Below, one piece after another: positions 1 through 64,000 of a stretch of DNA of 64,000 nucleotides. The first letter of the stretch is position 1. Each line of letters opens with the position of its first letter. Source of the DNA: Aquibaculum arenosum (GTDB lineage: Bacteria; Pseudomonadota; Alphaproteobacteria; Kiloniellales; DSM-21159); NCBI RefSeq assembly GCF_029222965.1, contig NZ_JARHUD010000005.1, forward strand, positions 248,001-312,000. Direction: 5' to 3'. The notes below the pieces were generated by a model, which made no database searches, had not been told where the DNA came from, and was given only the letters and a program-made list of their open reading frames with translations. The translations under genes were made by a program, and so were the position numbers.

Positions 1-2
1 TG

Positions 3-71
3 CAGGGCTGTTACCTGCCCAGATCGATGGTCGAAAGCCGGCTGCGCCTGCTGGAACGTCAAGGCTCTTGA
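3..71 (+). CDS. 3' end of an unidentified gene (partial)
   Basis: An open frame runs from the window edge to a TGA at 69-71 and would encode the last 22 residues of a protein ending in ERQGS. The tail is rich in Arg and Leu, consistent with a terminal helix. It is too short to assign to a family. It could also be chance, since only 69 bases are visible and no start lies inside the window. Confidence 0.3.
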   Translation, partial: QGCYLPRSMVESRLRLLERQGS

Positions 72-111
72 TACGCTCAGCGGGCGCAATCATCAGCGCC
101 TGCAGAAGACC

Positions 112-139
112 TTGCGCCTTCGACCGTCGGCGCTATAGT
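112..139 (+). promoter_or_regulatory. sigma-70-like promoter of the rpsF operon
   Basis: TTGCGC (112-117) and TATAGT (134-139) are separated by 16 bp, about 155 bp before the rpsF start. The -10 differs from consensus at one position. The same TATAGT type of -10 occurs before yajC. This is the only convincing promoter pair before the ribosomal operon; the call rests on sequence only. Confidence 0.5.
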
Positions 140-294
140 CCGCGCTTCACTGCCCCGGGCCTCCGCTCGCGGCAGCGAAACTCCTTGCCGGCTCCCGCTC
201 GTGCCGTGTTTGCGGATGATGGGGTCGGCTGGGGCCGATCGGCCTCCGGCGTCTGCTGGGGCTCCGGCCCATTACGAGCCATAAGGAGCAAAAG

Positions 295-696
295 ATGGCC
301 TATTACGAGAGCGTGTTCATCGCACGCCAGGACATTTCTGCGTCCCAGGTCGAGCAGCTCGGCGACGAACTCGCCCAGGTCCTTCAGGATCAGGGTGGCG
401 CCATCGCCAAGCGCGAGTACTGGGGCCTGAAAAACCTCGCCTATCGCATGAAGAAGAACCGCAAGGGGCACTACGTCCTCTTCAGCGTTGAAGCCCCGGC
501 ACCGGCGATCGCCGAGTTCGAGCGCGTGATGCGCTACAACGAAGATGTACTGCGCTATCTGACGGTCCGGGTTCCGGAACTGGACCCCGAGCCGTCCGCC
601 ATGATGCAGAGCAAGCACGGCCGCGATGATCGCGGTGGCCGTGGCGGCCGCGGTGACGGTCCGCGCCGCGATCGTGGTCCGCGCAGGGAGGGTTAA
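295..696 (+). CDS. rpsF: 30S ribosomal protein S6
   Basis: S6 binds 16S rRNA in the central domain of the small subunit together with S18, whose gene follows 3 bp later. The 133-residue product starts MAYYESVFIARQDIS, has the conserved YWGLKNLAYRMKKN region near residue 42, and ends in a roughly 25-residue Gly/Arg/Asp-rich tail typical of long alphaproteobacterial S6 proteins. The ATG at 295 is preceded by AAGGAG at 283-288. The longer frame from 68 is in a different reading frame and is a shadow. First gene of the rpsF-rpsR-rplI operon. Confidence 0.97.
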   Translation: MAYYESVFIARQDISASQVEQLGDELAQVLQDQGGAIAKREYWGLKNLAYRMKKNRKGHYVLFSVEAPAPAIAEFERVMRYNEDVLRYLTVRVPELDPEPSAMMQSKHGRDDRGGRGGRGDGPRRDRGPRREG

Positions 697-699
697 AGC

Positions 700-957
700 A
701 TGAGTGTCGAAATCGTCAGCAAGGGTGGTACGCCGCGTCGGCCGTTCTTCCGTCGCCGCAAGTCCTGCCCCTTCTCCGGCCCGAACGCGCCGAAGATCGA
801 CTACAAGGACGTGAAGCTGCTTGGCCGCTTCGTTTCCGAGCGCGGCAAGATCGTGCCGAGTCGGATTACGGCGGTATCCGCCAAGAAGCAGCGTGAGTTG
901 GCCCGCGCCATCAAGCGCGCGCGCTACCTCGGTCTCTTGCCCTACGTCATCAAGTAA
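700..957 (+). CDS. rpsR: 30S ribosomal protein S18
   Basis: An 85-residue basic protein with the S18 signature around residues 30-60 ([20 protein letters not shown], then [22 protein letters not shown]). It forms a heterodimer with S6 on 16S rRNA. It starts 3 bp after the rpsF stop and ends 20 bp before rplI, so the three genes are one transcript. Length is normal for alphaproteobacteria. Confidence 0.97.
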
Positions 958-977
958 TCCACGGGAAGGATCGAACC

Positions 978-1586
978 ATGGAAGTGATCCTGCTCGAGCG
1001 GATCGAAAACCTCGGCCAGATGGGCGATGTGGTGCGGGTCAAGCCCGGCTTCGCGCGCAACTATCTGCTGCCGCAGCACAAGGCCCTGCGCTCCAACAAG
1101 GAAAATCTCGCGATTTTCGAACAGCGTCGGGCACAGCTTGAGGCCGAGAACCTCAAGCGTCGTCAGGAAGCCGAAGCGGTTGCCAAGAAGATCGACGGCA
1201 TGAGCGTCGTCATCATCCGCCAGGCTGGCGACTCGGGTCAGCTCTATGGCTCCGTCGCCTCTCGCGACATCGCCGAGGCGGTGACCGCAGCCGGCACGAG
1301 CGTCAACCGCAATCAGGTTGTGCTCGATCGTCCGATCAAAATGCTGGGTCTGCATGACCTCCGCTTGCGTCTGCATCCGGAAGTCTCCGTACCCATCAGC
1401 ATCAACGTCGCGCGCTCGGAGGCTGAAGCCGAGATGCAGGCCGAAAGCGGCCGTTACATCAGCGCCGACGAAATGATCGATGCCGAGGAAGCAGCCGAGG
1501 CGGAAGCCCTGGCTGCCGCCGAAGCGGCTGAGGCAGCCGAGGCGGAAGCTGAGGCTGGTGGCGAATCCGACGAGGAAACGGCCTGA
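978..1586 (+). CDS. rplI: 50S ribosomal protein L9
   Basis: L9 binds 23S rRNA at the base of the L1 stalk. The N-terminal domain is clear ([19 protein letters not shown], then [11 protein letters not shown]), followed by the long connecting helix and the C-terminal domain. The product has 202 residues against about 150 in most bacteria. The extra 45 or so residues are an almost pure Ala/Glu tail ending ESDEETA, predicted to be acidic and helical or disordered. Last gene of the operon, followed by a strong terminator. Confidence 0.96.
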
Positions 1587-1660
1587 CGGCTGCATTTGCT
1601 GAGCCAAGACTGGCGCGTTGCCTTCACATGAAGTGAACGTGCACAGGACTGGTCGAAAGA

Positions 1661-1693
1661 AAAAGGGCGGTGCCGAAAGGTGCCGCCCTTTTT
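1661..1693 (+). terminator. Rho-independent terminator of rpsF-rpsR-rplI
   Basis: AAAAGGGCGG-TGCC (1661-1674) pairs with GGTG-CCGCCCTTTT (1679-1692), including two G-T wobbles, around a GAAA loop. A run of Ts follows at 1689-1693. It lies 75 bp after the rplI stop and is a textbook intrinsic terminator. Confidence 0.9.
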
Positions 1694-1967
1694 GCTGTCA
1701 TTTTTACTACGCGAGTTGCCGGAACCTGAGCAGGCGCAACCGGTTGTGGTCCCGGGGGTTGAACTGTCCCGCAGGATGGGGAAAGATTCTTCCCGACTTG
1801 CTGGGGAGCGTTCGTGGTCGGCCTGGATTTATCGGGGCAGGGAAACGCGACTTCAGCGCAGTATGGCGGTGCCTGCTTCGCCACTGGCGGGGATCGCTTT
1901 ATGAAGCTGGACCACTTTTCCGAAAGCGATCCTGAGCCAACCCCTCAAGCAGTATCGGAGCCATACG
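1694..1967. other. long intergenic region before cfa
   Basis: About 275 bp between the rplI terminator and cfa. Small open frames here have neither a ribosome binding site nor a recognisable product. The only notable motif is GGAAC-N16-GGTT (1721-1745), which resembles an EcfG general-stress promoter. Nothing else was recognised. Confidence 0.5.
1721..1745 (+). promoter_or_regulatory. possible EcfG-type promoter before cfa
   Basis: GGAAC at 1721-1725 (continuing CT) is followed after 16 bp by GGTT at 1742-1745. Alphaproteobacterial EcfG promoters have GGAAC and CGTT-like elements at this spacing. It would leave a leader of about 215 nt before cfa. One -10 base departs from consensus, so this is tentative. 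Confidence 0.3.
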
Positions 1968-3203
1968 ATGCTACTTTCAAGCCTCCTCCAGCGGATGATC
2001 AAGCAGGGCACCCTCACTTTGGTGCATGCAGATGGCCGCCAGGAAAGCTTTGGTGATGGCGGCGAGCCCTCAGCCACCATCAGGCTTCAGAAGAAGGGTC
2101 TGGAGCGCTACCTCGCCTTCAATCCGGCACTGCGCGTACCGGAAGCCTATATGGACGGGACGGTTACCCTGGAGGAGGGCTCGAACCTCCGCACCCTGTT
2201 GGACATCATCGCCCGCAACTGGGCGAGCCTGGAGTCCCAGCCCTTCTACCAGTGGGGCAATCGCCTGCTTCGTCAGGGGCGCCGCCTGAAGCAGTTCAAT
2301 CCGATCGGCAAGGCCCAGCAGAACGTCGCCCACCACTACGACCTCTCGGGTGTGCTCTACGACCATTTCCTCGACAGTGACAGGCAGTACTCCTGCGCCT
2401 ACTTCACCCATCCGGACAATTCCCTGGAGCAAGCGCAGTACGACAAAAAGCAGCATCTGGCCGCGAAGCTCTATCTCACTCAGCCCGGTCTCAAGACGCT
2501 CGATATCGGCTCAGGCTGGGGTGGTCTCGGACTGTTTCTCGCCAATGAGCTGGACTGCGATGTCACTGGCGTCACGCTCTCGGTAGAACAGCACAAAATG
2601 AGCCAGGAGCGCGCGGAAAAGCAGGGCGTACAGAACCACTGCCGCTTCAAGCTTGAAGACTACCGCAACGAAACCGGGCCCTACGACCGCATCGTGTCCG
2701 TCGGTATGTTCGAGCATGTCGGTAAGCAGAACTATGATGAGTTCTTCTCAAAAGTGAGAGACCTCCTGGCCGACGACGGCGTGTGCGTCTTGCACTCCAT
2801 CGGCCGTATGGACGAGCCCTCGCCGATCAATCCCTTCATCCGCAAGTACATCTTCCCGGGCGCCGATGTGCCCACGCTCTCCGAGGCAATGGCCTCCATT
2901 GAGCGCAGTGGCCTCTTCACCACCGACGTCGAAGTGCTGCGCCTGCACTACGCGGAGACCCTGCGTCATTGGTACGAGCGCTTCCAGGAGACCCGCGCGC
3001 AAGTGGCGGAACTCTATGACGAGCGCTTCTGCCGCATGTGGGAGATGTATCTGGCCGGTTGCGAAATGGGTTTCCGTCACCAGGGCTTGGTGGTCTTCCA
3101 GATCCAGCTCACCAAGCGCCTGGAAACCCTGCCGCTCACGCGCGACTACATCTTCGAATGGGAGCGGGAGCGCGGCCGCGGTCAGGCCAAGGCCGCGGAA
3201 TAG
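1968..3203 (+). CDS. cfa: Cyclopropane-fatty-acyl-phospholipid synthase
   Basis: An S-adenosylmethionine-dependent enzyme that adds a methylene bridge to unsaturated acyl chains of membrane phospholipids. The 411-residue product has an N-terminal lipid-binding region, the Cfa hallmark AHHYDLSG at about 121-128, the SAM-binding glycine motif LDIGSGWGGLG at 168-178, and VGMFEHVG in the catalytic domain. Length matches the family. The ATG at 1968 is preceded by CGGAG at 1956-1960. It stands alone between the ribosomal operon and a convergent catabolic operon. It belongs to the family that also contains mycolic acid methyltransferases, but those are not expected here. Confidence 0.94.
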   Translation: MLLSSLLQRMIKQGTLTLVHADGRQESFGDGGEPSATIRLQKKGLERYLAFNPALRVPEAYMDGTVTLEEGSNLRTLLDIIARNWASLESQPFYQWGNRLLRQGRRLKQFNPIGKAQQNVAHHYDLSGVLYDHFLDSDRQYSCAYFTHPDNSLEQAQYDKKQHLAAKLYLTQPGLKTLDIGSGWGGLGLFLANELDCDVTGVTLSVEQHKMSQERAEKQGVQNHCRFKLEDYRNETGPYDRIVSVGMFEHVGKQNYDEFFSKVRDLLADDGVCVLHSIGRMDEPSPINPFIRKYIFPGADVPTLSEAMASIERSGLFTTDVEVLRLHYAETLRHWYERFQETRAQVAELYDERFCRMWEMYLAGCEMGFRHQGLVVFQIQLTKRLETLPLTRDYIFEWERERGRGQAKAAE

Positions 3204-3233
3204 CACGCCGATCTGCGTACAGCTTTATCCGGT

Positions 3234-3644
3234 CTACGGCACGACGGCGGTTGCCTCGATCTCGATCAAGGCGTCGGGCTCCGCCAGCCGGACCACCTGC
3301 ACCAGTGTCATGGCCGGAAAGTGGCGGCCCAGGATTTCGCGATAGAGGGCCCCCAGATCGCGCTGATGGGCTTCGTAGGCCGCGATGTCAGTCACGTACC
3401 AGGTGAGGCGCACCAGATGCTCCGGCGTCGCTTGCGCCTCGGCAAGCACGGCGACCACATTCTCCATTGCCAGCCGGGCCTGCCCCAGGAAATCCGGCGC
3501 AAGTTCCTGCTGTCTGTTCCACCCAATCTGGCCGCCCACGAACACCAGGCGGCCTTGTGCTTCGATCCCGTTAGCATAGCCGCGCGGCTGCGGCCAGTCG
3601 GCGGGATGCAGAACGTTATGCGGGGTGGCGGCATCAGCCGACAT
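3234..3644 (-). CDS. RidA/YjgF-family protein of the aryl-CoA operon
   Basis: A 136-residue Rid-superfamily protein (chorismate-mutase-like trimer fold); archetypal RidA hydrolyses reactive enamines and imines. Starting at the ATG at 3644, it overlaps the thioesterase gene by 11 bp, so the two are translationally coupled; longer upstream frames are not needed. Key oddity: in the C-terminal motif FPAMTLVQV (109-117), Met112 occupies the position of the Arg that binds the substrate carboxylate in true RidA. It is therefore a divergent Rid subgroup. As the last gene of an aryl-CoA operon it may act on an amino-substituted or imine ring intermediate; this is inference. Confidence 0.88.
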   Translation of the reverse strand: MSADAATPHNVLHPADWPQPRGYANGIEAQGRLVFVGGQIGWNRQQELAPDFLGQARLAMENVVAVLAEAQATPEHLVRLTWYVTDIAAYEAHQRDLGALYREILGRHFPAMTLVQVVRLAEPDALIEIEATAVVP

Positions 3645-4104
3645 GGCAAAGACTCCGATAGTGATCAATGACCTCGCGGATGTCCGCAGGCAGGGAAATC
3701 GCGCGGTGGCTTTCCAGGGAGGTGCAGACCAGGACAATCCGGGCCGCAAAGCGCGGATCATTGTCCGCTCCCTGGGTCAGGATAAAGAGTGTGACCGAAC
3801 TGCTGCCGACTGCCTCTACTTGAAGCGTCATCTCAAGCGTTTCACCCAACACACTGGGTTTACGGAAATCACATTGCAGATGAACCGTCGGGAGGCCCAA
3901 GCGCCGTTGCATGATGATGCTGGCATAGTCCAGGGCCAGGCCCTCGGTGAACCAATCCTCGACCAAGGAGTTGCAGAGGTCGAGATAGCGGGGATAGTAG
4001 ACGATACCCGCAGGATCGCAGTGGCTGAAACGCACACGTCGGTGCCTCCGGAAAGCAGCGGCTGGCACCGGCGGGATCTCAAGCCGCAGGGCTTGGGCGC
4101 TCAC
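3634..4104 (-). CDS. Acyl-CoA thioesterase, 4-hydroxybenzoyl-CoA thioesterase family
   Basis: A 156-residue single hotdog-fold protein. The motif HCDPAGIVYYPRY (28-40) contains the catalytic Asp (Asp30) of the Pseudomonas 4-hydroxybenzoyl-CoA thioesterase/YbgC type. It would release CoA from an aryl- or alkyl-CoA, perhaps to rescue trapped CoA or finish the pathway. Its start overlaps the ligase stop by 4 bp (4101-4104) and its end overlaps the Rid gene, so the operon is tightly coupled. The precise substrate cannot be read from the sequence. Confidence 0.9.
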   Translation of the reverse strand: MSAQALRLEIPPVPAAAFRRHRRVRFSHCDPAGIVYYPRYLDLCNSLVEDWFTEGLALDYASIIMQRRLGLPTVHLQCDFRKPSVLGETLEMTLQVEAVGSSSVTLFILTQGADNDPRFAARIVLVCTSLESHRAISLPADIREVIDHYRSLCHVG

Positions 4105-5753
4105 TGTTCGACGCCCATGGCCTGAGCACGTTCTTGCTCCAACTGGCGCAAACGGAAGCGCTGCACCTTGCCGGTCTCCGTGCGCGGGAGATCGTCGATG
4201 AACTCAATGGCGCGTGGGTACTTGTAAGGCGCAATGCGCTGCTTGACGAACTCCTGCAGTTGTTTAACGAGTTCACTACCAGCGTTCACGTCATCCTGTA
4301 AGACGATGAACGCCTTCACAATTGCGCCTCGATCCTCATCCGGCGCGCCGACCACCGCGCATTCCTGAACTGCGGGATGTGCCATCAGGGCTTCCTCTAC
4401 TTCCGGCCCGGCAATGTTGTAGCCTGAGGAGATGATCATGTCGTCATTGCGCGCCTGGAACCAGAAGTAGCCGTCTTCGTCCGCGCGGTAGCTGTCTCCG
4501 GTGATGTTCCATCCTCGCTGCACATAGTCGCGCTGGCGATGATCGGCGAGATAACGACAGCCAGTGGGGCCGCGCACCGCCAGCCGCCCCACCTCGCCCG
4601 TGGGCACTTCCTGCCCCTCGTCGTCTATGACCTTGGCCTCGTATCCCGGTACGGGCCGGCCGGTGGCGCCAGGCCGAATGGCGTCGCCGGAGGCGGAGAT
4701 GAAGATGTGCAGCATCTCGGTGGCGCCAATGCCATCGATCAAGCGCACGCCCATGCGCTCGCGCACCGCTTCCCAGGTGGGCCGCGGCAAGGGTTCCCCG
4801 GCTGACACCCCGGCACGCAGGCTCGTCACATCGTAGCCCTCCATGGCATTGACCATGGCGCGCCAGGCCGTGGGTGCGGTGAAGCAGATGCTGGCCTTCC
4901 GCTTGGCAATCGCCTCGGCAAGCAAGGCTTCCGCCCCGGGCTTCTCCAGCAGAACTGTTGCCGCGCCGACGCGCAGCGGAAAGGTCAGCAGCCCACCCAG
5001 TCCGAAGGTGAAGGCCAGGGGCGGCGAACCGCAAAAGATATCATCTGGTTGGGGCTGGAGGATGTGCCGGGAGAAGGTGTCGCAGATCGCCAGCACATCG
5101 CGATGGAAATGCATAGTTCCCTTGGGCTGGCCGGTGGTGCCCGAGGTGAAAGCGATCAGGGCCACCTCCTCTGCTGCCGTTTCAACAGCAGGAAAGTTTG
5201 CCGGCTGCTGCTGCATGCGCGAGTCCAAGCTCTCTTGCGCATCCGTGTTCATCGCCAGGATATGCCGCAGCACCGGCTGCATCGCCTGCGCCCGCTCCAA
5301 CTCCTCGAGCAGAGCGGCGTCACAGAGCGCAAAGCTCACTTGCGCCTTGTCGATCACCTTCGCCAGCTCTCCGGCACGCAGCAGCGGCATGGTGGTCACG
5401 GCGATGGCGCCGATGCGCATAACGGCCAGCCAGCAAGCAGCCAGCATGGGGGAATTGGGCGCGCGCAGCAGCACGCGGTTGCCGGGGATCAGGCCGAAAT
5501 CCTCCGCCAGCACCCGAGCGATGCGCTGCACCTGCTCGAGCGTTTCGGCATAGGTCCAAACGTCTGCACTACCGATCAAACAGGGGCGCTCGGAAAACCC
5601 GTCTTGAACCATCCGATCAAGGAGTTCTGCGCCACAGTTCAAGCGGTCTGGATAGGACAGCTCCGGCAAGGATGTGATGAGATCAGGCCAGGTGTCACGC
5701 GGCGGAAGGTTGTCGCGAGCGAAGCTGTCGACATGAGCGGAGGCTGTCGGCAT
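4101..5753 (-). CDS. Aryl-CoA ligase (benzoate/2-aminobenzoate-CoA ligase family)
   Basis: An ANL-superfamily adenylate-forming ligase of 550 residues. Visible motifs: the phosphate loop FTSGTTGQPKGTMH, the adenine-binding segment GIGATEMLHIF, the hinge DMIISSGYNIAGPEVEE, and the C-terminal lysine region PRTETGKVQRF. Sequence and operon company match benzoate/anthranilate-CoA ligases, which activate an aromatic acid with ATP and CoA. The ATG at 5753 is chosen because GGGAGGAG precedes it at normal spacing; an upstream extension in the same frame lacks this. It probably supplies the aryl-CoA used by the other enzymes of the operon. Salicylate, anthranilate or benzoate are all possible. Confidence 0.9.
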   Translation of the reverse strand: MPTASAHVDSFARDNLPPRDTWPDLITSLPELSYPDRLNCGAELLDRMVQDGFSERPCLIGSADVWTYAETLEQVQRIARVLAEDFGLIPGNRVLLRAPNSPMLAACWLAVMRIGAIAVTTMPLLRAGELAKVIDKAQVSFALCDAALLEELERAQAMQPVLRHILAMNTDAQESLDSRMQQQPANFPAVETAAEEVALIAFTSGTTGQPKGTMHFHRDVLAICDTFSRHILQPQPDDIFCGSPPLAFTFGLGGLLTFPLRVGAATVLLEKPGAEALLAEAIAKRKASICFTAPTAWRAMVNAMEGYDVTSLRAGVSAGEPLPRPTWEAVRERMGVRLIDGIGATEMLHIFISASGDAIRPGATGRPVPGYEAKVIDDEGQEVPTGEVGRLAVRGPTGCRYLADHRQRDYVQRGWNITGDSYRADEDGYFWFQARNDDMIISSGYNIAGPEVEEALMAHPAVQECAVVGAPDEDRGAIVKAFIVLQDDVNAGSELVKQLQEFVKQRIAPYKYPRAIEFIDDLPRTETGKVQRFRLRQLEQERAQAMGVEQ

Positions 5754-5821
5754 CGAATGAACTCCTCCCTTCACAAAGCCGCAGGGGGCGTGAGGACCAT
5801 GCGGGCGTAGCACTGGCAGCT

Positions 5822-7000
5822 TTAGCGCCCGCTTGCCTCAGTCAGAAGCTGCCGGGCAATGATGATCTTCTGGACCTCGCTGGCCCCCTCGTAAATGCGC
5901 AGGGCCCGAACCTCGCGATACAGCTCCTCGGCCTTGCTTCCGGCCACCAGCCCCCGCCCGCCGAGCAGTTGCACCGCCCCATCGACGACCTTCTGCGCCT
6001 CCTCAGTGGCAAACAGCTTTGCCATGGCGGCTTCGCGGGTGACGCGCTCCGCGCCGGCGTCCTTGGCCCAAGCTGCGCGATAGACCAGGAGAGCAGCGGC
6101 GTCGATTGCGGTTGCCATCTCCGCCAGCCGACCCTGAGTAAGCTGAAGTTCCGCCAGGGGCTGGCCGAAAAGGCTGCGCCCACGTGCATGCTCCAGCGCC
6201 TCATGAAAGGCCCTGCGGGCGAGTCCGAGAGCGGCTGCACCCACCGTGGAGCGGAAGATATCCAGGGTCGCCATGGCGATGCGAAAGCCCTGCCCCGGCT
6301 GTCCCAGCAGGCCGTCCTCCCCCACCCGACAGCCATCGAACTCGAGCCGCGCCAGGGGATGGGGCGCCGTGACTGCGATGCGCTCGGCAATGTTCAGTCC
6401 CGGCACATCGGCCGGCACGATGAAGGCGGACAAGCCCTTGGCACCCGGCGCCTCTTCGCTCCGAGCGAAGACCACGTAGTGGCCGGCAATACCGCCGTTG
6501 GATATCCAGGTCTTGCAGCCGTCCAGCACCCAACCGCCGCCCTCGCGGCGCGCCCGGGTGGCCGTAGCCGCCACGTCGGACCCGGCGTCCGGCTCCGATA
6601 GCGCGAAGGCCGCAAGGCTCCTGCCGCTCCGCACGGCGGGCAGCCAGCGTTGCTGCTGCTCGGCCGTGCCGAAGAGCAGAATTGGACCACTGCCCAGCCC
6701 CTGCATGGCGAAAGCGAAGTCGGCAAGACCGTGGTGCCGGGCCAAGATCTCCCGCATCAGGCAAAGGCTGCGGACATCGAGTCTTCCCTGCCCGGTCCCC
6801 TCCGCCTCAGGAACGCACCAGGTCAGCCAGCCGGCCTCCCCCAGCGCTGCCGCCAGGCGCCGGCAGGTGCCGTCCAGGTCACTCTCGGCTTCCGAGAGCA
6901 AGGCCGGAAGATGCGCATCGGCCCAGTCATTGAGCTGCTCCGCCAGCACACGATGGCGGTCTTCGAAAAAGGGCCAGCCAAGAAAGCTGCGGTCGATCAT
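5822..7000 (-). CDS. Acyl-CoA dehydrogenase family protein
   Basis: A 392-residue FAD-dependent acyl-CoA dehydrogenase. FAD and substrate motifs are visible ([30 protein letters not shown]), as are QLLGGRGL and the C-terminal catalytic-base motif YEGASEVQ, where Glu abstracts the alpha proton. The start is the ATG at 7000, 2 bp after the hydratase stop; upstream sequence in the same frame overlaps the hydratase and is not coding. In this operon it would oxidise or reduce a ring-derived CoA thioester. Electrons normally pass to ETF, which is not encoded here. Confidence 0.93.
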
Positions 7001-7002
7001 GC

Positions 7003-7812
7003 TCAGTTGCCTTCGAACTTCGGCTTTTCCTTGCGCACGAAAGCCTCGTAGGCGCGCCGGAAGTCCTGGGTCTGCATGCAGATCGCTTGGGCCTGGGCTT
7101 CCGCCTCGATGGCGGCGTCGATGCCCATGTCCCACTCCTGATGCAGCATGCGCTTGGTCATGGCGTGGGCGAAGGTGGGCCCGTCGGCAAGGCGCCGGGC
7201 CTGCCCCAGCGCTTCACCCACAAGCGCCTCCGGGCTGCAGAGGCGGTTGAAGAAACCCCAACGCTCTGCTTCCTCGCCCGACATGGCACGACCACTGTAG
7301 AGCAGCTCCGAGGCGCGCCCCTGGCCGATGACCCGCGGTAGCAGGGCGCAGGCGCCCATATCACAGCCGGCCAGCCCCACCCGCACGAACAGGAAGGCCA
7401 CTTTTGCGTCTGCGGTGCCGTAGCGCAGATCGGATGCCAGGGCGATGATCGCCCCAGCTCCAACGCAGACCCCGTCTACGGCGGCCACGATGGGCTGCGG
7501 ACAGGCGCGCATGGCCTTGACCAGATCGCCGGTCATGCGCGTGAAGCGAAGCAAGGCCGGCATGTCGCTTTCGACCAGCGGGCCGATGATCTCGTGCACG
7601 TCACCGCCGGAGCAGAAGTTGCCGCCGGCGCCAGAAACGACGACGCAGCGCACCTCGGGCGCCTCACCCAAGCGTCGAAAGAGATCGCGCAGTTCGGCGT
7701 AGGATTCGAAGGTCAGAGGGTTCTTGCGATCCGGGCGGTTCAGGGTGATCTGCCCGACGCCGTCATCCAGCTCCCAGCGAAAATGCTCCGCGCGATAGTC
7801 AGCCAGGCTCAT
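7003..7812 (-). CDS. Enoyl-CoA hydratase/isomerase family protein with altered active site
   Basis: A 269-residue crotonase-fold protein: [17 protein letters not shown] near residue 22, the oxyanion-hole region [14 protein letters not shown] (61-74), and the second loop [10 protein letters not shown] (114-123). Aligned by eye with mitochondrial enoyl-CoA hydratase, the catalytic Glu144 corresponds to Ile122 and Glu164 falls near Phe142, so both acid/base residues are missing. It is unlikely to be an ordinary hydratase. A ring-directed reaction on an aryl-CoA intermediate is more plausible from context. It overlaps the MarR gene by 4 bp. Confidence 0.9.
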
Positions 7813-8330
7813 CCGCCATTCCTTTCCTCGACGCTGCTCTCAACCGTCTGCGAGACCGTTTCGCGCAGGCGACCAAGCAGACGGGTCAGCTCGTTCATCT
7901 CTTCCGTGCTGAGACCGCTGAAGCACTCCGACAGCCAGGCCTCGTGTTCGGCCGCCATCTCGGCAAAGGCGTGCCGGCCCTTGAGCGTCAGGCGTACGAT
8001 CTGCGAGCGGCGGTCGTGCTCGGCCGCCACACGGGTGACCCAGCCTTCGGTCAGCAGCCGCTCCGTGACCCCGGTGACATTGCCGTTGGACACCATCAAG
8101 CGCCGGCTGAGTTCGCCCATCGACAAGCCATCCGGGGCGCGATCGAGCTGGGCCAGCAAGTCGAAGCGCGGCAGGGTGGCGTCGAAGTGAGAGCGCAGGC
8201 GCGTGCGCAGCTCGCCGCTGATCAGATTGCTGCAGGCAAGCAGGCGCAGCCACAGTCGCAGAGCGGCCTTGCTGTCGCCGTGCGTGGCCTCTGCCGCCGG
8301 CACACTATCCGACTGCGATGCCAAGCTCAT
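7809..8330 (-). CDS. MarR-family transcriptional regulator
   Basis: A 173-residue winged-helix protein. The DNA-binding part runs about 60-130 ([21 protein letters not shown], then [19 protein letters not shown] and the wing [17 protein letters not shown]). It overlaps both its neighbours by 4 bp, so it is co-translated with the catabolic genes and probably autoregulates. MarR proteins of aromatic-acid pathways usually repress and release DNA on binding the aryl-CoA. The perfect 20-bp palindrome at 9153-9172 before the operon is the obvious operator. Confidence 0.92.
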
Positions 8331-9094
8331 GTCACCTCTCCCCCTGCGACGACTATGGACTGTCCGGTGATGGCCTCACTGCCCGGACGGCAGAGCCAAA
8401 GCACGGTGTTGGCCACCTCCTCCGGCTTGACCAGACGACCCTGCGGATTGGCTTTGGCGAAGCTTGCCCGCACGGAATCCCGGGAACGCCCACTTGCAGC
8501 CTCGATCCGCGCCGCCGCCTCCTCGATGAGATCGGTGTCGGTGTAGCCCGGACAGACCGCGTTGATCGTGACACCGCTGCGCGCCGTCTCCAGTGCCAGC
8601 GCCCGCGTCAGACCGATGGCGCCATGTTTGGCGGCCACATAGGCGGCCACGTAAGGATAGCCCTTCAGGCCCGCCGTGCTGGCAATGGTGACGATCCGTC
8701 CCCAGTCGCGCGCCAGCATGCTGGGCAAGACCGCCTGGCAGCAGCTGTAGACGGCGGTCAGATTGACGGCGAGCATCGAATCCCAGGTTGTGCGCTCCAG
8801 GCGTTCGAAGGGGCCGGATGCCGCCGCTCCGGCATTGTTGACCAGGATGTCGATCGGACCGAACTGCGCTTGCGCTCCTGCAATCGCCGCACCGATATCA
8901 CTGTCACGGGTCACATCAGCGGTCTGTACCGCGCAGGCTGCGCCCAGCTCCGCGCGCAAGGCTTCGAGCGGCACGTGCGCCCGCCCCACCAGGCTCACCC
9001 GCGCGCCGGCTTCCACCAGACTGCGCGCTATGGCAGCGCCGATGCCGCGCCCAGCCCCGGTGACCAATGCGTGCCGCCCATCGAGCCCGCTCAC
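8327..9094 (-). CDS. SDR-family NAD(P)-dependent oxidoreductase
   Basis: A 255-residue classical short-chain dehydrogenase: TGAGRGIG cofactor motif near the N-terminus, NNAG, catalytic Ser in IASTAG and YVAAK (Tyr-x3-Lys), and CPGYTDTD downstream. The GTG at 9094 is preferred because GGGAGG lies 6 bp before it; a frame-extended ATG at 9139 would add an unconserved Arg-rich segment. First gene of the aryl-CoA operon, overlapping the MarR gene by 4 bp. It probably oxidises a 3-hydroxyacyl-CoA-type intermediate; the exact substrate is unknown. Confidence 0.92.
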   Translation of the reverse strand: MSGLDGRHALVTGAGRGIGAAIARSLVEAGARVSLVGRAHVPLEALRAELGAACAVQTADVTRDSDIGAAIAGAQAQFGPIDILVNNAGAAASGPFERLERTTWDSMLAVNLTAVYSCCQAVLPSMLARDWGRIVTIASTAGLKGYPYVAAYVAAKHGAIGLTRALALETARSGVTINAVCPGYTDTDLIEEAAARIEAASGRSRDSVRASFAKANPQGRLVKPEEVANTVLWLCRPGSEAITGQSIVVAGGEVT

Positions 9095-9152
9095 CTCACG
9101 CCTCCCTCGCAAAAGTGTGCTCAGCGACAGCCGGCACACCGCCTTGTCTTGA

Positions 9153-9172
9153 TTATTTTAAGCTTAAAATAA
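9153..9172. promoter_or_regulatory. perfect 20-bp palindrome, probable MarR operator
   Basis: TTATTTTAAG followed directly by its exact reverse complement CTTAAAATAA. It is strikingly AT-rich in a GC-rich surrounding and lies 59 bp before the GTG of the first catabolic gene. MarR dimers bind palindromes of this size, and the regulator gene is second in the operon. It also lies 89 bp before the divergent gene at 9261, so it could control both directions. Confidence 0.75.
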
Positions 9173-9260
9173 CTGCCTCTGGCTCACAAGCCTTCCTTGA
9201 CGCCGTCCCCGCACCTCAGTCTGCTGCAATGGTCTTCGTTGCGAAGGAATAACCAATCCG

Positions 9261-9596
9261 GTGTCAATGTTTGTTGCAGTGATCGAGTTCTTTCTCGCCC
9301 GGCCGGCGCTTTCCCATGGCGTGCTTGCCCTTCTGATCATGGCAGCCGTACTGCTCGTGACCCGGCCATTCCGCGTCGCCAACGCACACTGGATCGGTGC
9401 CGCGCTGGCTGTCGGTTTCTACTGGGGCCGGGAGAAGCGCGATCATGAGAACCGGCTCGATGCGCCGATGGCCGAGGTCTGGTATCGGGGATGGGCACCC
9501 TGGGAATGGAACGCGAAGGATCAGGAGGGTTTTCTCTGGGCCTTCCTTGCCTGTCTGCTGCTCGCGCTGGTGTTGCATTTCCGCCGGCGGCGTTGA
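9261..9596 (+). CDS. Small membrane protein of unknown function
   Basis: A 111-residue protein with two predicted membrane spans (about residues 20-33 with extension to 53, and 89-105) and an Arg-rich end RFRRRR-like (HFRRRR). The middle contains a polar Trp-rich stretch (YRGWAPWEWNAKDQEGF). The GTG at 9261 lies 11 bp after AAGGAA; the ATG at 9267 is an alternative. No family was recognised. It diverges from the aryl-CoA operon across the palindrome. Function unknown. Confidence 0.65.
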   Translation: MSMFVAVIEFFLARPALSHGVLALLIMAAVLLVTRPFRVANAHWIGAALAVGFYWGREKRDHENRLDAPMAEVWYRGWAPWEWNAKDQEGFLWAFLACLLLALVLHFRRRR

Positions 9597-9699
9597 GCCC
9601 CGAAGCAAGAAGCGGGCACCGCGCCATGATGCCGCCATGCTGGTGCAGCAGCTTGGCCTTTCGAACGATAAGCACCAATCATTAAGAGGACTGCCGCCG

Positions 9700-10224
9700 A
9701 TGTTACGCAGAGCGCTCGCAGGCGCCTTTCTCACCGCAAGCCTTCTGACTGCCGCCGTCGCCGCTTCACCAGCCGTGGCGCAGGAAACGATAGAACTGCG
9801 CGAAAGGGCCGACATCGTCGATGTGCAGGAACGCTTGGCCAACCTGGGCTGGTACCACGGCGCCATCGACGGGATCGTAGGCTCGGGAACGCTTTCAGCC
9901 GCCAACGCCTACCGACGCGCGGCCGGGATCGCCACGTCCCAGCGCATCGACAAGGAGCTGCAGCTCCAGTTGCACTTCATCAACTCCGACCTCCGCCGTG
10001 GCACCACCGCGGCCGTTCAACGTGATCCTGAGGTGCGGCGCGCGCAGGAGATGCTCAAGCTCCTCGGCTACTATCGTGCAGGTGTCGATGGCATTTCCGG
10101 TCCGCAAACACGTGAGGCCATAAGCTCCTTCCGCAGAGACCAGCGGATCGCGGGAGGCAGCGGTGTCGACCGGCAGCTGCTCGACGCCTTGGACGAGGAA
10201 CTTGTACGGCAGGGTCGTCTCTGA
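9700..10224 (+). CDS. Secreted protein with two peptidoglycan-binding-like repeats
   Basis: A 174-residue protein with a signal peptide (basic MLRRA, hydrophobic core, cleavage near AVAQ-ET). Two repeats of the PG_binding_1 type follow: VQERLANLGWYHGAIDGIVGSGT-like at about 46-68 and AQEMLKLLGYYRAGVDGISG-like at about 118-137; both show the L-G-Y/W-Y-x-G-x-D-G-I-x-G pattern. It is probably a periplasmic wall-associated protein with no catalytic domain. The ATG at 9700 follows AGAGGA at 9685-9690; the upstream in-frame extension is not secretory. Confidence 0.82.
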   Translation: MLRRALAGAFLTASLLTAAVAASPAVAQETIELRERADIVDVQERLANLGWYHGAIDGIVGSGTLSAANAYRRAAGIATSQRIDKELQLQLHFINSDLRRGTTAAVQRDPEVRRAQEMLKLLGYYRAGVDGISGPQTREAISSFRRDQRIAGGSGVDRQLLDALDEELVRQGRL

Positions 10225-10376
10225 TCTTGCGGGCGTGACTGGCCGCGCGACTCCGGCTTGAGCCACCGCCGGCCCTGTGCTAACGCCACGCCCAGCCGGC
10301 TTGCGCCATCGTGCGGCGGGGTTAAGTGCGCGCGCGATGGCGTGCCGGGCCTTGTTCTTTCAGGGGGAGATGCGGC

Positions 10377-11159
10377 TTGATCCAGGTGGAGCACCTGTCG
10401 AAGTCCTTTGGTGGCTTGCGGGCGGTCAATGACTGTTCCTTCACCCTGGAGGAAGGCGCCATCACCGGGCTGATCGGGCCCAATGGTGCGGGTAAGACCA
10501 CGGTGTTCAACATGATCGCCGGCTTCATCAAGCCGAGCGGTGGCCGGATCCTGTTCGAAGGCCAGGATGTGACGGGCTTCTCTCCCGAGCGGCTGTTCAG
10601 CCTCGGAATCGTTCGCACCTTCCAGATCCCCCACGAATTCTCCCGCATGACAGTGCTCGAAAACCTCATGTTGGTCCCGCCGGCCCAGTCGGGGGAGAAC
10701 CTCTTTTCCTCCTGGTTGCGCTGGGGTGCGGTGCGGCGGGAGGAGCGCGATGTTCGCCGCAAGGGCGAAGAAGTGCTCGAGTTTCTGGAGCTTACCCACG
10801 TCCGTGATGAACTGGCCGGAAATCTCTCAGGCGGGCAGAAGAAGCTGCTGGAACTGGGACGGACCATGATGACCGACGCCAAGCTCGTGCTGCTCGATGA
10901 GCCGGCGGCCGGGGTAAACCGCACGCTCATGGGCAAGCTTGCCCGCATGATCCAGCAGCTCCATCGCGAGCGCGGCTACAGCTTCTGCATCATCGAGCAT
11001 GACATGGACCTGATCGCAGAGCTCTGCCACCCGGTGATCGTGCTGGCGGAAGGCCGGGTGCTGACCCAGGGCTCCATGGAGAGCATCCGCCGCGATGAGC
11101 GTGTGCTGGAAGCCTACCTCGGCCACAGCGGCGCCCACGAAACGGAGGGCGCGGCGTGA
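10377..11159 (+). CDS. Branched-chain amino acid-type ABC transporter ATPase (LivG-like)
   Basis: A 260-residue ABC ATPase: Walker A GPNGAGKTT, Q-loop FQIPHEFS, signature LSGGQKK, Walker B LVLLDEPAAG with the LivG-type NRTL continuation, and the switch His in IIEHDMD. The TTG at 10377 is chosen because GGGGGAG precedes it (10363-10369) and conserved sequence starts immediately after (IQVEHLSKSFGG). It overlaps the next gene by 4 bp. With the following three genes it forms a HAAT importer core. Position next to the aryl-CoA operon suggests aromatic-acid uptake rather than amino acids, by inference. Confidence 0.9.
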   Translation: MIQVEHLSKSFGGLRAVNDCSFTLEEGAITGLIGPNGAGKTTVFNMIAGFIKPSGGRILFEGQDVTGFSPERLFSLGIVRTFQIPHEFSRMTVLENLMLVPPAQSGENLFSSWLRWGAVRREERDVRRKGEEVLEFLELTHVRDELAGNLSGGQKKLLELGRTMMTDAKLVLLDEPAAGVNRTLMGKLARMIQQLHRERGYSFCIIEHDMDLIAELCHPVIVLAEGRVLTQGSMESIRRDERVLEAYLGHSGAHETEGAA

Positions 11160-11860
11160 GCCTCTTGTCGATGGAGAAGGTGACCGGGGGCTACGGCGAA
11201 GCCGACATCCTGCATGACGTGACCCTGCGGGTCGAAGCGGGAGAGATCGTGGTCATCGTCGGTCCCAACGGTGCGGGCAAGTCCACCGCCATGAAAGCCA
11301 TCTTCGGCCTGCTGAAACTTCGCTCCGGCCAGATCCGCTTCGACGGCCAAGACATCACCAACTGGAAGCCAGACCGTGTGGTGCGCCGGGGCATCTGCTT
11401 TGTGCCGCAGACCGACAACGTTTTCCCCACGCTGACGGTGCAGGAAAACCTCGAAATGGGCGCCTTCGTGCGCAACGACGACATCCGCCCGGCCATGGAG
11501 CGGGTCTTCGAGCTCTTCCCGCCGCTGCGCGAGAAACGGCGCCAGGCGGCCGGCACGCTCTCTGGCGGTCAGCGCCAGATGGTGGCCATGGGCCGTGCGC
11601 TGATGCTCGACCCCAAGCTGCTGCTCCTGGACGAACCCACGGCCGGCCTGTCGCCGATCTTCATCGATCAGATCTTCCAGATCGTTAAACAGGTTAACGC
11701 GACCGGCATCGGTATCCTGATGGTGGAGCAGAACGCCAAGCAGGCACTCGCCATCGCCAACCGCGGCTATGTCATGGCCCAAGGCGCCAATCGCCACGAA
11801 GGCACGGGCCAGGAGCTGCTCGCTGACCGCGAGGTCGCCGAAATGTTCCTGGGCGGCTGA
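11156..11860 (+). CDS. Branched-chain amino acid-type ABC transporter ATPase (LivF-like)
   Basis: A 234-residue ABC ATPase of LivF type: Walker A GPNGAGKST, FVPQTDNVFP around the Q-loop, signature LSGGQRQ, Walker B LLLLDEPTAGLSP, and MVEQNAKQAL with the LivF-type Gln after Glu. It starts with GTG inside the end of the LivG-like gene (4-bp overlap) and ends 14 bp before the permease gene. It pairs with the LivG-like ATPase as a heterodimer on the cytoplasmic face. Confidence 0.94.
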   Translation: MSLLSMEKVTGGYGEADILHDVTLRVEAGEIVVIVGPNGAGKSTAMKAIFGLLKLRSGQIRFDGQDITNWKPDRVVRRGICFVPQTDNVFPTLTVQENLEMGAFVRNDDIRPAMERVFELFPPLREKRRQAAGTLSGGQRQMVAMGRALMLDPKLLLLDEPTAGLSPIFIDQIFQIVKQVNATGIGILMVEQNAKQALAIANRGYVMAQGANRHEGTGQELLADREVAEMFLGG

Positions 11861-11874
11861 AGGAAAAGACACCA

Positions 11875-12738
11875 ATGGATATCCTGCAGCTGCTGATTTA
11901 CGGGATCGTGCTGGGTGGTGTGATCGCGCTTGGCGCCATCGGCGTATCGCTGACCTTCGGCATTCTCGGGTTCGCCAACTTCTCTCATGGCGACCTGATG
12001 AGCACTGGCGCCTATATCGCGCTGATCTTCTTCACCACGCTCGCCTGGCCGCTTTGGATTGCGCTGCCCATTGCCATGATCGCCACGGCGGCGCTGGCGC
12101 TGGCCATCGACCGGTCGCTGTATCGCTGGTTTCGAACGCGACAACCGGTGATCCTGCTGATCTCCTCTTTCGGTGTGGCGCTCATCCTGCGCTCGCTGGT
12201 GCAGATGATCTGGGGCCCGGACACCATCACCTACCAGACCGGCATCCAAATGCCCTACCGCGTGGCCGGCCTGCGCATCCGGCCCGACCAGATCACCATT
12301 CTGCTTTGCACCATCTTCCTCGTGCTCGCCGTCCACCTCTTCCTGCAGCGCACCAAGATGGGCAAGGCCATGCGGGCCATGGCCGACAACCCAAACCTCG
12401 CGCGGCTCTCGGGCATCGATACGGAACGGGTGGTGCTTTGGACCTGGGTGCTCGGCGGTGGCCTGGCCGGTGCTGCCGGCGTCTTCCTGGGCCTCGACAC
12501 CCGGCTGCACCCGGAGATGGGCTGGACGCTGCTGCTGCCGATCTTTGCCGCAGCCATCCTGAGCGGAATTGGCAAGCCCTATGGTGCCATCGTGGGCGGG
12601 CTCGTGATTGGAATAGTACAGGAAATGTCGACGCTGGTTATCGCGGCGGCCTACAAGCCGGCGATTGCTTTTGCCATTCTCGTCGTCATGCTGATCGTGC
12701 GGCCGACCGGCCTCTTTTCCGGCAGGAGCACCGTGTGA
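11875..12738 (+). CDS. Branched-chain amino acid-type ABC permease (LivH-like)
   Basis: A 287-residue inner-membrane permease with about eight hydrophobic segments. It has the LivH hallmark GAIGVSLTFGILGFANFSHGD near residues 22-42 and the cytoplasmic EAA-like loop around RTKMGKAMRAMADNPNLARLSGID (150-175). It overlaps the LivM-like gene by 1 bp (TGATG). Together they form the membrane channel. Confidence 0.94.
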   Translation: MDILQLLIYGIVLGGVIALGAIGVSLTFGILGFANFSHGDLMSTGAYIALIFFTTLAWPLWIALPIAMIATAALALAIDRSLYRWFRTRQPVILLISSFGVALILRSLVQMIWGPDTITYQTGIQMPYRVAGLRIRPDQITILLCTIFLVLAVHLFLQRTKMGKAMRAMADNPNLARLSGIDTERVVLWTWVLGGGLAGAAGVFLGLDTRLHPEMGWTLLLPIFAAAILSGIGKPYGAIVGGLVIGIVQEMSTLVIAAAYKPAIAFAILVVMLIVRPTGLFSGRSTV

Positions 12739-13682
12739 TGGAACTGGCCGGACTGCTCACCTACGGTATCTTCTTCCTCACCCTGGTTGGGATCTACGGC
12801 CTGCTGGCACTGGGGCTCAACGTCCAGTGGGGCTATGCCGGCATGCTGAACATCGGTGTGGCCGCCTTCTTCACGGTCGGCGCCTACACCAGCGCGATCA
12901 TCACCACCGCTGAGAGCAGCGGCCACCTCGGCGGTTTCGGCCTGCCCTTCCCCGTCGGCTTGGCGTCAGCCATGGCGCTATCGGGCATCCTCGCCCTGGG
13001 CGTGGGATTGATCACCCTGCGCCTGCGCTCGGACTACCTGGCCATTGCCTCGATCGGCATTGCCGAGATCGTGCGCCTCACATTGAAGAACGAAGGCTGG
13101 CTGACCGGCGGTGTGCGGGGCATGGCCGGCATCCCCCGTCCGCTGGCGGGTCTGATTCCCGGCTACGATGCCACGCTCTATCTGCTTCTGGTGCTTGCCT
13201 TTGTGGCGGCCGTCTACTGGGCCAACGAGCGGGCCTGGCGCTCACCCTGGGGCCGGGTGCTGCGGGCGATCCGTGAAAACGAGGCTGCAGCACGGGCCAT
13301 GGGCAAGAATTCTCTGCTCTTCCGGCTTCAGGCTTTCGTGCTGGGCGCCGTCGTCATGGGGCTGGCAGGCGCCCTCTATGCCCATTTCGTGCGCTTCATC
13401 AGCCCGGAAGCCTTCAACCCACTCTTTGCCACCTTCCTGATTTGGGTGATGCTGATCGCCGGCGGCAGCGGCAACAACCGCGGCGCCCTTCTCGGCGCCT
13501 TCGTTATCTGGATTGTCTGGTCGGCGACGGAGATCTTCGTCACCCGCCTTCCGGAGGATCTGGTGACCCGTGCCGGTGCGCTGCGGGTGCTGCTGATCGG
13601 CATCCTGCTGCAGGTCATCCTGCTGGCGCGCCCTCAGGGAATCCTGCCGGAGCGCCCACCCCGTCCCGAAAGGCACGAGTGA
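12738..13682 (+). CDS. Branched-chain amino acid-type ABC permease (LivM-like)
   Basis: A 314-residue permease with the LivM pattern LALGLNVQWGYAGMLNIGVAA near the N-terminus and the ATP-binding-cassette contact loop RVLRAIRENEAAARAMGKN at about 172-190. The ATG at 12738 overlaps the preceding stop. The same frame remains open far upstream through the LivH-like gene, but that stretch is not a protein. No periplasmic binding protein gene follows: the next gene is hemN, convergent. Confidence 0.93.
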   Translation: MELAGLLTYGIFFLTLVGIYGLLALGLNVQWGYAGMLNIGVAAFFTVGAYTSAIITTAESSGHLGGFGLPFPVGLASAMALSGILALGVGLITLRLRSDYLAIASIGIAEIVRLTLKNEGWLTGGVRGMAGIPRPLAGLIPGYDATLYLLLVLAFVAAVYWANERAWRSPWGRVLRAIRENEAAARAMGKNSLLFRLQAFVLGAVVMGLAGALYAHFVRFISPEAFNPLFATFLIWVMLIAGGSGNNRGALLGAFVIWIVWSATEIFVTRLPEDLVTRAGALRVLLIGILLQVILLARPQGILPERPPRPERHE

Positions 13683-13713
13683 ACGGGCGCAAACCCCTGC
13701 CGCATAACCGCTG

Positions 13714-15051
13714 CTATAGCGCGCGGGCGTGCCCCCTGGTCTCGGGCTGGAGATAGCGGTCAAAGGCCGCCGCGGCCACACGCACCAGCGGCCGACCCTC
13801 CGGCAAAACCCGCACCTGGGCGCCCTGTACCTCGACCAGCCCGTCTGCGATCAGAGGTGTAAGACGGGCCAGAGCCGGCGCGAAGGCCTGCACACCACCG
13901 TGTTCGCTCAGATCCACCTCGAAGTGGCACATCAGGCTTTCAATGACCGCGCGCTCGCGTCGATCCGCCTCGTCGACTTCCACGCCGCGCGCCACCGGCA
14001 GACGGCCCTCCTCGATCGACTGACGATACGTCGGCATGTCGGTGGTGTTCTGGATGTAGCCCTGCGGCAGGGTTCCGATCGCGGAAGCACCAAGCCCGAG
14101 CAGTATAGGCGCTTCGTCAACGGTATAGCCCTGGAAGTTGCGATGCAGCCTGCCCCCGGAATGGGCCAGGGCCAGTGGATCTTCCGGTCGGGCAAAGTGA
14201 TCCAGCCCGATGCGGCAATAGCCGGCCTCCGTCAAGCGCGCCGCCACGGCCTCGGACTGCGCCAAGCGCGCCGGCTCGTTCGGCAGCGCATCCTCCGGCA
14301 AAAGCCGCTGGTGGCGCTTCATGTGCGGTACGTGCGCATAGCCGAAAAGCGCAAGTCGGTCGGGCCGCAAGGTCAAGATTGTCTCAGCCGTCTGCAGGAC
14401 GCTCGCCACGCTCTGATGCGGCAGGCCGTACATCAGATCCAGGTTGATGCCACGCACACCCGCTGCGCGCAGCCGTTCGACGGCGCTCTGCACCACTGCG
14501 AAAGGCTGGAGGCGATTGATGGCGCGTTGGACCTGCGGATCGAGGTCCTGCACACCGACGCTGGCCCGGGTTAGGCCGAGTCGCGCAAAGGCAGCGATCA
14601 CGGAATCGTCCAGGCCGCGCGGGTCGATCTCCACGGCGATCTCGGCATCCGAGGTCGGCTGAAAGGAACCCTGTATTGCGGCCGCGATGCGATCAATCTC
14701 CGCAGGTGGCAGCAGACTTGGCGACCCGCCGCCGAAGTGGAGATGGGCCAGTGGACGTTTGCCTCCGCCCAGCGCATTGCTCAGCAGTTCGAACTCGCGC
14801 AGCAGCAGGTTCACATAGGCTGTGACCGGCCGCAGGCTCTGGACCACTCGGGTGTGGCAGCCACAAAACCAACAGAGCGTGTCGCAGAAGGGAATGTGCA
14901 GGTAAAGCGACAGCGGCGCCTCCGCCGGCAGGGCCTGCAGCCAGTTGCGGTAATGATCGGCGGTGATGCCGGTGTGAAAGTGCGGCGCGGTGGGGTAGCT
15001 GGTGTAGCGGGGCACCGGCCGGCTGTGCTTGAGTAGGCGTGCGCTTTGCAT
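13714..15051 (-). CDS. hemN: Oxygen-independent coproporphyrinogen III oxidase
   Basis: A radical-SAM enzyme of 445 residues that decarboxylates coproporphyrinogen III to protoporphyrinogen IX without oxygen. The N-terminal PRYTSYPTAPHF motif is typical of true HemN. The cluster motif IPFCDTLCWFCGC supplies the Cys-x3-Cys-x2-Cys ligands to 4Fe-4S. LHFGGGSPSLL and the C-terminal HemN domain are present. The ATG at 15051 gives the conserved N-terminus; the extension to 15111 is unconserved. No Shine-Dalgarno precedes this ATG, and a promoter ends almost on it, so the mRNA may be leaderless. Confidence 0.94.
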   Translation of the reverse strand: MQSARLLKHSRPVPRYTSYPTAPHFHTGITADHYRNWLQALPAEAPLSLYLHIPFCDTLCWFCGCHTRVVQSLRPVTAYVNLLLREFELLSNALGGGKRPLAHLHFGGGSPSLLPPAEIDRIAAAIQGSFQPTSDAEIAVEIDPRGLDDSVIAAFARLGLTRASVGVQDLDPQVQRAINRLQPFAVVQSAVERLRAAGVRGINLDLMYGLPHQSVASVLQTAETILTLRPDRLALFGYAHVPHMKRHQRLLPEDALPNEPARLAQSEAVAARLTEAGYCRIGLDHFARPEDPLALAHSGGRLHRNFQGYTVDEAPILLGLGASAIGTLPQGYIQNTTDMPTYRQSIEEGRLPVARGVEVDEADRRERAVIESLMCHFEVDLSEHGGVQAFAPALARLTPLIADGLVEVQGAQVRVLPEGRPLVRVAAAAFDRYLQPETRGHARAL

Positions 15052-15057
15052 GGGGGT

Positions 15058-15099
15058 ATTAAAGCGCGGGCCGGCGGGCAGCACTTTGATCTGCGACAA
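15058..15099 (-). promoter_or_regulatory. FNR/FixK-like box and -10 element of hemN
   Basis: On the plus strand TTGAT-CTGC-GACAA (15086-15099) matches the TTGAT-N4-ATCAA consensus at 8 of 10 defined positions. On the minus strand TTTAAT (15063-15058) is a good -10. If the box is centred 41.5 bp before the start site, as in class II FNR promoters, transcription would begin at about 15051, the A of the hemN ATG. FNR-type control of hemN is well known in alphaproteobacteria. Confidence 0.6.
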
Positions 15100-15177
15100 A
15101 GTTCTGCGCAATCTCAGCGTAGCCGGAGGCCCCCAAGACCTCGTTCAGGGCCTGCTCACAAGGGGGATGAACTGACC

Positions 15178-16689
15178 ATGCTGCGCCTGCTTCTCGTAGT
15201 TTCCGTTTTTCTGATTGGGCTCTCGCCCCAGCCACAACTGCGTGCGGACCACGCGGGCGAGCGCGATCCCCTGCGGCTGGTGATTGTGCATGTCAGCGAC
15301 CTGGACCGCATCGAAGCCCGAGGCGGCCGCGGCGGCCTGGCAAAGCTCGCCAGTGTTGTCGGCACCCTTCGTTTAGAACATGAACATGTTTTGGTAACGC
15401 ACGGAGGAGACGCCGTTTCTCCTTCGGTCATGAGCAACTTCGATCAGGGCGCGCACATGATCGATTTGCTGAACAGACTGGACCTCGACCTCTTCGTCCT
15501 GGGCAATCACGAGTTCGATTTCGGCCCAGAGGTGACACTGGAACGGGTGGCGGAAGCGGATTTTCCAGTACTTGGCAGCAATTTGCGACGCAGTGACGGG
15601 ACGAAGCTCCCTGGCGTAGAGGATGAGATCATACTTGAGATCGCCGGCTGGCATATCGGTGTGATGGGTCTGCTCACACCGCAGACGCTCACCAGCTCCA
15701 GCCCCGGTGACATTGCGTTTACCTCCGAGGTGGATGCAGCCGCCGAACGAGCGGCCTCTTTGCGCGCCGAAGGCGCAGACTTCGTCGTGGCGCTGGTGCA
15801 CAGTGGCTACGATGTCGACACGGCTCTGGTGCGGCAAGGTGCAGTGGATCTGGTGCTGGGGGCCCACGATCACCTGCAGCATCTGCTTTGGCCCACCAAC
15901 GGCACAGCCTTTGTCGAGGCCGGCGCTCAGGCGAACCACGTCGCCATCATTGAAATCCTGCTTCAAGAAGGTGAGGACAGCGACAACGACTGGTCAGCGC
16001 AGTTCCGCTTTCTCGACACGCTGGAAATCACCCCCGACCCAGACATGCAGCAAGCAGTCCAGGGCTATCTGGCCGACTTCGAAGAAGAGCTAGGTCGCCC
16101 GCTCGCGATCACTGAGGTGGCGCTGGACACCCGCGGCAGCAGTCTGCGCAGCGAAGAGAATGCTTTCGGCAATCTGATCGCCGACGCATTCAGGGTGGCA
16201 ACTGAAGCCGATGTGGCCATTCAGAACGCAGGAGGCATTCGCGGGCATCGTCATTACGCCAAAGGCAGCATACTGACCAAAGGCGACGTGATTGCGGAAT
16301 TGCCCTTCCAGAATCCTATGGTGCTGCTCGAAGTGGATGGCGAAACCCTTTGGCAAATCGTCGAGCACGGCCTTGCCGCTGTGGAACAGCGATCCGGCCG
16401 CTTCCCACAGGTCTCCGGGCTGTCGATTGTCTATGATCCCCAGAAACTGCCGGGCGAGCGCCTTCTGGAACTCCACGTCCAGGACCAACCGCTCGAGAGC
16501 GACGCGCTCTATCGCCTTGCGGTGAATGGTTTCAACGCGAAGGGTGGTGATGGCTACGAGATGCTGACGGAGCTGCCTCGGCTCTCACACCCGGCAGATG
16601 GCCTTTCCGACACCGCGGTGCTCATGCGTCACCTGGAACAGGCCGAGCGCATTGCCCCTCGGATTGAAGGTCGAATTAGGGTGCCCTGA
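15178..16689 (+). CDS. Metallophosphatase/5'-nucleotidase family protein, secreted
   Basis: A 503-residue protein with a signal peptide, a calcineurin-like phosphoesterase domain and a C-terminal 5'-nucleotidase domain (from about residue 310; GNLIADAFR, QNAGGIRG, LLEVDGETL, NGFNAKGGDGYEML). Phosphoesterase motifs are THGGDAVSPS, GNHEFDFGPE, LVHSGYDVD and GAHDHLQ. The first metal motif reads SDLD where most relatives have NDxH, so one His ligand is replaced by Asp. It probably hydrolyses nucleotides or sugar nucleotides in the periplasm. The ATG at 15178 follows GGGGGA at 15162-15167. Confidence 0.88.
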   Translation: MLRLLLVVSVFLIGLSPQPQLRADHAGERDPLRLVIVHVSDLDRIEARGGRGGLAKLASVVGTLRLEHEHVLVTHGGDAVSPSVMSNFDQGAHMIDLLNRLDLDLFVLGNHEFDFGPEVTLERVAEADFPVLGSNLRRSDGTKLPGVEDEIILEIAGWHIGVMGLLTPQTLTSSSPGDIAFTSEVDAAAERAASLRAEGADFVVALVHSGYDVDTALVRQGAVDLVLGAHDHLQHLLWPTNGTAFVEAGAQANHVAIIEILLQEGEDSDNDWSAQFRFLDTLEITPDPDMQQAVQGYLADFEEELGRPLAITEVALDTRGSSLRSEENAFGNLIADAFRVATEADVAIQNAGGIRGHRHYAKGSILTKGDVIAELPFQNPMVLLEVDGETLWQIVEHGLAAVEQRSGRFPQVSGLSIVYDPQKLPGERLLELHVQDQPLESDALYRLAVNGFNAKGGDGYEMLTELPRLSHPADGLSDTAVLMRHLEQAERIAPRIEGRIRVP

Positions 16690-16693
16690 ACGA

Positions 16694-16721
16694 ATCGGGC
16701 CGCCCCTTGGAGCGGCCCGAT
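16694..16721. terminator. bidirectional hairpin between the 5'-nucleotidase gene and rpoD
   Basis: ATCGGGCCGC (16694-16703) pairs perfectly with GCGGCCCGAT (16712-16721) around an 8-base loop. It lies between two convergent stops (16689 and 16744). There is no T-run on either side, so it may work with Rho or as a 3'-end stabiliser. Confidence 0.5.
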
Positions 16722-16743
16722 CGAAGTAACTCAGGGATCTGGG

Positions 16744-18768
<2,025 letters not shown>

Positions 18769-18961
18769 TCCGTCCTCGCACATAGATCGGGCACCGTGCC
18801 ATGCCCGCCGCATGACCTGCCCGATTGCCCCTCAAGATTTGCGTCGCTGATTTCGAAGCGCGCCTGCTGCGGCAGGTGCTGCTTTACCAAAGTTCGCCTG
18901 GGCGACATCCAACTGCCGACAGCTATCTCGATCGCGCAGTATTCGAAGACGTCCTAGCCTG

Positions 18962-20701
18962 TTACAGCGTCGCTCCTCGACCTTCTGTTTCATCCGCGCC
19001 TGTCACGACCCGATCCAGCCAGTAGGCAAACCGCGCTTCCGCTTCGTGTGGAACAGAGTCCAGGCGGAGTGTAGGTTCGTGCATCGTCAATGCAGTGCCG
19101 AACAGGCGATCCAGCAACTCAGAAAAGCCCTGGCCGCGTAGGTGGCATTCAAGTGTATCACTGTCAAGGTCCGGGGCTTCTGCCAGTGCGTCTACCAAAG
19201 TCCGCCGCAGTGCCTCCAGTTCCCGATCATCGAGCGCCGGGCGGGCCAGCTCCTCCAGATTGCCTATCGCCAGATGGGGATGGCGGACAGCCAGGGCCAG
19301 GAGAATCTGCACTGGACGACGCTTCAAGCCGGCGACAAGCGGTTTGGTTCCAACAGCGCTGCGCTGCGCCGAACGCTGACCTCGCCCGGGGCGCCTGCCC
19401 AGCCCGTTCCGGCCGCCGGTTGCGCCGCGCCGGGCGCGCATAAGGCCGAAGTAGCGATCGAGCAGCGCCGTGCGATAAGCGGTTTGCACATTGCGGTCTC
19501 CGATCTGCTGCACCTGGTCTATCACTGCTTGACGCAAGGCCGCCTGGCGTTCCGGCGTGTCCAAGGAGCGGCCGCCCACCAGCCCCTCCCAGAGGACAGT
19601 TTCCAAGGGGCGCGCAGCCTGCAAAAGCACCTGCAATGCAGCCGGTCCGGCATTGGTCACCAGCGAGTCGGGATCCTCGCCCTGCGGCAGGGTGATGAAC
19701 TGCAGGCTGCAACCGGGCCGCAGCAACGGCAGGGCGCGCTCTGTCACCCGCTGCGCCGCCCGCTGACCGGCGGCATCGCCGTCAAGGCAGATCACGGGCT
19801 CAGGCGCCATGCGCCAGAGCTCCTGCAGCTGATCCTCCGTAACGGCCGTGCCGAGCGGCGCGACACAGCCCGGAAATCCGGCCTGGGCAAGGGCAATCAC
19901 GTCCATGTAGCCCTCAACCACGAGCAGGGGCGCGCCGTCGGCGGCGGCACGGCGAGCATGATGCAGGTTGTAGAGCACCCGACCCTTGTCGAAGAGCGGT
20001 GTGTCGGGCGAGTTGAGGTACTTCGCCCTGGCATCGCTGGAGAGCGCACGGCCGCCGAAAGCAATCACCCTGCCCTGGCGGTCGGTGATAGGAAAAATCA
20101 CCCGGCCGAAGAAGTAGTCGCGCAGCTCACCACCTTCTTCCGGTTGCTTCAACAGGCCGGCTTCCACAAGCTGAGAATCATGGATTCCTTGGGCCTTTAG
20201 CGCAGCCCGAAGCAACCCCCGCTGACCAGGAGCGTATCCCAGGCGAAAGCGCCCGATCGTTTCCGGCGTCAGTCCCCGCCCTTCGAGATAGCGGCGCGCC
20301 TCGCTGCCGCTGGAAACCGCCAACTGCTGCTCGAACCAGAGGCAGGCCTTTTCCAGCACCTCATAAAGCGTGGCGCGGCGCTCAGCGGCCTGACGGGCCT
20401 GAGGTGTGCGCTCGGGCATGGGAATGCCAGCCTGCTCGGCCAGGCGCTCGAGCGCTTCCGGGTAGCTGAGGTTCTCCCAGCGCATGACCCAGCCGATGAC
20501 GTCGCCATGTGCACCGCAGCCGAAGCAGTGAAAGAACTGCTTGTCGTCATTCACGGTGAAGGAGGGCGACTTTTCGCTATGGAAGGGACAGAGGCCAGTG
20601 AACTCCCGGCCCCGGCGCTGCAAACGCACATGCCGTCCCACCAGTTCAGAGACGGCAATCGCATCGCGCAGTCGCTCAGGGAACCCGTCGCCGGTGGACA
20701 T
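18962..20701 (-). CDS. dnaG: DNA primase DnaG
   Basis: Synthesises RNA primers at the replication fork. The 579-residue product has an N-terminal zinc ribbon (CPFHSEKSPSF and FFHCFGCGAHGDVIGW: Cys-x2-His and Cys-x2-Cys), a TOPRIM domain (LLVVEGYMDVIALAQAG, VICLDGDAAGQRA) and a divergent C-terminal DnaB-interacting region. The ATG at 20701 gives the conserved start and follows AAAAGG; an in-frame extension to 20782 runs into the intergenic gap. It sits 22 bp after the GatB/YqeY gene, forming the usual macromolecular synthesis cluster. Confidence 0.96.
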   Translation of the reverse strand: MSTGDGFPERLRDAIAVSELVGRHVRLQRRGREFTGLCPFHSEKSPSFTVNDDKQFFHCFGCGAHGDVIGWVMRWENLSYPEALERLAEQAGIPMPERTPQARQAAERRATLYEVLEKACLWFEQQLAVSSGSEARRYLEGRGLTPETIGRFRLGYAPGQRGLLRAALKAQGIHDSQLVEAGLLKQPEEGGELRDYFFGRVIFPITDRQGRVIAFGGRALSSDARAKYLNSPDTPLFDKGRVLYNLHHARRAAADGAPLLVVEGYMDVIALAQAGFPGCVAPLGTAVTEDQLQELWRMAPEPVICLDGDAAGQRAAQRVTERALPLLRPGCSLQFITLPQGEDPDSLVTNAGPAALQVLLQAARPLETVLWEGLVGGRSLDTPERQAALRQAVIDQVQQIGDRNVQTAYRTALLDRYFGLMRARRGATGGRNGLGRRPGRGQRSAQRSAVGTKPLVAGLKRRPVQILLALAVRHPHLAIGNLEELARPALDDRELEALRRTLVDALAEAPDLDSDTLECHLRGQGFSELLDRLFGTALTMHEPTLRLDSVPHEAEARFAYWLDRVVTGADETEGRGATL

Positions 20702-20723
20702 CGGCCTTTTGTCGCTCCTCACC

Positions 20724-21179
20724 TCATGCCAGGCGCTGCTTGACCATCTGGCTCGCCTTGGCGAACTCCATGCGCCCGGCATAGCGCTCCTTCAGCAAGG
20801 CCATGACACGGCCCATATCCTTGATCGACTGCGCCTCTACCTCTGCAATGGCTTGGTCAACAGCCGCCTCAGTTTGCTCGGCGCTCAATCCCTGAGGCAG
20901 GAAACGCTCAATGACGGCAATCTCCGCTTCTTCCCTGGCAACGAGATCGTCACGACCGCCTTTCTCATATAAAACAATGGATTCCCGGCGCTGCTTAACC
21001 ATTTTTTGCAGCAATTCGAGGATCTCCTGGTCGTCGATCCCATCCGCGTTACCGCTGCTGCGTGCCTGGATATCCCGGTCTTTCAGGGCAGCCAAGATGA
21101 GGCGCACGGTGGCCAGCGCCTGCTGTTCCTTCGCCTTCATCGCCCCCTTCAGGGCGTCGTTGAGCTCACTGCGCAACAT
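20724..21179 (-). CDS. GatB/YqeY domain-containing protein
   Basis: A 151-residue helical protein resembling the tail domain of GatB, the tRNA-dependent amidotransferase subunit. Typical features: MLRSELNDALKGAMKAKEQ at the start, RDDLVAREEAEIAVIERFLPQ in the middle and MGRVMALLKERYAGRMEFAKAS near the end. The ATG at 21179 follows AAGGAGAAGG. It precedes dnaG-rpoD, as in many alphaproteobacteria, and diverges from carA. Its biochemical role is not established; tRNA-related function is suspected. Confidence 0.93.
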   Translation of the reverse strand: MLRSELNDALKGAMKAKEQQALATVRLILAALKDRDIQARSSGNADGIDDQEILELLQKMVKQRRESIVLYEKGGRDDLVAREEAEIAVIERFLPQGLSAEQTEAAVDQAIAEVEAQSIKDMGRVMALLKERYAGRMEFAKASQMVKQRLA

Positions 21180-21444
21180 CGGCGCCTTCTCCTTATTGTC
21201 AAAGCATAGAACAGCGCTGGAGCGCGCTGCCAGGCTCCCGTGAATTGGGGTCGGTCCCTGTCGGGCGCTGCCATAATTGGTTACTGCCGGGTCCGGGCAT
21301 TCGCTTGACCACCCTGCCTGCATACCATACATCACGCTCGAGGCTGGCCGACCACCCGTAACGGGACCGCCCTATATAGGAAGCTGGCCCGCCAGCGCAA
21401 CCTCCCGGCCAGCGGCCGGCGCTTTCCCCTCGAGAAGGTGTGAC

Positions 21445-22653
21445 ATGAACGAGTTCGCCAAGTCCGCGTCCCCGAGCAGCGAGCCCGGGGCTCCCCTTTC
21501 CGCGCCTGAAGGTGCCACGGCGGCCCTGGTGCTGGCCGACGGCAGTCTGTTCTGGGGTCAGGGTTTGGGTGCAGCGCGACGTAGCGTTGGCGAGGTCTGT
21601 TTCAACACCTCCATGACCGGCTATCAGGAGATCCTATCCGACCCTTCCTATGCCGGCCAGATCATCACCTTTACCTTCCCGCACATCGGGATTGTCGGAA
21701 CCAACCCCGAAGACATCGAGACGATCACTCCGGCTGCGCGCGGTGTCGTCCTGCGCGCGACGGTGACCGATCCGGCGAACTGGCGCGCGGCCCAGCATCT
21801 GGACGCCTGGCTGGCCGGGCATGGGCTGCCTGGGATTGTCGGCGTCGACACCCGCGCTCTCACCCGGCGCATCCGCACGTTGGGCGCCCCGCAGGCGACC
21901 CTCATTCATGCACCGGACGGGCGCTTCGACGTTCCCGCGCTGCGCGCAGAAGCCGCGGCCTGGCCCGGCCTCGAAGGTATGGACTTGGCCAAGGAGGTGA
22001 CCTGCGGTCAGAGCTATCGCTGGGATGAGACTCCCTGGCACCTGGGACAGGGCTACGGCCGGCTGGAAAACCCGAAGTACCGCGTCGTAGCCGTCGACTT
22101 TGGCGCGAAGCGCAACATCCTGCGCTGCTTGGCTGATCTCGGTTGTGCCGTGACCGTGGTTCCTGCCGAGACCAGCGCGGAAGAAATTCTTCAGCATGAG
22201 CCAGATGGCATTTTTCTCGCCAACGGGCCCGGCGATCCAGCAGCCACCGGGCGCTACGCCATTCCCACGATCCAGAAGCTCCTGGAGAACGAGACGCTGC
22301 CGATCTTCGGCATCTGTCTCGGGCACCAGCTTCTCGCTCGCGCCTTGGGCGCCGAGACGGAAAAGATGCACCTGGGCCATCGCGGCGCCAACCATCCCGT
22401 AAAGGACCTGGAAACCGGCAAAGTGGAGATCACGAGCCAGAACCATGGTTTTGTGGTCAAGGGCAACTCGCTGCCTGCCGACGTGGAAGTCACCCATGTC
22501 AGCCTGTTCGATGGCACCAATGAGGGAATCCGGCTCAAGAACCGGCCGGTGTTTTCGGTCCAGTACCACCCGGAGGCCTCCCCCGGCCCTCAGGACAGCC
22601 ACTACCTCTTCCAGCGCTTCGTAGACAACATCGCCCGCGCCAAGGCGGGCTGA
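21445..22653 (+). CDS. carA: Carbamoyl-phosphate synthase small subunit
   Basis: The glutamine amidotransferase subunit (402 residues) that feeds ammonia to CarB for arginine and pyrimidine synthesis. The N-terminal CPSase domain has GEVCFNTSMTGYQEILSDPSY and FTFPHIGIVGTN. The class I amidotransferase domain has the nucleophile elbow GICLGHQ and the His/Glu pair in YHPEASPGP. The ATG at 21445 follows GAAGG and excludes an upstream unconserved extension. carB is not adjacent: the next gene is convergent xerC, only 4 bp away. Confidence 0.96.
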   Translation: MNEFAKSASPSSEPGAPLSAPEGATAALVLADGSLFWGQGLGAARRSVGEVCFNTSMTGYQEILSDPSYAGQIITFTFPHIGIVGTNPEDIETITPAARGVVLRATVTDPANWRAAQHLDAWLAGHGLPGIVGVDTRALTRRIRTLGAPQATLIHAPDGRFDVPALRAEAAAWPGLEGMDLAKEVTCGQSYRWDETPWHLGQGYGRLENPKYRVVAVDFGAKRNILRCLADLGCAVTVVPAETSAEEILQHEPDGIFLANGPGDPAATGRYAIPTIQKLLENETLPIFGICLGHQLLARALGAETEKMHLGHRGANHPVKDLETGKVEITSQNHGFVVKGNSLPADVEVTHVSLFDGTNEGIRLKNRPVFSVQYHPEASPGPQDSHYLFQRFVDNIARAKAG

Positions 22654-22669
22654 GCCCCTACTTGGCGCG
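22636..22669. terminator. shared hairpin at the carA/xerC junction
   Basis: CGCGCCAAG (22636-22644) pairs exactly with CTTGGCGCG (22661-22669), with a further GGGC/GCCC stem inside. The structure uses the last codons of both convergent genes, whose stops are 4 bp apart. There is no T-run. It could end both transcripts. Confidence 0.4.
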
Positions 22670-23611
22670 CGGATGCGCCTGGGCGTAGACGGCGGATAGG
22701 CGCGACATGTCCACTGCGGTGTAGCGCTGGGTGGTGGATAGTGAGGCGTGTCCGAGCAGATCCTGCACCGCACGCAAGTCTCCCCCACCCGACAAGAGGT
22801 GCGTGGCGAAGGAGTGGCGCAGGGCATGAGGCGTGGCGCCCTCGGGCAGCCCCAGCAGACCGCGCAACTGCTGGACCCGTGTCTGAATGGCGCGCGGCCG
22901 TAAGGGACCGCCCCGCACGGCGCGGAACAGGGCATCCTGCCCGCGCAGTTCGAAGGGACAGGCCGCCCGGTAATCATCGATGGCCTCGATCACCAGAGGC
23001 AGCAGTGGTACCTGCCGCTGCCTGCGTCCCTTGCCGGTGACCACAAGAACCTCCTGGCCGGCCGCGGGCGCCTCGCCGGCTGACAGCGACAAGGCCTCAC
23101 CAATCCGTAAGCCACAGCCGTAGAGCAGCAGCAGCACCGCGCCGTCACGCTTCGCAATCCACGGGCGGTGGTCGAGTTCCCCCACGCTTTCCACGGCCAT
23201 CCGGGCGTCCTCGGGACTGAGGGCGCGGGGAAGTGCCGCAGGCTTCTTGGGCGTGCGCACCAGGGATATTGCGGCATTCTCGAAATGATGATGCCGCGCT
23301 GCCCAGGCAAAGAAAGTGCGGATGGCGGAAAGCGCCCGCGCCGTCGAACTCGCGCTCAGCCCCTTGGCAGCGCGCTGCGCCAGCCAGGCCCGGAAATCGC
23401 CCAGCTTCAAATCGCGCAGCAGCTTTCCCGAGGGCAAGTCACCCTGGTGTTCGGCGACAAAGGCCAGGAAACCGGAAAGGTCACGGATGTAGGCGTCCAG
23501 GGTATGGGGCGAAAGGCGCCTCTCGCTGTCGAGCCAAGCCAGCCAGGCGGAAATGACGGCCTGCAGGTTCTCGTCGGCCTGGAAGCCGACTACTCGGGCA
23601 GTTCCAGCCAT
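22658..23611 (-). CDS. xerC: Tyrosine recombinase XerC
   Basis: A 317-residue site-specific recombinase that resolves chromosome dimers at dif with XerD. The N-terminal SAM-like domain spans about 1-110 (LSPHTLDAYIRDLSGFLAF). Catalytic residues are all visible: Arg in GCGLRIGEAL, Lys in TGKGRRQRQVPL, His-x2-Arg in HALRHSFATHLL, His in LGHASLSTTQ and nucleophile Tyr in QRYTAVD. It overlaps the DUF484 gene by 22 bp, a common partner of xerC in proteobacteria. Confidence 0.95.
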   Translation of the reverse strand: MAGTARVVGFQADENLQAVISAWLAWLDSERRLSPHTLDAYIRDLSGFLAFVAEHQGDLPSGKLLRDLKLGDFRAWLAQRAAKGLSASSTARALSAIRTFFAWAARHHHFENAAISLVRTPKKPAALPRALSPEDARMAVESVGELDHRPWIAKRDGAVLLLLYGCGLRIGEALSLSAGEAPAAGQEVLVVTGKGRRQRQVPLLPLVIEAIDDYRAACPFELRGQDALFRAVRGGPLRPRAIQTRVQQLRGLLGLPEGATPHALRHSFATHLLSGGGDLRAVQDLLGHASLSTTQRYTAVDMSRLSAVYAQAHPRAK

Positions 23612-24351
23612 GCCCGGATCAGGTGTTCGAGGCAGCGCGCCATGAACTGCAGCAGCTCGGTGCCCTGCCCTTCCGCGAAGTGCTCCGGGTCGCGCGCGCC
23701 CAGCGCCAGGATCGCCGGCGGCGTTGCCGCACTGACCTCGATGCGCAACAGCGCATCCGAAGCGACCAGTCCAGCCGCCGGCCCGAAGATCGCGGGGTCT
23801 CCCTCGATGTGGCTGCGCAAGCCGGCGGGGCTGCTTGGCCCCAGCAACTGGGCCACACTCCCTGGCTGCAGGCTGCGCACCCCGTGGAGGCGCACCGGCG
23901 GCGCCCCGTCGTCGCTGCGTTCAACGCAGAGGTAAACCGCGTCCACATCGAGCAGCAGTGGCAGGTCGGTGCCGATGGTCTCCATGAGATGCTCGAAGGA
24001 GCGTGCCGCCAGCAGCGCCTGGACCGCGTCGTGGATGCGGCCTTGGATGGCGGCGTTGATGCGGCCGTTGGCAATCAACTCATCGCAGAGGCTGCGCAAG
24101 CGCTCCGCCTCCTGCCGCCAGCGCACCACCATGGCCTGCTGCAGATCCACCACCCCGCGACCCGCGTCCACGAGGTCTCCACGGGCCGGGGGAGCCAGCA
24201 CATCGAGCAGTTCCGGATGCTCGGCCAGGAACTCCGGGTGGCGACGCAGGTAGCCGGCCACCAGATCGGCATTGAGCGCGGTCGGCCGTGCTGCCTCGGC
24301 AACCGCGTCTTCGATCTTGGCGTCTGGAGCTGCGTCGCGCTGTTTGCTCAT
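23590..24351 (-). CDS. DUF484 family protein
   Basis: A 253-residue protein with the DUF484 layout: an N-terminal helical LRRHPEFLAEHPELLDVL motif at about 35-52, a predicted coiled coil (70-100), and a GAF-like C-terminal domain ending in LLQFMARCLEHLIRAWL. Function unknown; the link to xerC (22-bp overlap) is conserved in proteobacteria and suggests a role related to chromosome processing or shared expression. It starts 5 bp after the transaldolase stop. Confidence 0.9.
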   Translation of the reverse strand: MSKQRDAAPDAKIEDAVAEAARPTALNADLVAGYLRRHPEFLAEHPELLDVLAPPARGDLVDAGRGVVDLQQAMVVRWRQEAERLRSLCDELIANGRINAAIQGRIHDAVQALLAARSFEHLMETIGTDLPLLLDVDAVYLCVERSDDGAPPVRLHGVRSLQPGSVAQLLGPSSPAGLRSHIEGDPAIFGPAAGLVASDALLRIEVSAATPPAILALGARDPEHFAEGQGTELLQFMARCLEHLIRAWLELPE

Positions 24352-24356
24352 GCCGT

Positions 24357-25013
24357 CTACAGTATGCTCTGACCGGTCTTGGCCCAGTCCGCCAGGAAGG
24401 CGTCGAGCCCACGGTCGGTCAGCGGATGCTTGAAGAGCGCGCGCAGCACGGCCGGCGGCAGGGTCGCCACATCGGCGCCCAGCTTGGCGGCCTGGACCAC
24501 GTGGTTCGGCCCGCGCACGGAGGCGACCAGCACCTCGGTGTCGTACTCGGGATAGTTGGCGTAGATCTGAACGATATCAGCGATCAGGTCCATGCCGTCG
24601 GTGCCGATGTCATCGAGCCGGCCCACGAAGGGGGAGATGAAGGTCGCCCCGGCCTTGGCTGCCAGCAGGGCCTGGGCGGCGGAGAAGCACAGCGTTACAT
24701 TGACCTGCACCCCGTCGTCTGAAAGCGCCTTGCAGGTCTTCAGCCCATCGGGGGTCAGAGGCACCTTGACGCAGACATTGTCTGCAAGCGCGGCCAGCTT
24801 CCGGCCTTCCGCCAGCATGGTCTCATGGTCGATTGCGGTGACCTCTGCCGAAACCGGGCCCGAGACAATGCCGCAAATCTCTTCGACCACCTCCAGGAAG
24901 GAACGGCCGGTCTTGGCCACGAGTGAGGGGTTGGTGGTGATGCCGTCCACCAGGCCGGTCGCCGCCAGATCCTTGATCTCGGCGACATCGGCGGTATCGA
25001 CAAAAAACTTCAT
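24357..25013 (-). CDS. Transaldolase of the TalC/fructose-6-phosphate aldolase type
   Basis: A 218-residue small transaldolase. [16 protein letters not shown] and [13 protein letters not shown] at the start, [13 protein letters not shown] with the Schiff-base Lys, [31 protein letters not shown] and VASVRG are all family hallmarks. It transfers a dihydroxyacetone unit in the pentose phosphate pathway, or works as fructose-6-phosphate aldolase; length cannot separate these. It heads a minus-strand set with DUF484 and xerC and diverges from priA. Confidence 0.94.
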
Positions 25014-25132
25014 GGCTGATCGTGCTCCCGGGTCGGACTTGGCTCAGTGAAGGAATTGCGCGCGGTTTAGAGCCTCCCCTCCCTCGCGTCCAGAGCATAA
25101 CAGATTCGCCGCCCCTTGGCTGCGCCGGCGAA

Positions 25133-25163
25133 CCGGCCTATCCCCTGGGTAGGGGAAAGCCGG
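25133..25163 (+). repeat. nested inverted repeat in the priA 5' region
   Basis: CCGGC (25133-25137) pairs with GCCGG (25159-25163), enclosing TCCCC (25141-25145) and GGGGA (25152-25156). It ends 18 bp before the preferred priA ATG. It could be a leader hairpin or a divergent-promoter element. Short stems make it weak. Confidence 0.3.
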
Positions 25164-25181
25164 ACAGTGTCAAAGGCAGCA

Positions 25182-27413
25182 ATGTGCAGTCATGCCCAGA
25201 GTGGGGTCGCCAATAAGGAGGCCGATATCGAGCGTGTGAGGGTACTGCTGCCCCTGCCGCTGGAGGCCATCTATGACTACGCGGTTCCAGAGGGCATGGT
25301 ATTGGAGCCGGGTGCTATCGTCGAGGTGCCGCTGGGCAGCCGCCTCCTGATCGGGGTCGTCTGGGATGACGCTGAAGCCGCCGGCGAAAGCCTGCCCATT
25401 TCGCGTTTGAAGCCTGTCCACACCCGACTCCCCGCAGCCCCCCTTCCCCAAGCTCTGCGACGACTCATCGAGTGGGTGGCGCGCTATACCCTGGCGCCAA
25501 TTGGAAACGTCCTGCGCATGGCCATTCCCGTCTCGGCCGCACTGCGCCCAGAGCGGCCGCAACGCGCACTGCGACGGACCAGTGACCTGCCCGAAGGCTT
25601 GCGAGAAACACCGGCGCGCAATCGGGTGCTTGCCGTGGCGGCCGATGGCTTGGCGCGCACGGCCAGCGATATGGCACGCGAGGCAGGCGTTGGACCGAGC
25701 GTGGTCAAAGGCCTCGCCGACGCCGGGGTTTTGGAGTGGGTGGAACTTCCGGTGCATCTCGCGCTGGCGCCGCCCGATCCCGAACAGGACGGCTTCTCCT
25801 TGGGCCCGGCGCAGCAGACAGCGGCGGATCAGCTGCGCAGCCGAATCGGCCAAGGTTTCAGCGCCACGCTCCTCGACGGCGTCACCGGGTCCGGTAAGAC
25901 GGAGGTTTACTTCGAAGCGGTTGCCGAGGCCCTGAGGGCTGGACAGCAGGTTCTCGTGCTGCAGCCGGAGATCGCGCTCTCTTCCCAATGGTTGGCGCGC
26001 TTCGAGGCCCGCTTCGGCACGCGCCCGGCGGAATGGCACAGCGAACTGACACCGGCCCAGCGGCGCCTCACCTGGCGCGCGGTGGCCGACGGCAGCGCCA
26101 GGGTCGTGGTCGGCGCCCGCTCCGCGCTCTTCCTGCCCTTCACCGAACTGGGGCTGATCGTGGTCGATGAGGAGCACGACCCGGCCTACAAGCAGGAAGA
26201 AGGCGTGATCTATCAGGCGCGTGACATGGCCGTTCTGCGCGCCTCCCTGGAACAGATTCCAATCGTGCTGGCCTCGGCCACCCCCTCTCTTGAAAGCGTG
26301 CTGAACGTGAAGGTGGGCAAGTACGATGCGGTACACCTGTCGTTGCGCCATGGCAGCGCCGAGTTGCCTAAGGTGGAGACGGTGGATTTGCGCCGCGACC
26401 CGCCGCCGCGCCTGCCCAATGGTGCCAGGGGATGGCTGTCCCAGACCTTACGCGACCGCGTCCAGGCAACGCTTGAGGCGGGCGAACAGGCGCTGCTCTT
26501 CCTGAACCGACGCGGCTATGCCCCCCTTACGCTGTGCCGCGCCTGCGGGCATCGCCTGCAGTGCCCGAACTGCACCACCTGGCTGGTCGAACATCGCCTG
26601 ACCGGCCGCCTGCAGTGCCATCACTGCGGCCACGCCAGCCGCTTGCCCAGCCACTGCCCGTCCTGCGAGGCCGAGGACAGCCTGGCGGCCTGCGGTCCCG
26701 GGGTGGAGCGGCTCGATGAGGAGGTGGCGCTGCTTTTTCCCGAAGCGCGGCGCCTATTGCTCTCCAGCGACGTGCTCACCGGCCCGGCAGCCACCGATGA
26801 GGTGATGCGGCGCATTCGCGAGCGCGAGGTGGATCTCGTGGTTGGGACGCAGATCGTCGCCAAGGGGCACCACTTTCCCTGGCTGACGCTGGTCGGTGTG
26901 GTCGACGCCGATCTCGGCCTTGCCGGTGGTGACCTACGTGCGGGCGAGCGCAGTTTTCAACTGCTGCACCAGGTCTCCGGCCGGGCGGGGCGGGCCGAGC
27001 GTCCGGGTCAGGTGCTGCTCCAGACCTATGAGCCCGAGCATCCGGTAATCCATGCGCTGGTGGCCGGCGATCGCGATGCCTTCCTGGAACGCGAGGCAGA
27101 CGCGCGCCGCCAAGGCAGCCTGCCGCCTTTCACCCGTCTGGCGGCCCTGATCCTGTCTGCGCCTGATCCCACCATCGTTGATACCGCGGCCACTGCACTG
27201 GCCCGCAGCGCGCCGCGCGCGGAAGGATTGCAGGTGCTCGGCCCCGCCCCGGCCCCGTTGGCCGTGCTGCGCGGCCGTCACCGCCGGCGCTTCCTGATCA
27301 AGGCACGCCGCGACCTGCCGCTTCAGACACTGCTCAGGGACTGGGTCGGGCCCGTGCCATTGCGCGGCGGGCTGCGCATTCAGGTCGACATCGACCCCTA
27401 TTCCTTTCTGTGA
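25182..27413 (+). CDS. priA: Primosomal protein N' (replication restart helicase PriA)
   Basis: A superfamily 2 3'-to-5' DNA helicase that reloads the replisome at stalled forks (743 residues). The 3'-DNA-binding domain is at the N-terminus (RVRVLLPLPLEAIYDY), then Walker A GVTGSGKTEVY, the DEAH-type motif VVDEEHDPAYKQEE, and zinc-binding Cys pairs (CRACGHRLQCPNC, CHHCGH, CPSC). QIVAKGHHFPWLTLV and the Arg-finger region VSGRAGRAERPGQVLLQTY follow. The start is uncertain: ATG 25182 follows AAAGG, but AAGGAG at 25215-25220 hints at a later non-ATG start such as GTG 25236. Its stop is 4 bp from the convergent exporter gene. Confidence 0.95.
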   Translation: MCSHAQSGVANKEADIERVRVLLPLPLEAIYDYAVPEGMVLEPGAIVEVPLGSRLLIGVVWDDAEAAGESLPISRLKPVHTRLPAAPLPQALRRLIEWVARYTLAPIGNVLRMAIPVSAALRPERPQRALRRTSDLPEGLRETPARNRVLAVAADGLARTASDMAREAGVGPSVVKGLADAGVLEWVELPVHLALAPPDPEQDGFSLGPAQQTAADQLRSRIGQGFSATLLDGVTGSGKTEVYFEAVAEALRAGQQVLVLQPEIALSSQWLARFEARFGTRPAEWHSELTPAQRRLTWRAVADGSARVVVGARSALFLPFTELGLIVVDEEHDPAYKQEEGVIYQARDMAVLRASLEQIPIVLASATPSLESVLNVKVGKYDAVHLSLRHGSAELPKVETVDLRRDPPPRLPNGARGWLSQTLRDRVQATLEAGEQALLFLNRRGYAPLTLCRACGHRLQCPNCTTWLVEHRLTGRLQCHHCGHASRLPSHCPSCEAEDSLAACGPGVERLDEEVALLFPEARRLLLSSDVLTGPAATDEVMRRIREREVDLVVGTQIVAKGHHFPWLTLVGVVDADLGLAGGDLRAGERSFQLLHQVSGRAGRAERPGQVLLQTYEPEHPVIHALVAGDRDAFLEREADARRQGSLPPFTRLAALILSAPDPTIVDTAATALARSAPRAEGLQVLGPAPAPLAVLRGRHRRRFLIKARRDLPLQTLLRDWVGPVPLRGGLRIQVDIDPYSFL

Positions 27414-27417
27414 GATT

Positions 27418-28317
27418 TCACCCTCCGGATGTGCCTGCCCGCCCCTTTCGCGCGATCCGCTGTTCCCGGTGCAGGATGTAGATGCCGGAGCCGACGATGA
27501 CCGCAGCACCGGTCCAGACCCAGGCATCCGGCAGTTCGCTCCAGACCAGCCAGCCGATCAGCAGACCCCAGAGCAATGCCGTGTACTCGAAGGGTGCGAT
27601 CACCGCCGCCGGCGCCGAGCGATAGGCCACGGTCATGCAGTACATGGAAACGCTGCCCACCATCCCCATCATCGCCAGAAGCGCGAAATCGATCAGCGGC
27701 GGCGTCCGCCAGGCAAAGGGCAGGAAGGCCGCCGAGAAGAGGCAGCCCACCAGGGTGCCCCAGAAAATGATCGAGGCGTTGGAATCCTCTCGCGAAAGGC
27801 GCCGGGTGAGGATCATCGCCAGGGCGTAACCAAAGGCCGTGGCGGTGGGCAACAGGGCCTCCCAGCGAAAGACCTCGGCGCCGGGCCGCAGCATGACCAG
27901 CATGCCGACAAAGCCCACGCCCACCGCAGCCCAACGGCGTGGTCCGACCTTCTCCCCAAGCAGAGGAATGGACAGGAGGGAAACGAAGAGCGGCGCCAGA
28001 AAGGCCAGCGCAATGGCGTCGGCCAGAGGCAGGAAGCGCAGGCCCCAGAAGAAGGTGTAGATCGCCAGCAGGATGGCAAAGCCGCGCAGCAGGTGCAGCT
28101 TCCACTGCCGCGTCCTGAGACTGCTCAGGCCGCCGGACGCCCAGGTGACCACCAGGATGGGCGGCAGGGCGAAGAGATTGCGGAAGAAAACGATCTGGCT
28201 GATCGGATAGCCTTCTCCCAGCCACTTCGCGGTGGCATCCATCATGGTCATCAGCAGCATGCCAAGCAGCATGGCCGCGATGCCAAGGAGCAGATTGTCC
28301 CTGTTGCCGGAAGGCAT
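27418..28317 (-). CDS. DMT-family (EamA) transporter
   Basis: A 299-residue integral membrane protein with ten predicted spans in two EamA repeats (about 8-140 and 150-285). RNLFALPPILVV and LAFLAPLFVSLLSIPLLGEKV in the first repeat, and APFEYTALLWGLLIGWLVWSELP in the second, are typical. These proteins export or import small metabolites; the substrate cannot be predicted. The ATG at 28317 removes an unconserved 66-residue extension lacking membrane character. Confidence 0.9.
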   Translation of the reverse strand: MPSGNRDNLLLGIAAMLLGMLLMTMMDATAKWLGEGYPISQIVFFRNLFALPPILVVTWASGGLSSLRTRQWKLHLLRGFAILLAIYTFFWGLRFLPLADAIALAFLAPLFVSLLSIPLLGEKVGPRRWAAVGVGFVGMLVMLRPGAEVFRWEALLPTATAFGYALAMILTRRLSREDSNASIIFWGTLVGCLFSAAFLPFAWRTPPLIDFALLAMMGMVGSVSMYCMTVAYRSAPAAVIAPFEYTALLWGLLIGWLVWSELPDAWVWTGAAVIVGSGIYILHREQRIARKGRAGTSGG

Positions 28318-28569
28318 GGCCGACGGTCCTAATGGCGAAGCGGCATCCTTGGCCCACCACCGCCCGTCTGGCAAGGCAGGGTTGGCTAACGTCAACGCTG
28401 CTCGGCCAGAAGGCGCATGCATCTGAAGCCGCTCCGGCCTGCCTGCTGCACTTGGCGGCGCCAGGCAGCTTCCGCGGCAGATCTGCCGGTGCAAACGAAC
28501 AAAATGCGCATTCACCCTGGCTCCCGAGCTTCCTGCTTCCTAGCTTAACCGCATGGAGAGGGATGAAAC

Positions 28570-29313
28570 ATGAATGATGCGCGTCGCAACAAGTCTTCCG
28601 GCAGTCGGATCGTCGTGCTGACCGGCGCCGGAATCTCGCAGGAATCGGGCCTGTCCACCTTCCGGGACGCCGATGGGATCTGGAGCCAAGTGCGTCTGGA
28701 GGACGTGGCGACGCCCGAAGCCTTCGATCGCGACCCGGCGCGCGTGCACGCATTCTACAATGCGCGGCGGGCAGGCCTGCTGTCCGGAGAGATCATCCCC
28801 AATGCTGCCCACACGGCCCTGGCGCGTCTCGAGCGGGAATGGCCCGGCGAGGTCCTGCTGGTGACCCAGAACATCGACAATCTCCATGAACGCGCCGGCA
28901 GCCAGAATCTATTGCACATGCACGGCGAACTGCTGAAAGCGCGCTGTCTTGACTGCGACGGGGTGCAGGACTGGCTGCAAGACATGGACCTGAGCAGCGC
29001 CTGTTCGCAATGCCAGAGCGTCGGCAGTCTGCGGGTCGATGTGGTCTGGTTTGGCGAGATGCCCTATCACATGCCGGACATTCTGGCTGCGCTGGTGGAG
29101 TGCGACCTCTTCCTGTCCATCGGCACCTCGGGCGCGGTCTATCCGGCGGCCGGCTTTGTCGAGGAAGTCCGCCACCAGGGACGTGGCCACACGGTCGAGC
29201 TCAACATGGAACCCAGCGAAGGTTCCAGGCTGTTCCATGAAGCGCAACAGGGTCGGGCCACAGAGCTTGTCCCGCGCTATGTGGAACGCCTCCTGGCAGA
29301 CGGGCCGCCGTGA
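28570..29313 (+). CDS. cobB: NAD-dependent protein deacylase (sirtuin, SIR2 family)
   Basis: A 247-residue sirtuin: GAGISQESGLSTFRD cofactor motif (19-33), TQNIDNLHERAG, catalytic His in LLHMHGEL, and four zinc Cys (CLDC and CSQC). FYNARR (residues 63-68) carries the Tyr-x2-Arg pair that defines class III sirtuins with desuccinylase activity. It removes acyl groups from Lys using NAD. The ATG at 28570 follows GGAGAGGGA. The next gene overlaps by 4 bp. Confidence 0.94.
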   Translation: MNDARRNKSSGSRIVVLTGAGISQESGLSTFRDADGIWSQVRLEDVATPEAFDRDPARVHAFYNARRAGLLSGEIIPNAAHTALARLEREWPGEVLLVTQNIDNLHERAGSQNLLHMHGELLKARCLDCDGVQDWLQDMDLSSACSQCQSVGSLRVDVVWFGEMPYHMPDILAALVECDLFLSIGTSGAVYPAAGFVEEVRHQGRGHTVELNMEPSEGSRLFHEAQQGRATELVPRYVERLLADGPP

Positions 29314-29888
29314 GCCTCGGCGCCCTGCTCTGCGAGGCGCGGGCCTGCCGGCGCTGTGCCGATATCCTGCCTCTGGGCCCGCGGCCGGTGATCCGGGCTG
29401 CGTCGGGTGCTCGTATCCTCATCGTCGGGCAGGCACCGGGAACGCGCGTGCACGAGACCGGCGTGCCCTTCAACGACCCGTCCGGCGACCGCCTGCGTGA
29501 CTGGCTGGGGGTGGAGCGTGCCACCTTCTATGACGAGAACCGCATTGCCATCGTGCCCATGGGGCTGTGCTATCCCGGTCGCGATGCGCGCGGCGGGGAC
29601 CGGCCGCCGGTGAAGCACTGCGCGCCGCTTTGGCACCCGAGGCTGCGCCCGCTCCTGCCCCGCTTGGAACTGACACTTCTCGTTGGCAGCTACGCTCAGG
29701 CCTACTACCTGAGCAAGGACAAGCGCGGCAGCCTGACTGAAACTGTCCGCGCCTGGCGCGACTACCTGCCCGCCTTCCTGCCGCTGCCGCATCCAAGCTG
29801 GCGCAACACGGCCTGGCTCAAGCGCAATCCCTGGTTCGAAACCGACCTGCTCCCAGTGCTGCGGGCCCGAATAGCGGAGCTGATCTGA
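29310..29888 (+). CDS. Uracil-DNA glycosylase family protein
   Basis: A 192-residue UDG-superfamily protein: motif A GQAPGTRVHETGVPFNDPSGD (40-60) and motif B LPHPSWRN (about 152-160). Cys13-x2-Cys16 and Cys87-x16-Cys104 fit the 4Fe-4S ligand pattern of family-4-like glycosylases. Canonical family 4 has GEAPG, whereas this has GQAPG, so it may be a divergent subgroup. It starts with GTG overlapping the sirtuin stop by 4 bp. Predicted to remove uracil or another damaged base from DNA. Confidence 0.86.
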   Translation: MSLGALLCEARACRRCADILPLGPRPVIRAASGARILIVGQAPGTRVHETGVPFNDPSGDRLRDWLGVERATFYDENRIAIVPMGLCYPGRDARGGDRPPVKHCAPLWHPRLRPLLPRLELTLLVGSYAQAYYLSKDKRGSLTETVRAWRDYLPAFLPLPHPSWRNTAWLKRNPWFETDLLPVLRARIAELI

Positions 29889-29904
29889 TCGCAGGTGCGA
29901 GGCC

Positions 29905-31122
29905 TCAGCGCTCCAGCCAGCTTGCCACCCCCTTCGCGGCTGCCAGGCCGGTGGCAAAGCAGGCCTGGAGCAAATAGCCGCCGGTCGGCGCTTCCCAGTC
30001 CAGCATCTCACCCGCCACGAATGTGCCGGGCAAGCGTTTGAGCATGTAGTCCGGCCCAATTTCGCCCCAGGCGATGCCGCCGGCGCTGGAGATCGCGCGT
30101 TCCAAGCTCTGCGTTGCGGTAAGCGTGAGGGGAAGGTTTTTGATGCGGGCTGCCAGCGCATCTGCCTCACGCGGCACATCGGTGCCCTCGCGCAGCAAGC
30201 CGGCTGCCACGCCCGTGAGCCCGGCGCCCTTGCGCAGACGGTTGGCGAGCGAGGCTGACTCCCCTACCCGCAACAGCCGGTCGCGCAGAACGGCCTCGGA
30301 GAGATCGGGACGCAGGTCCAGGCGGAGAACCGCCTTCCCTTCAGCCGCAATGGCATCGCGCAGGGCGGCCGACAGGGCATAGATTGCTCCGCCCTCCAGG
30401 CCATAGCCGGTCACCACAAACTCTCCACGCAGCCTCCGTCCCTGGAAGCTGAGCACCACATTCTTGACCGGAGTGCCGGCAAAGCGATCGCGGAAGTGAT
30501 CGCGCCAATTCATGGTAAAGCCGCAGTTGGCCGGGCGAAAAGGCCGGACCTCGATGTTGCGGGTGCGCAGGAGCTCAACCCACTCGCCTCGCGCTCCCAA
30601 GCGCGGCCAACTGGCCCCGCCCAGGGCCAAGAGGACGGCATCCGTGGCAAATGTCGCCTCGCTCCCGTCTTCCTGTCGAAAGAGCACGCGACCGTCAGAG
30701 TCCCAGCCTCGCCACTCCTGGCGCAGGCGCAGCTCTACCCCCTGATCGCGCAGGCGCGAGAGCCAGGCGCGCAGCAGCGGTGATGCCTTCATGGCCTTAG
30801 GGAAGACGCGGCCGCTGGAGCCGACGAAGGTCTCCTGGCCAAGCGCCTCGGCCCACTGCCTCAAAGCCTCTGGCGGAAAGGCCTCGATCGCCGGCTTGAG
30901 TTGCGTTTGCGCGTCGCCATAGCGTGATACGAAAGTGGGGAGCGGTTCGCTATGGCTCAGGTTGAGGCCGCCGCGCCCGGCCATCAGCAATCGCCGGGCC
31001 GCCGAGGGCATGCGCTCGAAGAGCGTGACGGCGAAGCCACGCGCTGCCAGGTACTCCGCCGCCATCAGACCGGCTGGACCGGCGCCGATGATCGAAACCT
31101 GCGATTTTCTCTCCTGCGTCAT
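29905..31122 (-). CDS. HI0933/TIGR03862-type flavoprotein (NAD(P)/FAD-dependent oxidoreductase)
   Basis: A 405-residue FAD-binding protein. The Rossmann motif GAGPAGLMAAEYLAARGF is near the N-terminus, followed by the family signature MAGRGGLNLSHSEP, GSSGRVFPK, ALGGASWPRLGARGEW, and the C-terminal FAD motif GEMLDWEAPTGGYLLQACFATG. Its substrate is unknown; relatives are conserved but uncharacterised oxidoreductases. It is convergent with the glycosylase gene (16 bp apart). Confidence 0.9.
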   Translation of the reverse strand: MTQERKSQVSIIGAGPAGLMAAEYLAARGFAVTLFERMPSAARRLLMAGRGGLNLSHSEPLPTFVSRYGDAQTQLKPAIEAFPPEALRQWAEALGQETFVGSSGRVFPKAMKASPLLRAWLSRLRDQGVELRLRQEWRGWDSDGRVLFRQEDGSEATFATDAVLLALGGASWPRLGARGEWVELLRTRNIEVRPFRPANCGFTMNWRDHFRDRFAGTPVKNVVLSFQGRRLRGEFVVTGYGLEGGAIYALSAALRDAIAAEGKAVLRLDLRPDLSEAVLRDRLLRVGESASLANRLRKGAGLTGVAAGLLREGTDVPREADALAARIKNLPLTLTATQSLERAISSAGGIAWGEIGPDYMLKRLPGTFVAGEMLDWEAPTGGYLLQACFATGLAAAKGVASWLER

Positions 31123-31191
31123 GCGCGGCTTGTCGGGCTTGTCGGCCGATGGCGCAAGCCCTTGCCGAGCAGCGCGGTCGATGTGGTCACG

Positions 31192-31749
31192 CTATCGCTG
31201 TGGTGGCGGGTGCACCACGGGTTCCAGATCGGCCATGACCGTGCGGGCCTCGTAGATGGGCCCGAGATCAGCCGGCGGGGACCCATGATACATGCGCACG
31301 AGGGCAGAGGTGCTGTAGCGCGTTTCCTGCCCACCACCCATGGACATGCCCATGCCGACACCCATGTGCGAGCGCCCACCGTAATAGCCACCCCAATAGG
31401 GCTGCCAGGCCCAGCCCGGCCCCCACATAGGGCTCGGCCAGCTCTCGTAGTAACGCAGGGTGTTGGAATCGGTTTGCCGCTCCAGCAGCAGGAAGTGATC
31501 GTAACCCTCGCCCAGCGTCAGTTCCGAGGCGCGGTAGAGCAGGTAGTCCTCCACCCGTTCGCGCGAGGTAAGTGCGTTGCCGGTCACCACGATGCGGAAA
31601 CGATCCTCCGCAACCTGCTGCTCGCTGTAGCCCTGTGCACCAGGACGACTGGCAGGCTGGTAGGGTGTGGGGCCGGCGCCGGCACAAGCGGCAACGAGCA
31701 GCGTCAGGCCGGCCAGGCAGATTAGGGTCAGGGCACGCATTGCATTCAT
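31192..31749 (-). CDS. Lipoprotein of the CC0125/CC1285 type
   Basis: A signal peptide followed by the lipobox LLVAAC, so the mature protein should be a lipid-anchored envelope protein. The segment GYSEQQVAEDRFRIVVTGNALTS, then VEDYLLYRASELTLGEGYDHF, is the family hallmark. After it comes a Trp/Tyr/Gly/Met-rich stretch (about 115-145), perhaps loop or metal-exposed. About 185 residues. ATG 31749 or 31740 are both plausible starts; neither has a good ribosome binding site. Function unknown. Confidence 0.8.
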   Translation of the reverse strand: MNAMRALTLICLAGLTLLVAACAGAGPTPYQPASRPGAQGYSEQQVAEDRFRIVVTGNALTSRERVEDYLLYRASELTLGEGYDHFLLLERQTDSNTLRYYESWPSPMWGPGWAWQPYWGGYYGGRSHMGVGMGMSMGGGQETRYSTSALVRMYHGSPPADLGPIYEARTVMADLEPVVHPPPQR

Positions 31750-31830
31750 CCCGGTCTTGATCCGGATCATATAGGAAGCCCAGGCTCCAATCTAAGGTTC
31801 CGGGCGCAACAGAGTTGGGAGAGACAGGGC

Positions 31831-33426
31831 TTGCCGATCACTCTGGCCTTTCATGGAGCCGCCGGGGCCGTGACCGGCTCCTGCTTTCACATGGTGTACG
31901 ACAGCGGCAATTTCCTGGTGGATTGCGGGCTGTTCCAGGGCACCAAGACGATCAAGGCGCTGAACTACGGCGACTTCCCCTTCGATCCGGCAAAGCTCGA
32001 TTTCGTGCTGCTCACCCATGCGCACGCGGACCATTCCGGCCTCCTGCCCAAGCTGGTGGCCCGTGGATTCCGAGGACCGATCTACACGACCCCCGGCACC
32101 GCAGACCTCCTCACCTATACGCTCCCGGATTCGGCGCAGGTGCAGGAAAGCGAGGTGGAGCGGCTCAACCGTCGCAACCGGCAGCGCGACCAGGAGGAGG
32201 TGACGCCGATCTACACGGCGGAAGACGCGGCCGAAACGCTGAAGCTGCTGAAACCCGTCGCCTACGGTGAGCGGATCGAGCCGGCACCCGGGGTGGAGGC
32301 GCGCTTCTGGAACGCCGGTCACATTCTGGGGTCCGCGTCCATTGAGCTGCAGATGCTCAACGACGGCGAACCGCGGCTGTTGCGGCTGCTCTTCTCCGGC
32401 GACATCGGCCCGGAGCACAAGCTGTTTCACAGCGACCCGGAGGCGCCCAGCAATCTCGATTACCTGATCTGCGAGTCGACCTACGGCGACCGCCCACGCC
32501 CGCGGCTGACAGTCGAGGAAAGGCGCGAGCGGCTGCGCAAGGAGGTGACGGCCGCGCTGGACCGCGGCGGCAACCTGCTGATCCCGGCCTTCGCGATCGA
32601 ACGCACTCAGGAGCTACTGGCGGATCTCTGCACGCTCTTCGTGTCCGGTGCCCTGCCGAAGGTGCCGCTCTTTCTCGACTCGCCGCTTGCGATTCGCGCG
32701 ACCGAGGTGTTTCGGCATCACGCCCGCGAGTTGGAGAACATGCCGAAGGGCATCGATCCCTTCCGACTGCCCAACTTCCGCTTCACCCTGCGCGTTGAGG
32801 AAAGCAAGGCCATCGACCGCTTTCGCGGTGGTGCGATCATCATGGCCGGCAGCGGCATGTGCGACGCCGGCCGCATCCGCTATCACCTGAAAGCGCATCT
32901 TTGGCGCCCCGACAGCACGGTGCTGATCACCGGCTATCAGGCAACCGGCACGATGGGCAGCCTGCTGCTCCAGGGCCGCGATTTTGTGCGCATTCATGGG
33001 GAGGAAGTGGCGGTCCGGGCAAAGATCAGGAACCTCGAGGGTTACAGCGGCCACGCTGACGCCGAGGAACTGGCGCAGTGGATCACGCAGCGCCTGCCCT
33101 TGCGCGGCGGGGTCTTCCTCGTCCACGGCGAAGAAGAGGGTCGCGATGGCCTGAGAGAGCGATTGCTCGCCCAGGGCATCGACAACGAGAGGATTCTCTT
33201 GCCACAGCTCGATGATGTCTATGACCTTTCAGATGGTGCACGCCCCTTGCAGGCGCCCAGGCACTCGCGTTTGCCTCGGGAAAGCCTGGCCAGTCTCAGC
33301 CGGGAAGACTGGCACAACGATTACGCGCAGCTGACGCTCGACATCAAACACGCCCTCGACCAGGCAGCCGATGCCAAGCGTCGCGGCGTGCTGCTACGCC
33401 GCCTGCGGCGGGCCCTGGACGAATAG
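31831..33426 (+). CDS. Beta-CASP metallo-beta-lactamase-fold RNase
   Basis: A 531-residue protein of the COG1236/Ysh1-like family. The MBL domain has the zinc motif THAHADHSG near residue 62, GHILGSASIEL and FSGDIGPEH. The beta-CASP part has ESTYGDRPRP, IPAFAIERTQELL and IMAGSGMCDAGRIRYHL, and the RMMBL end has YSGHADAEEL and VHGEEEGRDGL. It is predicted to be an RNA endo/exonuclease. The start is the TTG at 31831, supported by GGGAGAG 7 bp before it and by immediately conserved sequence. It ends 5 bp before the convergent aldolase gene. Confidence 0.9.
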   Translation: MPITLAFHGAAGAVTGSCFHMVYDSGNFLVDCGLFQGTKTIKALNYGDFPFDPAKLDFVLLTHAHADHSGLLPKLVARGFRGPIYTTPGTADLLTYTLPDSAQVQESEVERLNRRNRQRDQEEVTPIYTAEDAAETLKLLKPVAYGERIEPAPGVEARFWNAGHILGSASIELQMLNDGEPRLLRLLFSGDIGPEHKLFHSDPEAPSNLDYLICESTYGDRPRPRLTVEERRERLRKEVTAALDRGGNLLIPAFAIERTQELLADLCTLFVSGALPKVPLFLDSPLAIRATEVFRHHARELENMPKGIDPFRLPNFRFTLRVEESKAIDRFRGGAIIMAGSGMCDAGRIRYHLKAHLWRPDSTVLITGYQATGTMGSLLLQGRDFVRIHGEEVAVRAKIRNLEGYSGHADAEELAQWITQRLPLRGGVFLVHGEEEGRDGLRERLLAQGIDNERILLPQLDDVYDLSDGARPLQAPRHSRLPRESLASLSREDWHNDYAQLTLDIKHALDQAADAKRRGVLLRRLRRALDE

Positions 33427-33431
33427 CCGGT

Positions 33432-34472
33432 CTAAGCGGCAGCCTCGTCCGCTGCTGCTCGAGTGGCGTCGAGGAAAGCGTCGACTTCCTCATCGCGCGT
33501 CGACCATGCGGTCACCAGGCGCGACGCACCCTCGTGCATTTCGGCATAGAACTGGAAGCCCTGGGCCTGCAGCTTCTGCGTGACCGCCCTGGGAAAGCGC
33601 GCAAAGACCTGATTGCTTTCCACCGGATAGTGCAACGCGATGCCCGGCACCTTCTCCAGCCCTTCGGCCAGGCGCGTGGCCATGGCGTTGGCATGCCGGG
33701 CATGGCGTAGCCAGGCATCGTCGGTCAGGTAACCCTCAAACTGCGCCGTGAGCAGGCGCATCTTCGAGAAGAGATGCCCGGTGCGCTTGCGCAGAAAGGC
33801 CGCATTCTCGGCCAGTTCCGGTCGGAAGAAGACCACGGCTTCCGCCGCCAGACAGCCGTTCTTGGTGCCGCCGAAGGACAGCGCATCGACACCGGCCTTC
33901 CAGGTGATGTCGGCCGGATGGCATTGCAGCGCTGCCACGGCGTTGGCAAAGCGCGCCCCGTCCATGTGGACGTGCAGCCCCGCGCCTCGGGCGACCTGCG
34001 TCAGCGCCGAGATCTCGGCCGGTCGGTAGAGGGTGCCCGCTTCGGTGCTTTGCGTCAGCGAGAGGGCCGCTGGCTGGCTGTGGTGGACGGACCCGCTGCG
34101 GTCGATTGCCGCCTCCAGCGTTGCCGCCTCCAGCTTGCCCTGCGGTCCGGCCAGCGGCATCAGTTTGGCACCGCCGCTGAAGAGTTCAGGTGCGCCGCAC
34201 TCGGAGTTCTGGATGTGCGCCTCTTCGTGGCAGTAGACCGCGCCCCAGGGCGGCGTCAGCGCTGCCAGGGCGAGGGAGTTCGCAGCAGTGCCGGTCGCCA
34301 CCAGGAGCACCTTCACTTCAGTGTCGAAGACATCACCCAGGCGCGCCTCGATCGCCTGCGTGGCGGCATCGTTTCCATAGGGCATCCGCGGCCCGCTCTC
34401 GTTGGCGTCGATCACAGCCTGCAAGACTTCGGGACAGGCGCCGGTCACATTGTCGGAAGCGAAATTCACCAT
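33432..34472 (-). CDS. Low-specificity L-threonine aldolase family protein
   Basis: A 346-residue fold-type I PLP enzyme. MVNFASDNVTGACPEVLQA and GPRMPYGND at the N-terminus, HEEAHIQNSECGAPE, HMDGARFANA with the cofactor Asp, and SFGGTKNG carrying the Schiff-base Lys are hallmarks. It cleaves threonine (or another beta-hydroxy amino acid) to glycine and an aldehyde. Stereospecificity cannot be fully settled from motifs, but family members act on L-isomers. Confidence 0.92.
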   Translation of the reverse strand: MVNFASDNVTGACPEVLQAVIDANESGPRMPYGNDAATQAIEARLGDVFDTEVKVLLVATGTAANSLALAALTPPWGAVYCHEEAHIQNSECGAPELFSGGAKLMPLAGPQGKLEAATLEAAIDRSGSVHHSQPAALSLTQSTEAGTLYRPAEISALTQVARGAGLHVHMDGARFANAVAALQCHPADITWKAGVDALSFGGTKNGCLAAEAVVFFRPELAENAAFLRKRTGHLFSKMRLLTAQFEGYLTDDAWLRHARHANAMATRLAEGLEKVPGIALHYPVESNQVFARFPRAVTQKLQAQGFQFYAEMHEGASRLVTAWSTRDEEVDAFLDATRAAADEAAA

Positions 34473-34490
34473 TCTTGAAGCACTCTCAAT

Positions 34491-34784
34491 TCATTCCGCC
34501 GGGAGGTCGATGCGGCCACGGAAGTCCCCCTGGCGCGCGTCGAACAGCAGCACCGCCCGACAGCCCTGTTCCACCGGCCCTGCCAGCCGCAGCAACAGCA
34601 ATCCGCGGCCGTCGGCCGTCACTTCGGCCAGAGTGCAGGCCTCCGGGACTGTCTGCTGTGCCTCGACGACCTCGGGCGCACCGCGCAGCCCGTCAGCTTG
34701 GCGCACCATTCCATAGACCACCAACCCCATCCCCGCGACGATCAGGACCGCCATTCCGATCACCAGGGCCTTGAGCGCCGCCAT
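34491..34784 (-). CDS. DUF6476 family membrane protein
   Basis: A 97-residue protein with one N-terminal membrane span (about 4-27) and a periplasmic-side or soluble domain ending GDFRGRIDLPAE. The segment CTLAEVTADGRGLLLLRLAGP and CRAVLLFDARQG is characteristic of a small family found before rluD-rpoH in alphaproteobacteria. Function unknown. It diverges from rluD with only 24 bp between starts. Confidence 0.8.
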   Translation of the reverse strand: MAALKALVIGMAVLIVAGMGLVVYGMVRQADGLRGAPEVVEAQQTVPEACTLAEVTADGRGLLLLRLAGPVEQGCRAVLLFDARQGDFRGRIDLPAE

Positions 34785-34808
34785 CGCTTCGTGTCCTCTT
34801 GTTCCATC

Positions 34809-35822
34809 ATGCCACCAAGAACTCCCCCTCCCCCCTCCCCGAGCGGAACCATCGATCCCGGTCGCTATTGCTTCAGCGTGGAAGAGGCCGAAGTCGGCCT
34901 GCGGCTCGATCGCTATCTCGCCGCACGTCTTGTCGGAATGTCACGCAGCCGCGTCAAGCAGTTGATCGACGAAGGGAGGGTCAGCAGCGACGGCGCGACG
35001 ATAGTCGAGGCCTCATTACGGGTCAAATCCAGTCAAAGTTTCGCCATAGACATACCGGAGATTAGAGAGGCTCCGCCCGAGGCCCAGGCCCTGGACCTTT
35101 CTGTCCTTTATGAGGATGCCGAACTGATCGTGATCGACAAGCCCGCCGGCCTTGTTGTGCATCCCGCACCGGGTAACCCGGACCACACTCTGGTGAACGC
35201 CCTGATCGCCCACTGCGGCGCGGAACTGACCGGGATTGGCGGTGAGCGTCGACCGGGGATCGTCCATCGCCTCGACAAGGACACCAGCGGGGTCATGGTC
35301 GCGGCCAAGACGGAAAGAGCACTGCACTCGCTGACCGAGCAGTTTGCCGCGCGGAGCATCGAGCGCGCCTACGACGCTTTTGTCTGGGGCAGTCTCTCGC
35401 CGCCCGCCGGCGAGATAAGCGGCAACATCGGCCGCAGCCCGCGCAATCGTAAGAAGATGGCTGTGTTGCGCCGGGGCGGAAAGACCGCGATCACACGCTA
35501 TCGCACGATTGCCCGCTACGCCGGGGGAACAATCAGCCGGCTCGAGTGTCGTCTTCTCACGGGGCGTACGCACCAAATCCGGGTTCATCTGACTGACGCA
35601 GGTCATTCGCTACTGGGTGATCCGGTCTATGGCGGCAGCGTACAACGAAGGATGAAGGACCTTCCCGTGGAACTGCGCGACGCCATTGCGGAGCTTGGCC
35701 GTCAGGCGCTACACGCGCGCACCCTGGGTTTCTCTCATCCGGTCAGCGGAGAACGCCTCAGCTTTCAATCAGATCTACCACCCGATCTGAGGAACTTGAC
35801 CACTCTTCTGGAATTAGTCTAA
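34809..35822 (+). CDS. rluD: Ribosomal large-subunit pseudouridine synthase RluD-type
   Basis: A 337-residue RluA-family enzyme: S4-like RNA-binding domain at about 23-80 (RLDRYLAARLVGMSRSRVKQL), IDKPAGLVVHP, and the catalytic motif GIVHRLDKDTSGVM whose Asp attacks the uridine. RTHQIRVHL and HARTLGFSHP follow. It is predicted to modify helix 69 of 23S rRNA. ATG 34809 is chosen; the upstream in-frame part overlaps the divergent gene and is unconserved. Its last bases carry the rpoH promoter. Confidence 0.92.
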   Translation: MPPRTPPPPSPSGTIDPGRYCFSVEEAEVGLRLDRYLAARLVGMSRSRVKQLIDEGRVSSDGATIVEASLRVKSSQSFAIDIPEIREAPPEAQALDLSVLYEDAELIVIDKPAGLVVHPAPGNPDHTLVNALIAHCGAELTGIGGERRPGIVHRLDKDTSGVMVAAKTERALHSLTEQFAARSIERAYDAFVWGSLSPPAGEISGNIGRSPRNRKKMAVLRRGGKTAITRYRTIARYAGGTISRLECRLLTGRTHQIRVHLTDAGHSLLGDPVYGGSVQRRMKDLPVELRDAIAELGRQALHARTLGFSHPVSGERLSFQSDLPPDLRNLTTLLELV

Positions 35823-35823
35823 T
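35796..35823 (+). promoter_or_regulatory. sigma-70-like promoter of rpoH
   Basis: TTGACC (35796-35801) and TCTAAT (35818-35823) are separated by 16 bp, each one base from consensus. The pair overlaps the rluD stop and lies 88 bp before rpoH, so rpoH can be transcribed separately from rluD. Confidence 0.6.
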
Positions 35824-35910
35824 ATCACGCAATTCGGATAGCATTGGTATGGATTGGGCAAAGGGCCGGTTCAGCCAAGTGGGAAATCCGATCGAAAGGG
35901 GTGATGGATC

Positions 35911-36807
35911 ATGAGTACAGCAACTGCTTCCCCCAAGCTTCCGGTGCTTACTGCCGAGAGCAACCTGACGCGTTACCTGCAGGAAATCCGCAAGTTTCCC
36001 ATGTTGGAAGCCGATCAGGAGTACATGCTCGCCAGACGCTGGCAGGAGCGTGAGGATCTGGAGGCGGCGCATCAGCTTGTAACCAGCCATCTGCGGCTCG
36101 TGGCCAAGATTGCCATGGGTTACCGCGGCTATGGTCTGCCTTTGGCTGAACTGATCAGCGAAGGCAACGTCGGCATGATGCAGGCCGTGAAGCGCTTTGA
36201 TCCTGAAAAGGGCTTCCGCCTCGCCACCTACGCCATGTGGTGGATCCGCGCGGCCATCCAGGAATACATCCTGCATTCCTGGTCACTGGTGAAAATGGGC
36301 ACCACGGCAGCGCAGAAGAAGCTCTTCTTCAACCTGCGCAAGCTCAAGGGCCAGATGCAGGCCATCGATGACGGCGACCTTCATCCTGAGCAAGTCAGCC
36401 ACATCGCCACGCAACTCAGCGTGCCTGAGGTCGATGTGGTGAACATGAACCGCCGTCTGGCCGGACCGGACCACTCGCTCAACGCGCCGCTGCGTATCGA
36501 TGGCGATGGTGAGTGGCAGGACTGGCTCACCGACGATAGCGAGGATCAGGAAACCCGCTACGCGGAGGACGAGGAACTGACCAAGCGGCGCGCACTGCTG
36601 GTCAGGGCGATGGAGAACCTCAACGATCGGGAAAAGCACATCCTGAATGAGCGGCGCCTTAAGGAAGAGCCGACCACCCTGGAGGAGTTGAGCCAGGAGT
36701 ACGGCATCAGCCGCGAGCGCGTGCGCCAGATCGAGGTTCGTGCCTTCGAGAAGTTGCAGAAGGCCATCCGCAACGCCGCCATCGAAGAACGCTTGGCAAC
36801 CGCATAA
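35911..36807 (+). CDS. rpoH: RNA polymerase heat-shock sigma factor RpoH
   Basis: A 298-residue sigma-32 factor. Region 1.2/2.1 begins LTRYLQEIRKFPMLEADQEY; region 2 has ISEGNVGMMQAVKRFDPEKGFRLATYAMWWIRA; the RpoH box QKKLFFNLRKLK follows at about 132-143; region 4 has LEELSQEYGISRERVRQIE. The RpoH box separates it from RpoD paralogues. The ATG follows AAAGGGGTGAT, an almost perfect Shine-Dalgarno, so translation should be efficient. Levels are probably also controlled by proteolysis, as in relatives. Confidence 0.96.
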   Translation: MSTATASPKLPVLTAESNLTRYLQEIRKFPMLEADQEYMLARRWQEREDLEAAHQLVTSHLRLVAKIAMGYRGYGLPLAELISEGNVGMMQAVKRFDPEKGFRLATYAMWWIRAAIQEYILHSWSLVKMGTTAAQKKLFFNLRKLKGQMQAIDDGDLHPEQVSHIATQLSVPEVDVVNMNRRLAGPDHSLNAPLRIDGDGEWQDWLTDDSEDQETRYAEDEELTKRRALLVRAMENLNDREKHILNERRLKEEPTTLEELSQEYGISRERVRQIEVRAFEKLQKAIRNAAIEERLATA

Positions 36808-36880
36808 GCGGAAACTGTTTCAGGGCCGTCCGACCGGCGGCTCCTGACGGTTCAATCACCCAAGCAACAGTCCCAACAAA

Positions 36881-36906
36881 AAGGGCGGCCTGTATAGGCC
36901 GCCCTT
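36881..36906. terminator. bidirectional terminator between rpoH and rpsI
   Basis: AAGGGCGGCC (36881-36890) pairs perfectly with GGCCGCCCTT (36897-36906) around TGTATA. Reading on the minus strand, the stem is followed by a T-run (TTTTTG), so it is a strong terminator for rplM-rpsI. For rpoH the T-run is short. Confidence 0.85.
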
Positions 36907-36930
36907 GATGCTTGTGCGATCCGGATGGGA

Positions 36931-37422
36931 TCAGCGCTTGGAGAACTGGAAGCTCCGGCGTGCCTTGGCCCGGCCGTACTTCTTGCGCTCCACCGCGCGG
37001 CTGTCGCGGGTGAGGAAGCCGACCTGCTTCAGCACCGGCCGCAGTTCCGGCTCGTAGTGGGTCAGGGCACGAGAGATGCCGTGGCGCACGGCACCGGCCT
37101 GGCCGGAGAGTCCGCCGCCGGAGACGGTGCAGATCACATCGAACTGGCCGTCCCGGTTCGACACCAGGAAAGGCTGCGCGATCAGCATGCGCAGCACCGG
37201 ACGCGCGAAGTAGACATCCAGCGCCTTGCCGTTAACGGTGATGTTGCCGCTGCCGGGCTTGATCCACACACGGGCAACCGACTCCTTGCGGCGGCCGGTG
37301 GCATAGGAGCGACCGAACTCATCGCGCTTCGGCTGCGCGGTAACCGGTGCGGCTTCGCTGGTGGGCTCAGCCACCGCGGCACCGCCGAGTTGGTCGAGGG
37401 AGGTCAGGGTCTGTTCGGCCAT
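36931..37422 (-). CDS. rpsI: 30S ribosomal protein S9
   Basis: A 163-residue protein with the S9 core ([20 protein letters not shown], then [15 protein letters not shown]) and the basic C-terminal tail ending in FQFSKR that reaches the P site. The first 35 residues or so are an Ala/Glu-rich extension, common in alphaproteobacteria. It starts 4 bp after rplM and forms a two-gene operon. Confidence 0.97.
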
Positions 37423-37426
37423 GGGG

Positions 37427-37888
37427 TCAGGCCCTCTTGTTCTTCGGGTTCATCGCGGCGAGGTCCAGGACCTCGGGCTGCTGGGCCTCATGCGGGTGTT
37501 CGGCACCGGCATAGACACGCAGCTTCTTGAGCTGGGCGCGCCCCAGAGGGCCGCTCGGGATCATGCGCTGCACGGCCTTCTCGATCGCCCGCTCCGGAAA
37601 GCGGCCGCCGAGGATCTGTCCCATGGTGCGATCCTTGATCCCACCGGGATAGCCCGTGTGCCAGTAGAAGCGCTTCTGTTGCAGCTTCTTGCCGGTCAGC
37701 TTTACCTTCTCGGCGTTGATGATGATGACATGGTCGCCGGTATCGATATGCGGAGTGTACATTGCCTTGTGCTTGCCACGCAGCACGTTGGCAACCCGAC
37801 TGGCGAGACGGCCGAGAACGACGTCTTCGGCGTCGATCACGTACCACTTTCTCTCGACGTCAGTCGGCTTTGCGGAATAGGTCTTCAT
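37427..37888 (-). CDS. rplM: 50S ribosomal protein L13
   Basis: A 153-residue 23S-rRNA-binding protein: [21 protein letters not shown] at the start, [27 protein letters not shown], and [23 protein letters not shown] 37888 is the conserved start; the upstream extension in the frame is in the leader. Followed 4 bp later by rpsI. Confidence 0.97.
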
Positions 37889-37972
37889 GTTTGGCCTTCG
37901 CTGGTCGACGGGTGTCGCTGAAAACTGCCTGCGCACAGAAAAACGCATGGCTTCTGCCGCGCGGTTCGAGGG

Positions 37973-38001
37973 CTTTTACGCTCCGCTCAGACCAAAGTCA
38001 A
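37973..38001 (-). promoter_or_regulatory. promoter of rplM-rpsI
   Basis: On the minus strand TTGACT (38001-37996) and TAAAAG (37978-37973) are separated by 17 bp. It predicts a leader of about 75-80 nt before rplM. Confidence 0.6.
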
Positions 38002-38078
38002 CGCCGGAAAATGGCGATAAATCAGCATCTTTAGTGTTGTGGTAACTATATACCGCATTGTGCAGAGGAGACGCAGCG

Positions 38079-38429
38079 ATGATCGAAAGCCTGAGCGCCG
38101 TCACACTGGCCACCCACGACATGGCAGCGGCCGTGGCCTTCTATCGCAAGCTTGGATTTCTGCTCAAGTATGGTGGCGAGAAGGCCGATTTCACCAGCTT
38201 TCACGCGGGGCCTGGCCACCTCAATCTCATCAAGGTAGGCCCGGAGCAGGAGATCGACTGGTGGGGCCGCGCGATCTTCTACGTCACAGACGTCGACGAC
38301 TGCCACGCCCAGGCCGTCAAAGCGGGACTTGCGCCCGACTTCGCTCCGCAGGACGCGCCGTGGGGCGAGCGCTACTTTCACATCCGCGACCCCGACGGCC
38401 ACGAGATCAGCTTCGCCCGCCCGCTTTGA
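38079..38429 (+). CDS. VOC-family (glyoxalase/bleomycin-resistance-like) protein
   Basis: A 116-residue single-domain VOC protein. LSAVTLATHDMAAAVAFYRKLGF at the N-terminus, HLNLIKV, and FHIRDPDGHEISFARPL at the end match the fold, with the usual Glu metal ligand in HEISF. No specific substrate can be assigned. The ATG at 38079 follows AGAGGAG. It is a single gene between divergent rplM and convergent purA. Confidence 0.85.
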   Translation: MIESLSAVTLATHDMAAAVAFYRKLGFLLKYGGEKADFTSFHAGPGHLNLIKVGPEQEIDWWGRAIFYVTDVDDCHAQAVKAGLAPDFAPQDAPWGERYFHIRDPDGHEISFARPL

Positions 38430-38442
38430 TCCCTGCCCGCTG

Positions 38443-39735
38443 TTAGCCGGCGAAGGGATCGCGCATCAGGATGGTGTCGTCCCGGTCCGGGCTGGTGGAG
38501 AGCAGCGTCACCGGCGCGCCCACCAACTCCTCGATGTGCCGGACATACTTGACGGCGGTCGCCGGCAGGTCGCCCCAGCTGCGCGCGCCCTGGGTGCTCT
38601 CGCCCCACCCGGGCAAGGTCTCATAGATCGGCACTGCCTTGGCCTGCAGCGCTGGGCTGGCCGGCAGATAGTCGTAGCGCTGGCCATCGATCTCATAGCC
38701 CACGCCGATCTTGAGTTCGGAGAGGCCATCGAGCACGTCCAGCTTGGTCAATGCGATGCCGGTGATGCCGCCGGTCTGGATCGCCTGGCGCACCAGAACA
38801 GCGTCAAACCAGCCGCAACGCCGCCGCCGACCGGTAACTGTGCCGAACTCACGCCCGCGCTCGCCAAGCCGCTGGCCGATCTCGTCATCCAACTCTGTTG
38901 GGAAGGGACCGGAGCCGACACGGGTGGTGTAGGCCTTGGTGATGCCGAGCACCTGATTGATCACGGCTGGGCCGGTGCCAGATCCGGCCGCCGCCTGCCC
39001 GGCAACCGTGTTGGAGGAGGTCACATAGGGATAGGTGCCGTGGTCGACATCCAACAAAGCCCCTTGAGCGCCTTCAAAGAGGATGCGCTTGCCACTGCGC
39101 CGCGCGGCCTCCAAGCGCTGCCAGACTCGGTCCACATAGGGCAGCACCTTCGGGGCGATCTCCAGTAGCTGCGCCATGAGCTCGGCCTTGTCGATCTCGG
39201 TCTCGCCCAGCCCACGCAGCAGGGCATTGTGATGCACAAGCAACTGATCTAGGCGGTCGGAAAGCAGATCCGGATCGGCCAGATCGCACAGGCGCACGGC
39301 CCGCCGTCCCACCTTGTCTTCGTAGGCTGGCCCGATGCCGCGCCCCGTCGTGCCGATGGCCTTCTTGCCCTGCGCCGCCTCCCGCGCCCGGTCCAGGCGG
39401 CCGTGCGGTGGCAGAATCAGAGTGACATTCTCGGCAATCTTCAAGTTGTCCGGTGTGATGGCCACACCCTGTTCACGAATACGTTCGATTTCCTCGGCCA
39501 GCGCCCAGGGGTCGACGACCACACCGTTGCCGATGACGGACAGCTTGTGCGGCCGCACCACACCGGAGGGCAGCAGCGAGAGCTTATAGGTCACGCCGTC
39601 CACCACCAGAGTGTGGCCCGCATTGTGCCCGCCCTGGAAGCGCACCACGACGTCGGCCCGCTCGGACAGCCAATCGACGATCTTGCCTTTACCCTCGTCG
39701 CCCCACTGAGAACCGACGACCGCTACATTCGCCAT
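38443..39735 (-). CDS. purA: Adenylosuccinate synthetase
   Basis: A 430-residue GTP-dependent enzyme that joins IMP and aspartate on the way to [67 protein letters not shown], and TKLDVLDGL are all canonical. It starts 3 bp after hisZ and is the last gene of the serC-serA-hisZ-purA run. Confidence 0.97.
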
Positions 39736-39738
39736 GAC

Positions 39739-40911
39739 TCACTCATTCTCCACTTCGTGCAGGACCCCGTCCTGCAGCAGATGGCCACATTGCAGGCGCT
39801 GGGCTTCCGCCAGGGGATCTGCCACAGGTTCCAGCCCCGCCACGGTAACCCATCCCGTCGCCCTCAAGCCGCGGGCCTGCGCCGGATCCGTTCCGATCGG
39901 CAGGTAGACGCGCTTTCGGCGCTGCACAGCAGGCAAGGCACGCAGCAGCGTGTCCATGAAGAGTGTAAAGCCCGTCGCCCGATCCTCAACGCCCTGCGCT
40001 CCGATTGCCGCATAGCGCCCTCCCCGGCCCAACTCGCCGCGCACGCCGGTGGCGAAAAGCGTGAAGGACAGACCGGTTTGATACTCGTAGCCTCGGTGCT
40101 CGACGGGATCGACGGTCAGGCGCAGTTCAGGCGCCTCCCGCGCCACCTGTTCGACCACTTGCGCCAGACCGGCCACCTCGCGCCGCGCCGCTTCGGGCAG
40201 GTCCAAGGCCTGGAGCGCCGGCAGGGCCTTGCCCACTGGGCCCACAGCACGCAAGAGGCCGTCGAACAGGGGTGCAGAGTCGCCAGCAGCCGCGTGCACA
40301 GCGGCGGCGTCCTTGCGGTCGAGGGCGGAACGCAGCGCCCTTCCGGCGTCCTCCGTGATGTGCAGATCCGCCAGCAGGCCGCCCACCAGCGTGGGCAAGG
40401 ACAGGTCGATGCTGAGGGACTTCAGTCCCAGGCTCTGCAGCGCGTCGGCCGCCAGCCGCACCACCTCCGCATCCGCGGCGGGTGCATCGCTGCCCAGCAG
40501 CTCGGCGCCCACCTGTGCGAACTGCCGCTCCGGGCGCAATTGATTGCCGCGCACCCGCAGCACCTCTCCCGCATAACAGAGCCGCAGCGGCCGGGGCGCT
40601 CGGCCGAGGCGCGAGGCGGCAATGCGCGCCACCTGGGGCGTCATGTCGGCGCGCAGACCCATCATGCGTTGGCTGATCGGGTCCATCAGGCGGAAAGTCT
40701 GCTGTGCCACCTGCTCGCCCGGGCCGGCCAGCAGCGAGTCCTCGAATTCCAACAGTGGCGGCTTGACCCGCTCATAGCCGTAGCCGGCCAGCGTGGCGAT
40801 CATCTGCTCCACCAGCGCCGCTTCGTGCGCGGCGTCCGGCGGCAGACCGTCCTGCAAACCGGCAGGCAGCAGTGCCAGCCCGGCCACATCTGATAGCTGG
40901 GTGATGCTCAT
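39739..40911 (-). CDS. hisZ: ATP phosphoribosyltransferase regulatory subunit HisZ
   Basis: A 390-residue paralogue of the histidyl-tRNA synthetase catalytic core with no anticodon-binding domain. It binds short-form HisG to make the first enzyme of histidine synthesis. PPLLEFEDSLL, FRLMDPISQRMMGLRADMTPQVARIAA (class II synthetase motif 2 region) and YEYQTGLSFTLF are visible. hisG is not in the window. The ATG at 40911 is preceded by GGGAG directly after a large inverted repeat. Confidence 0.92.
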   Translation of the reverse strand: MSITQLSDVAGLALLPAGLQDGLPPDAAHEAALVEQMIATLAGYGYERVKPPLLEFEDSLLAGPGEQVAQQTFRLMDPISQRMMGLRADMTPQVARIAASRLGRAPRPLRLCYAGEVLRVRGNQLRPERQFAQVGAELLGSDAPAADAEVVRLAADALQSLGLKSLSIDLSLPTLVGGLLADLHITEDAGRALRSALDRKDAAAVHAAAGDSAPLFDGLLRAVGPVGKALPALQALDLPEAARREVAGLAQVVEQVAREAPELRLTVDPVEHRGYEYQTGLSFTLFATGVRGELGRGGRYAAIGAQGVEDRATGFTLFMDTLLRALPAVQRRKRVYLPIGTDPAQARGLRATGWVTVAGLEPVADPLAEAQRLQCGHLLQDGVLHEVENE

Positions 40912-40928
40912 GGTCTCGCTTCGCTCCC

Positions 40929-40990
40929 GACTTTCGAGGCCGTTAGTAGCGGGTTTGCCCCGGCCTCGAAAGTCCGGACTCGAAAGCCTC
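40929..40990. repeat. 14-bp inverted repeat plus partial copy between serA and hisZ
   Basis: GACTTTCGAGGCCG (40929-40942) and its exact reverse complement (40961-40974) enclose an 18-base loop with an inner GGG/CCC stem. The core CTCGAAAG recurs at 40979-40986. On the minus strand the hairpin ends just before the hisZ ribosome binding site. It may be a terminator of serA, a processing site or a translational control element; there is no T-run. Confidence 0.7.
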
Positions 40991-41010
40991 CCCTTACGGG
41001 TGACCAGAAG

Positions 41011-42594
41011 TCAAAAACGCAAGGGCTCGGCGCGCAGCACCTGCGGGAGGGCCCGCACCTCTGCGAGCGCGGCCGGGGGAATCTCGGCGTCGAGCTCGAT
41101 GAGACAGATGGCATCGCCCCCTGCCTCGGCACGGCCCAGATGGAAGGTGGCGATGTTCATGCCGGCCTCAGCCAGAATACGCCCCACACTGCCGATCACG
41201 CCGGGCGTGTCATGGTTGGTAAGATAGAGCATGTGCTGCCCCAGCTGCGCTTCGACCTGGATGTCCTTGATTTCCACGAGCCGCGGCTTCGAACCGCCGA
41301 AGAGCGTTCCGGCGACCGAGCGCACCTGCTTTTCCGTTTCCAGGGTCACGCGGATCAGCGTCTGGTAGTCGCAGTCACGCTCGTACTTGGTTTCCGCCAC
41401 CGCAATGTCTCGCTGCCGCGCCAGCACGGGAGCGTTCACCATGTTCACGGAATCAAGCATCGGACGAAGCACACCCACCAGCACCGCCTGCGTCAACGGT
41501 CGGGTGTTGAGGCCGGCCACATGGCCTTCGTACTCGATACGGATGGCTTTGAGCCCCGTGCGCGTGAGCTGCCCGGCAAAGGAGCCAAGCTGATCCGCCA
41601 GCGCCATATAAGGGCCGAGATGCTTGGCATCTTCCGCTGTGAGCGAGGGCATGTTGAGCGCATTGGTCACGGCACCGGTCAGCAGATAGTCGCTCATCTG
41701 CTCGGCCACCTGCAGGGCCACGTTCTCCTGCGCCTCTGCGGTCGAGGCACCCAGGTGCGGGGTGCAGATCAGGTTCGGCGTGCCAAAAAGCGCGTTCTCC
41801 TTAGCGGGCTCGACCTCGAACACGTCGAGGGCTGCGCCCCCCACCTGACCGGATTCCAGTGCAGCCTTCAAATCCGTCTCCACCACCAGACCGCCACGCG
41901 CGCAGTTCACGATGAGCACGCCCTTGCGGCACTTCGCCATCGCTTCGGCGTCGAGAATTCCGCGGGTCTGATCGGTCAGCGGCACGTGGAGCGTGATGAT
42001 ATCGGCCCGGCGCAGCAGCTCCTCCAGTTCGACCTTCTCGACACCCAAGTCCTGGGCGCGATCGGGCGAGAGGAAGGGGTCGTAGGCAACGACCTTCATG
42101 CGCAGGCCGTGTGCCCGGTCGCAGACGATGGAGCCGATGTTGCCGCAACCGATGACGCCCAGCGTCTTGCCCGAAAGCTCGACGCCCATGAACTTGGACT
42201 TCTCCCACTTCCCGGCCTGGGTTGAGCGGTCCGCCGCCGGCAACTGCCGGGCCAGAGCGAACATCATGGCTATGGCATGCTCGGCCGTCGTCACGGCGTT
42301 ACCGTAGGGGGTGTTCATCACCACCACTCCATGAGCGGTGGCGGCCGGCACGTCGATGTTGTCCACGCCGATCCCGGCCCGGCCCACAACACGCAGACGC
42401 CCACGCGCGCCCGCTTCCAGGACGGCAGCCGTGGCCTTGGTGGCGGAACGCACAGCCAGTCCGTCATAATCGCCCATGCGGGCAACCAGATCCTCTTCCG
42501 AGAGGCCGTGGACGACATCGACCTCGACGCCGCGCTCTTCGAAGAGTTTGGCGGCACGTGGGCTGAGCTTGTCGGCGATAAGTACCTTGGGCAT
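41011..42594 (-). CDS. serA: D-3-phosphoglycerate dehydrogenase
   Basis: A 527-residue long-form SerA, the first step of serine synthesis. The substrate domain starts MPKVLIADKLSPRAAKLFEERG, the NAD-binding motif is GVIGCGNIGSIV, and catalytic residues fall in NCARGGLV, FEVEPAKENALF and the His of TPHLGASTAEAQ. An intervening domain and an ACT domain (about 455-527, LYLTNHDTPGVIGSVGRILAEAG) follow. Serine feedback is plausible but not certain. It follows serC by 43 bp. Confidence 0.96.
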   Translation of the reverse strand: MPKVLIADKLSPRAAKLFEERGVEVDVVHGLSEEDLVARMGDYDGLAVRSATKATAAVLEAGARGRLRVVGRAGIGVDNIDVPAATAHGVVVMNTPYGNAVTTAEHAIAMMFALARQLPAADRSTQAGKWEKSKFMGVELSGKTLGVIGCGNIGSIVCDRAHGLRMKVVAYDPFLSPDRAQDLGVEKVELEELLRRADIITLHVPLTDQTRGILDAEAMAKCRKGVLIVNCARGGLVVETDLKAALESGQVGGAALDVFEVEPAKENALFGTPNLICTPHLGASTAEAQENVALQVAEQMSDYLLTGAVTNALNMPSLTAEDAKHLGPYMALADQLGSFAGQLTRTGLKAIRIEYEGHVAGLNTRPLTQAVLVGVLRPMLDSVNMVNAPVLARQRDIAVAETKYERDCDYQTLIRVTLETEKQVRSVAGTLFGGSKPRLVEIKDIQVEAQLGQHMLYLTNHDTPGVIGSVGRILAEAGMNIATFHLGRAEAGGDAICLIELDAEIPPAALAEVRALPQVLRAEPLRF

Positions 42595-42637
42595 GGGTTT
42601 CTACACTCTTTCGTTCGTGTCGTTCGCGATAGCGGCG

Positions 42638-43825
42638 TCAGGCCTGCTCGTGGCGCAGTTTTGCCCAGGCCCAGTCCAGCCAGGGCAGCAGAGCTTCCAG
42701 ATCGGCGGTTTCGACCGTCGCCCCGCCCCAGATGCGCAGCCCCGGCGGCGCATCGCGGTATGCACCCACATCATAGGCGACGCCTTCGGCATCGAGAGTT
42801 GCAGCAAAGCTTTTGGCAAATGCGGCCTGCTGCTCGGACGAAAGCTGCTCGAACCAGGGATCGACGAAGCTGAAGCACATGGAGGTGGGCGAACGGGTCT
42901 CCGGCGCCTTGGCCAGGAAATCGATCCAGTCCCGGCTCGCAACCCAATCAGCCAGACAACGGTAGTTTGCCTCACTGCGCGCGATCAAGGCAGACAGGCC
43001 GCCGATGCTCTCCGCCCAACGCAGACCGTCCAGCGCATCCTCGACCGCCAGCATCGATGGCGTGTTGATGGTCTCGCCCTTGAATATCCCTTCAATCAGC
43101 TTACCACCCTTGGTCATGCGAAAGACCTTGGGCATCGGCCAGGCAGGCGTGTGGCTCTCCAGGCGCGCCACCGCCCGCGGCGAAAGGGCGAGCATTCCGT
43201 GCGCCGCCTCCCCGCCCAGCACTTTCTGCCAGGACCAAGTGACGACATCGAGCTTGTCATAGTCGAGCGGCATGGCGAAGGCGGCCGAGGTCGCATCGCA
43301 GATCGCCAGCCCTTCGCGGTCGGTGGCAATCCAGTCGGCATGCGGCACGCGCACGCCCGAGGTGGTGCCGTTCCAGGTGAAGATCACGTCGCGGTCCTTC
43401 GCCACCGCGCCGAGATCCGGCAGATCGCCATAGTCCGCCGTCAGCACGCGGGTGTCGCTCAGTTTGAGCTGCTTGACCACGTCGGTGGCCCAGCCCTGAC
43501 CGAAGGACTCCCAGGCGAGGATGTCGACGCCGCGCGGGCCCAGCAGCGACCAGAGCGCCATTTCCATGGCGCCCGTGTCCGACCCCGGCACGATCCCCAA
43601 GCGCCAGTCTTGCGGAAGGCCAAGAAGGCGGTGCGAGCGCTCAATCACTTCTGCCAGCTTGGCCTTCCCTGGCTTGGCGCGATGGGAGCGGCCGAGAAAG
43701 GCACCCTCAAGGGCGCCCAGCGACCAACCAGGGCGCTTGGAGCAGGGACCGGAAGAGAAATTGGGATTGGCCGGGCGGCTGTCGGGTTTTTGGGGAAGAG
43801 CCGGCGAGGCGGCAGAAGATGGCAT
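42638..43825 (-). CDS. serC: Phosphoserine aminotransferase
   Basis: A 395-residue PLP enzyme of the alphaproteobacterial SerC subtype. Hallmarks: [63 protein letters not shown], and [15 protein letters not shown] with the Schiff-base Lys. It converts 3-phosphohydroxypyruvate to phosphoserine, the step after SerA. The ATG follows AGGAG at 9 bp. A strong promoter and a leader of about 115 nt precede it. Confidence 0.95.
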
Positions 43826-43934
43826 GAGACGTCGCTCCTAGGCGCAAAACGGTCGCTTCTGAATCTGTTCGGACGGCAATGGGCCTGAAACTCGGTGCTT
43901 CAGTGCCGGTGCAGGGAACAGCTTTTGCGATGGT
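43826..43934 (-). ncRNA. serC 5' leader (candidate serC RNA motif)
   Basis: The stretch between the predicted serC start site (about 43933) and the serC ATG. A conserved leader RNA, the serC motif, is known before serC in alphaproteobacteria, and this leader is in the right place and of suitable length. I could not confirm its consensus structure by eye. Only a short CGG/CCG hairpin was seen in the first half. Confidence 0.35.
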
Positions 43935-43939
43935 GGCGG

Positions 43940-43968
43940 ATAGTAGGAGCCATGCTGCAGTGCGTCAA
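43940..43968 (-). promoter_or_regulatory. sigma-70-like promoter of serC-serA
   Basis: On the minus strand TTGACG (43968-43963) and TACTAT (43945-43940) are separated by 17 bp. Each element is one base from consensus, among the best promoters in the window. Confidence 0.7.
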
Positions 43969-44038
43969 CGCAGCCGCCGCCCGGCATGGCGGGCCTCTCA
44001 GTAGACCTTGCGTTCAGGACTCTTCATACTGGGGAATA

Positions 44039-44848
44039 ATGATAATCGGGGGGCGGCAGGGGGCGAGTATCAGCAGACGTCGGTTCGGCTTAGCCTGCTC
44101 GGCCTTGCTTGCCACGCAGTTTCCCCCTGCCTGTCTGCTGAGCCTGTTGCCATCACGGTGGGCGGCTATGTTTTTCCGCCCTTCGTGGACGTGGCGGCAG
44201 ATGGTTCCCCGGCGGGGCTCACGTTGAATGTGATCGAATGGCTCAATGCATCGCAGTCTGACTACCGCTTCTCGTTCTTCCTGACCTCCCCGGCTCGCCG
44301 CTTCGATGATTTCGAGTCGGGGCACTTCGATGCCATGTTCTTTGAAAGTCCCGAGTGGGGCTGGAAGAACAGGCAAATTCCGATCGACGCGACAGAGGTG
44401 TTCCTGCTCGACTACGACATTTTCGTTACGCGCAAGCTCGAGGGACGAACCCAGAGCTTCTTCGACGATTTGGGTGATAAGCGCGTCGCGGGAATACTGG
44501 GCTATCACTATGCCTTCACCGGCTTCGAGCATGATCCGGACAAACTGGAAAGCGAGCACGGCATGATCTTGGTCAATGACAATCGTGCCGCGATTCAGCT
44601 TGTTCTCGCGCACCGGGCCGACATGGCTATCGTAGCCCGATCCTATCTGGACTATTATCTCGGCCAAACGGGGGGAAGGGGACTCGGGCCTTTTGATGTC
44701 AGATACGCCTGATCAAATCTATCGCTACCGCGCTCTGCTGCGCCCGGAGTCACCGCTAGAGGTCAAGAAGCTTTTCACCTGGATCAGCCGGGCGATTGAC
44801 GATCTGGGCTATGCCGATCGCTGGATGGGGACCGAAGGCAGCCTATGA
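44039..44848 (+). pseudogene. Periplasmic solute-binding protein (SBP_bac_3-like), frameshifted, linked to siaABCD
   Basis: The gene is split over reading frames. The middle (to a TGA at 44710-44712) reads EPVAITVGGYVFPPFVDV and continues through FFESPEWGWKN, a family-3 solute-binding fold. Its C-terminus continues in the next frame (SDTPDQIYRYRALLRPESP to TGA 44846-44848), where the stop overlaps the siaA start as ATGA. Removing one G from the GGGGGG run at 44670-44675 would join them. A Tat-like leader (SRRRFGLACSALLA) lies in the third segment's frame from ATG 44039, suggesting a second shift near the CCCCC run at about 44125. Alternatively translation starts at TTG 44008. It is either a recent pseudogene or a homopolymer sequencing error. 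Confidence 0.7.
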
Positions 44849-46386
44849 GCGGCTTCTCCGGCACTGGTAAGGCCGATCACCGCAGGCTGCGCGATTCGGA
44901 GCTCGCCGCGCGGCTGCTGTTCCGCACCTTCCCCTTCATCGCGCTGATCGTCCTGCTGACCCAGGGCACCATCGCCTGGCTGGACTATCGCGATCGCTAC
45001 GAGCAACTTGAGCAGCGAGTCACCGTCGTCGCTCACCTAACTGCCGAAGCCTTGGCCCGGCCGGTGTGGATGCTTGACCGCCCCACATATGCCGCACAGG
45101 TCAGCGCCATTGAACAGGATCCGGCCTTCGTTGCTGCGCGCATATTCGGCGAGAGTGAAGAGGAGATGCTGTCGATCACCAGTGAGCGCTCGACTGCAGC
45201 GGGCACGATCACGGCCTCCAGCGATATTCTAGACCCCCGTGGCTCCGTCATCGGACGCTTCGAGTTGGTAATGAGTCAGGAGGAATTGCGGCGGGCTTTG
45301 CAGCGGCAGCTCCTCATAGCACTCAGTGCCATTGTCATTCTGCTGCTCGGCTCCTCCATCGCCTTCCACTACGCGGTGCGGCACCTCGTGATCACGCCGC
45401 TCGAACAGATGCTGGAAGCCATGCGTCTGGTCGAACGAAAGGTCTGGCCGCACCTGGGGTGGAAACGCAAAGACGAGCTTGGACGCGCAGGGCGTGCCTT
45501 TGACAGCATGGTCAGCGGCCTGAAAAGCGGTGACGAAGCAAAGCGCCTGCTGGATGAACTGCAGCAGACCCAGAACGCCCTCGTAGAGAAGAACGCGGAA
45601 ATCGAATCGGCGCATCGGCAGATCACAGAGAGTCTGAACTACGCGCGGAAGATCCAGGAAGGGCTGATGGCCGATCCGGCGGACCTGGAGCGCCATTTCG
45701 TGGAAGCTGAACTGCTCTGGCGCCCGCTGCAGCGGGTGGGCGGCGACCACTGCTGGGTGGTGGAGCAAGGCGGCCGCTGTGTGATCTTCCTGGCCGACTG
45801 CACCGGACATGGGGTGCCTGGCGCCTTTATGTCCCTGATCACGGCCTCGGCCCTGGATCAGGCGCTGCGGCAGAGCCACACGCCCTCCCCGTCCCGCTTG
45901 CTCTACAGCGTGGATCGCCTGGTCCGACAGCACCTCTCGCACAGCGCCAACAACGAAGCTGACGATGGCCTAGATGCCGCCTGCTGTGTCTATGACCCTG
46001 AGCGCGGCGAGTTGCACTATGCCGGTGCCAGCATCCCTCTGCTGCTGCAGCGCAACGGCAAGATGGAGACCATAGCGGCCACCCGCGGCAGCCTGGGGTA
46101 TCAGTCCCTGCTGCCACCCGGGGAAATGCCCGAAACACGCATCAGCATCGAACCGGGTATGAGCTTCTACCTCTTCACTGACGGTGTGACCGACCAGATG
46201 GGCGCACCGGACCCGCACAGCCGCCAGCGGCTGTTCGGACGCCGGCGTATGCTGCGGGTGTTACAGCAGTACGCTGAACTCCCGCTGAAAGAACAACTGG
46301 CACGATCGGAAGAAGCGCTCGCGAGCTGGCGCGGCAACGAGCCACCCCGCGACGACTATACACTTGTCGCCTTCCGTCCCCTATAA
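44845..46386 (+). CDS. siaA: SiaA-type membrane PP2C (SpoIIE-like) phosphatase
   Basis: A 513-residue sensor phosphatase: membrane span 26-46, periplasmic domain 47-155, second span 156-176, HAMP about 178-230, coiled coil to 265, SpoIIE/PP2C domain 275-513. Metal-binding Asp residues are visible in GGDHCW (Asp301), ADCTGHGVPGAFMS (Asp318), FTDGVTD and RDDYTL. In Pseudomonas, SiaA dephosphorylates SiaC, which then activates SiaD. It overlaps the end of the binding-protein gene by 4 bp, so the periplasmic domain may read out that protein. Confidence 0.9.
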   Translation: MSGFSGTGKADHRRLRDSELAARLLFRTFPFIALIVLLTQGTIAWLDYRDRYEQLEQRVTVVAHLTAEALARPVWMLDRPTYAAQVSAIEQDPAFVAARIFGESEEEMLSITSERSTAAGTITASSDILDPRGSVIGRFELVMSQEELRRALQRQLLIALSAIVILLLGSSIAFHYAVRHLVITPLEQMLEAMRLVERKVWPHLGWKRKDELGRAGRAFDSMVSGLKSGDEAKRLLDELQQTQNALVEKNAEIESAHRQITESLNYARKIQEGLMADPADLERHFVEAELLWRPLQRVGGDHCWVVEQGGRCVIFLADCTGHGVPGAFMSLITASALDQALRQSHTPSPSRLLYSVDRLVRQHLSHSANNEADDGLDAACCVYDPERGELHYAGASIPLLLQRNGKMETIAATRGSLGYQSLLPPGEMPETRISIEPGMSFYLFTDGVTDQMGAPDPHSRQRLFGRRRMLRVLQQYAELPLKEQLARSEEALASWRGNEPPRDDYTLVAFRPL

Positions 46387-46417
46387 ACCCCATCAGAGGT
46401 ATGAAGGGCAAAACTGT

Positions 46418-46996
46418 ATGACACACACCGGGGGTGCATCGAGCGGGCTGGCCAAAACCTATCTCGCTTTCAAACGGGACCAGGACGAAACCGGTGCCAT
46501 TCTCTCTTACAGCGGCTTCGTGTCAGAAGCGATCCTCTTCGCGCTTGGCGAAACACTGCGTCGGCGGGTTGAACAAGAGGAGAGCGACAGCAACCGGACC
46601 AAGCGGCTGTTCTCCGTTTTCGTCGAGCAGGTCCAGAACATCATCCGTTATTCCTCGGAGAAGCTCCCGCAGCGGGATCCGGATGACGGAATGCTCGGCT
46701 CCGGACTTGTTTCGGTGGGTAAGGACGGGCAGAACTTCTTCATTGTCTGCGCCAACACGCTGGAACGCTCTCGCAAGGAGGCTTTGCGCGAGCGGCTAAC
46801 GCGGCTGTCGGCGCTCGATAAGGACGAACTGAGAACCGTTTATCGAGAGAAGCTGCGCGAACCGCCCGAGGAAGGCAGCCTGGGCGCGTCGCTTGGCCTC
46901 ATCGAGATCGCGCGGCGTTCAAGCCGACCGATCGAGTTTGATTTCGTCGACATTGATGACCAACGCTCCTTCTTTTGCCTGAAGGTCCATGTATGA
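46418..46996 (+). CDS. siaB: SiaB-family protein kinase
   Basis: A 192-residue protein of the SiaB/DUF6272 type with a histidine-kinase-like ATPase fold. RLFSVFVEQVQNIIRYSSE around 65-85 corresponds to the N-box (Glu and Asn), and GSLGASLGLIEIARRSS near 155-171 to the glycine-containing ATP lid and following helix. In Pseudomonas, SiaB phosphorylates SiaC, opposing SiaA. ATG 46418 follows AAGGG; its stop overlaps siaC as ATGA. Confidence 0.88.
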   Translation: MTHTGGASSGLAKTYLAFKRDQDETGAILSYSGFVSEAILFALGETLRRRVEQEESDSNRTKRLFSVFVEQVQNIIRYSSEKLPQRDPDDGMLGSGLVSVGKDGQNFFIVCANTLERSRKEALRERLTRLSALDKDELRTVYREKLREPPEEGSLGASLGLIEIARRSSRPIEFDFVDIDDQRSFFCLKVHV

Positions 46997-47385
46997 CCAG
47001 CGATCCCAAAATCATCGAAATCCCTTCTGGAGAGCGCTCCCCCTATATTTCTTTTGATTTCACCAATGGTCTGATGAAGATCAGTGGCGAATCTTACCCT
47101 GAGGATGCGGCTGCCTTCTTCGGACCGCTTTTGAAGGAAATCAAGGATCAATTGAGCACGCCTGGACCAGATCTCGTCCTCGACCTCAATCTGGCCTACT
47201 TCAATTCCAGCAGCGCCAAAGCCCTGATGAACATCTTCCAGATGCTTGAAGACGCTGCTGCCCAAGGGCGCAAAGTCTCGATCAACTGGCACTACCATAC
47301 CGACGACGACACCATGGAGGAGTTCGGGCACGACTTCGCCGAGGATTTCCAGCACGTCTCCTTTGCGCTTCAACCTTACAGTTAG
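46993..47385 (+). CDS. siaC: SiaC-family regulatory phosphoprotein (DUF1987)
   Basis: A 130-residue STAS-like switch protein. The core motif LDLNLAYFNSSSAKALMNIF (63-82) matches the family helix that carries the phosphorylation site. In Pseudomonas the modified residue is Thr68; here the equivalent is a Ser, probably Ser72. Unphosphorylated SiaC binds and activates SiaD. It overlaps siaB by 4 bp and ends 3 bp before siaD, giving near-stoichiometric expression. Confidence 0.9.
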   Translation: MTSDPKIIEIPSGERSPYISFDFTNGLMKISGESYPEDAAAFFGPLLKEIKDQLSTPGPDLVLDLNLAYFNSSSAKALMNIFQMLEDAAAQGRKVSINWHYHTDDDTMEEFGHDFAEDFQHVSFALQPYS

Positions 47386-47388
47386 CCA

Positions 47389-48249
47389 ATGTCGAACAAA
47401 CGGAAGCAGACCGACGAGAAGCCGGACGGCTTTACTCTCTTCGACGCGGAAGAGCGACTCATTCTTGAGTCCGAAGAGATGGTCGAGATGCTTCATCGGG
47501 CGGCTGACCGTCTGGAATGGATGTCTAAGGTCGTGCGCCAGAGTCTGCGCGAGCAACGCCGGCTCATTCGCCTGAGCGACCGCAGCCAGCTCGAACTTCA
47601 GGTGGCCAACCGCAGTTTGGCCGATCAGGCCAAGGAACTGACCCGGCTGAACACGGCGCTGCAGCAGGAGATCGTACGCGGCGAAGAACTGACTGAAGAA
47701 CTCCGACGCCAGGCAACGGTCGACATGCTCACCGGCACCGCCTCACGACGCCACTTCTTCACTCTGGCCGAGCGGGATCTGCGAAACGCGCAGCGATTCA
47801 GCGAAACCTTGGCCGTGCTGCTGATCGATCTCGATCACTTCAAGGAGATCAATGACCGCCACGGGCATGCAGTCGGCGATGAGGTGCTCAAGCACTTCGG
47901 TCAGGTCTGCAACGAGGTCTTCCGCAACATCGACACTGTGGGTCGGCTCGGCGGCGAAGAGTTTGCCGTCCTGCTGCCGCGCACCAATGCCGCTGCCGCG
48001 GAAATTGTCGCTGCGCGCTTTCTACGCCACCTCAGCGACTCACATGTGCCCCTGGACGACGGAACAAGCCTGCACTACCAGGCCTCGGTGGGAATAGCGG
48101 AGTGTCACCCTGAGGATGACACCATCGAGCGCGCCTTGGCGCGGGCGGACACGGCGCTTTACCTGGCCAAGCAAAGCGGGCGCAACTGCTACAGGCTCTA
48201 TACGGAAGAGACCGATGAACCCTCGGCGGGTTTGCGGCGCAGTATCTGA
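47389..48249 (+). CDS. siaD: SiaD-type diguanylate cyclase
   Basis: A 286-residue cytosolic protein with an N-terminal helical/coiled-coil part (about 20-108), the SiaC-interacting region in known SiaD, and a GGDEF domain (about 109-275). The active site is GGEEF (188-192). An RxxD inhibitory site, RNID (179-182), is exactly five residues upstream, so product inhibition by c-di-GMP is expected. It makes c-di-GMP from GTP and so controls attachment or biofilm. Its last 52 bp overlap the convergent MaoC gene. Confidence 0.92.
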   Translation: MSNKRKQTDEKPDGFTLFDAEERLILESEEMVEMLHRAADRLEWMSKVVRQSLREQRRLIRLSDRSQLELQVANRSLADQAKELTRLNTALQQEIVRGEELTEELRRQATVDMLTGTASRRHFFTLAERDLRNAQRFSETLAVLLIDLDHFKEINDRHGHAVGDEVLKHFGQVCNEVFRNIDTVGRLGGEEFAVLLPRTNAAAAEIVAARFLRHLSDSHVPLDDGTSLHYQASVGIAECHPEDDTIERALARADTALYLAKQSGRNCYRLYTEETDEPSAGLRRSI

Positions 48250-48674
48250 ACCGTTTCCAGCCGCATCACTTCTTCGCGCCGTTGGTTGAACACGCGATAG
48301 AGCATGGTCACGATGCCCCGGTCGGGCTTCGATTGAGAAGCGCGCGCGTCCAGCACTTCAAGTTCGGTTCTGATCGTATCTCCGGGCCGCACAGGCCGCA
48401 TCCAGCGCAACTTGTCCATTCCGGGCGAACCCAGACTGGCAGCGGTGAAAATGCGCGCCTGCACCACCATGCGAAAAGCCGCGCAGAGCGTATGAAAGCC
48501 GCTGGCGATCAGTCCGCCATAACCCCAGCTTTCCGATGCCTCGACATCGATGTGAAAGGGCTGCGGATCCCACTGCAAGGCAAAGTCCAGGATCTGCGAC
48601 TCGCTCAAGGTGACGCCCCGGGTCTCGAAGCGGCGACCGACGGTGAAATCCTCAAACCAGAGATCCTGCGACAT
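48198..48674 (-). CDS. MaoC-family dehydratase
   Basis: A 158-residue hotdog-fold protein. FEDFTVGRRFETRGVTLSESQI at the start, FALQWDPQPFHIDVEAS with the hydratase-2 Asp/His-type positions, and GGLIASGFHTLCAAFRM are typical. Predicted to hydrate or dehydrate an enoyl/3-hydroxyacyl-CoA. ATG 48674 follows AAGGGA; a GTG one codon earlier is also possible. Its 3' end overlaps siaD on the opposite strand by 52 bp. Confidence 0.88.
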   Translation of the reverse strand: MSQDLWFEDFTVGRRFETRGVTLSESQILDFALQWDPQPFHIDVEASESWGYGGLIASGFHTLCAAFRMVVQARIFTAASLGSPGMDKLRWMRPVRPGDTIRTELEVLDARASQSKPDRGIVTMLYRVFNQRREEVMRLETVQILRRKPAEGSSVSSV

Positions 48675-48711
48675 CACTGCGTCCCTTCTTCCTCATACCG
48701 CTTCGATACCA

Positions 48712-49791
48712 TCACTCGCCGGCTGTCGGACGCGGCAGACGTTGTCTTGGCGACTCCGGCCAAGCCGCGAGCACGGCCTGCACAACGGTAGCCAAGGGAA
48801 TGGCGAAGACAATGCCCCAGAACCCCCAGACTCCACCGAAGAAGAGAATGGCCACGATGATCGCCACCGGATGGAGATCCACGACCTCCGAAAAGAGGAC
48901 CGGGACCAACACGTTGCCATCCAACGCCTGAATCACCAGGTAGGTCCCCACCGCCCAGATAAAGCCCGGCCCCAATCCGAACTGAACATAGGCAATGACC
49001 GCCACCGGCAAGGTGATGACGGTCGCGCCAATGTAGGGCACCAGCACCGACAGGCCGGTCAGAACCGCCAGCAAGAGCGAAAAGTTCAGGCCCACCAGCA
49101 TGAAGCCGATGTAGGTCACCACGCCGACGATGATGATCTCGACGACCTTACCCCGGATGTAGTTGCCCAGCTGTCGATCCACATCGCGCCACACCCGATC
49201 GGCAAGGGGACGCTCCTCCGGGAGGAACTGCACCATCCAGTTCACGATCCTCTCGCGGTCCTTCAGCATGAAGAAGACCAACAAGGGCACCAGGACGGCG
49301 TAGATCGCCAGGGCGGCGAGGGTGTAGAGGGAGGTCACCGACCAGCCCAAGACCCGCTGGCCCAGAATGAGGACTTCACTGCGCAAGGAGGCAATGACCT
49401 GCTCCATCTGCTGCGGATCGAACAGCGCTGGATACTTCTGTGGCAGCTCCATCAGTGCCGTTTGCATCGCAGCGAAGATCGATGGCAGATTGCGCGCAAG
49501 ATCCACCGCCTGCTGCACCATGACCGGCACCACAGTCAGCATCAAAAACGCAACGGCCGCCAAAAATCCGAGGAACACCAGTAAAACCGCCAACAGGCGA
49601 GGCACGTGCAGCCGCTCAAGCAGGCGTACGGGGCCGAGCAACAGGTAGGTGATGACCAGGGAAACGAGGAAAGGCAGCAGAATTCCCGCAAACGCCATCA
49701 CTGCCAGGGTGAGACCGGTCAGCAACAGCACCAGGATGATCACCTGGGGATTGTTAAAATGCCGCCGAAACCAATTACTGATTGGGTTCAT
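48712..49791 (-). CDS. AI-2E transporter family (PerM/YdgG-like) membrane protein
   Basis: A 359-residue protein with about eight membrane segments. The N-terminal LLPFLVSLVITYLLLGPVRLLERL, the long non-membrane middle (about 90-160) and the C-terminal GYIGA-like VPYIGATVITLPVAVIA and IVAILFFGGVWGFWGIVFAIPLATVV are family features. Members export diverse small molecules or ions; substrate unknown. It starts just after the Mth938 gene on the same strand. Confidence 0.9.
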   Translation of the reverse strand: MNPISNWFRRHFNNPQVIILVLLLTGLTLAVMAFAGILLPFLVSLVITYLLLGPVRLLERLHVPRLLAVLLVFLGFLAAVAFLMLTVVPVMVQQAVDLARNLPSIFAAMQTALMELPQKYPALFDPQQMEQVIASLRSEVLILGQRVLGWSVTSLYTLAALAIYAVLVPLLVFFMLKDRERIVNWMVQFLPEERPLADRVWRDVDRQLGNYIRGKVVEIIIVGVVTYIGFMLVGLNFSLLLAVLTGLSVLVPYIGATVITLPVAVIAYVQFGLGPGFIWAVGTYLVIQALDGNVLVPVLFSEVVDLHPVAIIVAILFFGGVWGFWGIVFAIPLATVVQAVLAAWPESPRQRLPRPTAGE

Positions 49792-49885
49792 TCAGGATTA
49801 CCGAGCACAAAGAACGTCCGCTCCATCTGGCCTCTGTGGGGAAAAGGTACTCCCGGCAGAGACGTACGTACAGAGCGGATGCGGG

Positions 49886-50263
49886 TTATTGCACAGCAAT
49901 CAAGGCCGCTGCGACGGCTCGCTCCTCAGCCATCAGAACATTGTAGGTGCGTGCTGCCGCGCCGGTGTCCATGGCTTCAAGAACGATGCCGTGCTCTCGC
50001 AGGCTTGTGCGGAAATCCTTTGACGGCAGTTGGGCGCCCTTGCCGCAACCCAGCAACAACACCTGCACGCGATCCTCGGCATTGATGAGTGGCGAAAGGC
50101 TTTCCAGAGTGATCTGCGCAAAAGCCTCAGGCGCCCAGGACAGCGTGCGCTGCGGCATGATCAAGACCGAGCCGGTCCAGTGCGTGCCCGACACACGAAA
50201 GCCGCCATCGCCATAGGTCTCAATGACCTGTTGCCCTTCGGGGATCAGCGGTGTGACGTCCAT
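49886..50263 (-). CDS. Mth938-like domain protein (DUF498/NDUFAF3 family)
   Basis: A 125-residue protein: VIETYGDGGFRVSGTHWTGSVLI, then LLLGCGKGAQLPSKDFRTSLREHGI, TGAAARTYNVLMAEERAVAAALI. The family includes mitochondrial NDUFAF3, an assembly factor of complex I. In alphaproteobacteria the gene regularly follows secDF, as here (15 bp after secF). Bacterial function is not established. Confidence 0.9.
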   Translation of the reverse strand: MDVTPLIPEGQQVIETYGDGGFRVSGTHWTGSVLIMPQRTLSWAPEAFAQITLESLSPLINAEDRVQVLLLGCGKGAQLPSKDFRTSLREHGIVLEAMDTGAAARTYNVLMAEERAVAAALIAVQ

Positions 50264-50278
50264 GCTTGCCGCCTTACC

Positions 50279-51232
50279 TTAGCCGGCGCTTGGATTGCCA
50301 GCCTGTTCCTTGCCGCTCTCTCCGGCAGTCTGCATCGTCGCGCGTTTCAGACCCAGATAATAGAGCAGCGGCACAGCAATTCCGATGGTCGAGAAGGTGC
50401 CGATAACCACGCCCCAGATCAAACCTGCTGTAAATCCACGGATGACCTCGCCACCGAAGGCATAGAGACTTCCCAGGGCGATCAAGGTGGTTACAGACGT
50501 CAGGATTGTCCGCGACAGTGTCTGATTCAATGCCTCGTTGAGCATCTCAGGCACCGACTTCTTCTTGTACTTACGCATGGTTTCGCGCACGCGGTCGAAG
50601 ACCACAACCGTGTCGTTGATCGAGTAGCCTGCGATGGTGAGTACCGCTGCCAAGGTGGTCAGATTGAACTCGATCTGCGTGAAGGAAAAGAAGCCGACTG
50701 TAACAATGACGTCGTGCACCAGCGCAAGCAGGGATGCCATGGCGAAGTGCCACTCGAACCGGAACCAGATGTAGAGCCCAATTCCCAACAGCGAGAGCAG
50801 CGTGGCCATCATGCCGGCGCGTCGTAGCTCCTCGCCCACACGGGGACCAACGAACTCGGTCCGGCGATACTCCGCCACTTCGTCCCCAAGTTCCGCCCGG
50901 ACCGCGTTGATGGCTTCCATCTGCGCATCCTCAGCCCCTTCCTGGCGCTGGAGGTTGATCAGGACATCCGTCGGTTCACCGAACTCCTGCAGCGTAACTG
51001 GCCCAATATCGAGTGCACCCAGCCGGCTGCGCATGTCCTCCAGATCCGCCGGCGCCTCGGTGCGGACTTCCATGAGGATGCCGCCGCGGAAATCCACCCC
51101 AAAGTTCAGGCCCTGAACAAAGAAGGTGGCAATGGAGCCTGTCATCAGCACCATGGCGATCGCCAGGAACCAATAGCGGACCGCCAGAAAAGGAATGCGC
51201 GGTTCAGCGGGAAAAAGTCGAATCAGTGGCAT
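50279..51232 (-). CDS. secF: Protein translocase subunit SecF
   Basis: A 317-residue RND-type membrane protein with six spans: the first near 19-37, a periplasmic loop (about 40-135) and a C-terminal bundle. GLNFGVDFRGGILMEVRT, YSINDTVVVFDRVRE and TRTILTSVTTLIALGSLYAFGG-like sequence are typical. With SecD and YajC it uses proton flow to aid release of secreted proteins. It starts 13 bp after secD. Confidence 0.96.
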   Translation of the reverse strand: MPLIRLFPAEPRIPFLAVRYWFLAIAMVLMTGSIATFFVQGLNFGVDFRGGILMEVRTEAPADLEDMRSRLGALDIGPVTLQEFGEPTDVLINLQRQEGAEDAQMEAINAVRAELGDEVAEYRRTEFVGPRVGEELRRAGMMATLLSLLGIGLYIWFRFEWHFAMASLLALVHDVIVTVGFFSFTQIEFNLTTLAAVLTIAGYSINDTVVVFDRVRETMRKYKKKSVPEMLNEALNQTLSRTILTSVTTLIALGSLYAFGGEVIRGFTAGLIWGVVIGTFSTIGIAVPLLYYLGLKRATMQTAGESGKEQAGNPSAG

Positions 51233-51245
51233 TGGCGCGCCTCCG

Positions 51246-52814
51246 TTAGATCGGCAGGGCCTTCTTGGGGCGGCCGGCGCGCAGCCAACCCACCACCATG
51301 AGGCGCGTGATCATAATTGCTGTGAACATCGAGGTGACGAGACCGATGGCCAGCGTCACGGCAAAGCCGCGGATCGGTCCGGTGCCGAAGTTATACAGCA
51401 GCACGGCGGCGATCAGGGTCGTCACATTGGCATCGATGATGGCCGAGAGCGCCTGTCGATAACCGATGTCGATCGCCGAGACGGGGCCACGGCCGTTGCG
51501 CACCTCCTCTCGGATACGCTCGAAGATCAGCACGTTGGCATCCACCGCCATACCGATGGTCAGCACGATTCCAGCAATGCCGGGCAGCGTCAGCGTGGCC
51601 TGCAGGCCCGACAACACGGCAAGGATCAGGATCAGGTTGAGCAGCAGGGCGCAGGCCGCCATAAGGCCGAACAGCCCGTAGGCCGCCGCCATGAAGAGCA
51701 TCACCAGGACAAGTCCCAGCAACGAGGCGGTTTCGCCTGCGGCGATGGAATCCGCACCAAGGCCTGGTCCGACCGAGCGCTCTTCCAGCACCGTCAACTC
51801 TGCGGGCAAAGCGCCGGCGCGAAGAAGCAATGCGAGATCCTGCACCTCTTGGGTGGCGAAACTCCCGGAAATCACGCCGCGCCCCCCCAAAATGGGCTCG
51901 CGGATCACCGGAGCGGAGATGACCTCTTCATCGAGCACGATAGCGAAGAGGCGCCCCACGTTGTTGCGCGTGGTATCGCCAAAGCGCTGTGCCCCCACCG
52001 AGTCGAAGCGGAAGGAGACCACGGGCTGGCCTTCCTGGAAGGTTGCCTGCGCGTCGACCAGGTTGTCGCCGCTGACCATCACGCGGTTGCGCACCACATA
52101 CCCGCGCACCTGACCGCTCGGATCGGCTTCCTGAGCCGGAAGGAGGCGTGAGCCGGGCGGCACGCTGTCGACGCCCGGCACCACATCCTCATCCACGAGG
52201 TGAAACGACAAGCGCGCCGTCTGGCCCAGCAGGTCCTTCACCCGCTGCGGATCGTCCACACCCGGCAACTGGACCAGGATGCGGTCCTCGCCCTGACGGG
52301 CGATGGTCGGCTCGCGCGTGCCGGTTTCGTCGATACGGCGACGCACGATCTCGATGGATTGTTGGACCACGCTGATGCGACGCTCAGCCATGGCCTGGTC
52401 GCTCAGCGTGATGGATCCGCTGCCATCGTCTGAGATGCGCAACGTGGCATCCCCGATATAATCCCGCAGCACGTCGCGCGCCCGGTCCACGTCGGCGGTA
52501 TCACGCAGGCTGAAGACGACACTGTTCCCTTCGAGACCAAGGCCAGTGTAGCCGATGTTCGCCCGACGCAATTCAACGCGCACGGAGTCGACGAATCCGG
52601 CGAGTTGCTCCTCGAAGACCCCATCGACATCGACCTCCAAAAGGAGGTGCGAGCCTCCCCGAAGATCGAGGCCAAGATTGACCTGTTGATTGGGAACCCA
52701 AGAGGGCAGTTGATCAAGCGTGGCGCGGGACAGAAGATTTGGCAGGGCAAAGAGCAACCCTGCCAACATAACCACGATCACGGCAAACAACTGCGCGCGG
52801 GAAATGTGAACCAT
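51246..52814 (-). CDS. secD: Protein translocase subunit SecD
   Basis: A 522-residue protein with an N-terminal span, a large periplasmic P1 region and five C-terminal spans. NLGLDLRGGSHLLLEVD near residue 45, DRILVQLPGVDDPQRVKDLLG, and the RND motif AVDANVLIFERIREE are diagnostic. It works with SecF on the periplasmic side of SecYEG. It follows yajC by 40 bp. Confidence 0.96.
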   Translation of the reverse strand: MVHISRAQLFAVIVVMLAGLLFALPNLLSRATLDQLPSWVPNQQVNLGLDLRGGSHLLLEVDVDGVFEEQLAGFVDSVRVELRRANIGYTGLGLEGNSVVFSLRDTADVDRARDVLRDYIGDATLRISDDGSGSITLSDQAMAERRISVVQQSIEIVRRRIDETGTREPTIARQGEDRILVQLPGVDDPQRVKDLLGQTARLSFHLVDEDVVPGVDSVPPGSRLLPAQEADPSGQVRGYVVRNRVMVSGDNLVDAQATFQEGQPVVSFRFDSVGAQRFGDTTRNNVGRLFAIVLDEEVISAPVIREPILGGRGVISGSFATQEVQDLALLLRAGALPAELTVLEERSVGPGLGADSIAAGETASLLGLVLVMLFMAAAYGLFGLMAACALLLNLILILAVLSGLQATLTLPGIAGIVLTIGMAVDANVLIFERIREEVRNGRGPVSAIDIGYRQALSAIIDANVTTLIAAVLLYNFGTGPIRGFAVTLAIGLVTSMFTAIMITRLMVVGWLRAGRPKKALPI

Positions 52815-52854
52815 CGGCGCGTACCACCCCTACTGCACGACTGGAAGCGCGCGC

Positions 52855-53265
52855 TTACTTGCCCGAACCGCGACGGCCGCTCTTTTCATCGGCTTCGGCG
52901 TCATCGTCGGCAACATCCGACGAGGTTTCCACCGCCTTGGACCGCGTAGCCGGATCGGTCTTGTCCAGCACATCGGTGATGGTATGCCGAATGACACGCA
53001 CCCGCGTGCCCTGAGCAATCTCCACCTCGACCTCACCGTCACTGAGGACCTTGGTGACCTGGCCGACGATGCCCCCGGAGGTGACAACGCGGTCACCACG
53101 GCGCAAGGCCTCGACCATGGCGCGATGCTGCTTCACCTTCTTCTGCTGCGGACGAATCAGCAGGAAGTAAAACACCACAAAAATCAGAATGATCGGCAAC
53201 AGCGACACCAGAATGTCGCCACCACCACCGCCAGCCGCCTGCGCATAGGCCGGAGAAATCAGCAT
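52855..53265 (-). CDS. yajC: Preprotein translocase subunit YajC
   Basis: A 136-residue protein with one N-terminal span (about 19-38; LLPIILIFVVFYFLLIRPQQKK) and a small cytoplasmic domain with GGIVGQVTKV and VEIAQGTRVRVIRHTI. The C-terminal 35 residues are Asp/Glu/Lys-rich and probably disordered. First gene of yajC-secD-secF. GAGGAGCGAGC precedes the ATG. Confidence 0.94.
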   Translation of the reverse strand: MLISPAYAQAAGGGGGDILVSLLPIILIFVVFYFLLIRPQQKKVKQHRAMVEALRRGDRVVTSGGIVGQVTKVLSDGEVEVEIAQGTRVRVIRHTITDVLDKTDPATRSKAVETSSDVADDDAEADEKSGRRGSGK

Positions 53266-53326
53266 GCTCGCTCCTCGGTAAAGCCTTCATTGAACGGCCA
53301 GACAGCCGGCCGCAAATTCAGGCGGG

Positions 53327-53354
53327 ACTATAGCCGCGTGCCCATGAAATGCAA
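53327..53354 (-). promoter_or_regulatory. promoter of yajC-secDF
   Basis: On the minus strand TTGCAT (53354-53349) and TATAGT (53332-53327) are separated by 16 bp, giving a leader of about 55 nt before yajC. It has the same -10 as the rpsF promoter. Confidence 0.55.
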
Positions 53355-53491
53355 TGAAAGCCCGAGCGCTCGATTGACGACGCTCCGGGGCCCTCGCTAG
53401 CTTAGCGCTTCGTTCCCGCCTGCCTGTGCGCGACGATGACGCTAGAGCCCTGCCCTGGCGCTCGTCGCGACGCCATGACATCAGAGAAACC

Positions 53492-54370
53492 ATGACCAGT
53501 CCCGACCCTCAGGAAACCCACGCCCTGCTCATCCGTATCGCTGACGCGCTTGAACGCATGGCCCCTCCTCCGCCGCCAGCCATGACGCTGGAGGGCAGCG
53601 ATGTCTTCGTATGGCACCCCGAGGAGGGCCGCCTGGCGCCAGTGGGTCGCCCCAACCGCGTGGAACTGGAGCTGCTGCGCGGCATCGATCGGCAGAGCGA
53701 CCAATTGCACGACAACACTCAGCGCTTCGCCCGCGGGCTGCCGGCCAACAACGCTCTGCTCTGGGGCGCGCGCGGCACCGGCAAGTCCTCACTGGTGAAG
53801 GCGGTGCACGCTGCCGTGAACGAGGAGGCCAAGACCGGCGACTATGCGCCACTGGCGCTGGTGGAAATTCATCGTGAGGACATCCCTTCGCTGCCGCGAC
53901 TCTTGACGCTGCTGCGCGACGAAGAGCGGCGTTTCATCCTTTTCTGCGACGACCTCTCCTTTGATCAGGACGATGCGAGCTACAAGTCGCTCAAAGCCGT
54001 GCTTGAGGGCGGCGTCGAGGGTCGGCCTGGCAACGTGGTCTTCTATGCCACCTCCAATCGCCGACACCTGCTGCCGCGCGACATGATCGACAATGAGCGG
54101 TCCACCGCGATCAATCCTGGCGAAGCGGTCGAGGAAAAGGTGAGCCTGTCGGATCGCTTCGGCCTCTGGCTGGGCTTCCACAACTGCGATCAGCAGACCT
54201 ACTTCGAGATGATCGAGGGCTACGCGCGCCGCTTCAACCTTGCGATTGAACCGGAAGCACTCCGACGCGAGGCAAACGAATGGGCTGTGACACGCGGCTC
54301 GCGCTCCGGCCGTGTCGCCTGGCAGTTCATCCAGGATCTGGCAGGTCGGCTGGGACAGAGGCTCGAGTAG
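53492..54370 (+). CDS. DUF815 family AAA-like ATP-binding protein
   Basis: A 292-residue P-loop ATPase: Walker A LLWGARGTGKSSLVKA near 92-107, Walker B RFILFCDDLSFD near 150-161, sensor-1-like VVFYATSNRRHLLPRDM, and LSDRFGLWLGFHNCDQQTY. Function is unknown; the domain resembles DnaA/RuvB-type AAA folds. ATG 53492 has only a weak AGAGAAA before it. TTGACG (53374-53379) is a possible -35 upstream. It is convergent with the LysM/M23 gene. Confidence 0.88.
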   Translation: MTSPDPQETHALLIRIADALERMAPPPPPAMTLEGSDVFVWHPEEGRLAPVGRPNRVELELLRGIDRQSDQLHDNTQRFARGLPANNALLWGARGTGKSSLVKAVHAAVNEEAKTGDYAPLALVEIHREDIPSLPRLLTLLRDEERRFILFCDDLSFDQDDASYKSLKAVLEGGVEGRPGNVVFYATSNRRHLLPRDMIDNERSTAINPGEAVEEKVSLSDRFGLWLGFHNCDQQTYFEMIEGYARRFNLAIEPEALRREANEWAVTRGSRSGRVAWQFIQDLAGRLGQRLE

Positions 54371-54385
54371 CCTCGACCTGAATGG

Positions 54386-55651
54386 TCAGCCCCCTGCCCC
54401 GTCCAACAGAGGCAGGGGGTCGATGGCCCGCGTGCCCTTGCGGATCTCGAAATGCAGCTGCGGCTGCCCAACGCTGCCGCTGCTGCCAACCTGCGAGATC
54501 ACCTGACCGCGCGAGACCGTGTCTCCGGCGCTAACCAACAGGCGGTCATTGTGCGCATAGGCAGTGATCCACTCATCAGAATGTTTGATGAGCAGGAGAT
54601 TGCCAAAGCCCCGCAGCTCGTTACCCGCATAGGCCACAACGCCGTTTTCCGCAGCGCGAACCTCGGTACCGCGTTCGGCCGCGATGTTGATGCCGTCATT
54701 GTGGCGGCCATCGCCCTGGGGCCCGTAGCGCGCGATCATCTCGCCCTCCAGCGGCCAGAGGAAACGCCCTCCCGAGCGCGGCGGCGGTGCGCTCACCTGC
54801 TCCGGAGTCGCTGTTGCGCTGGCGACGGCTGCTTCTTCTTCCTCCGCAGCAGCAGGTGGAGACGCAGTGTCGCTGGACTCTGCCGGCTCCGGCGGCGGCG
54901 CATCCTGCTCGTCCTGGACAGCACTTTGCTCGGGGGGAGCTTCCTCGGCAGGCGTCTGTGTTTGATCCTGACCGGCCGGAGAGGTTGCAGCCGCGGCTTC
55001 GGCCAAGGTCACATCGACCTCCCCGCGGGACTCGGACGCGGCGCCGCCCAGCAGAACCAGCCGCTGCCCTGTCCAGAGACTATAGGGTGGTTCGAGACGG
55101 TTGGCTTCGGCCAGTTGCTCCGGGGTCGTTTCGTACTGGCCCGCGATGGCCTGGAGGGTTTCGCCTCGCCGCACCTCGTGAACCTGGACCGATGGTATGG
55201 CCAAACGCTGGCCCACCCGCAGATCGAAAGGCGGAGTCAGATTATTGGCGTCGATCATCGCTGCCAGGGGCACGTCGTAGCGCTGCGCGATGGAAAAGAG
55301 CGTGTCTCCGGCCACCACGCGATGAGCCGATTCCTGCGGTTCTACGCGCGTCGCCGCAGCCTTCGCTGTTTCGCTCGAGGGCGGCTCGCTGGAAGAGGGT
55401 TCCGGGGCAGACGGTTCACTAGAGAGTGGTTCGCTGAAAAGCGGTTCACTCGAGAGCGGCGCGACATCGACGTCCCTGTCATCCGGTGTGGCCGCTTCCG
55501 GAAGAATGGGACCACTGCTCGCCGGCTGCGACTGAGGGCTCGATTGCGGCAGAGTGGCATTGCGGATGCGCTCAGGGTTGCTGCAGGCCGTCAGCAGCGC
55601 GGCGCCCAGCAAGCTCAACGCCAAAATTTTCGCGAGTCCGCCTGATCTCAT
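54386..55651 (-). CDS. LysM/M23 (LytM) lipoprotein, probably a non-catalytic amidase activator
   Basis: A 421-residue lipoprotein: signal peptide with lipobox LLTACS, a repetitive Ser/Glu/Pro linker (about 60-100, SEPLxSEP-like units), two LysM domains (HRVVAGDTLFSIAQRYDVP; HEVRRGETLQAIAGQYETT), an acidic linker, and an M23 domain. In the M23 domain the usual H-x-G-x-D is HNDGIN and the H-x-H is QLH, so two zinc ligands are replaced by Asn and Gln. This suggests an NlpD/EnvC-like activator of wall amidases in cell separation. It starts 10 bp after pcm. Confidence 0.88.
   Translation of the reverse strand: MRSGGLAKILALSLLGAALLTACSNPERIRNATLPQSSPQSQPASSGPILPEAATPDDRDVDVAPLSSEPLFSEPLSSEPSAPEPSSSEPPSSETAKAAATRVEPQESAHRVVAGDTLFSIAQRYDVPLAAMIDANNLTPPFDLRVGQRLAIPSVQVHEVRRGETLQAIAGQYETTPEQLAEANRLEPPYSLWTGQRLVLLGGAASESRGEVDVTLAEAAAATSPAGQDQTQTPAEEAPPEQSAVQDEQDAPPPEPAESSDTASPPAAAEEEEAAVASATATPEQVSAPPPRSGGRFLWPLEGEMIARYGPQGDGRHNDGINIAAERGTEVRAAENGVVAYAGNELRGFGNLLLIKHSDEWITAYAHNDRLLVSAGDTVSRGQVISQVGSSGSVGQPQLHFEIRKGTRAIDPLPLLDGAGG
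54390..54419. terminator. hairpin between DUF815 and the LysM/M23 gene
   Basis: CCCCCTGCC (54390-54398) pairs with GGCAGGGGG (54411-54419) around a 12-base loop. It is 20 bp after the DUF815 stop and overlaps the last codons of the convergent gene. No T-run follows. Confidence 0.45.
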
Positions 55652-55661
55652 ACCTCTGCCC

Positions 55662-56315
55662 TCATGCCGTCGAGCGTCTTGCGGTGGTGTCCTCGGCAAC
55701 CAGGGGCACGAAGCGCACGATGCCGAGACTGGTCTGTTCCACGCCGTCGGGCGTGCGCTGGATGCGCAGGAGCTCCTGGGTGCGACCCTGCGCGCCCACC
55801 GGCAGGATCATGATCCCCCCGTCCACCAGCTGACGCAGCAGGGGTTCGGGCGGCAGGGCCGCCGCGCAGGTCACGATGATGCGATCGAACAGACGCTGCT
55901 CCGGCCAGCCCCGCGAGCCGTCGCCGAGACGCGGGGTGATGTTGGTGATGCGCAGTTCATTGAACCGCTTCTCGGCCTCGTTCAGCAACGCCCTATGCCG
56001 CTCGATCGTGTAGACCCGCCGCGCCACACGCGCCAGAATCGCCGCCTGGTAACCCGAGCCAGTACCAATCTCCAGCACGGTATGCTGGCGGGACGACTGC
56101 AAGGCCTGGGTCATCATCGCGACGACCTCTGGCTGGCTCAGCGTCTGTCCCTGACCGATTGGCAGGGCGATGTTCTCATAGGCTTGGTCTTGAAAGGCTG
56201 GGGGTACGAAAAGCTCGCGCGGAACCCGTTCGATCGCTGCCAGCGTGGCCGTATCCGAAATGCCCGCGCGCCGTAGCTGCATGAGCAGACGTATTTTGCG
56301 CGGTTCCGGGGTCAC
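55662..56315 (-). CDS. pcm: Protein-L-isoaspartate O-methyltransferase
   Basis: A 217-residue SAM-dependent methyltransferase that starts repair of isoaspartyl residues. RVPRELFVPPAFQDQAYENIALPIGQGQTLSQP is the family N-terminal motif, VLEIGTGSGYQAAILA binds SAM, and VTCAAALPPEPLLRQLVDGG follows. It overlaps surE by 4 bp; surE-pcm pairing is widely conserved. Confidence 0.95.
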   Translation of the reverse strand: MTPEPRKIRLLMQLRRAGISDTATLAAIERVPRELFVPPAFQDQAYENIALPIGQGQTLSQPEVVAMMTQALQSSRQHTVLEIGTGSGYQAAILARVARRVYTIERHRALLNEAEKRFNELRITNITPRLGDGSRGWPEQRLFDRIIVTCAAALPPEPLLRQLVDGGIMILPVGAQGRTQELLRIQRTPDGVEQTSLGIVRFVPLVAEDTTARRSTA

Positions 56316-57094
56316 GCGAAGCGTTCCTTGAGCAAGGCAAGCGACTTCTCGTGCGTGAGATCGAGGTGCAGCGGCGTCACCGAGATTGCGCCCTCCTGGA
56401 TCGCCGCCAGATCCGTGTCCTTCTCTTCCGTGGCGTCGCCGCCCCAGTGGCCGATCCAGACATAGGGATGGCCTCCGGGATCGCGGCCTTCCACCATCCC
56501 CACCATATCATCCCGGCGCCCCTGACGGGCGACCCGCACACCGGTAACTGCATCCGGGTCTACGGGAGGGAAGTTTACATTGAACAGGCGGTCGCGCATC
56601 TCCGGCATTTCATAGAGCCGGCGCACAATGTCCGGTGCATGCTGTTCCGCCACGGCGAAGCTCGTGGGGGCATCGCTGCTGCGCAACTGGCTGAAGGCAA
56701 TGGAACGGATGCCCAGCAGTGTGGCCTCCATTGCCGCGGCCACCGTACCGGAGTAGCCGACATCCTCAGCCAGGTTGCCGCCGTGGTTTACGCCCGAGAG
56801 CACGAGTCCCGGCCGGCGATCCTTCAACAGGTGATTGACCGCCACCACCACGCAGTCGGTGGGCGTGCCGTCGACGGCAAGACGCCGCTCGGCAAAGCGT
56901 CGAATGCGCAGCGGCCGCCGCAGTGTCAGCGAGTGGCTCGCGGCCGACTGCTCAACCTCCGGCGCCACCACCCAGACATCGTCGGACAGGCTGCGGGCCA
57001 CCGCCTCCAGGGCACGCAGACCCGGCGCATGAATGCCGTCATCATTGGTAACGAGAATTCGCTCTCCGCGCAGCGCCTCTGCAGCCGTCGTCAT
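56312..57094 (-). CDS. surE: 5'/3'-nucleotidase SurE
   Basis: A 260-residue metal-dependent nucleotidase. ILVTNDDGIHAPGLRALE with the paired Asp metal ligands, APEVEQSAASHSLTL, GTPTDCVVVAVNHLL and LVLSGVNHGGNLAEDVGYSGTVAAAMEA are diagnostic. It acts on nucleoside 5'- and 3'-monophosphates. It is followed by pcm. In many alphaproteobacteria serS sits between tatC and surE; here there is only a 188-bp gap. Confidence 0.96.
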   Translation of the reverse strand: MTTAAEALRGERILVTNDDGIHAPGLRALEAVARSLSDDVWVVAPEVEQSAASHSLTLRRPLRIRRFAERRLAVDGTPTDCVVVAVNHLLKDRRPGLVLSGVNHGGNLAEDVGYSGTVAAAMEATLLGIRSIAFSQLRSSDAPTSFAVAEQHAPDIVRRLYEMPEMRDRLFNVNFPPVDPDAVTGVRVARQGRRDDMVGMVEGRDPGGHPYVWIGHWGGDATEEKDTDLAAIQEGAISVTPLHLDLTHEKSLALLKERFA

Positions 57095-57184
57095 GCCTTG
57101 CTGGTACCCCCAAATTATCGTGGGGCGGAGCTCTGGACCTCCGTGCCGGAGGAGCGACTCGCCGCCCGGGTTGCTCTCCCCCGC

Positions 57185-57212
57185 TTATAGAGCTTCACAG
57201 GCCCGAGGTCCA
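57185..57212 (-). promoter_or_regulatory. possible promoter of surE-pcm
   Basis: On the minus strand TGGACC (57212-57207) and CTATAA (57190-57185) are separated by 16 bp, about 90 bp before surE. Each differs from consensus at two positions, so the call is moderate at best. Confidence 0.35.
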
Positions 57213-57253
57213 CGAAACCAGCGGCGAGATACCAAGGCACGCGCAGGCGTAAA

Positions 57254-57277
57254 CGCGGGGCGGGCCTCCGCCCCGCG
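57254..57277 (-). terminator. terminator of tatABC
   Basis: CGCGGGGCGG (57254-57263) pairs perfectly with CCGCCCCGCG (57268-57277) around a 4-base loop. On the minus strand it begins 6 bp after the tatC stop and is followed by a short TTT. Confidence 0.65.
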
Positions 57278-57282
57278 CCGCA

Positions 57283-58095
57283 TCACTCTTCGATCCCGGC
57301 TTCGCGGTTCAGCTCTTCTTCGCGCTGTGCGCGCTTGCGCTCAACCATCTTCGCCAGATAGATCGAAATCTCATAGAGCAGAACGATCGGGATCGCGAGG
57401 CTGATCTGGCTGATGGGATCGGGAGGCGTGAAAACGGCCGCGACCACGAACACCCCCACAATCGCATACTTGCGCTTGGCTGCCATGCCTGCCGAAGTCG
57501 CGATGCCGGCCCGCGCGAGCAGAGTCATGAGCACGGGAAGCTGAAAGCAGATGCCAAAAGCGAAGATCAGCTTCATGGTGAGGGCGAGATACTCGCCCAC
57601 CTTGGCCTCAAGCTGGATCGGCAGGGTACCGTCGCCGCCGGTGGTCTCGAAATGCAGGAAGAACTCCCAAGCGAGCGGCAGGATCAAGAAATAAACCAGC
57701 GCACCGCCGGTGAAGAAAAGAAGCGGCGAGGCGACCAGGAAGGGCCCAAAGGCCTTGCGTTCCTCTTTGTACAGCCCTGGCGCCACGAACTTCCAGATCT
57801 GGGACAGAAAGATCGGACAGGTGATGAAAGCAGCGAAAAAGAAAGCCACCTTGATGTAGGTGAAGAAGACCTCGGTCAGATCGGTAAAGATCATCCGGGC
57901 CATGCGGTCGTCGCCGCGCTGCAGCAGAATGTCTGCCAGCGGCTGGACGAGGAAATTGTACAAATACTCGGCGAAAAAGAAACTGACGAAGAACGCCACG
58001 AAGAGGGCGATCACCGAGTAGAGCAAACGTTGGCGCAGCTCGATCAAATGATCGAGCAGCGGCATCTTCTGGGAGTCGACTGTATCGTCTGCCAC
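57283..58095 (-). CDS. tatC: Sec-independent protein translocase TatC
   Basis: A 270-residue six-span membrane protein that recognises twin-arginine signal peptides. PLLDHLIELRQRLLYSVIAL with the conserved Glu, FVAPGLYKEERKAFGPFL and FTPPDPISQISLAIPIVLLYEISI are hallmarks. It ends in a charged cytoplasmic tail. It begins 6 bp after tatB. Predicted Tat substrates in the window include the TRAP binding protein. Confidence 0.96.
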   Translation of the reverse strand: MADDTVDSQKMPLLDHLIELRQRLLYSVIALFVAFFVSFFFAEYLYNFLVQPLADILLQRGDDRMARMIFTDLTEVFFTYIKVAFFFAAFITCPIFLSQIWKFVAPGLYKEERKAFGPFLVASPLLFFTGGALVYFLILPLAWEFFLHFETTGGDGTLPIQLEAKVGEYLALTMKLIFAFGICFQLPVLMTLLARAGIATSAGMAAKRKYAIVGVFVVAAVFTPPDPISQISLAIPIVLLYEISIYLAKMVERKRAQREEELNREAGIEE

Positions 58096-58101
58096 GGCTG
58101 A

Positions 58102-58611
58102 TCAGCCTACTTTCTGGGTCTTGTCATCGGAGCCGCTCTTGGCGGTCTCCTCGCCTGACGTCGATGCACTTTTGATCGCGTCATCAGACTCTTCGCCGCG
58201 GCCCGGGTGTCGGACGACCTTGCTGTCCGAGCGCTCAGGTTTGTTCTCAGTGCCGCTTGTTCCGGTGGATGGCTTTTTCACCGATGGGCCGCCGGTTCTG
58301 CCCGCTGCGTCCCGCGCCGTGCGGTCGACATCGCGCAGTTCCTTCTCGACCTCGTCTTCAGGGTCGAGGGCCTTGCGGATCTCTCGATCCAGATTGCGAC
58401 CACCGGTCTTCTCAATGGCCTTGCGCGCGTCGTCCAGTTCCGCTTCGCGCATAACTTCGTTCAGGCCAGACTGGAACTCCCGGCTGAGCGAGCGCGCCTT
58501 GCGCATGAATTGCCCCATCGTGCGCAAAACCCGGGGCAAGTCTTTCGGACCGATGACGAGCAACGCCAGCAGGGCGATGATCGCCATTTCGCTCCAACCG
58601 AAATCGAGCAT
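58102..58611 (-). CDS. tatB: Sec-independent protein translocase TatB
   Basis: A 169-residue protein with an N-terminal span (MLDFGWSEMAIIALLALLVIGP), the P-x-D-LP hinge (PKDLPRVLRTMGQFMRKAR), an amphipathic helix and a long polar tail. It passes precursors to TatC. It lies between tatA (67 bp) and tatC (6 bp). Confidence 0.93.
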   Translation of the reverse strand: MLDFGWSEMAIIALLALLVIGPKDLPRVLRTMGQFMRKARSLSREFQSGLNEVMREAELDDARKAIEKTGGRNLDREIRKALDPEDEVEKELRDVDRTARDAAGRTGGPSVKKPSTGTSGTENKPERSDSKVVRHPGRGEESDDAIKSASTSGEETAKSGSDDKTQKVG

Positions 58612-58678
58612 GCCTGAACCTCAAAGGCGTCCGCGGGCAGGTCGCAGCACAACACCGCCCGCCGGCCACCGAGTTGTA

Positions 58679-58978
58679 TTAGCCGTTGACGGCCTTCTTG
58701 TTTGCTTCGCTCGACGACGCGGTGGCCTTGTCGGTCTGGGCCGTGGTGGTGCCGGACTCGTCCTCGATCGATTTTGACTCGGCAGTGGTTTCTTCTTCTT
58801 CCTTCATGCCGTGCTTGAACTGCTTGATGCCTGAACCGAGGTCCTTCATCAGGCGCGGAATCTTGCCGCCACCACCAAACAGAACCAGAACGACCGCCAG
58901 AACAATCAGCCAATGCCAGATACTAAAGGAACCGACCATCGCCAGCGTGACCATATCGGTCAACATAATGCTCCCCAT
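58679..58978 (-). CDS. tatA: Sec-independent protein translocase TatA
   Basis: A TatA subunit with one span ([30 protein letters not shown]) and an amphipathic helix ([12 protein letters not shown]), then an acidic/Ser-Thr tail. TatA oligomers form the transport pore. The start is uncertain: ATG 58978 follows GAGGAGA at good spacing and adds about 14 residues before the usual VGSFSIW start, and ATG 58966 follows GGGGAG. First gene of tatABC. Confidence 0.92.
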
Positions 58979-59031
58979 CAACAGGGTCTCCTCAACAGCT
59001 GTCCCAGCCCCAATGGGGGCCGCCTTCGCGG

Positions 59032-59060
59032 ACTATGGCAAAATCCTGTGCATACCGCAA
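59032..59060 (-). promoter_or_regulatory. promoter of tatABC
   Basis: On the minus strand TTGCGG (59060-59055) and CATAGT (59037-59032) are separated by 17 bp, about 50 nt before the tatA ATG. It lies in the 98-bp gap after the ABC ATPase gene. Confidence 0.55.
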
Positions 59061-59076
59061 CGACAGCCCATGCCCG

Positions 59077-60150
59077 CTATGCACGCTTGCGTGATTCAAA
59101 CACGAAGGCTTGATGTGGATCGAGATCGATGGAGAAGGTCTGCCCTTCCTTGGGCAGAAAACGACCGGGCACGCGCACGTGCAGATGAAGATCGAGCTCC
59201 TGTCGAGGATCGGCGACGGAGAGATGTACCAGGCTGGTGCGGCCCAGCAGCTTTGCGGTCACCACTGTGCCCGGCACCTGTCCTGACCCGGCATGCTCGC
59301 CCGGCGGCAGGAGCTTGATCGCCTCCGGTCGGATGAGCACTTCGACCGCCGCACCCTCTCCAAAGCCCTGAGCGTCCAGTACGCCCAGAGGCGTCTCCAC
59401 CTGACTGTCATGGACGCTGGCTTCCAACCGGTTGATCTCGCCGAAGAAAGCGGCAACGAAAGCGCTAACCGGTTTATAGTAGAGTTCTTCGGGGCGCCCG
59501 ATTTGTTGGATGCGACCCTGGTGCATCAACGCGATCCGGTCAGCCATGAACATGGCCTCTTCCGGGTCATGGGTGACCATGAGGGTGGCGGCACCGGACC
59601 GCTTGAGCACATGCAGGGTTTCGTCCCGCACCTCCTGGCGCAACTGCACGTCCAGCCCGGAAAAAGGTTCATCAAGGAGCATCAGATTGGGCTGGGGCGC
59701 CAGCGCGCGCGCCAAAGCCACGCGCTGCTGCTGTCCGCCCGAAAGCGTATGGGGATAGGCTTCCCCGTAATCCTCCATGGCCACCTGCTTCAATGCGGCG
59801 CGCGCCCGCGCGGCGCGCTCGCTGCGGCCCGCCTTGCGCACGCCGAAGGCGACGTTCTCCTGCACACTGAGATGGGGGAAGAGCGCGAAATCTTGAAACA
59901 CCAGCCCAACGGAGCGGTCTTCCGGAGGCACATCGCGCTGACCATCGGCCATGACCTCGTCACCGATCAGCACCCGCCCTTGCTGCAGCACTTCCAGGCC
60001 CGCTGCGAGCCGCAACAGGGTCGTCTTTCCACAACCCGATGGGCCGAGCAGACACACCAGTTCCCCGGCATCCACCGAAAGGCTTACATCATCGACAGCA
60101 CGCAGATTGCCGTAAGCATGACTGACGCGCTCGAACACGAGATTGGACAT
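59077..60150 (-). CDS. ABC transporter ATP-binding protein, Fe3+/polyamine/putrescine type
   Basis: A 357-residue importer ATPase: Walker A GPSGCGKTTLL, Q-loop VFQDFALFPHLSVQENVAFG, signature LSGGQQQR, Walker B LMLLDEPFSGLD, switch His in VTHDPEEAM, and a C-terminal TOBE domain (about 270-350). FbpC/PotA-like proteins share this layout. No permease or binding protein gene is adjacent, so the ligand is unknown. The gene ends 98 bp before tatA. Confidence 0.92.
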   Translation of the reverse strand: MSNLVFERVSHAYGNLRAVDDVSLSVDAGELVCLLGPSGCGKTTLLRLAAGLEVLQQGRVLIGDEVMADGQRDVPPEDRSVGLVFQDFALFPHLSVQENVAFGVRKAGRSERAARARAALKQVAMEDYGEAYPHTLSGGQQQRVALARALAPQPNLMLLDEPFSGLDVQLRQEVRDETLHVLKRSGAATLMVTHDPEEAMFMADRIALMHQGRIQQIGRPEELYYKPVSAFVAAFFGEINRLEASVHDSQVETPLGVLDAQGFGEGAAVEVLIRPEAIKLLPPGEHAGSGQVPGTVVTAKLLGRTSLVHLSVADPRQELDLHLHVRVPGRFLPKEGQTFSIDLDPHQAFVFESRKRA

Positions 60151-60316
60151 GGACGGTTGCTTCTATCCCTTGGGCAGCGGGACACTATTGCCTGTGCTGG
60201 GGGAAAACAACGCTGCGCAAGATCGTGGGTAAGCGTGCGACCCGATGCAGGCTTGCCATAGCGTTCCACCACGTGCCTGATGGTGAAAGCGATGCACAGT
60301 CCGGGATCGATACAGC

Positions 60317-60562
60317 ATGTTACACGACCAGAAACTGCCCATGGATCGCATCTACGTTCCAACGAAACTGCGCACGCTGGTGAATCCCGAGAAGGTCGAG
60401 GAGATTGCGGCGAGCATCCTGGAAGAAGGCCAGAAAACGCCGATTCTGGTCCGGCGCGACGGCGAGCGCTTTGTCTTGGTTGAAGGTGTGCACAGACTGG
60501 AAGCCTGCCGGGCGCTCGGGGAGAGCACGATCACCGGCCTGCTGGTCAACGCCCGGCGCTGA
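60317..60562 (+). CDS. Small ParB-like N-terminal domain protein
   Basis: An 81-residue protein: IYVPTKLRTLVNPEKVEEIAASILEEGQKTPILVRRDG, then LVEGVHRLEACRALG, which matches the ParB/Srx-superfamily nucleotide-binding core including the G-x-H-R-L-x-A box. There is no helix-turn-helix or dimerisation domain. Sulfiredoxin-like enzymes share this fold but have a Cys before His-Arg, absent here. ATG 60317 and ATG 60341 are possible starts, neither with a good ribosome site. Function unknown. Confidence 0.7.
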   Translation: MLHDQKLPMDRIYVPTKLRTLVNPEKVEEIAASILEEGQKTPILVRRDGERFVLVEGVHRLEACRALGESTITGLLVNARR

Positions 60563-60597
60563 GTGAGAGCAAACCGCAGTGCTCCCCTGGCCTGTCC

Positions 60598-60870
60598 TCA
60601 GGCGCGGCGGCCCTCCAGCGGCGGTCGCGGCGGCAGGTCTATGTTGACCTCCAGCCGGGCGGAACCCTCCTCCTGCGCCATACGCACCGATACATGGTCC
60701 TCCGGGATCGGCACATACTTGGAAATGGCGGCCAGGATGTCCTTCTGCAGCCGCGGCAGGTAGTCCGGCGCGTCTCGCCCCGCCCGCTCGTGCGATAGCA
60801 CAAAGCTGAGGCGTTCCTTTGCCGCGGAGGCCGCATTGTCGCGGCGCTTAAAGAGTCCGAAAAGGCTCAT
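60598..60870 (-). CDS. minE: Cell division topological specificity factor MinE
   Basis: A 90-residue protein. The N-terminal membrane-targeting part MSLFGLFKRR and the MinD-contact region (ERLSFVLSHERAG), then LPRLQKDILAAISKYVPIPEDHVSVRM in the topological domain. It drives MinD off the membrane to make the pole-to-pole wave. It overlaps minD by 4 bp. Confidence 0.95.
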   Translation of the reverse strand: MSLFGLFKRRDNAASAAKERLSFVLSHERAGRDAPDYLPRLQKDILAAISKYVPIPEDHVSVRMAQEEGSARLEVNIDLPPRPPLEGRRA

Positions 60871-61682
60871 GCCGGCCTCCCCATCAAGCGAGCAAAGAAG
60901 CTCCGCCGAGCAGCCTTCACAAAGCGCTGCTCGATTGTCTCTCCCAGGAAGCGGCCCACCGCATCCTCATAGGCCTGGGCCGGCGTGGTGCCCTGATCCA
61001 GGATAACCGGCTGGCCGATGTTGGATGCCCGAAGCACGGCCTGGCTCTCAGGGATCACCCCCAGCAGCTTGATCGCCAGGATTTCCTGAACATCCTCAAC
61101 TGAGAGCATCTCCCCCTGTTCGACACGGGCCGGGTCATAGCGTGTAACCAGAAGGTGTTCCTTGACCGGATCCTCGCCCTTTTCGGCTCTGTGGGACTTG
61201 CTGGAAAGAATGCCGAGAATGCGGTCGCTGTCCCGTACCGAGGAGACCTCGGGATTGGTGACGATGATCGCCTCGTCGGCATAGTAGAGCGCGGCGAGCG
61301 CACCCTTCTCGATGCCCGCCGGGCTGTCGCAGACAATGTAGTCGAAATCCTTGCGCAGCTCGTCGAGCAGCTTGCCGACGGCATCGAGCTCAAGGGCTTC
61401 CTTGTCCTTGGTCTGCGACGCGGCAAGGATCGAGAGGTTTTCCATGCGCTTGTCGCGAATCAGCGCCTGGCGCAGCGTCGCCTCGCCGTTGATCACGTTG
61501 ACGATGTCGTAGACCACCCGGCGCTCGCATCCCATGACGATGTCGAGGTTGCGCAATCCGACATCGAAATCGACAACGGCGGTTCGATGGCCCCGCGCGG
61601 CCAGGCCGACAGCAAAAGCCGCGCTCGACGTCGTCTTTCCGACGCCGCCCTTGCCCGAGGTCATCACGATAATTTTGGCCAC
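60867..61682 (-). CDS. minD: Septum site-determining ATPase MinD
   Basis: A 271-residue ParA-family ATPase with the deviant Walker A GKGGVGKTTSSA, DFDVGLRNLDIVMGCERRVVYD, and CDSPAGIEKGALAALYYADEAI. The C-terminal amphipathic membrane-targeting helix ends FFARLMGRPA. It recruits MinC to block septation at the poles. It follows minC by 26 bp. Confidence 0.97.
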   Translation of the reverse strand: MAKIIVMTSGKGGVGKTTSSAAFAVGLAARGHRTAVVDFDVGLRNLDIVMGCERRVVYDIVNVINGEATLRQALIRDKRMENLSILAASQTKDKEALELDAVGKLLDELRKDFDYIVCDSPAGIEKGALAALYYADEAIIVTNPEVSSVRDSDRILGILSSKSHRAEKGEDPVKEHLLVTRYDPARVEQGEMLSVEDVQEILAIKLLGVIPESQAVLRASNIGQPVILDQGTTPAQAYEDAVGRFLGETIEQRFVKAARRSFFARLMGRPA

Positions 61683-61708
61683 GTTTCTGTCCTTCCGACC
61701 TTTCGCTC

Positions 61709-62467
61709 TCAGTCGATGGTCTCTATCCGCAGGTTATCGCCCTGCAATCGAACCTGTACGGAACGCCCCTGCACCGCTTCGGCAATCTCTTCACTTACCC
61801 GGTGATGGCCGGCGATGGAAAGCAACTCTGCCGCCAGCCGCCGACAAAAAATGCGCGCGGAAGTATCGCCTGACACGCCGGCCAGGGCCCGGCCACGCAA
61901 GGGCGCATAAACATGAATGCTGCCATCAGCCAGCAATTCCGCCCCAGCACTGACCGGCGCTGTGACCACCAAATCGGTGCCCTCCGCATAGATCTGCATG
62001 CCGGAACGCACTGGTCGATCGATCAACAGCGGCTTTCGTGGTTCGGGAGGCGCCTCCTGCCGGACGCGTTGATTGGCGGGATCGACCGCTCTCGTCGTTT
62101 TGTTGCTGGCGCGCCAGGAAGGGAAGATTGCCAGCCCTACCCCCATCGCAGCCTCATGCTGGCGCTCATCCCCGCCTTGTACGCCGACAAGGGCCAGGCG
62201 AAGCTCCCGGAGTCGGCGCTTTAGTTCCTCGAAATCCTCAGCCGAACCACCGGCCGTTCCATCGAGATCAAGCAGCATGGGTGCGCCCTCGAAGAAACTT
62301 GGCGCCTGGGCGATCTTGACCTGGAGCCGACCAAAGAAATCCGGCTGCGCCAACTCCGCCAGGCGCAGCACCATCATGGTATAGCTTGCCCCGCGCAGTG
62401 GCATAGGCGTCAGGCGCGACGGCTTTCCCTCGCTTGTGTCTGCGCTTTTTTGCGGGTCAGCCGCCAC
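61709..62467 (-). CDS. minC: Septum site-determining protein MinC
   Basis: A 252-residue inhibitor of FtsZ assembly. The N-terminal domain begins LRGASYTMMVLRLAEL; the C-terminal beta-helix domain has DRPVRSGMQIYAEGTDLVVTAPVSAGAELLADGSIHVYAPLRGRALAGVSGD and the MinD-binding RSVQVRLQGDNLRI region. The GTG at 62467 follows TTGGAG and is chosen over an unconserved in-frame extension to 62689. First gene of minCDE. Confidence 0.92.
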   Translation of the reverse strand: MAADPQKSADTSEGKPSRLTPMPLRGASYTMMVLRLAELAQPDFFGRLQVKIAQAPSFFEGAPMLLDLDGTAGGSAEDFEELKRRLRELRLALVGVQGGDERQHEAAMGVGLAIFPSWRASNKTTRAVDPANQRVRQEAPPEPRKPLLIDRPVRSGMQIYAEGTDLVVTAPVSAGAELLADGSIHVYAPLRGRALAGVSGDTSARIFCRRLAAELLSIAGHHRVSEEIAEAVQGRSVQVRLQGDNLRIETID

Positions 62468-62742
62468 CCATTGAACTCCAATTGCTCCGAATCTCACGCG
62501 GCGCGGCCGGCAAAGGAAACCGGTCCATGCGACCGCTGGCACCATGACTAGGACAGCCACAGGAGTCGAGGAAAGTGGCGTTTGTGAGACCTGGCAGAAA
62601 GATTGCCGCAAGCGGCAACCGCGCTGCTTTCCTTGCCATAGCAATACGAGGTATGGTCGCGCTCGCCGCCGCCTGCTCGCGAAGCACAACGCCGGCGCCT
62701 ACAAGTGTCACGGTAATTAAAAAAGTTAAACGGGTGGTTTCA

Positions 62743-63849
62743 ATGAGAGTTACGCGTCGCGATACCCTTCGTCATGCTTCTGCTTTGACCCTTGGCGCGG
62801 CCGGTTTGGCTGCCGGAACTACGATGATGCCAGACATAGCTCGTGCATCACGCACCTTGACCATGGTGACAGCCTGGCCACCCGGCTTTCCCGGTCTGGG
62901 CACGACGGCCGAGCGATTCGCCAATCGTGTGAGCACGATGTCGAATGGCGAACTGAACATCCGTCTTCTGGCTGCCGGCGAGCTCGTGCCGGCCTTCGAG
63001 ATCTTTGACGCAGTGGAGGCCGGCACAGCCGACCTCTACCACGGCGCGGCCTACTACTGGCAGGGACAGCATCCTGCCTATTCCTTCTTTACCTCCATAC
63101 CCTTCGGTCCCACCCCGATCGAATATCAGGCCTGGCTAAACTTCGGTGGCGGCCAAGAGCTGCTCGACGAACTGGGCGAACAGTTCGGGCTGAAGCACCT
63201 CATCGCCGGTGACACCGGCGTGCAGATGAGCGGCTGGTATCGCCATCCGCTGGAATCGGTGGACGATCTGAAAGGCCTCAAGATTCGCTTCCCCGGATTC
63301 GCCGGTCAGGTTTTGACCCGGCTGGGCGCGGTGGTCGTGAACCTGCCTGCAACCGAAGTGGTCACCTCTCTGGCAAGCGGCTCGCTGGATGGCACTGACT
63401 GGGTTTCGCCTTGGCCCGACCGCGCCATGGGTCTTTTCCGGGTGGCCCCCTACTACTATTACCCCGGCTACCAGGAACCCAGCGGCCTGCTGGATCTTGG
63501 CATCTCGCTTGCTGTCTGGAACGACCTCACCGAAGCGCAGCAGGCGATATTGCGTAATGCGGCGCAGGCCGAAACCCTGGAGACCCTGGCCGAGTATCAA
63601 ATTCGCAACGCGCAAACCTTGAAGACTCTGGTCGAAGAGGACGGCGTGGAAGTGCGTGCCTGGCCGGAGGCTATGCTGGATCGCTTTCTAGAGGTGTCCC
63701 GCGAGGTGATAGCGGAGACCGCCGACAAGGATCCCCTCACCGGCCGCATTCGGGAGTCACTGGCTGCCTTTCTGGAGGTTTCTGCACCCTGGAGTCAGAT
63801 TTCCACCGAAGCATTTCTGGTTGCCCGGCAGCGCCGGCTCGCGTTGTAG
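62743..63849 (+). CDS. TRAP transporter solute-binding protein (DctP family)
   Basis: A 368-residue periplasmic protein. The leader contains TRRDTLRHASALTLGAAG, a likely twin-arginine signal. LTMVTAWPPGFPGLGTTAERFANRV, GELNIRLLAAGELVPAFEIFDAVEAGTADLYHG and LKGLKIRFPGFAGQVLTRLGA, with the conserved DctP Arg in KIRFPG, place it in the TtTRAP-like subfamily that binds monocarboxylates. The membrane subunits (DctQ/DctM) are not here: the next gene looks like an NCS2 permease. ATG 62743 lacks a strong ribosome site. Confidence 0.9.
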   Translation: MRVTRRDTLRHASALTLGAAGLAAGTTMMPDIARASRTLTMVTAWPPGFPGLGTTAERFANRVSTMSNGELNIRLLAAGELVPAFEIFDAVEAGTADLYHGAAYYWQGQHPAYSFFTSIPFGPTPIEYQAWLNFGGGQELLDELGEQFGLKHLIAGDTGVQMSGWYRHPLESVDDLKGLKIRFPGFAGQVLTRLGAVVVNLPATEVVTSLASGSLDGTDWVSPWPDRAMGLFRVAPYYYYPGYQEPSGLLDLGISLAVWNDLTEAQQAILRNAAQAETLETLAEYQIRNAQTLKTLVEEDGVEVRAWPEAMLDRFLEVSREVIAETADKDPLTGRIRESLAAFLEVSAPWSQISTEAFLVARQRRLAL

Positions 63850-63897
63850 GCCGGCTTGGACGCAGCACCGTTGAAAACCTCATCCAAGAGTAACCCT

Positions 63898-64000
63898 GTG
63901 CAGGAAGGGGCAGTGCCGCTTCCTGCACTGCTGCTGAATGGTCTTCAGCACATCGCAATCATTGCGCCGATCGGCCTCGTGTTTCCGCTCCTGGTGCTTC
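63898..64000 (+). CDS. NCS2 nucleobase:cation symporter (xanthine/uracil permease), N-terminal part
   Basis: The frame is open to the window edge and reads LPALLLNGLQHIAIIAPIGLVFPLLVL, which matches the first span of NCS2 permeases (LQHV/AxxxPxLVxPL). GTG 63898 follows AAGAG; TTG 63871 or GTG 63913 are alternatives. It begins about 50 bp after the TRAP binding-protein stop. Only about 34 residues are visible, so the substrate is open. Confidence 0.65.
   Translation, partial: MQEGAVPLPALLLNGLQHIAIIAPIGLVFPLLVL

Follow-up and report, generated by a model that had tools for sequence, protein, structure and literature searches.

A predicted SiaABCD switch in Aquibaculum arenosum beside a split binding-protein gene, and the recurrent pairing of binding proteins with membrane SiaA

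The siaABCD operon

The window, by which we mean the whole 64,000-nucleotide stretch of DNA that was analyzed, carries a complete siaA-siaB-siaC-siaD operon whose four genes form an operon-like row on the forward strand, preceded by a region homologous to periplasmic solute-binding protein genes (Table 1). siaA and siaB are separated by 31 bp, siaB and siaC overlap at an ATGA, and 3 bp lie between siaC and siaD; the order and tight junctions of the four genes reported by the first-pass annotation are thereby borne out by coordinates and domain matches. Its reading of the key motifs as intact also held, as EQVQN was found in SiaB, the PP2C Asp motifs in SiaA, and both the I-site and GGEEF in SiaD, these being the residues that we take to be the key ones.

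Table 1. Features of the binding-protein and sia region (window positions)
Feature	Coordinates	Strand	Properties
Possible N-terminal part of binding protein	44039..44227	+	Signal-peptide-like (SRRRF...); frame of ATG 44039, stop at 44227
Binding-protein body	44131..44712	+	193 codons plus stop (44710-44712); frame 1; homology, weak SBP_bac_3 match, codon bias
Binding-protein C-terminal tail	44690..44848	+	Other frame; TGA overlaps siaA ATG; homology, codon bias
siaA	44845..46386	+	Membrane PP2C phosphatase; 2 predicted TM helices, weak HAMP match, SpoIIE/PP2C domain (2.7e-29)
siaB	46418..46996	+	SiaB-family protein kinase; NF038262 194.7 bits; DUF6272/SiaB 1.2e-42; PDB 6kko chain A 5.7e-20
siaC	46993..47385	+	SiaC regulatory phosphoprotein; PF09345 7.1e-43; aligned to 6k4f
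siaD	47389..48249	+	Diguanylate cyclase; stalk motif RLIRLSDR, I-site RNID, GGEEF; PF00990 (GGDEF) 2.2e-43

SiaB exceeds the cut-off of its family model (85 bits) and SiaC that of PF09345. Scores against the stricter equivalog models fall below cut-off for SiaB (NF038264, 103.5 of 225 bits), SiaC (NF038265, 104 of 150), SiaD (NF038266, 154 of 290) and SiaA (NF038263, 222 of 700, with residues 154-511 alone covered). The predicted PP2C domain of SiaA nevertheless has SiaA's own fold, its model superposing on the SiaA-PP2C structure 6k4e with Z 30.1 and rmsd 2.5 over 242 aligned residues, and SiaD bears the stalk motif whose contact residues for SiaC are described in PMC8457831. On these matches, we assign the operon to the SiaABCD partner switches, with phosphate flow and c-di-GMP synthesis as its predicted activities.

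The system shares with Pseudomonas aeruginosa SiaABCD, a biofilm switch known from that genus, the gene set and order, the PP2C phosphatase, the SiaB kinase, SiaC, and the SiaD motifs, but differs in its SiaA, which has 513 aa and whose periplasmic domain is small, and in a SiaC with Ser at the position of Thr68; among 69 SiaC ORFs, that position is Ser in 59 and Thr in 6, and was unread in 4. At two loci that are Pseudomonas-like by size and sequence (L156 and L158), SiaA has 656 aa, and the gene ahead of it encodes a response-regulator-like product instead of a binding protein. The periplasmic domain of the window SiaA spans about 116 aa between the two predicted membrane helices, is modeled as helices and four strands (pLDDT 70 overall), and matched no Pfam family; the listed structure matches of the SiaA model were taken up by the phosphatase domain. 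Residues 34-254 of SiaA give a weak profile match to YfiN/DgcN (PRK09966; 3.8e-4, 19.5 of the 325 bits needed), a likeness short of established homology; output and partner differ between the two systems.

A binding-protein gene split over reading frames

The first-pass annotation had placed a solute-binding protein gene ahead of siaA, overlapping it at an ATGA and "fused by translation coupling". A homologous gene does lie upstream and the ATGA is real, but this overlap belongs to the tail frame, and the body frame ends 132 bp short of siaA, so the coupling as described is not borne out for the window. The frame opened by ATG 44039 ends at 44227, the body lies in the next frame, and the tail returns to the first. 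The single-frame protein of a sister-genus member likewise matched the window in two frames by tblastn (44152-44664, 53% identity; 44690-44773, 71%), the tail being 58% identical to the sister C-terminal part over 36 aa and 71% over 28 aa. By codon log-odds, the body is best read in frame 1 (+0.20, +0.29) and the tail in frame 2 (+0.22), with the first 90 bp undecided between frames. From these two-frame matches and log-odds, the C-terminal frame break is clear and an N-terminal one only probable. The gene is therefore real as a homologue yet is not one open frame in the window; a complete, intact copy there is, in the DNA as sequenced, ruled out by the frames, the two-frame matches and codon bias, and a search of the window's genome turned up no other strong copy.

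Two explanations of the split have to be weighed. The gene could be a true pseudogene in this species, leaving SiaA to act alone by direct sensing, for instance of membrane state, and we regard this as a serious possibility that falls a little short of even. Consistent with it are the frame change between body and tail, with possibly another near the N-terminus, and the integrity of siaABCD, together with the observation that among 39 genes of the sister contig with matches in the window (setting aside one match to a paralogue at low identity and two SecD/SecF cross-hits) the binding-protein gene is the only split one, a count that leaves an assembly-wide frame-error problem unsupported. Membrane perturbation has moreover been put forward as an input of P. 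aeruginosa SiaA (PMC12834913). The body also departs at 9 of the 45 columns invariant in six siaA-linked relatives (two of the nine being the first residue of the piece and the frame-change site), versus 4 of 40 for the sister protein in the same test; the protein of another relative, G110, departs even more (12 of 48), which weakens the argument. Also against a pseudogene, loss of the input would leave the switch uncontrolled. Finally, the body retains all 14 columns invariant across 14 other members and shares 53% identity with the sister protein, so that any loss is recent.

The split could also reflect sequencing or assembly errors, the gene being whole in the organism, which we consider possible on a more tentative footing. 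Each of the two frame changes coincides with, or falls close to, a run of C or G, all the other aligned members (14) are single-frame, and the conserved residues have decayed little. Against such errors stand the lack of any further break among the sister genes matched in the window and the quality of the assembly (29 contigs, 100% completeness).

Linkage of binding proteins with membrane SiaA

The pairing proposed for the window was found elsewhere, as a window-type binding-protein gene immediately precedes siaA in six further genomes, namely the sister-genus member, three Tistrella genomes, G110 and one alphaproteobacterial MAG, and is intact in all six. The two genes overlap by 4 bp in G110, and by a GTGA in the sister if siaA starts at GTG, the start given by our gene caller, an in-house simple codon-score script whose gene starts are approximate, lying 98 bp later. 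Since the window gene is split and those of the relatives are single-frame, "coupled and intact" fails in the window and holds in relatives. Given its recurrence in other genomes, the pairing is, on this genomic comparison, more than chance.

Across 104 distinct sia loci, a binding-protein gene lies beside the sia genes in 38, all among the 67 loci with a membrane SiaA; none of the 19 loci whose SiaA lacks a predicted membrane helix has one, nor does any of the 18 that lack siaA. These counts are not independent, as Thioalkalivibrio supplies 10 of the 11 loci of one type. Binding-protein families are enriched among adjacent genes (32/76 versus 6/97 non-adjacent; odds ratio 11, p 1.7e-8, uncorrected for kinship), with SBP_bac_3 at 27/76, SBP_bac_8 at 4/76 and one LivJ-like gene; the non-adjacent genes, among the matches listed, include Peripla_BP_6 at 3/97 and SBP_bac_3 at no more than 3/97. 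The type of SiaA periplasmic domain changes with that of the binding protein: the linked share per domain cluster is 24/25, 7/8, 4/4 and 1/1, and 0/12 for other clusters, with one record (L026, identical to L096) counted twice. The link is not general, because a binding-protein neighbor accompanies only 5 of 40 SiaC loci in a phylum-wide sample, two of these five being re-fetched contigs. At L112 and L161, siaA has no such neighbor, and the L112 sensor domain is window-like.

These distributions bear on the idea that the binding protein simply serves uptake, or is an orphan, and lies next to siaA by chance. Among the 14 genomes of the class with a window-type binding protein, 9 lack SiaC, and neighboring binding-protein and receptor (kinase) genes are at times functionally unlinked, as reported in PMC11113362. 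In the window, however, no transporter gene directly adjoins the binding-protein gene, which is flanked by siaA and, on the opposite strand, by a gene weakly resembling class V aminotransferases followed by a phosphoglycerate-dehydrogenase-like gene; the linkage also recurs, was seen only with membrane SiaA, and goes together with changing sensor domains. We consider a chance neighborhood unlikely. Standalone homologues gave no clue to a shared partner, the eight nearby genes in six of the nine SiaC-less loci being unrelated (antiporters, TRAP permease, DUF1194, SecD, squalene/phytoene synthase, NUDIX, cyclophilin).

The window body and the sister protein score 13.6 and 19.8 bits against SBP_bac_3 (PF00497), both below the cut-off of 26.4. 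The fold model of the sister protein, used in place of the split window piece, is of the class II amino-acid binding-protein type (pLDDT 87; best structure match 8gtu, 5.3e-14, TM 0.55/0.62), with a profile match to AncCDT-1 (1e-8). Window-type proteins (W) are linked by profile-profile comparison to a mainly Chromatiaceae type (C) at 80% probability over 76 columns and to a mainly Thioalkalivibrio type (T) at 24%, and C to T at 66%. Such weak to moderate links do not make W, C and T one family, though the three may share descent within class II. PotD and LivJ types, the former found upstream of siaA in Magnetococcales loci, showed no clear profile link to any of the three (at most 9%).

Predicted circuit and meaning for the Sia family

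We favor, as the probable reading, a SiaABCD switch whose membrane phosphatase has, in evolution, come to take its signal from a distinct solute-binding protein in the periplasm, with the contact and the ligand predicted. In relatives with a whole binding-protein gene, which lies just ahead of siaA and in some cases overlaps it, the encoded protein would close around a small molecule, as its amino-acid-binder fold suggests, and dock on the small periplasmic domain of SiaA. Docking would make the cytoplasmic PP2C domain more or less active, SiaC would then lose or keep the phosphate added by SiaB, and dephosphorylated SiaC would switch on the SiaD diguanylate cyclase. This phosphorylation logic is taken from work on P. 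aeruginosa (PMC7647112 and PMC8457831). What the genomes show is the genes, a linkage that recurs, and its correlation with the topology of SiaA and the type of sensor domain. The ligand-to-c-di-GMP circuit suggested at first pass is a fair inference for the family, since the pair recurs in relatives; in the window, where the gene is split over frames, it may fail as described, and the binding-protein input has probably been lost recently, barring a sequence error at the break. At L035 and L099, two of the linked loci in the six other genomes, the binding-protein gene has siaA as its neighbor even though siaB, siaC and the effector gene lie elsewhere; that effector is a histidine-kinase-type ATPase, so these loci lend no support to a c-di-GMP output.

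Comparable inputs exist. In NspS-MbaA of Vibrio cholerae and Sinorhizobium meliloti, a periplasmic binding protein likewise feeds a membrane receptor controlling c-di-GMP, and the Magnetococcales loci carry the likeness further with their PotD-like binder ahead of siaA, but MbaA itself makes or breaks c-di-GMP, whereas the SiaA receptor is a phosphatase acting via SiaC. The NspS-MbaA-type arrangement, in which the genes for the receptor and for an intact binding protein are neighbors, is absent from the window and present in the six relatives. RmcA of P. aeruginosa also uses an SBP_bac_3 domain as c-di-GMP input, on a phosphodiesterase (PMC8846402), but there the domain is fused to the enzyme and no partner switch intervenes, while the window system has a separate gene; the RmcA domain (7ejg) ranks 50 among the fold matches of the sister protein.

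At least three unrelated groups of binding proteins (family-3-like, PotD-like and LivJ-like) lie beside sia genes, and the stalk motif occurs on diguanylate cyclases, class III nucleotide cyclases, histidine kinases and GAF/HD-domain proteins. On balance, we lean slightly toward SiaABC as a general plug-in switch whose two ends can be exchanged, at least three such groups having been recruited independently to membrane SiaA as inputs, and SiaC docking, for the output, on a single conserved stalk motif that varied enzymes carry. That related switches pair with several unrelated binding proteins suggests that the Sia switch takes interchangeable chemical sensors. No publication on a binding-protein/SiaA link was found in the literature searched, which included few subscription papers; the one match on SiaA, SiaC and "solute-binding protein" was an unrelated Streptococcus paper. 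Inputs proposed for P. aeruginosa SiaA (PMC7647112 and PMC12834913) are carbon availability and a temperature-linked membrane change.

Where siaA has a dedicated binding-protein gene next to it, the proteins can be purified for ligand screens, which makes the question of the SiaA input directly testable. If the predicted circuit is true, a phosphatase partner switch, and neither a histidine kinase nor a receptor cyclase, would tie uptake-type proteins to c-di-GMP.

The siaABCD operon and its split upstream gene

A complete siaABCD operon lies in the window, in the gene order reported by the first-pass annotation, with 31 bp between siaA and siaB, an ATGA overlap joining siaB to siaC, and 3 bp between siaC and siaD. 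The four products match their families strongly, and none reaches the Pseudomonas-level equivalog cut-offs in profile searches. The nearest solved relatives are 6k4f for SiaC (8.7e-21), 6kko for SiaB (5.7e-20) and the SiaA-PP2C structure 6k4e for SiaA (4.5e-39), on which the SiaA model superposes with Z 30.1 and rmsd 2.5 (242 aligned). SiaD carries GGEEF, an RNID I-site and the stalk motif RLIRLSDR. SiaC has Ser at the position of the phosphorylated Thr68 of P. aeruginosa; among the 69 SiaC ORFs in the initial sets of loci, 59 have Ser there and 6 have Thr (4 were unread by the pattern). If the called ends are right, the 3' end of siaD is overlapped by about 50 bp by a convergent gene, 89% identical to its counterpart in a member of the sister genus ("the sister").

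Features of the sia region (window positions)
Feature	Position	Strand	Remark
Frame opened upstream	44039-44227		
Binding-protein body	44131-44712		next frame; homologous part
Binding-protein tail	44690-44848		frame of 44039
siaA, siaB, siaC, siaD	44845-48249	+	complete, this order
siaC	46993-47385	+	phosphoprotein
siaD	47389-48249	+	diguanylate cyclase
Convergent gene	48198-48677	-	

Upstream of siaA, the gene for a predicted periplasmic solute-binding protein had been placed from 44039, but the frame opened there soon ends, and the body and tail follow in different frames. The reported ATGA overlap with siaA holds for the tail, whose TGA overlaps the siaA ATG, but not for the body. The sister encodes the protein in a single frame of 273 codons, which matches the window in two frames; codon bias backs the frames of both body and tail and does not settle that of the first 90 bp. 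Of 385 genomes sampled from the class, 14 carry the protein at E below 1e-20, and among these only the window genome has its gene reported in two adjacent pieces. Likewise, gene calling on the sister contig gave 52 genes; 39 of them have window matches and, with SecD/SecF cross-hits set aside, only the binding-protein gene is split over frames. The body retains all 14 columns invariant in the 14 other members; of the 45 columns that do not vary among the six siaA-linked members, it differs at 9 (sister, 4/40; the genome G110, 12/48). From sequence, the gene would appear either recently damaged or affected by wrong printed bases near C and G runs.

Binding proteins beside sia genes in other genomes

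The linkage of the window-type binding protein with siaA is real outside the window genome: the search proposed in the first-pass annotation found it as the immediate upstream neighbour of siaA in the sister, in three genomes of the alphaproteobacterial genus Tistrella, in G110 and in the alphaproteobacterial MAG nN3bin14. In the last two, this gene pair is separated from siaB, siaC and the effector, a layout that points to SiaA as the partner; their effector is a histidine-kinase-type ATPase, so these two loci do not count in favour of a c-di-GMP output. G317, a genome of the window's class, encodes the window-type protein on its contig 4. SiaC occurs in 5 of the 14 class-sample genomes having this protein, which is itself present in 5 of the 12 with SiaC over cut-off.

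The linkage extends beyond this family. A binding-protein gene stands beside the sia genes in 31 of 58 SiaB loci, collected with one protein query and leaning toward its relatives. The window type accounts for 2 of the 31; 13 have the gene between siaD and siaA (9 Chromatiaceae, 3 Rhodospira/Roseospira, 1 Rhodocyclaceae MAG), 11 belong to Thioalkalivibrio (10) and Nitrincola (1), 4 are Magnetococcales with a PotD-like gene upstream of siaA (checked by NCBIfam scan in one locus), and 1 is an Aquaspirillum locus with a LivJ-like protein. The SiaA periplasmic domain spans ~270 aa in the Magnetococcales loci (L055, L056, L058, L059).

In a phylum-wide sample, SiaC exceeded the cut-off in 65 of 398 genomes, and 5 of 40 loci picked by hand had a binding-protein neighbour (3 new, 2 re-fetched contigs). 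The new loci (L155, L174, L181) match SBP_bac_3 above cut-off; 6 of the 22 adjacent genes were Pfam-scanned (3 were not binding proteins), the rest being assessed with custom profiles or visually. After pooling and deduplication 104 loci remained, with a binding-protein neighbour in 38 of 67 with a membrane SiaA, none of 19 whose SiaA lacks a predicted membrane helix (at least one of these, L052, is truncated at the edge of its contig) and none of 18 without siaA nearby. For 38/67 versus 0/19, Fisher p is 2.4e-6, with related genomes not independent and some loci ending at contig edges. Among non-adjacent control genes, Peripla_BP_6 occurred in 3/97 and SBP_bac_3 in at most 3/97, an upper bound set by a tally of 25 families. 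A response-regulator/CheB-like gene was seen by eye just upstream of siaA in L047, L050, L156 and L158, loci without a binding protein; CheB_methylest was found in 2 of 76 adjacent genes.

Sensor domains and output genes

When 50 SiaA proteins are clustered by their predicted periplasmic segments, sensor domains track binding-protein type. Chromatiaceae and Thioalkalivibrio types share one cluster (24/25 linked); the window-type cluster has 7/8 linked (L026 and L096 are one record, L112 is without neighbour), the PotD type 4/4, and the LivJ type is a single sensor, while none of the remaining 12 proteins is linked. In profile comparison, Chromatiaceae- and Thioalkalivibrio-type sensors are homologous (99.95%), and the comparison lends no support to relating the window type to either (8% and 2%).

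On the output side, 82 genes immediately following siaC passed a filter (complete, same strand, no more than 200 bp away, >150 aa); with possible overlap, they comprise GGDEF (51), HD_5 (12; GAF 13), class III cyclase (10) and HATPase (9) members. The SiaD position is often held by a class III cyclase, histidine-kinase-type ATPase or GAF/HD protein in, e.g., L035:6950-7972, L042:3964-5010, L049:7043-8023 and L016:4227-5297. The stalk motif in a strict form occurs in 66 of the 82, versus 8 of the 655 further genes of 200-750 aa called in these loci. In the Pseudomonas-like L156 it reads KVARISDR and begins at residue 77, coinciding with the SiaC-contacting SiaD residues K77, R80 and R84 named in PMC8457831, which also proposes a general role for DUF1987 (SiaC) proteins in modulating neighbouring proteins.

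A putative ligand-to-c-di-GMP circuit

In P. aeruginosa, according to two studies, SiaC is phosphorylated by SiaB and dephosphorylated by SiaA, and its unphosphorylated form binds the SiaD stalk and activates SiaD (PMC7647112; PMC8457831). With a binding protein in contact with the periplasmic part of SiaA, the switch would become a ligand-to-c-di-GMP circuit comparable to NspS-MbaA. The sister protein is modelled (pLDDT 87) with the fold of class II amino-acid binders, in line with its profile matches; the ligand, the contact with SiaA and the sign of the response are all putative. The proposal is weakened by the split of the window's own gene and because neighbouring binding-protein and receptor genes are sometimes functionally unlinked, as stated in PMC11113362. 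The caveat of the split gene is specific to the window genome; SiaABCD is a known module, and the variation that is new lies on its input side.
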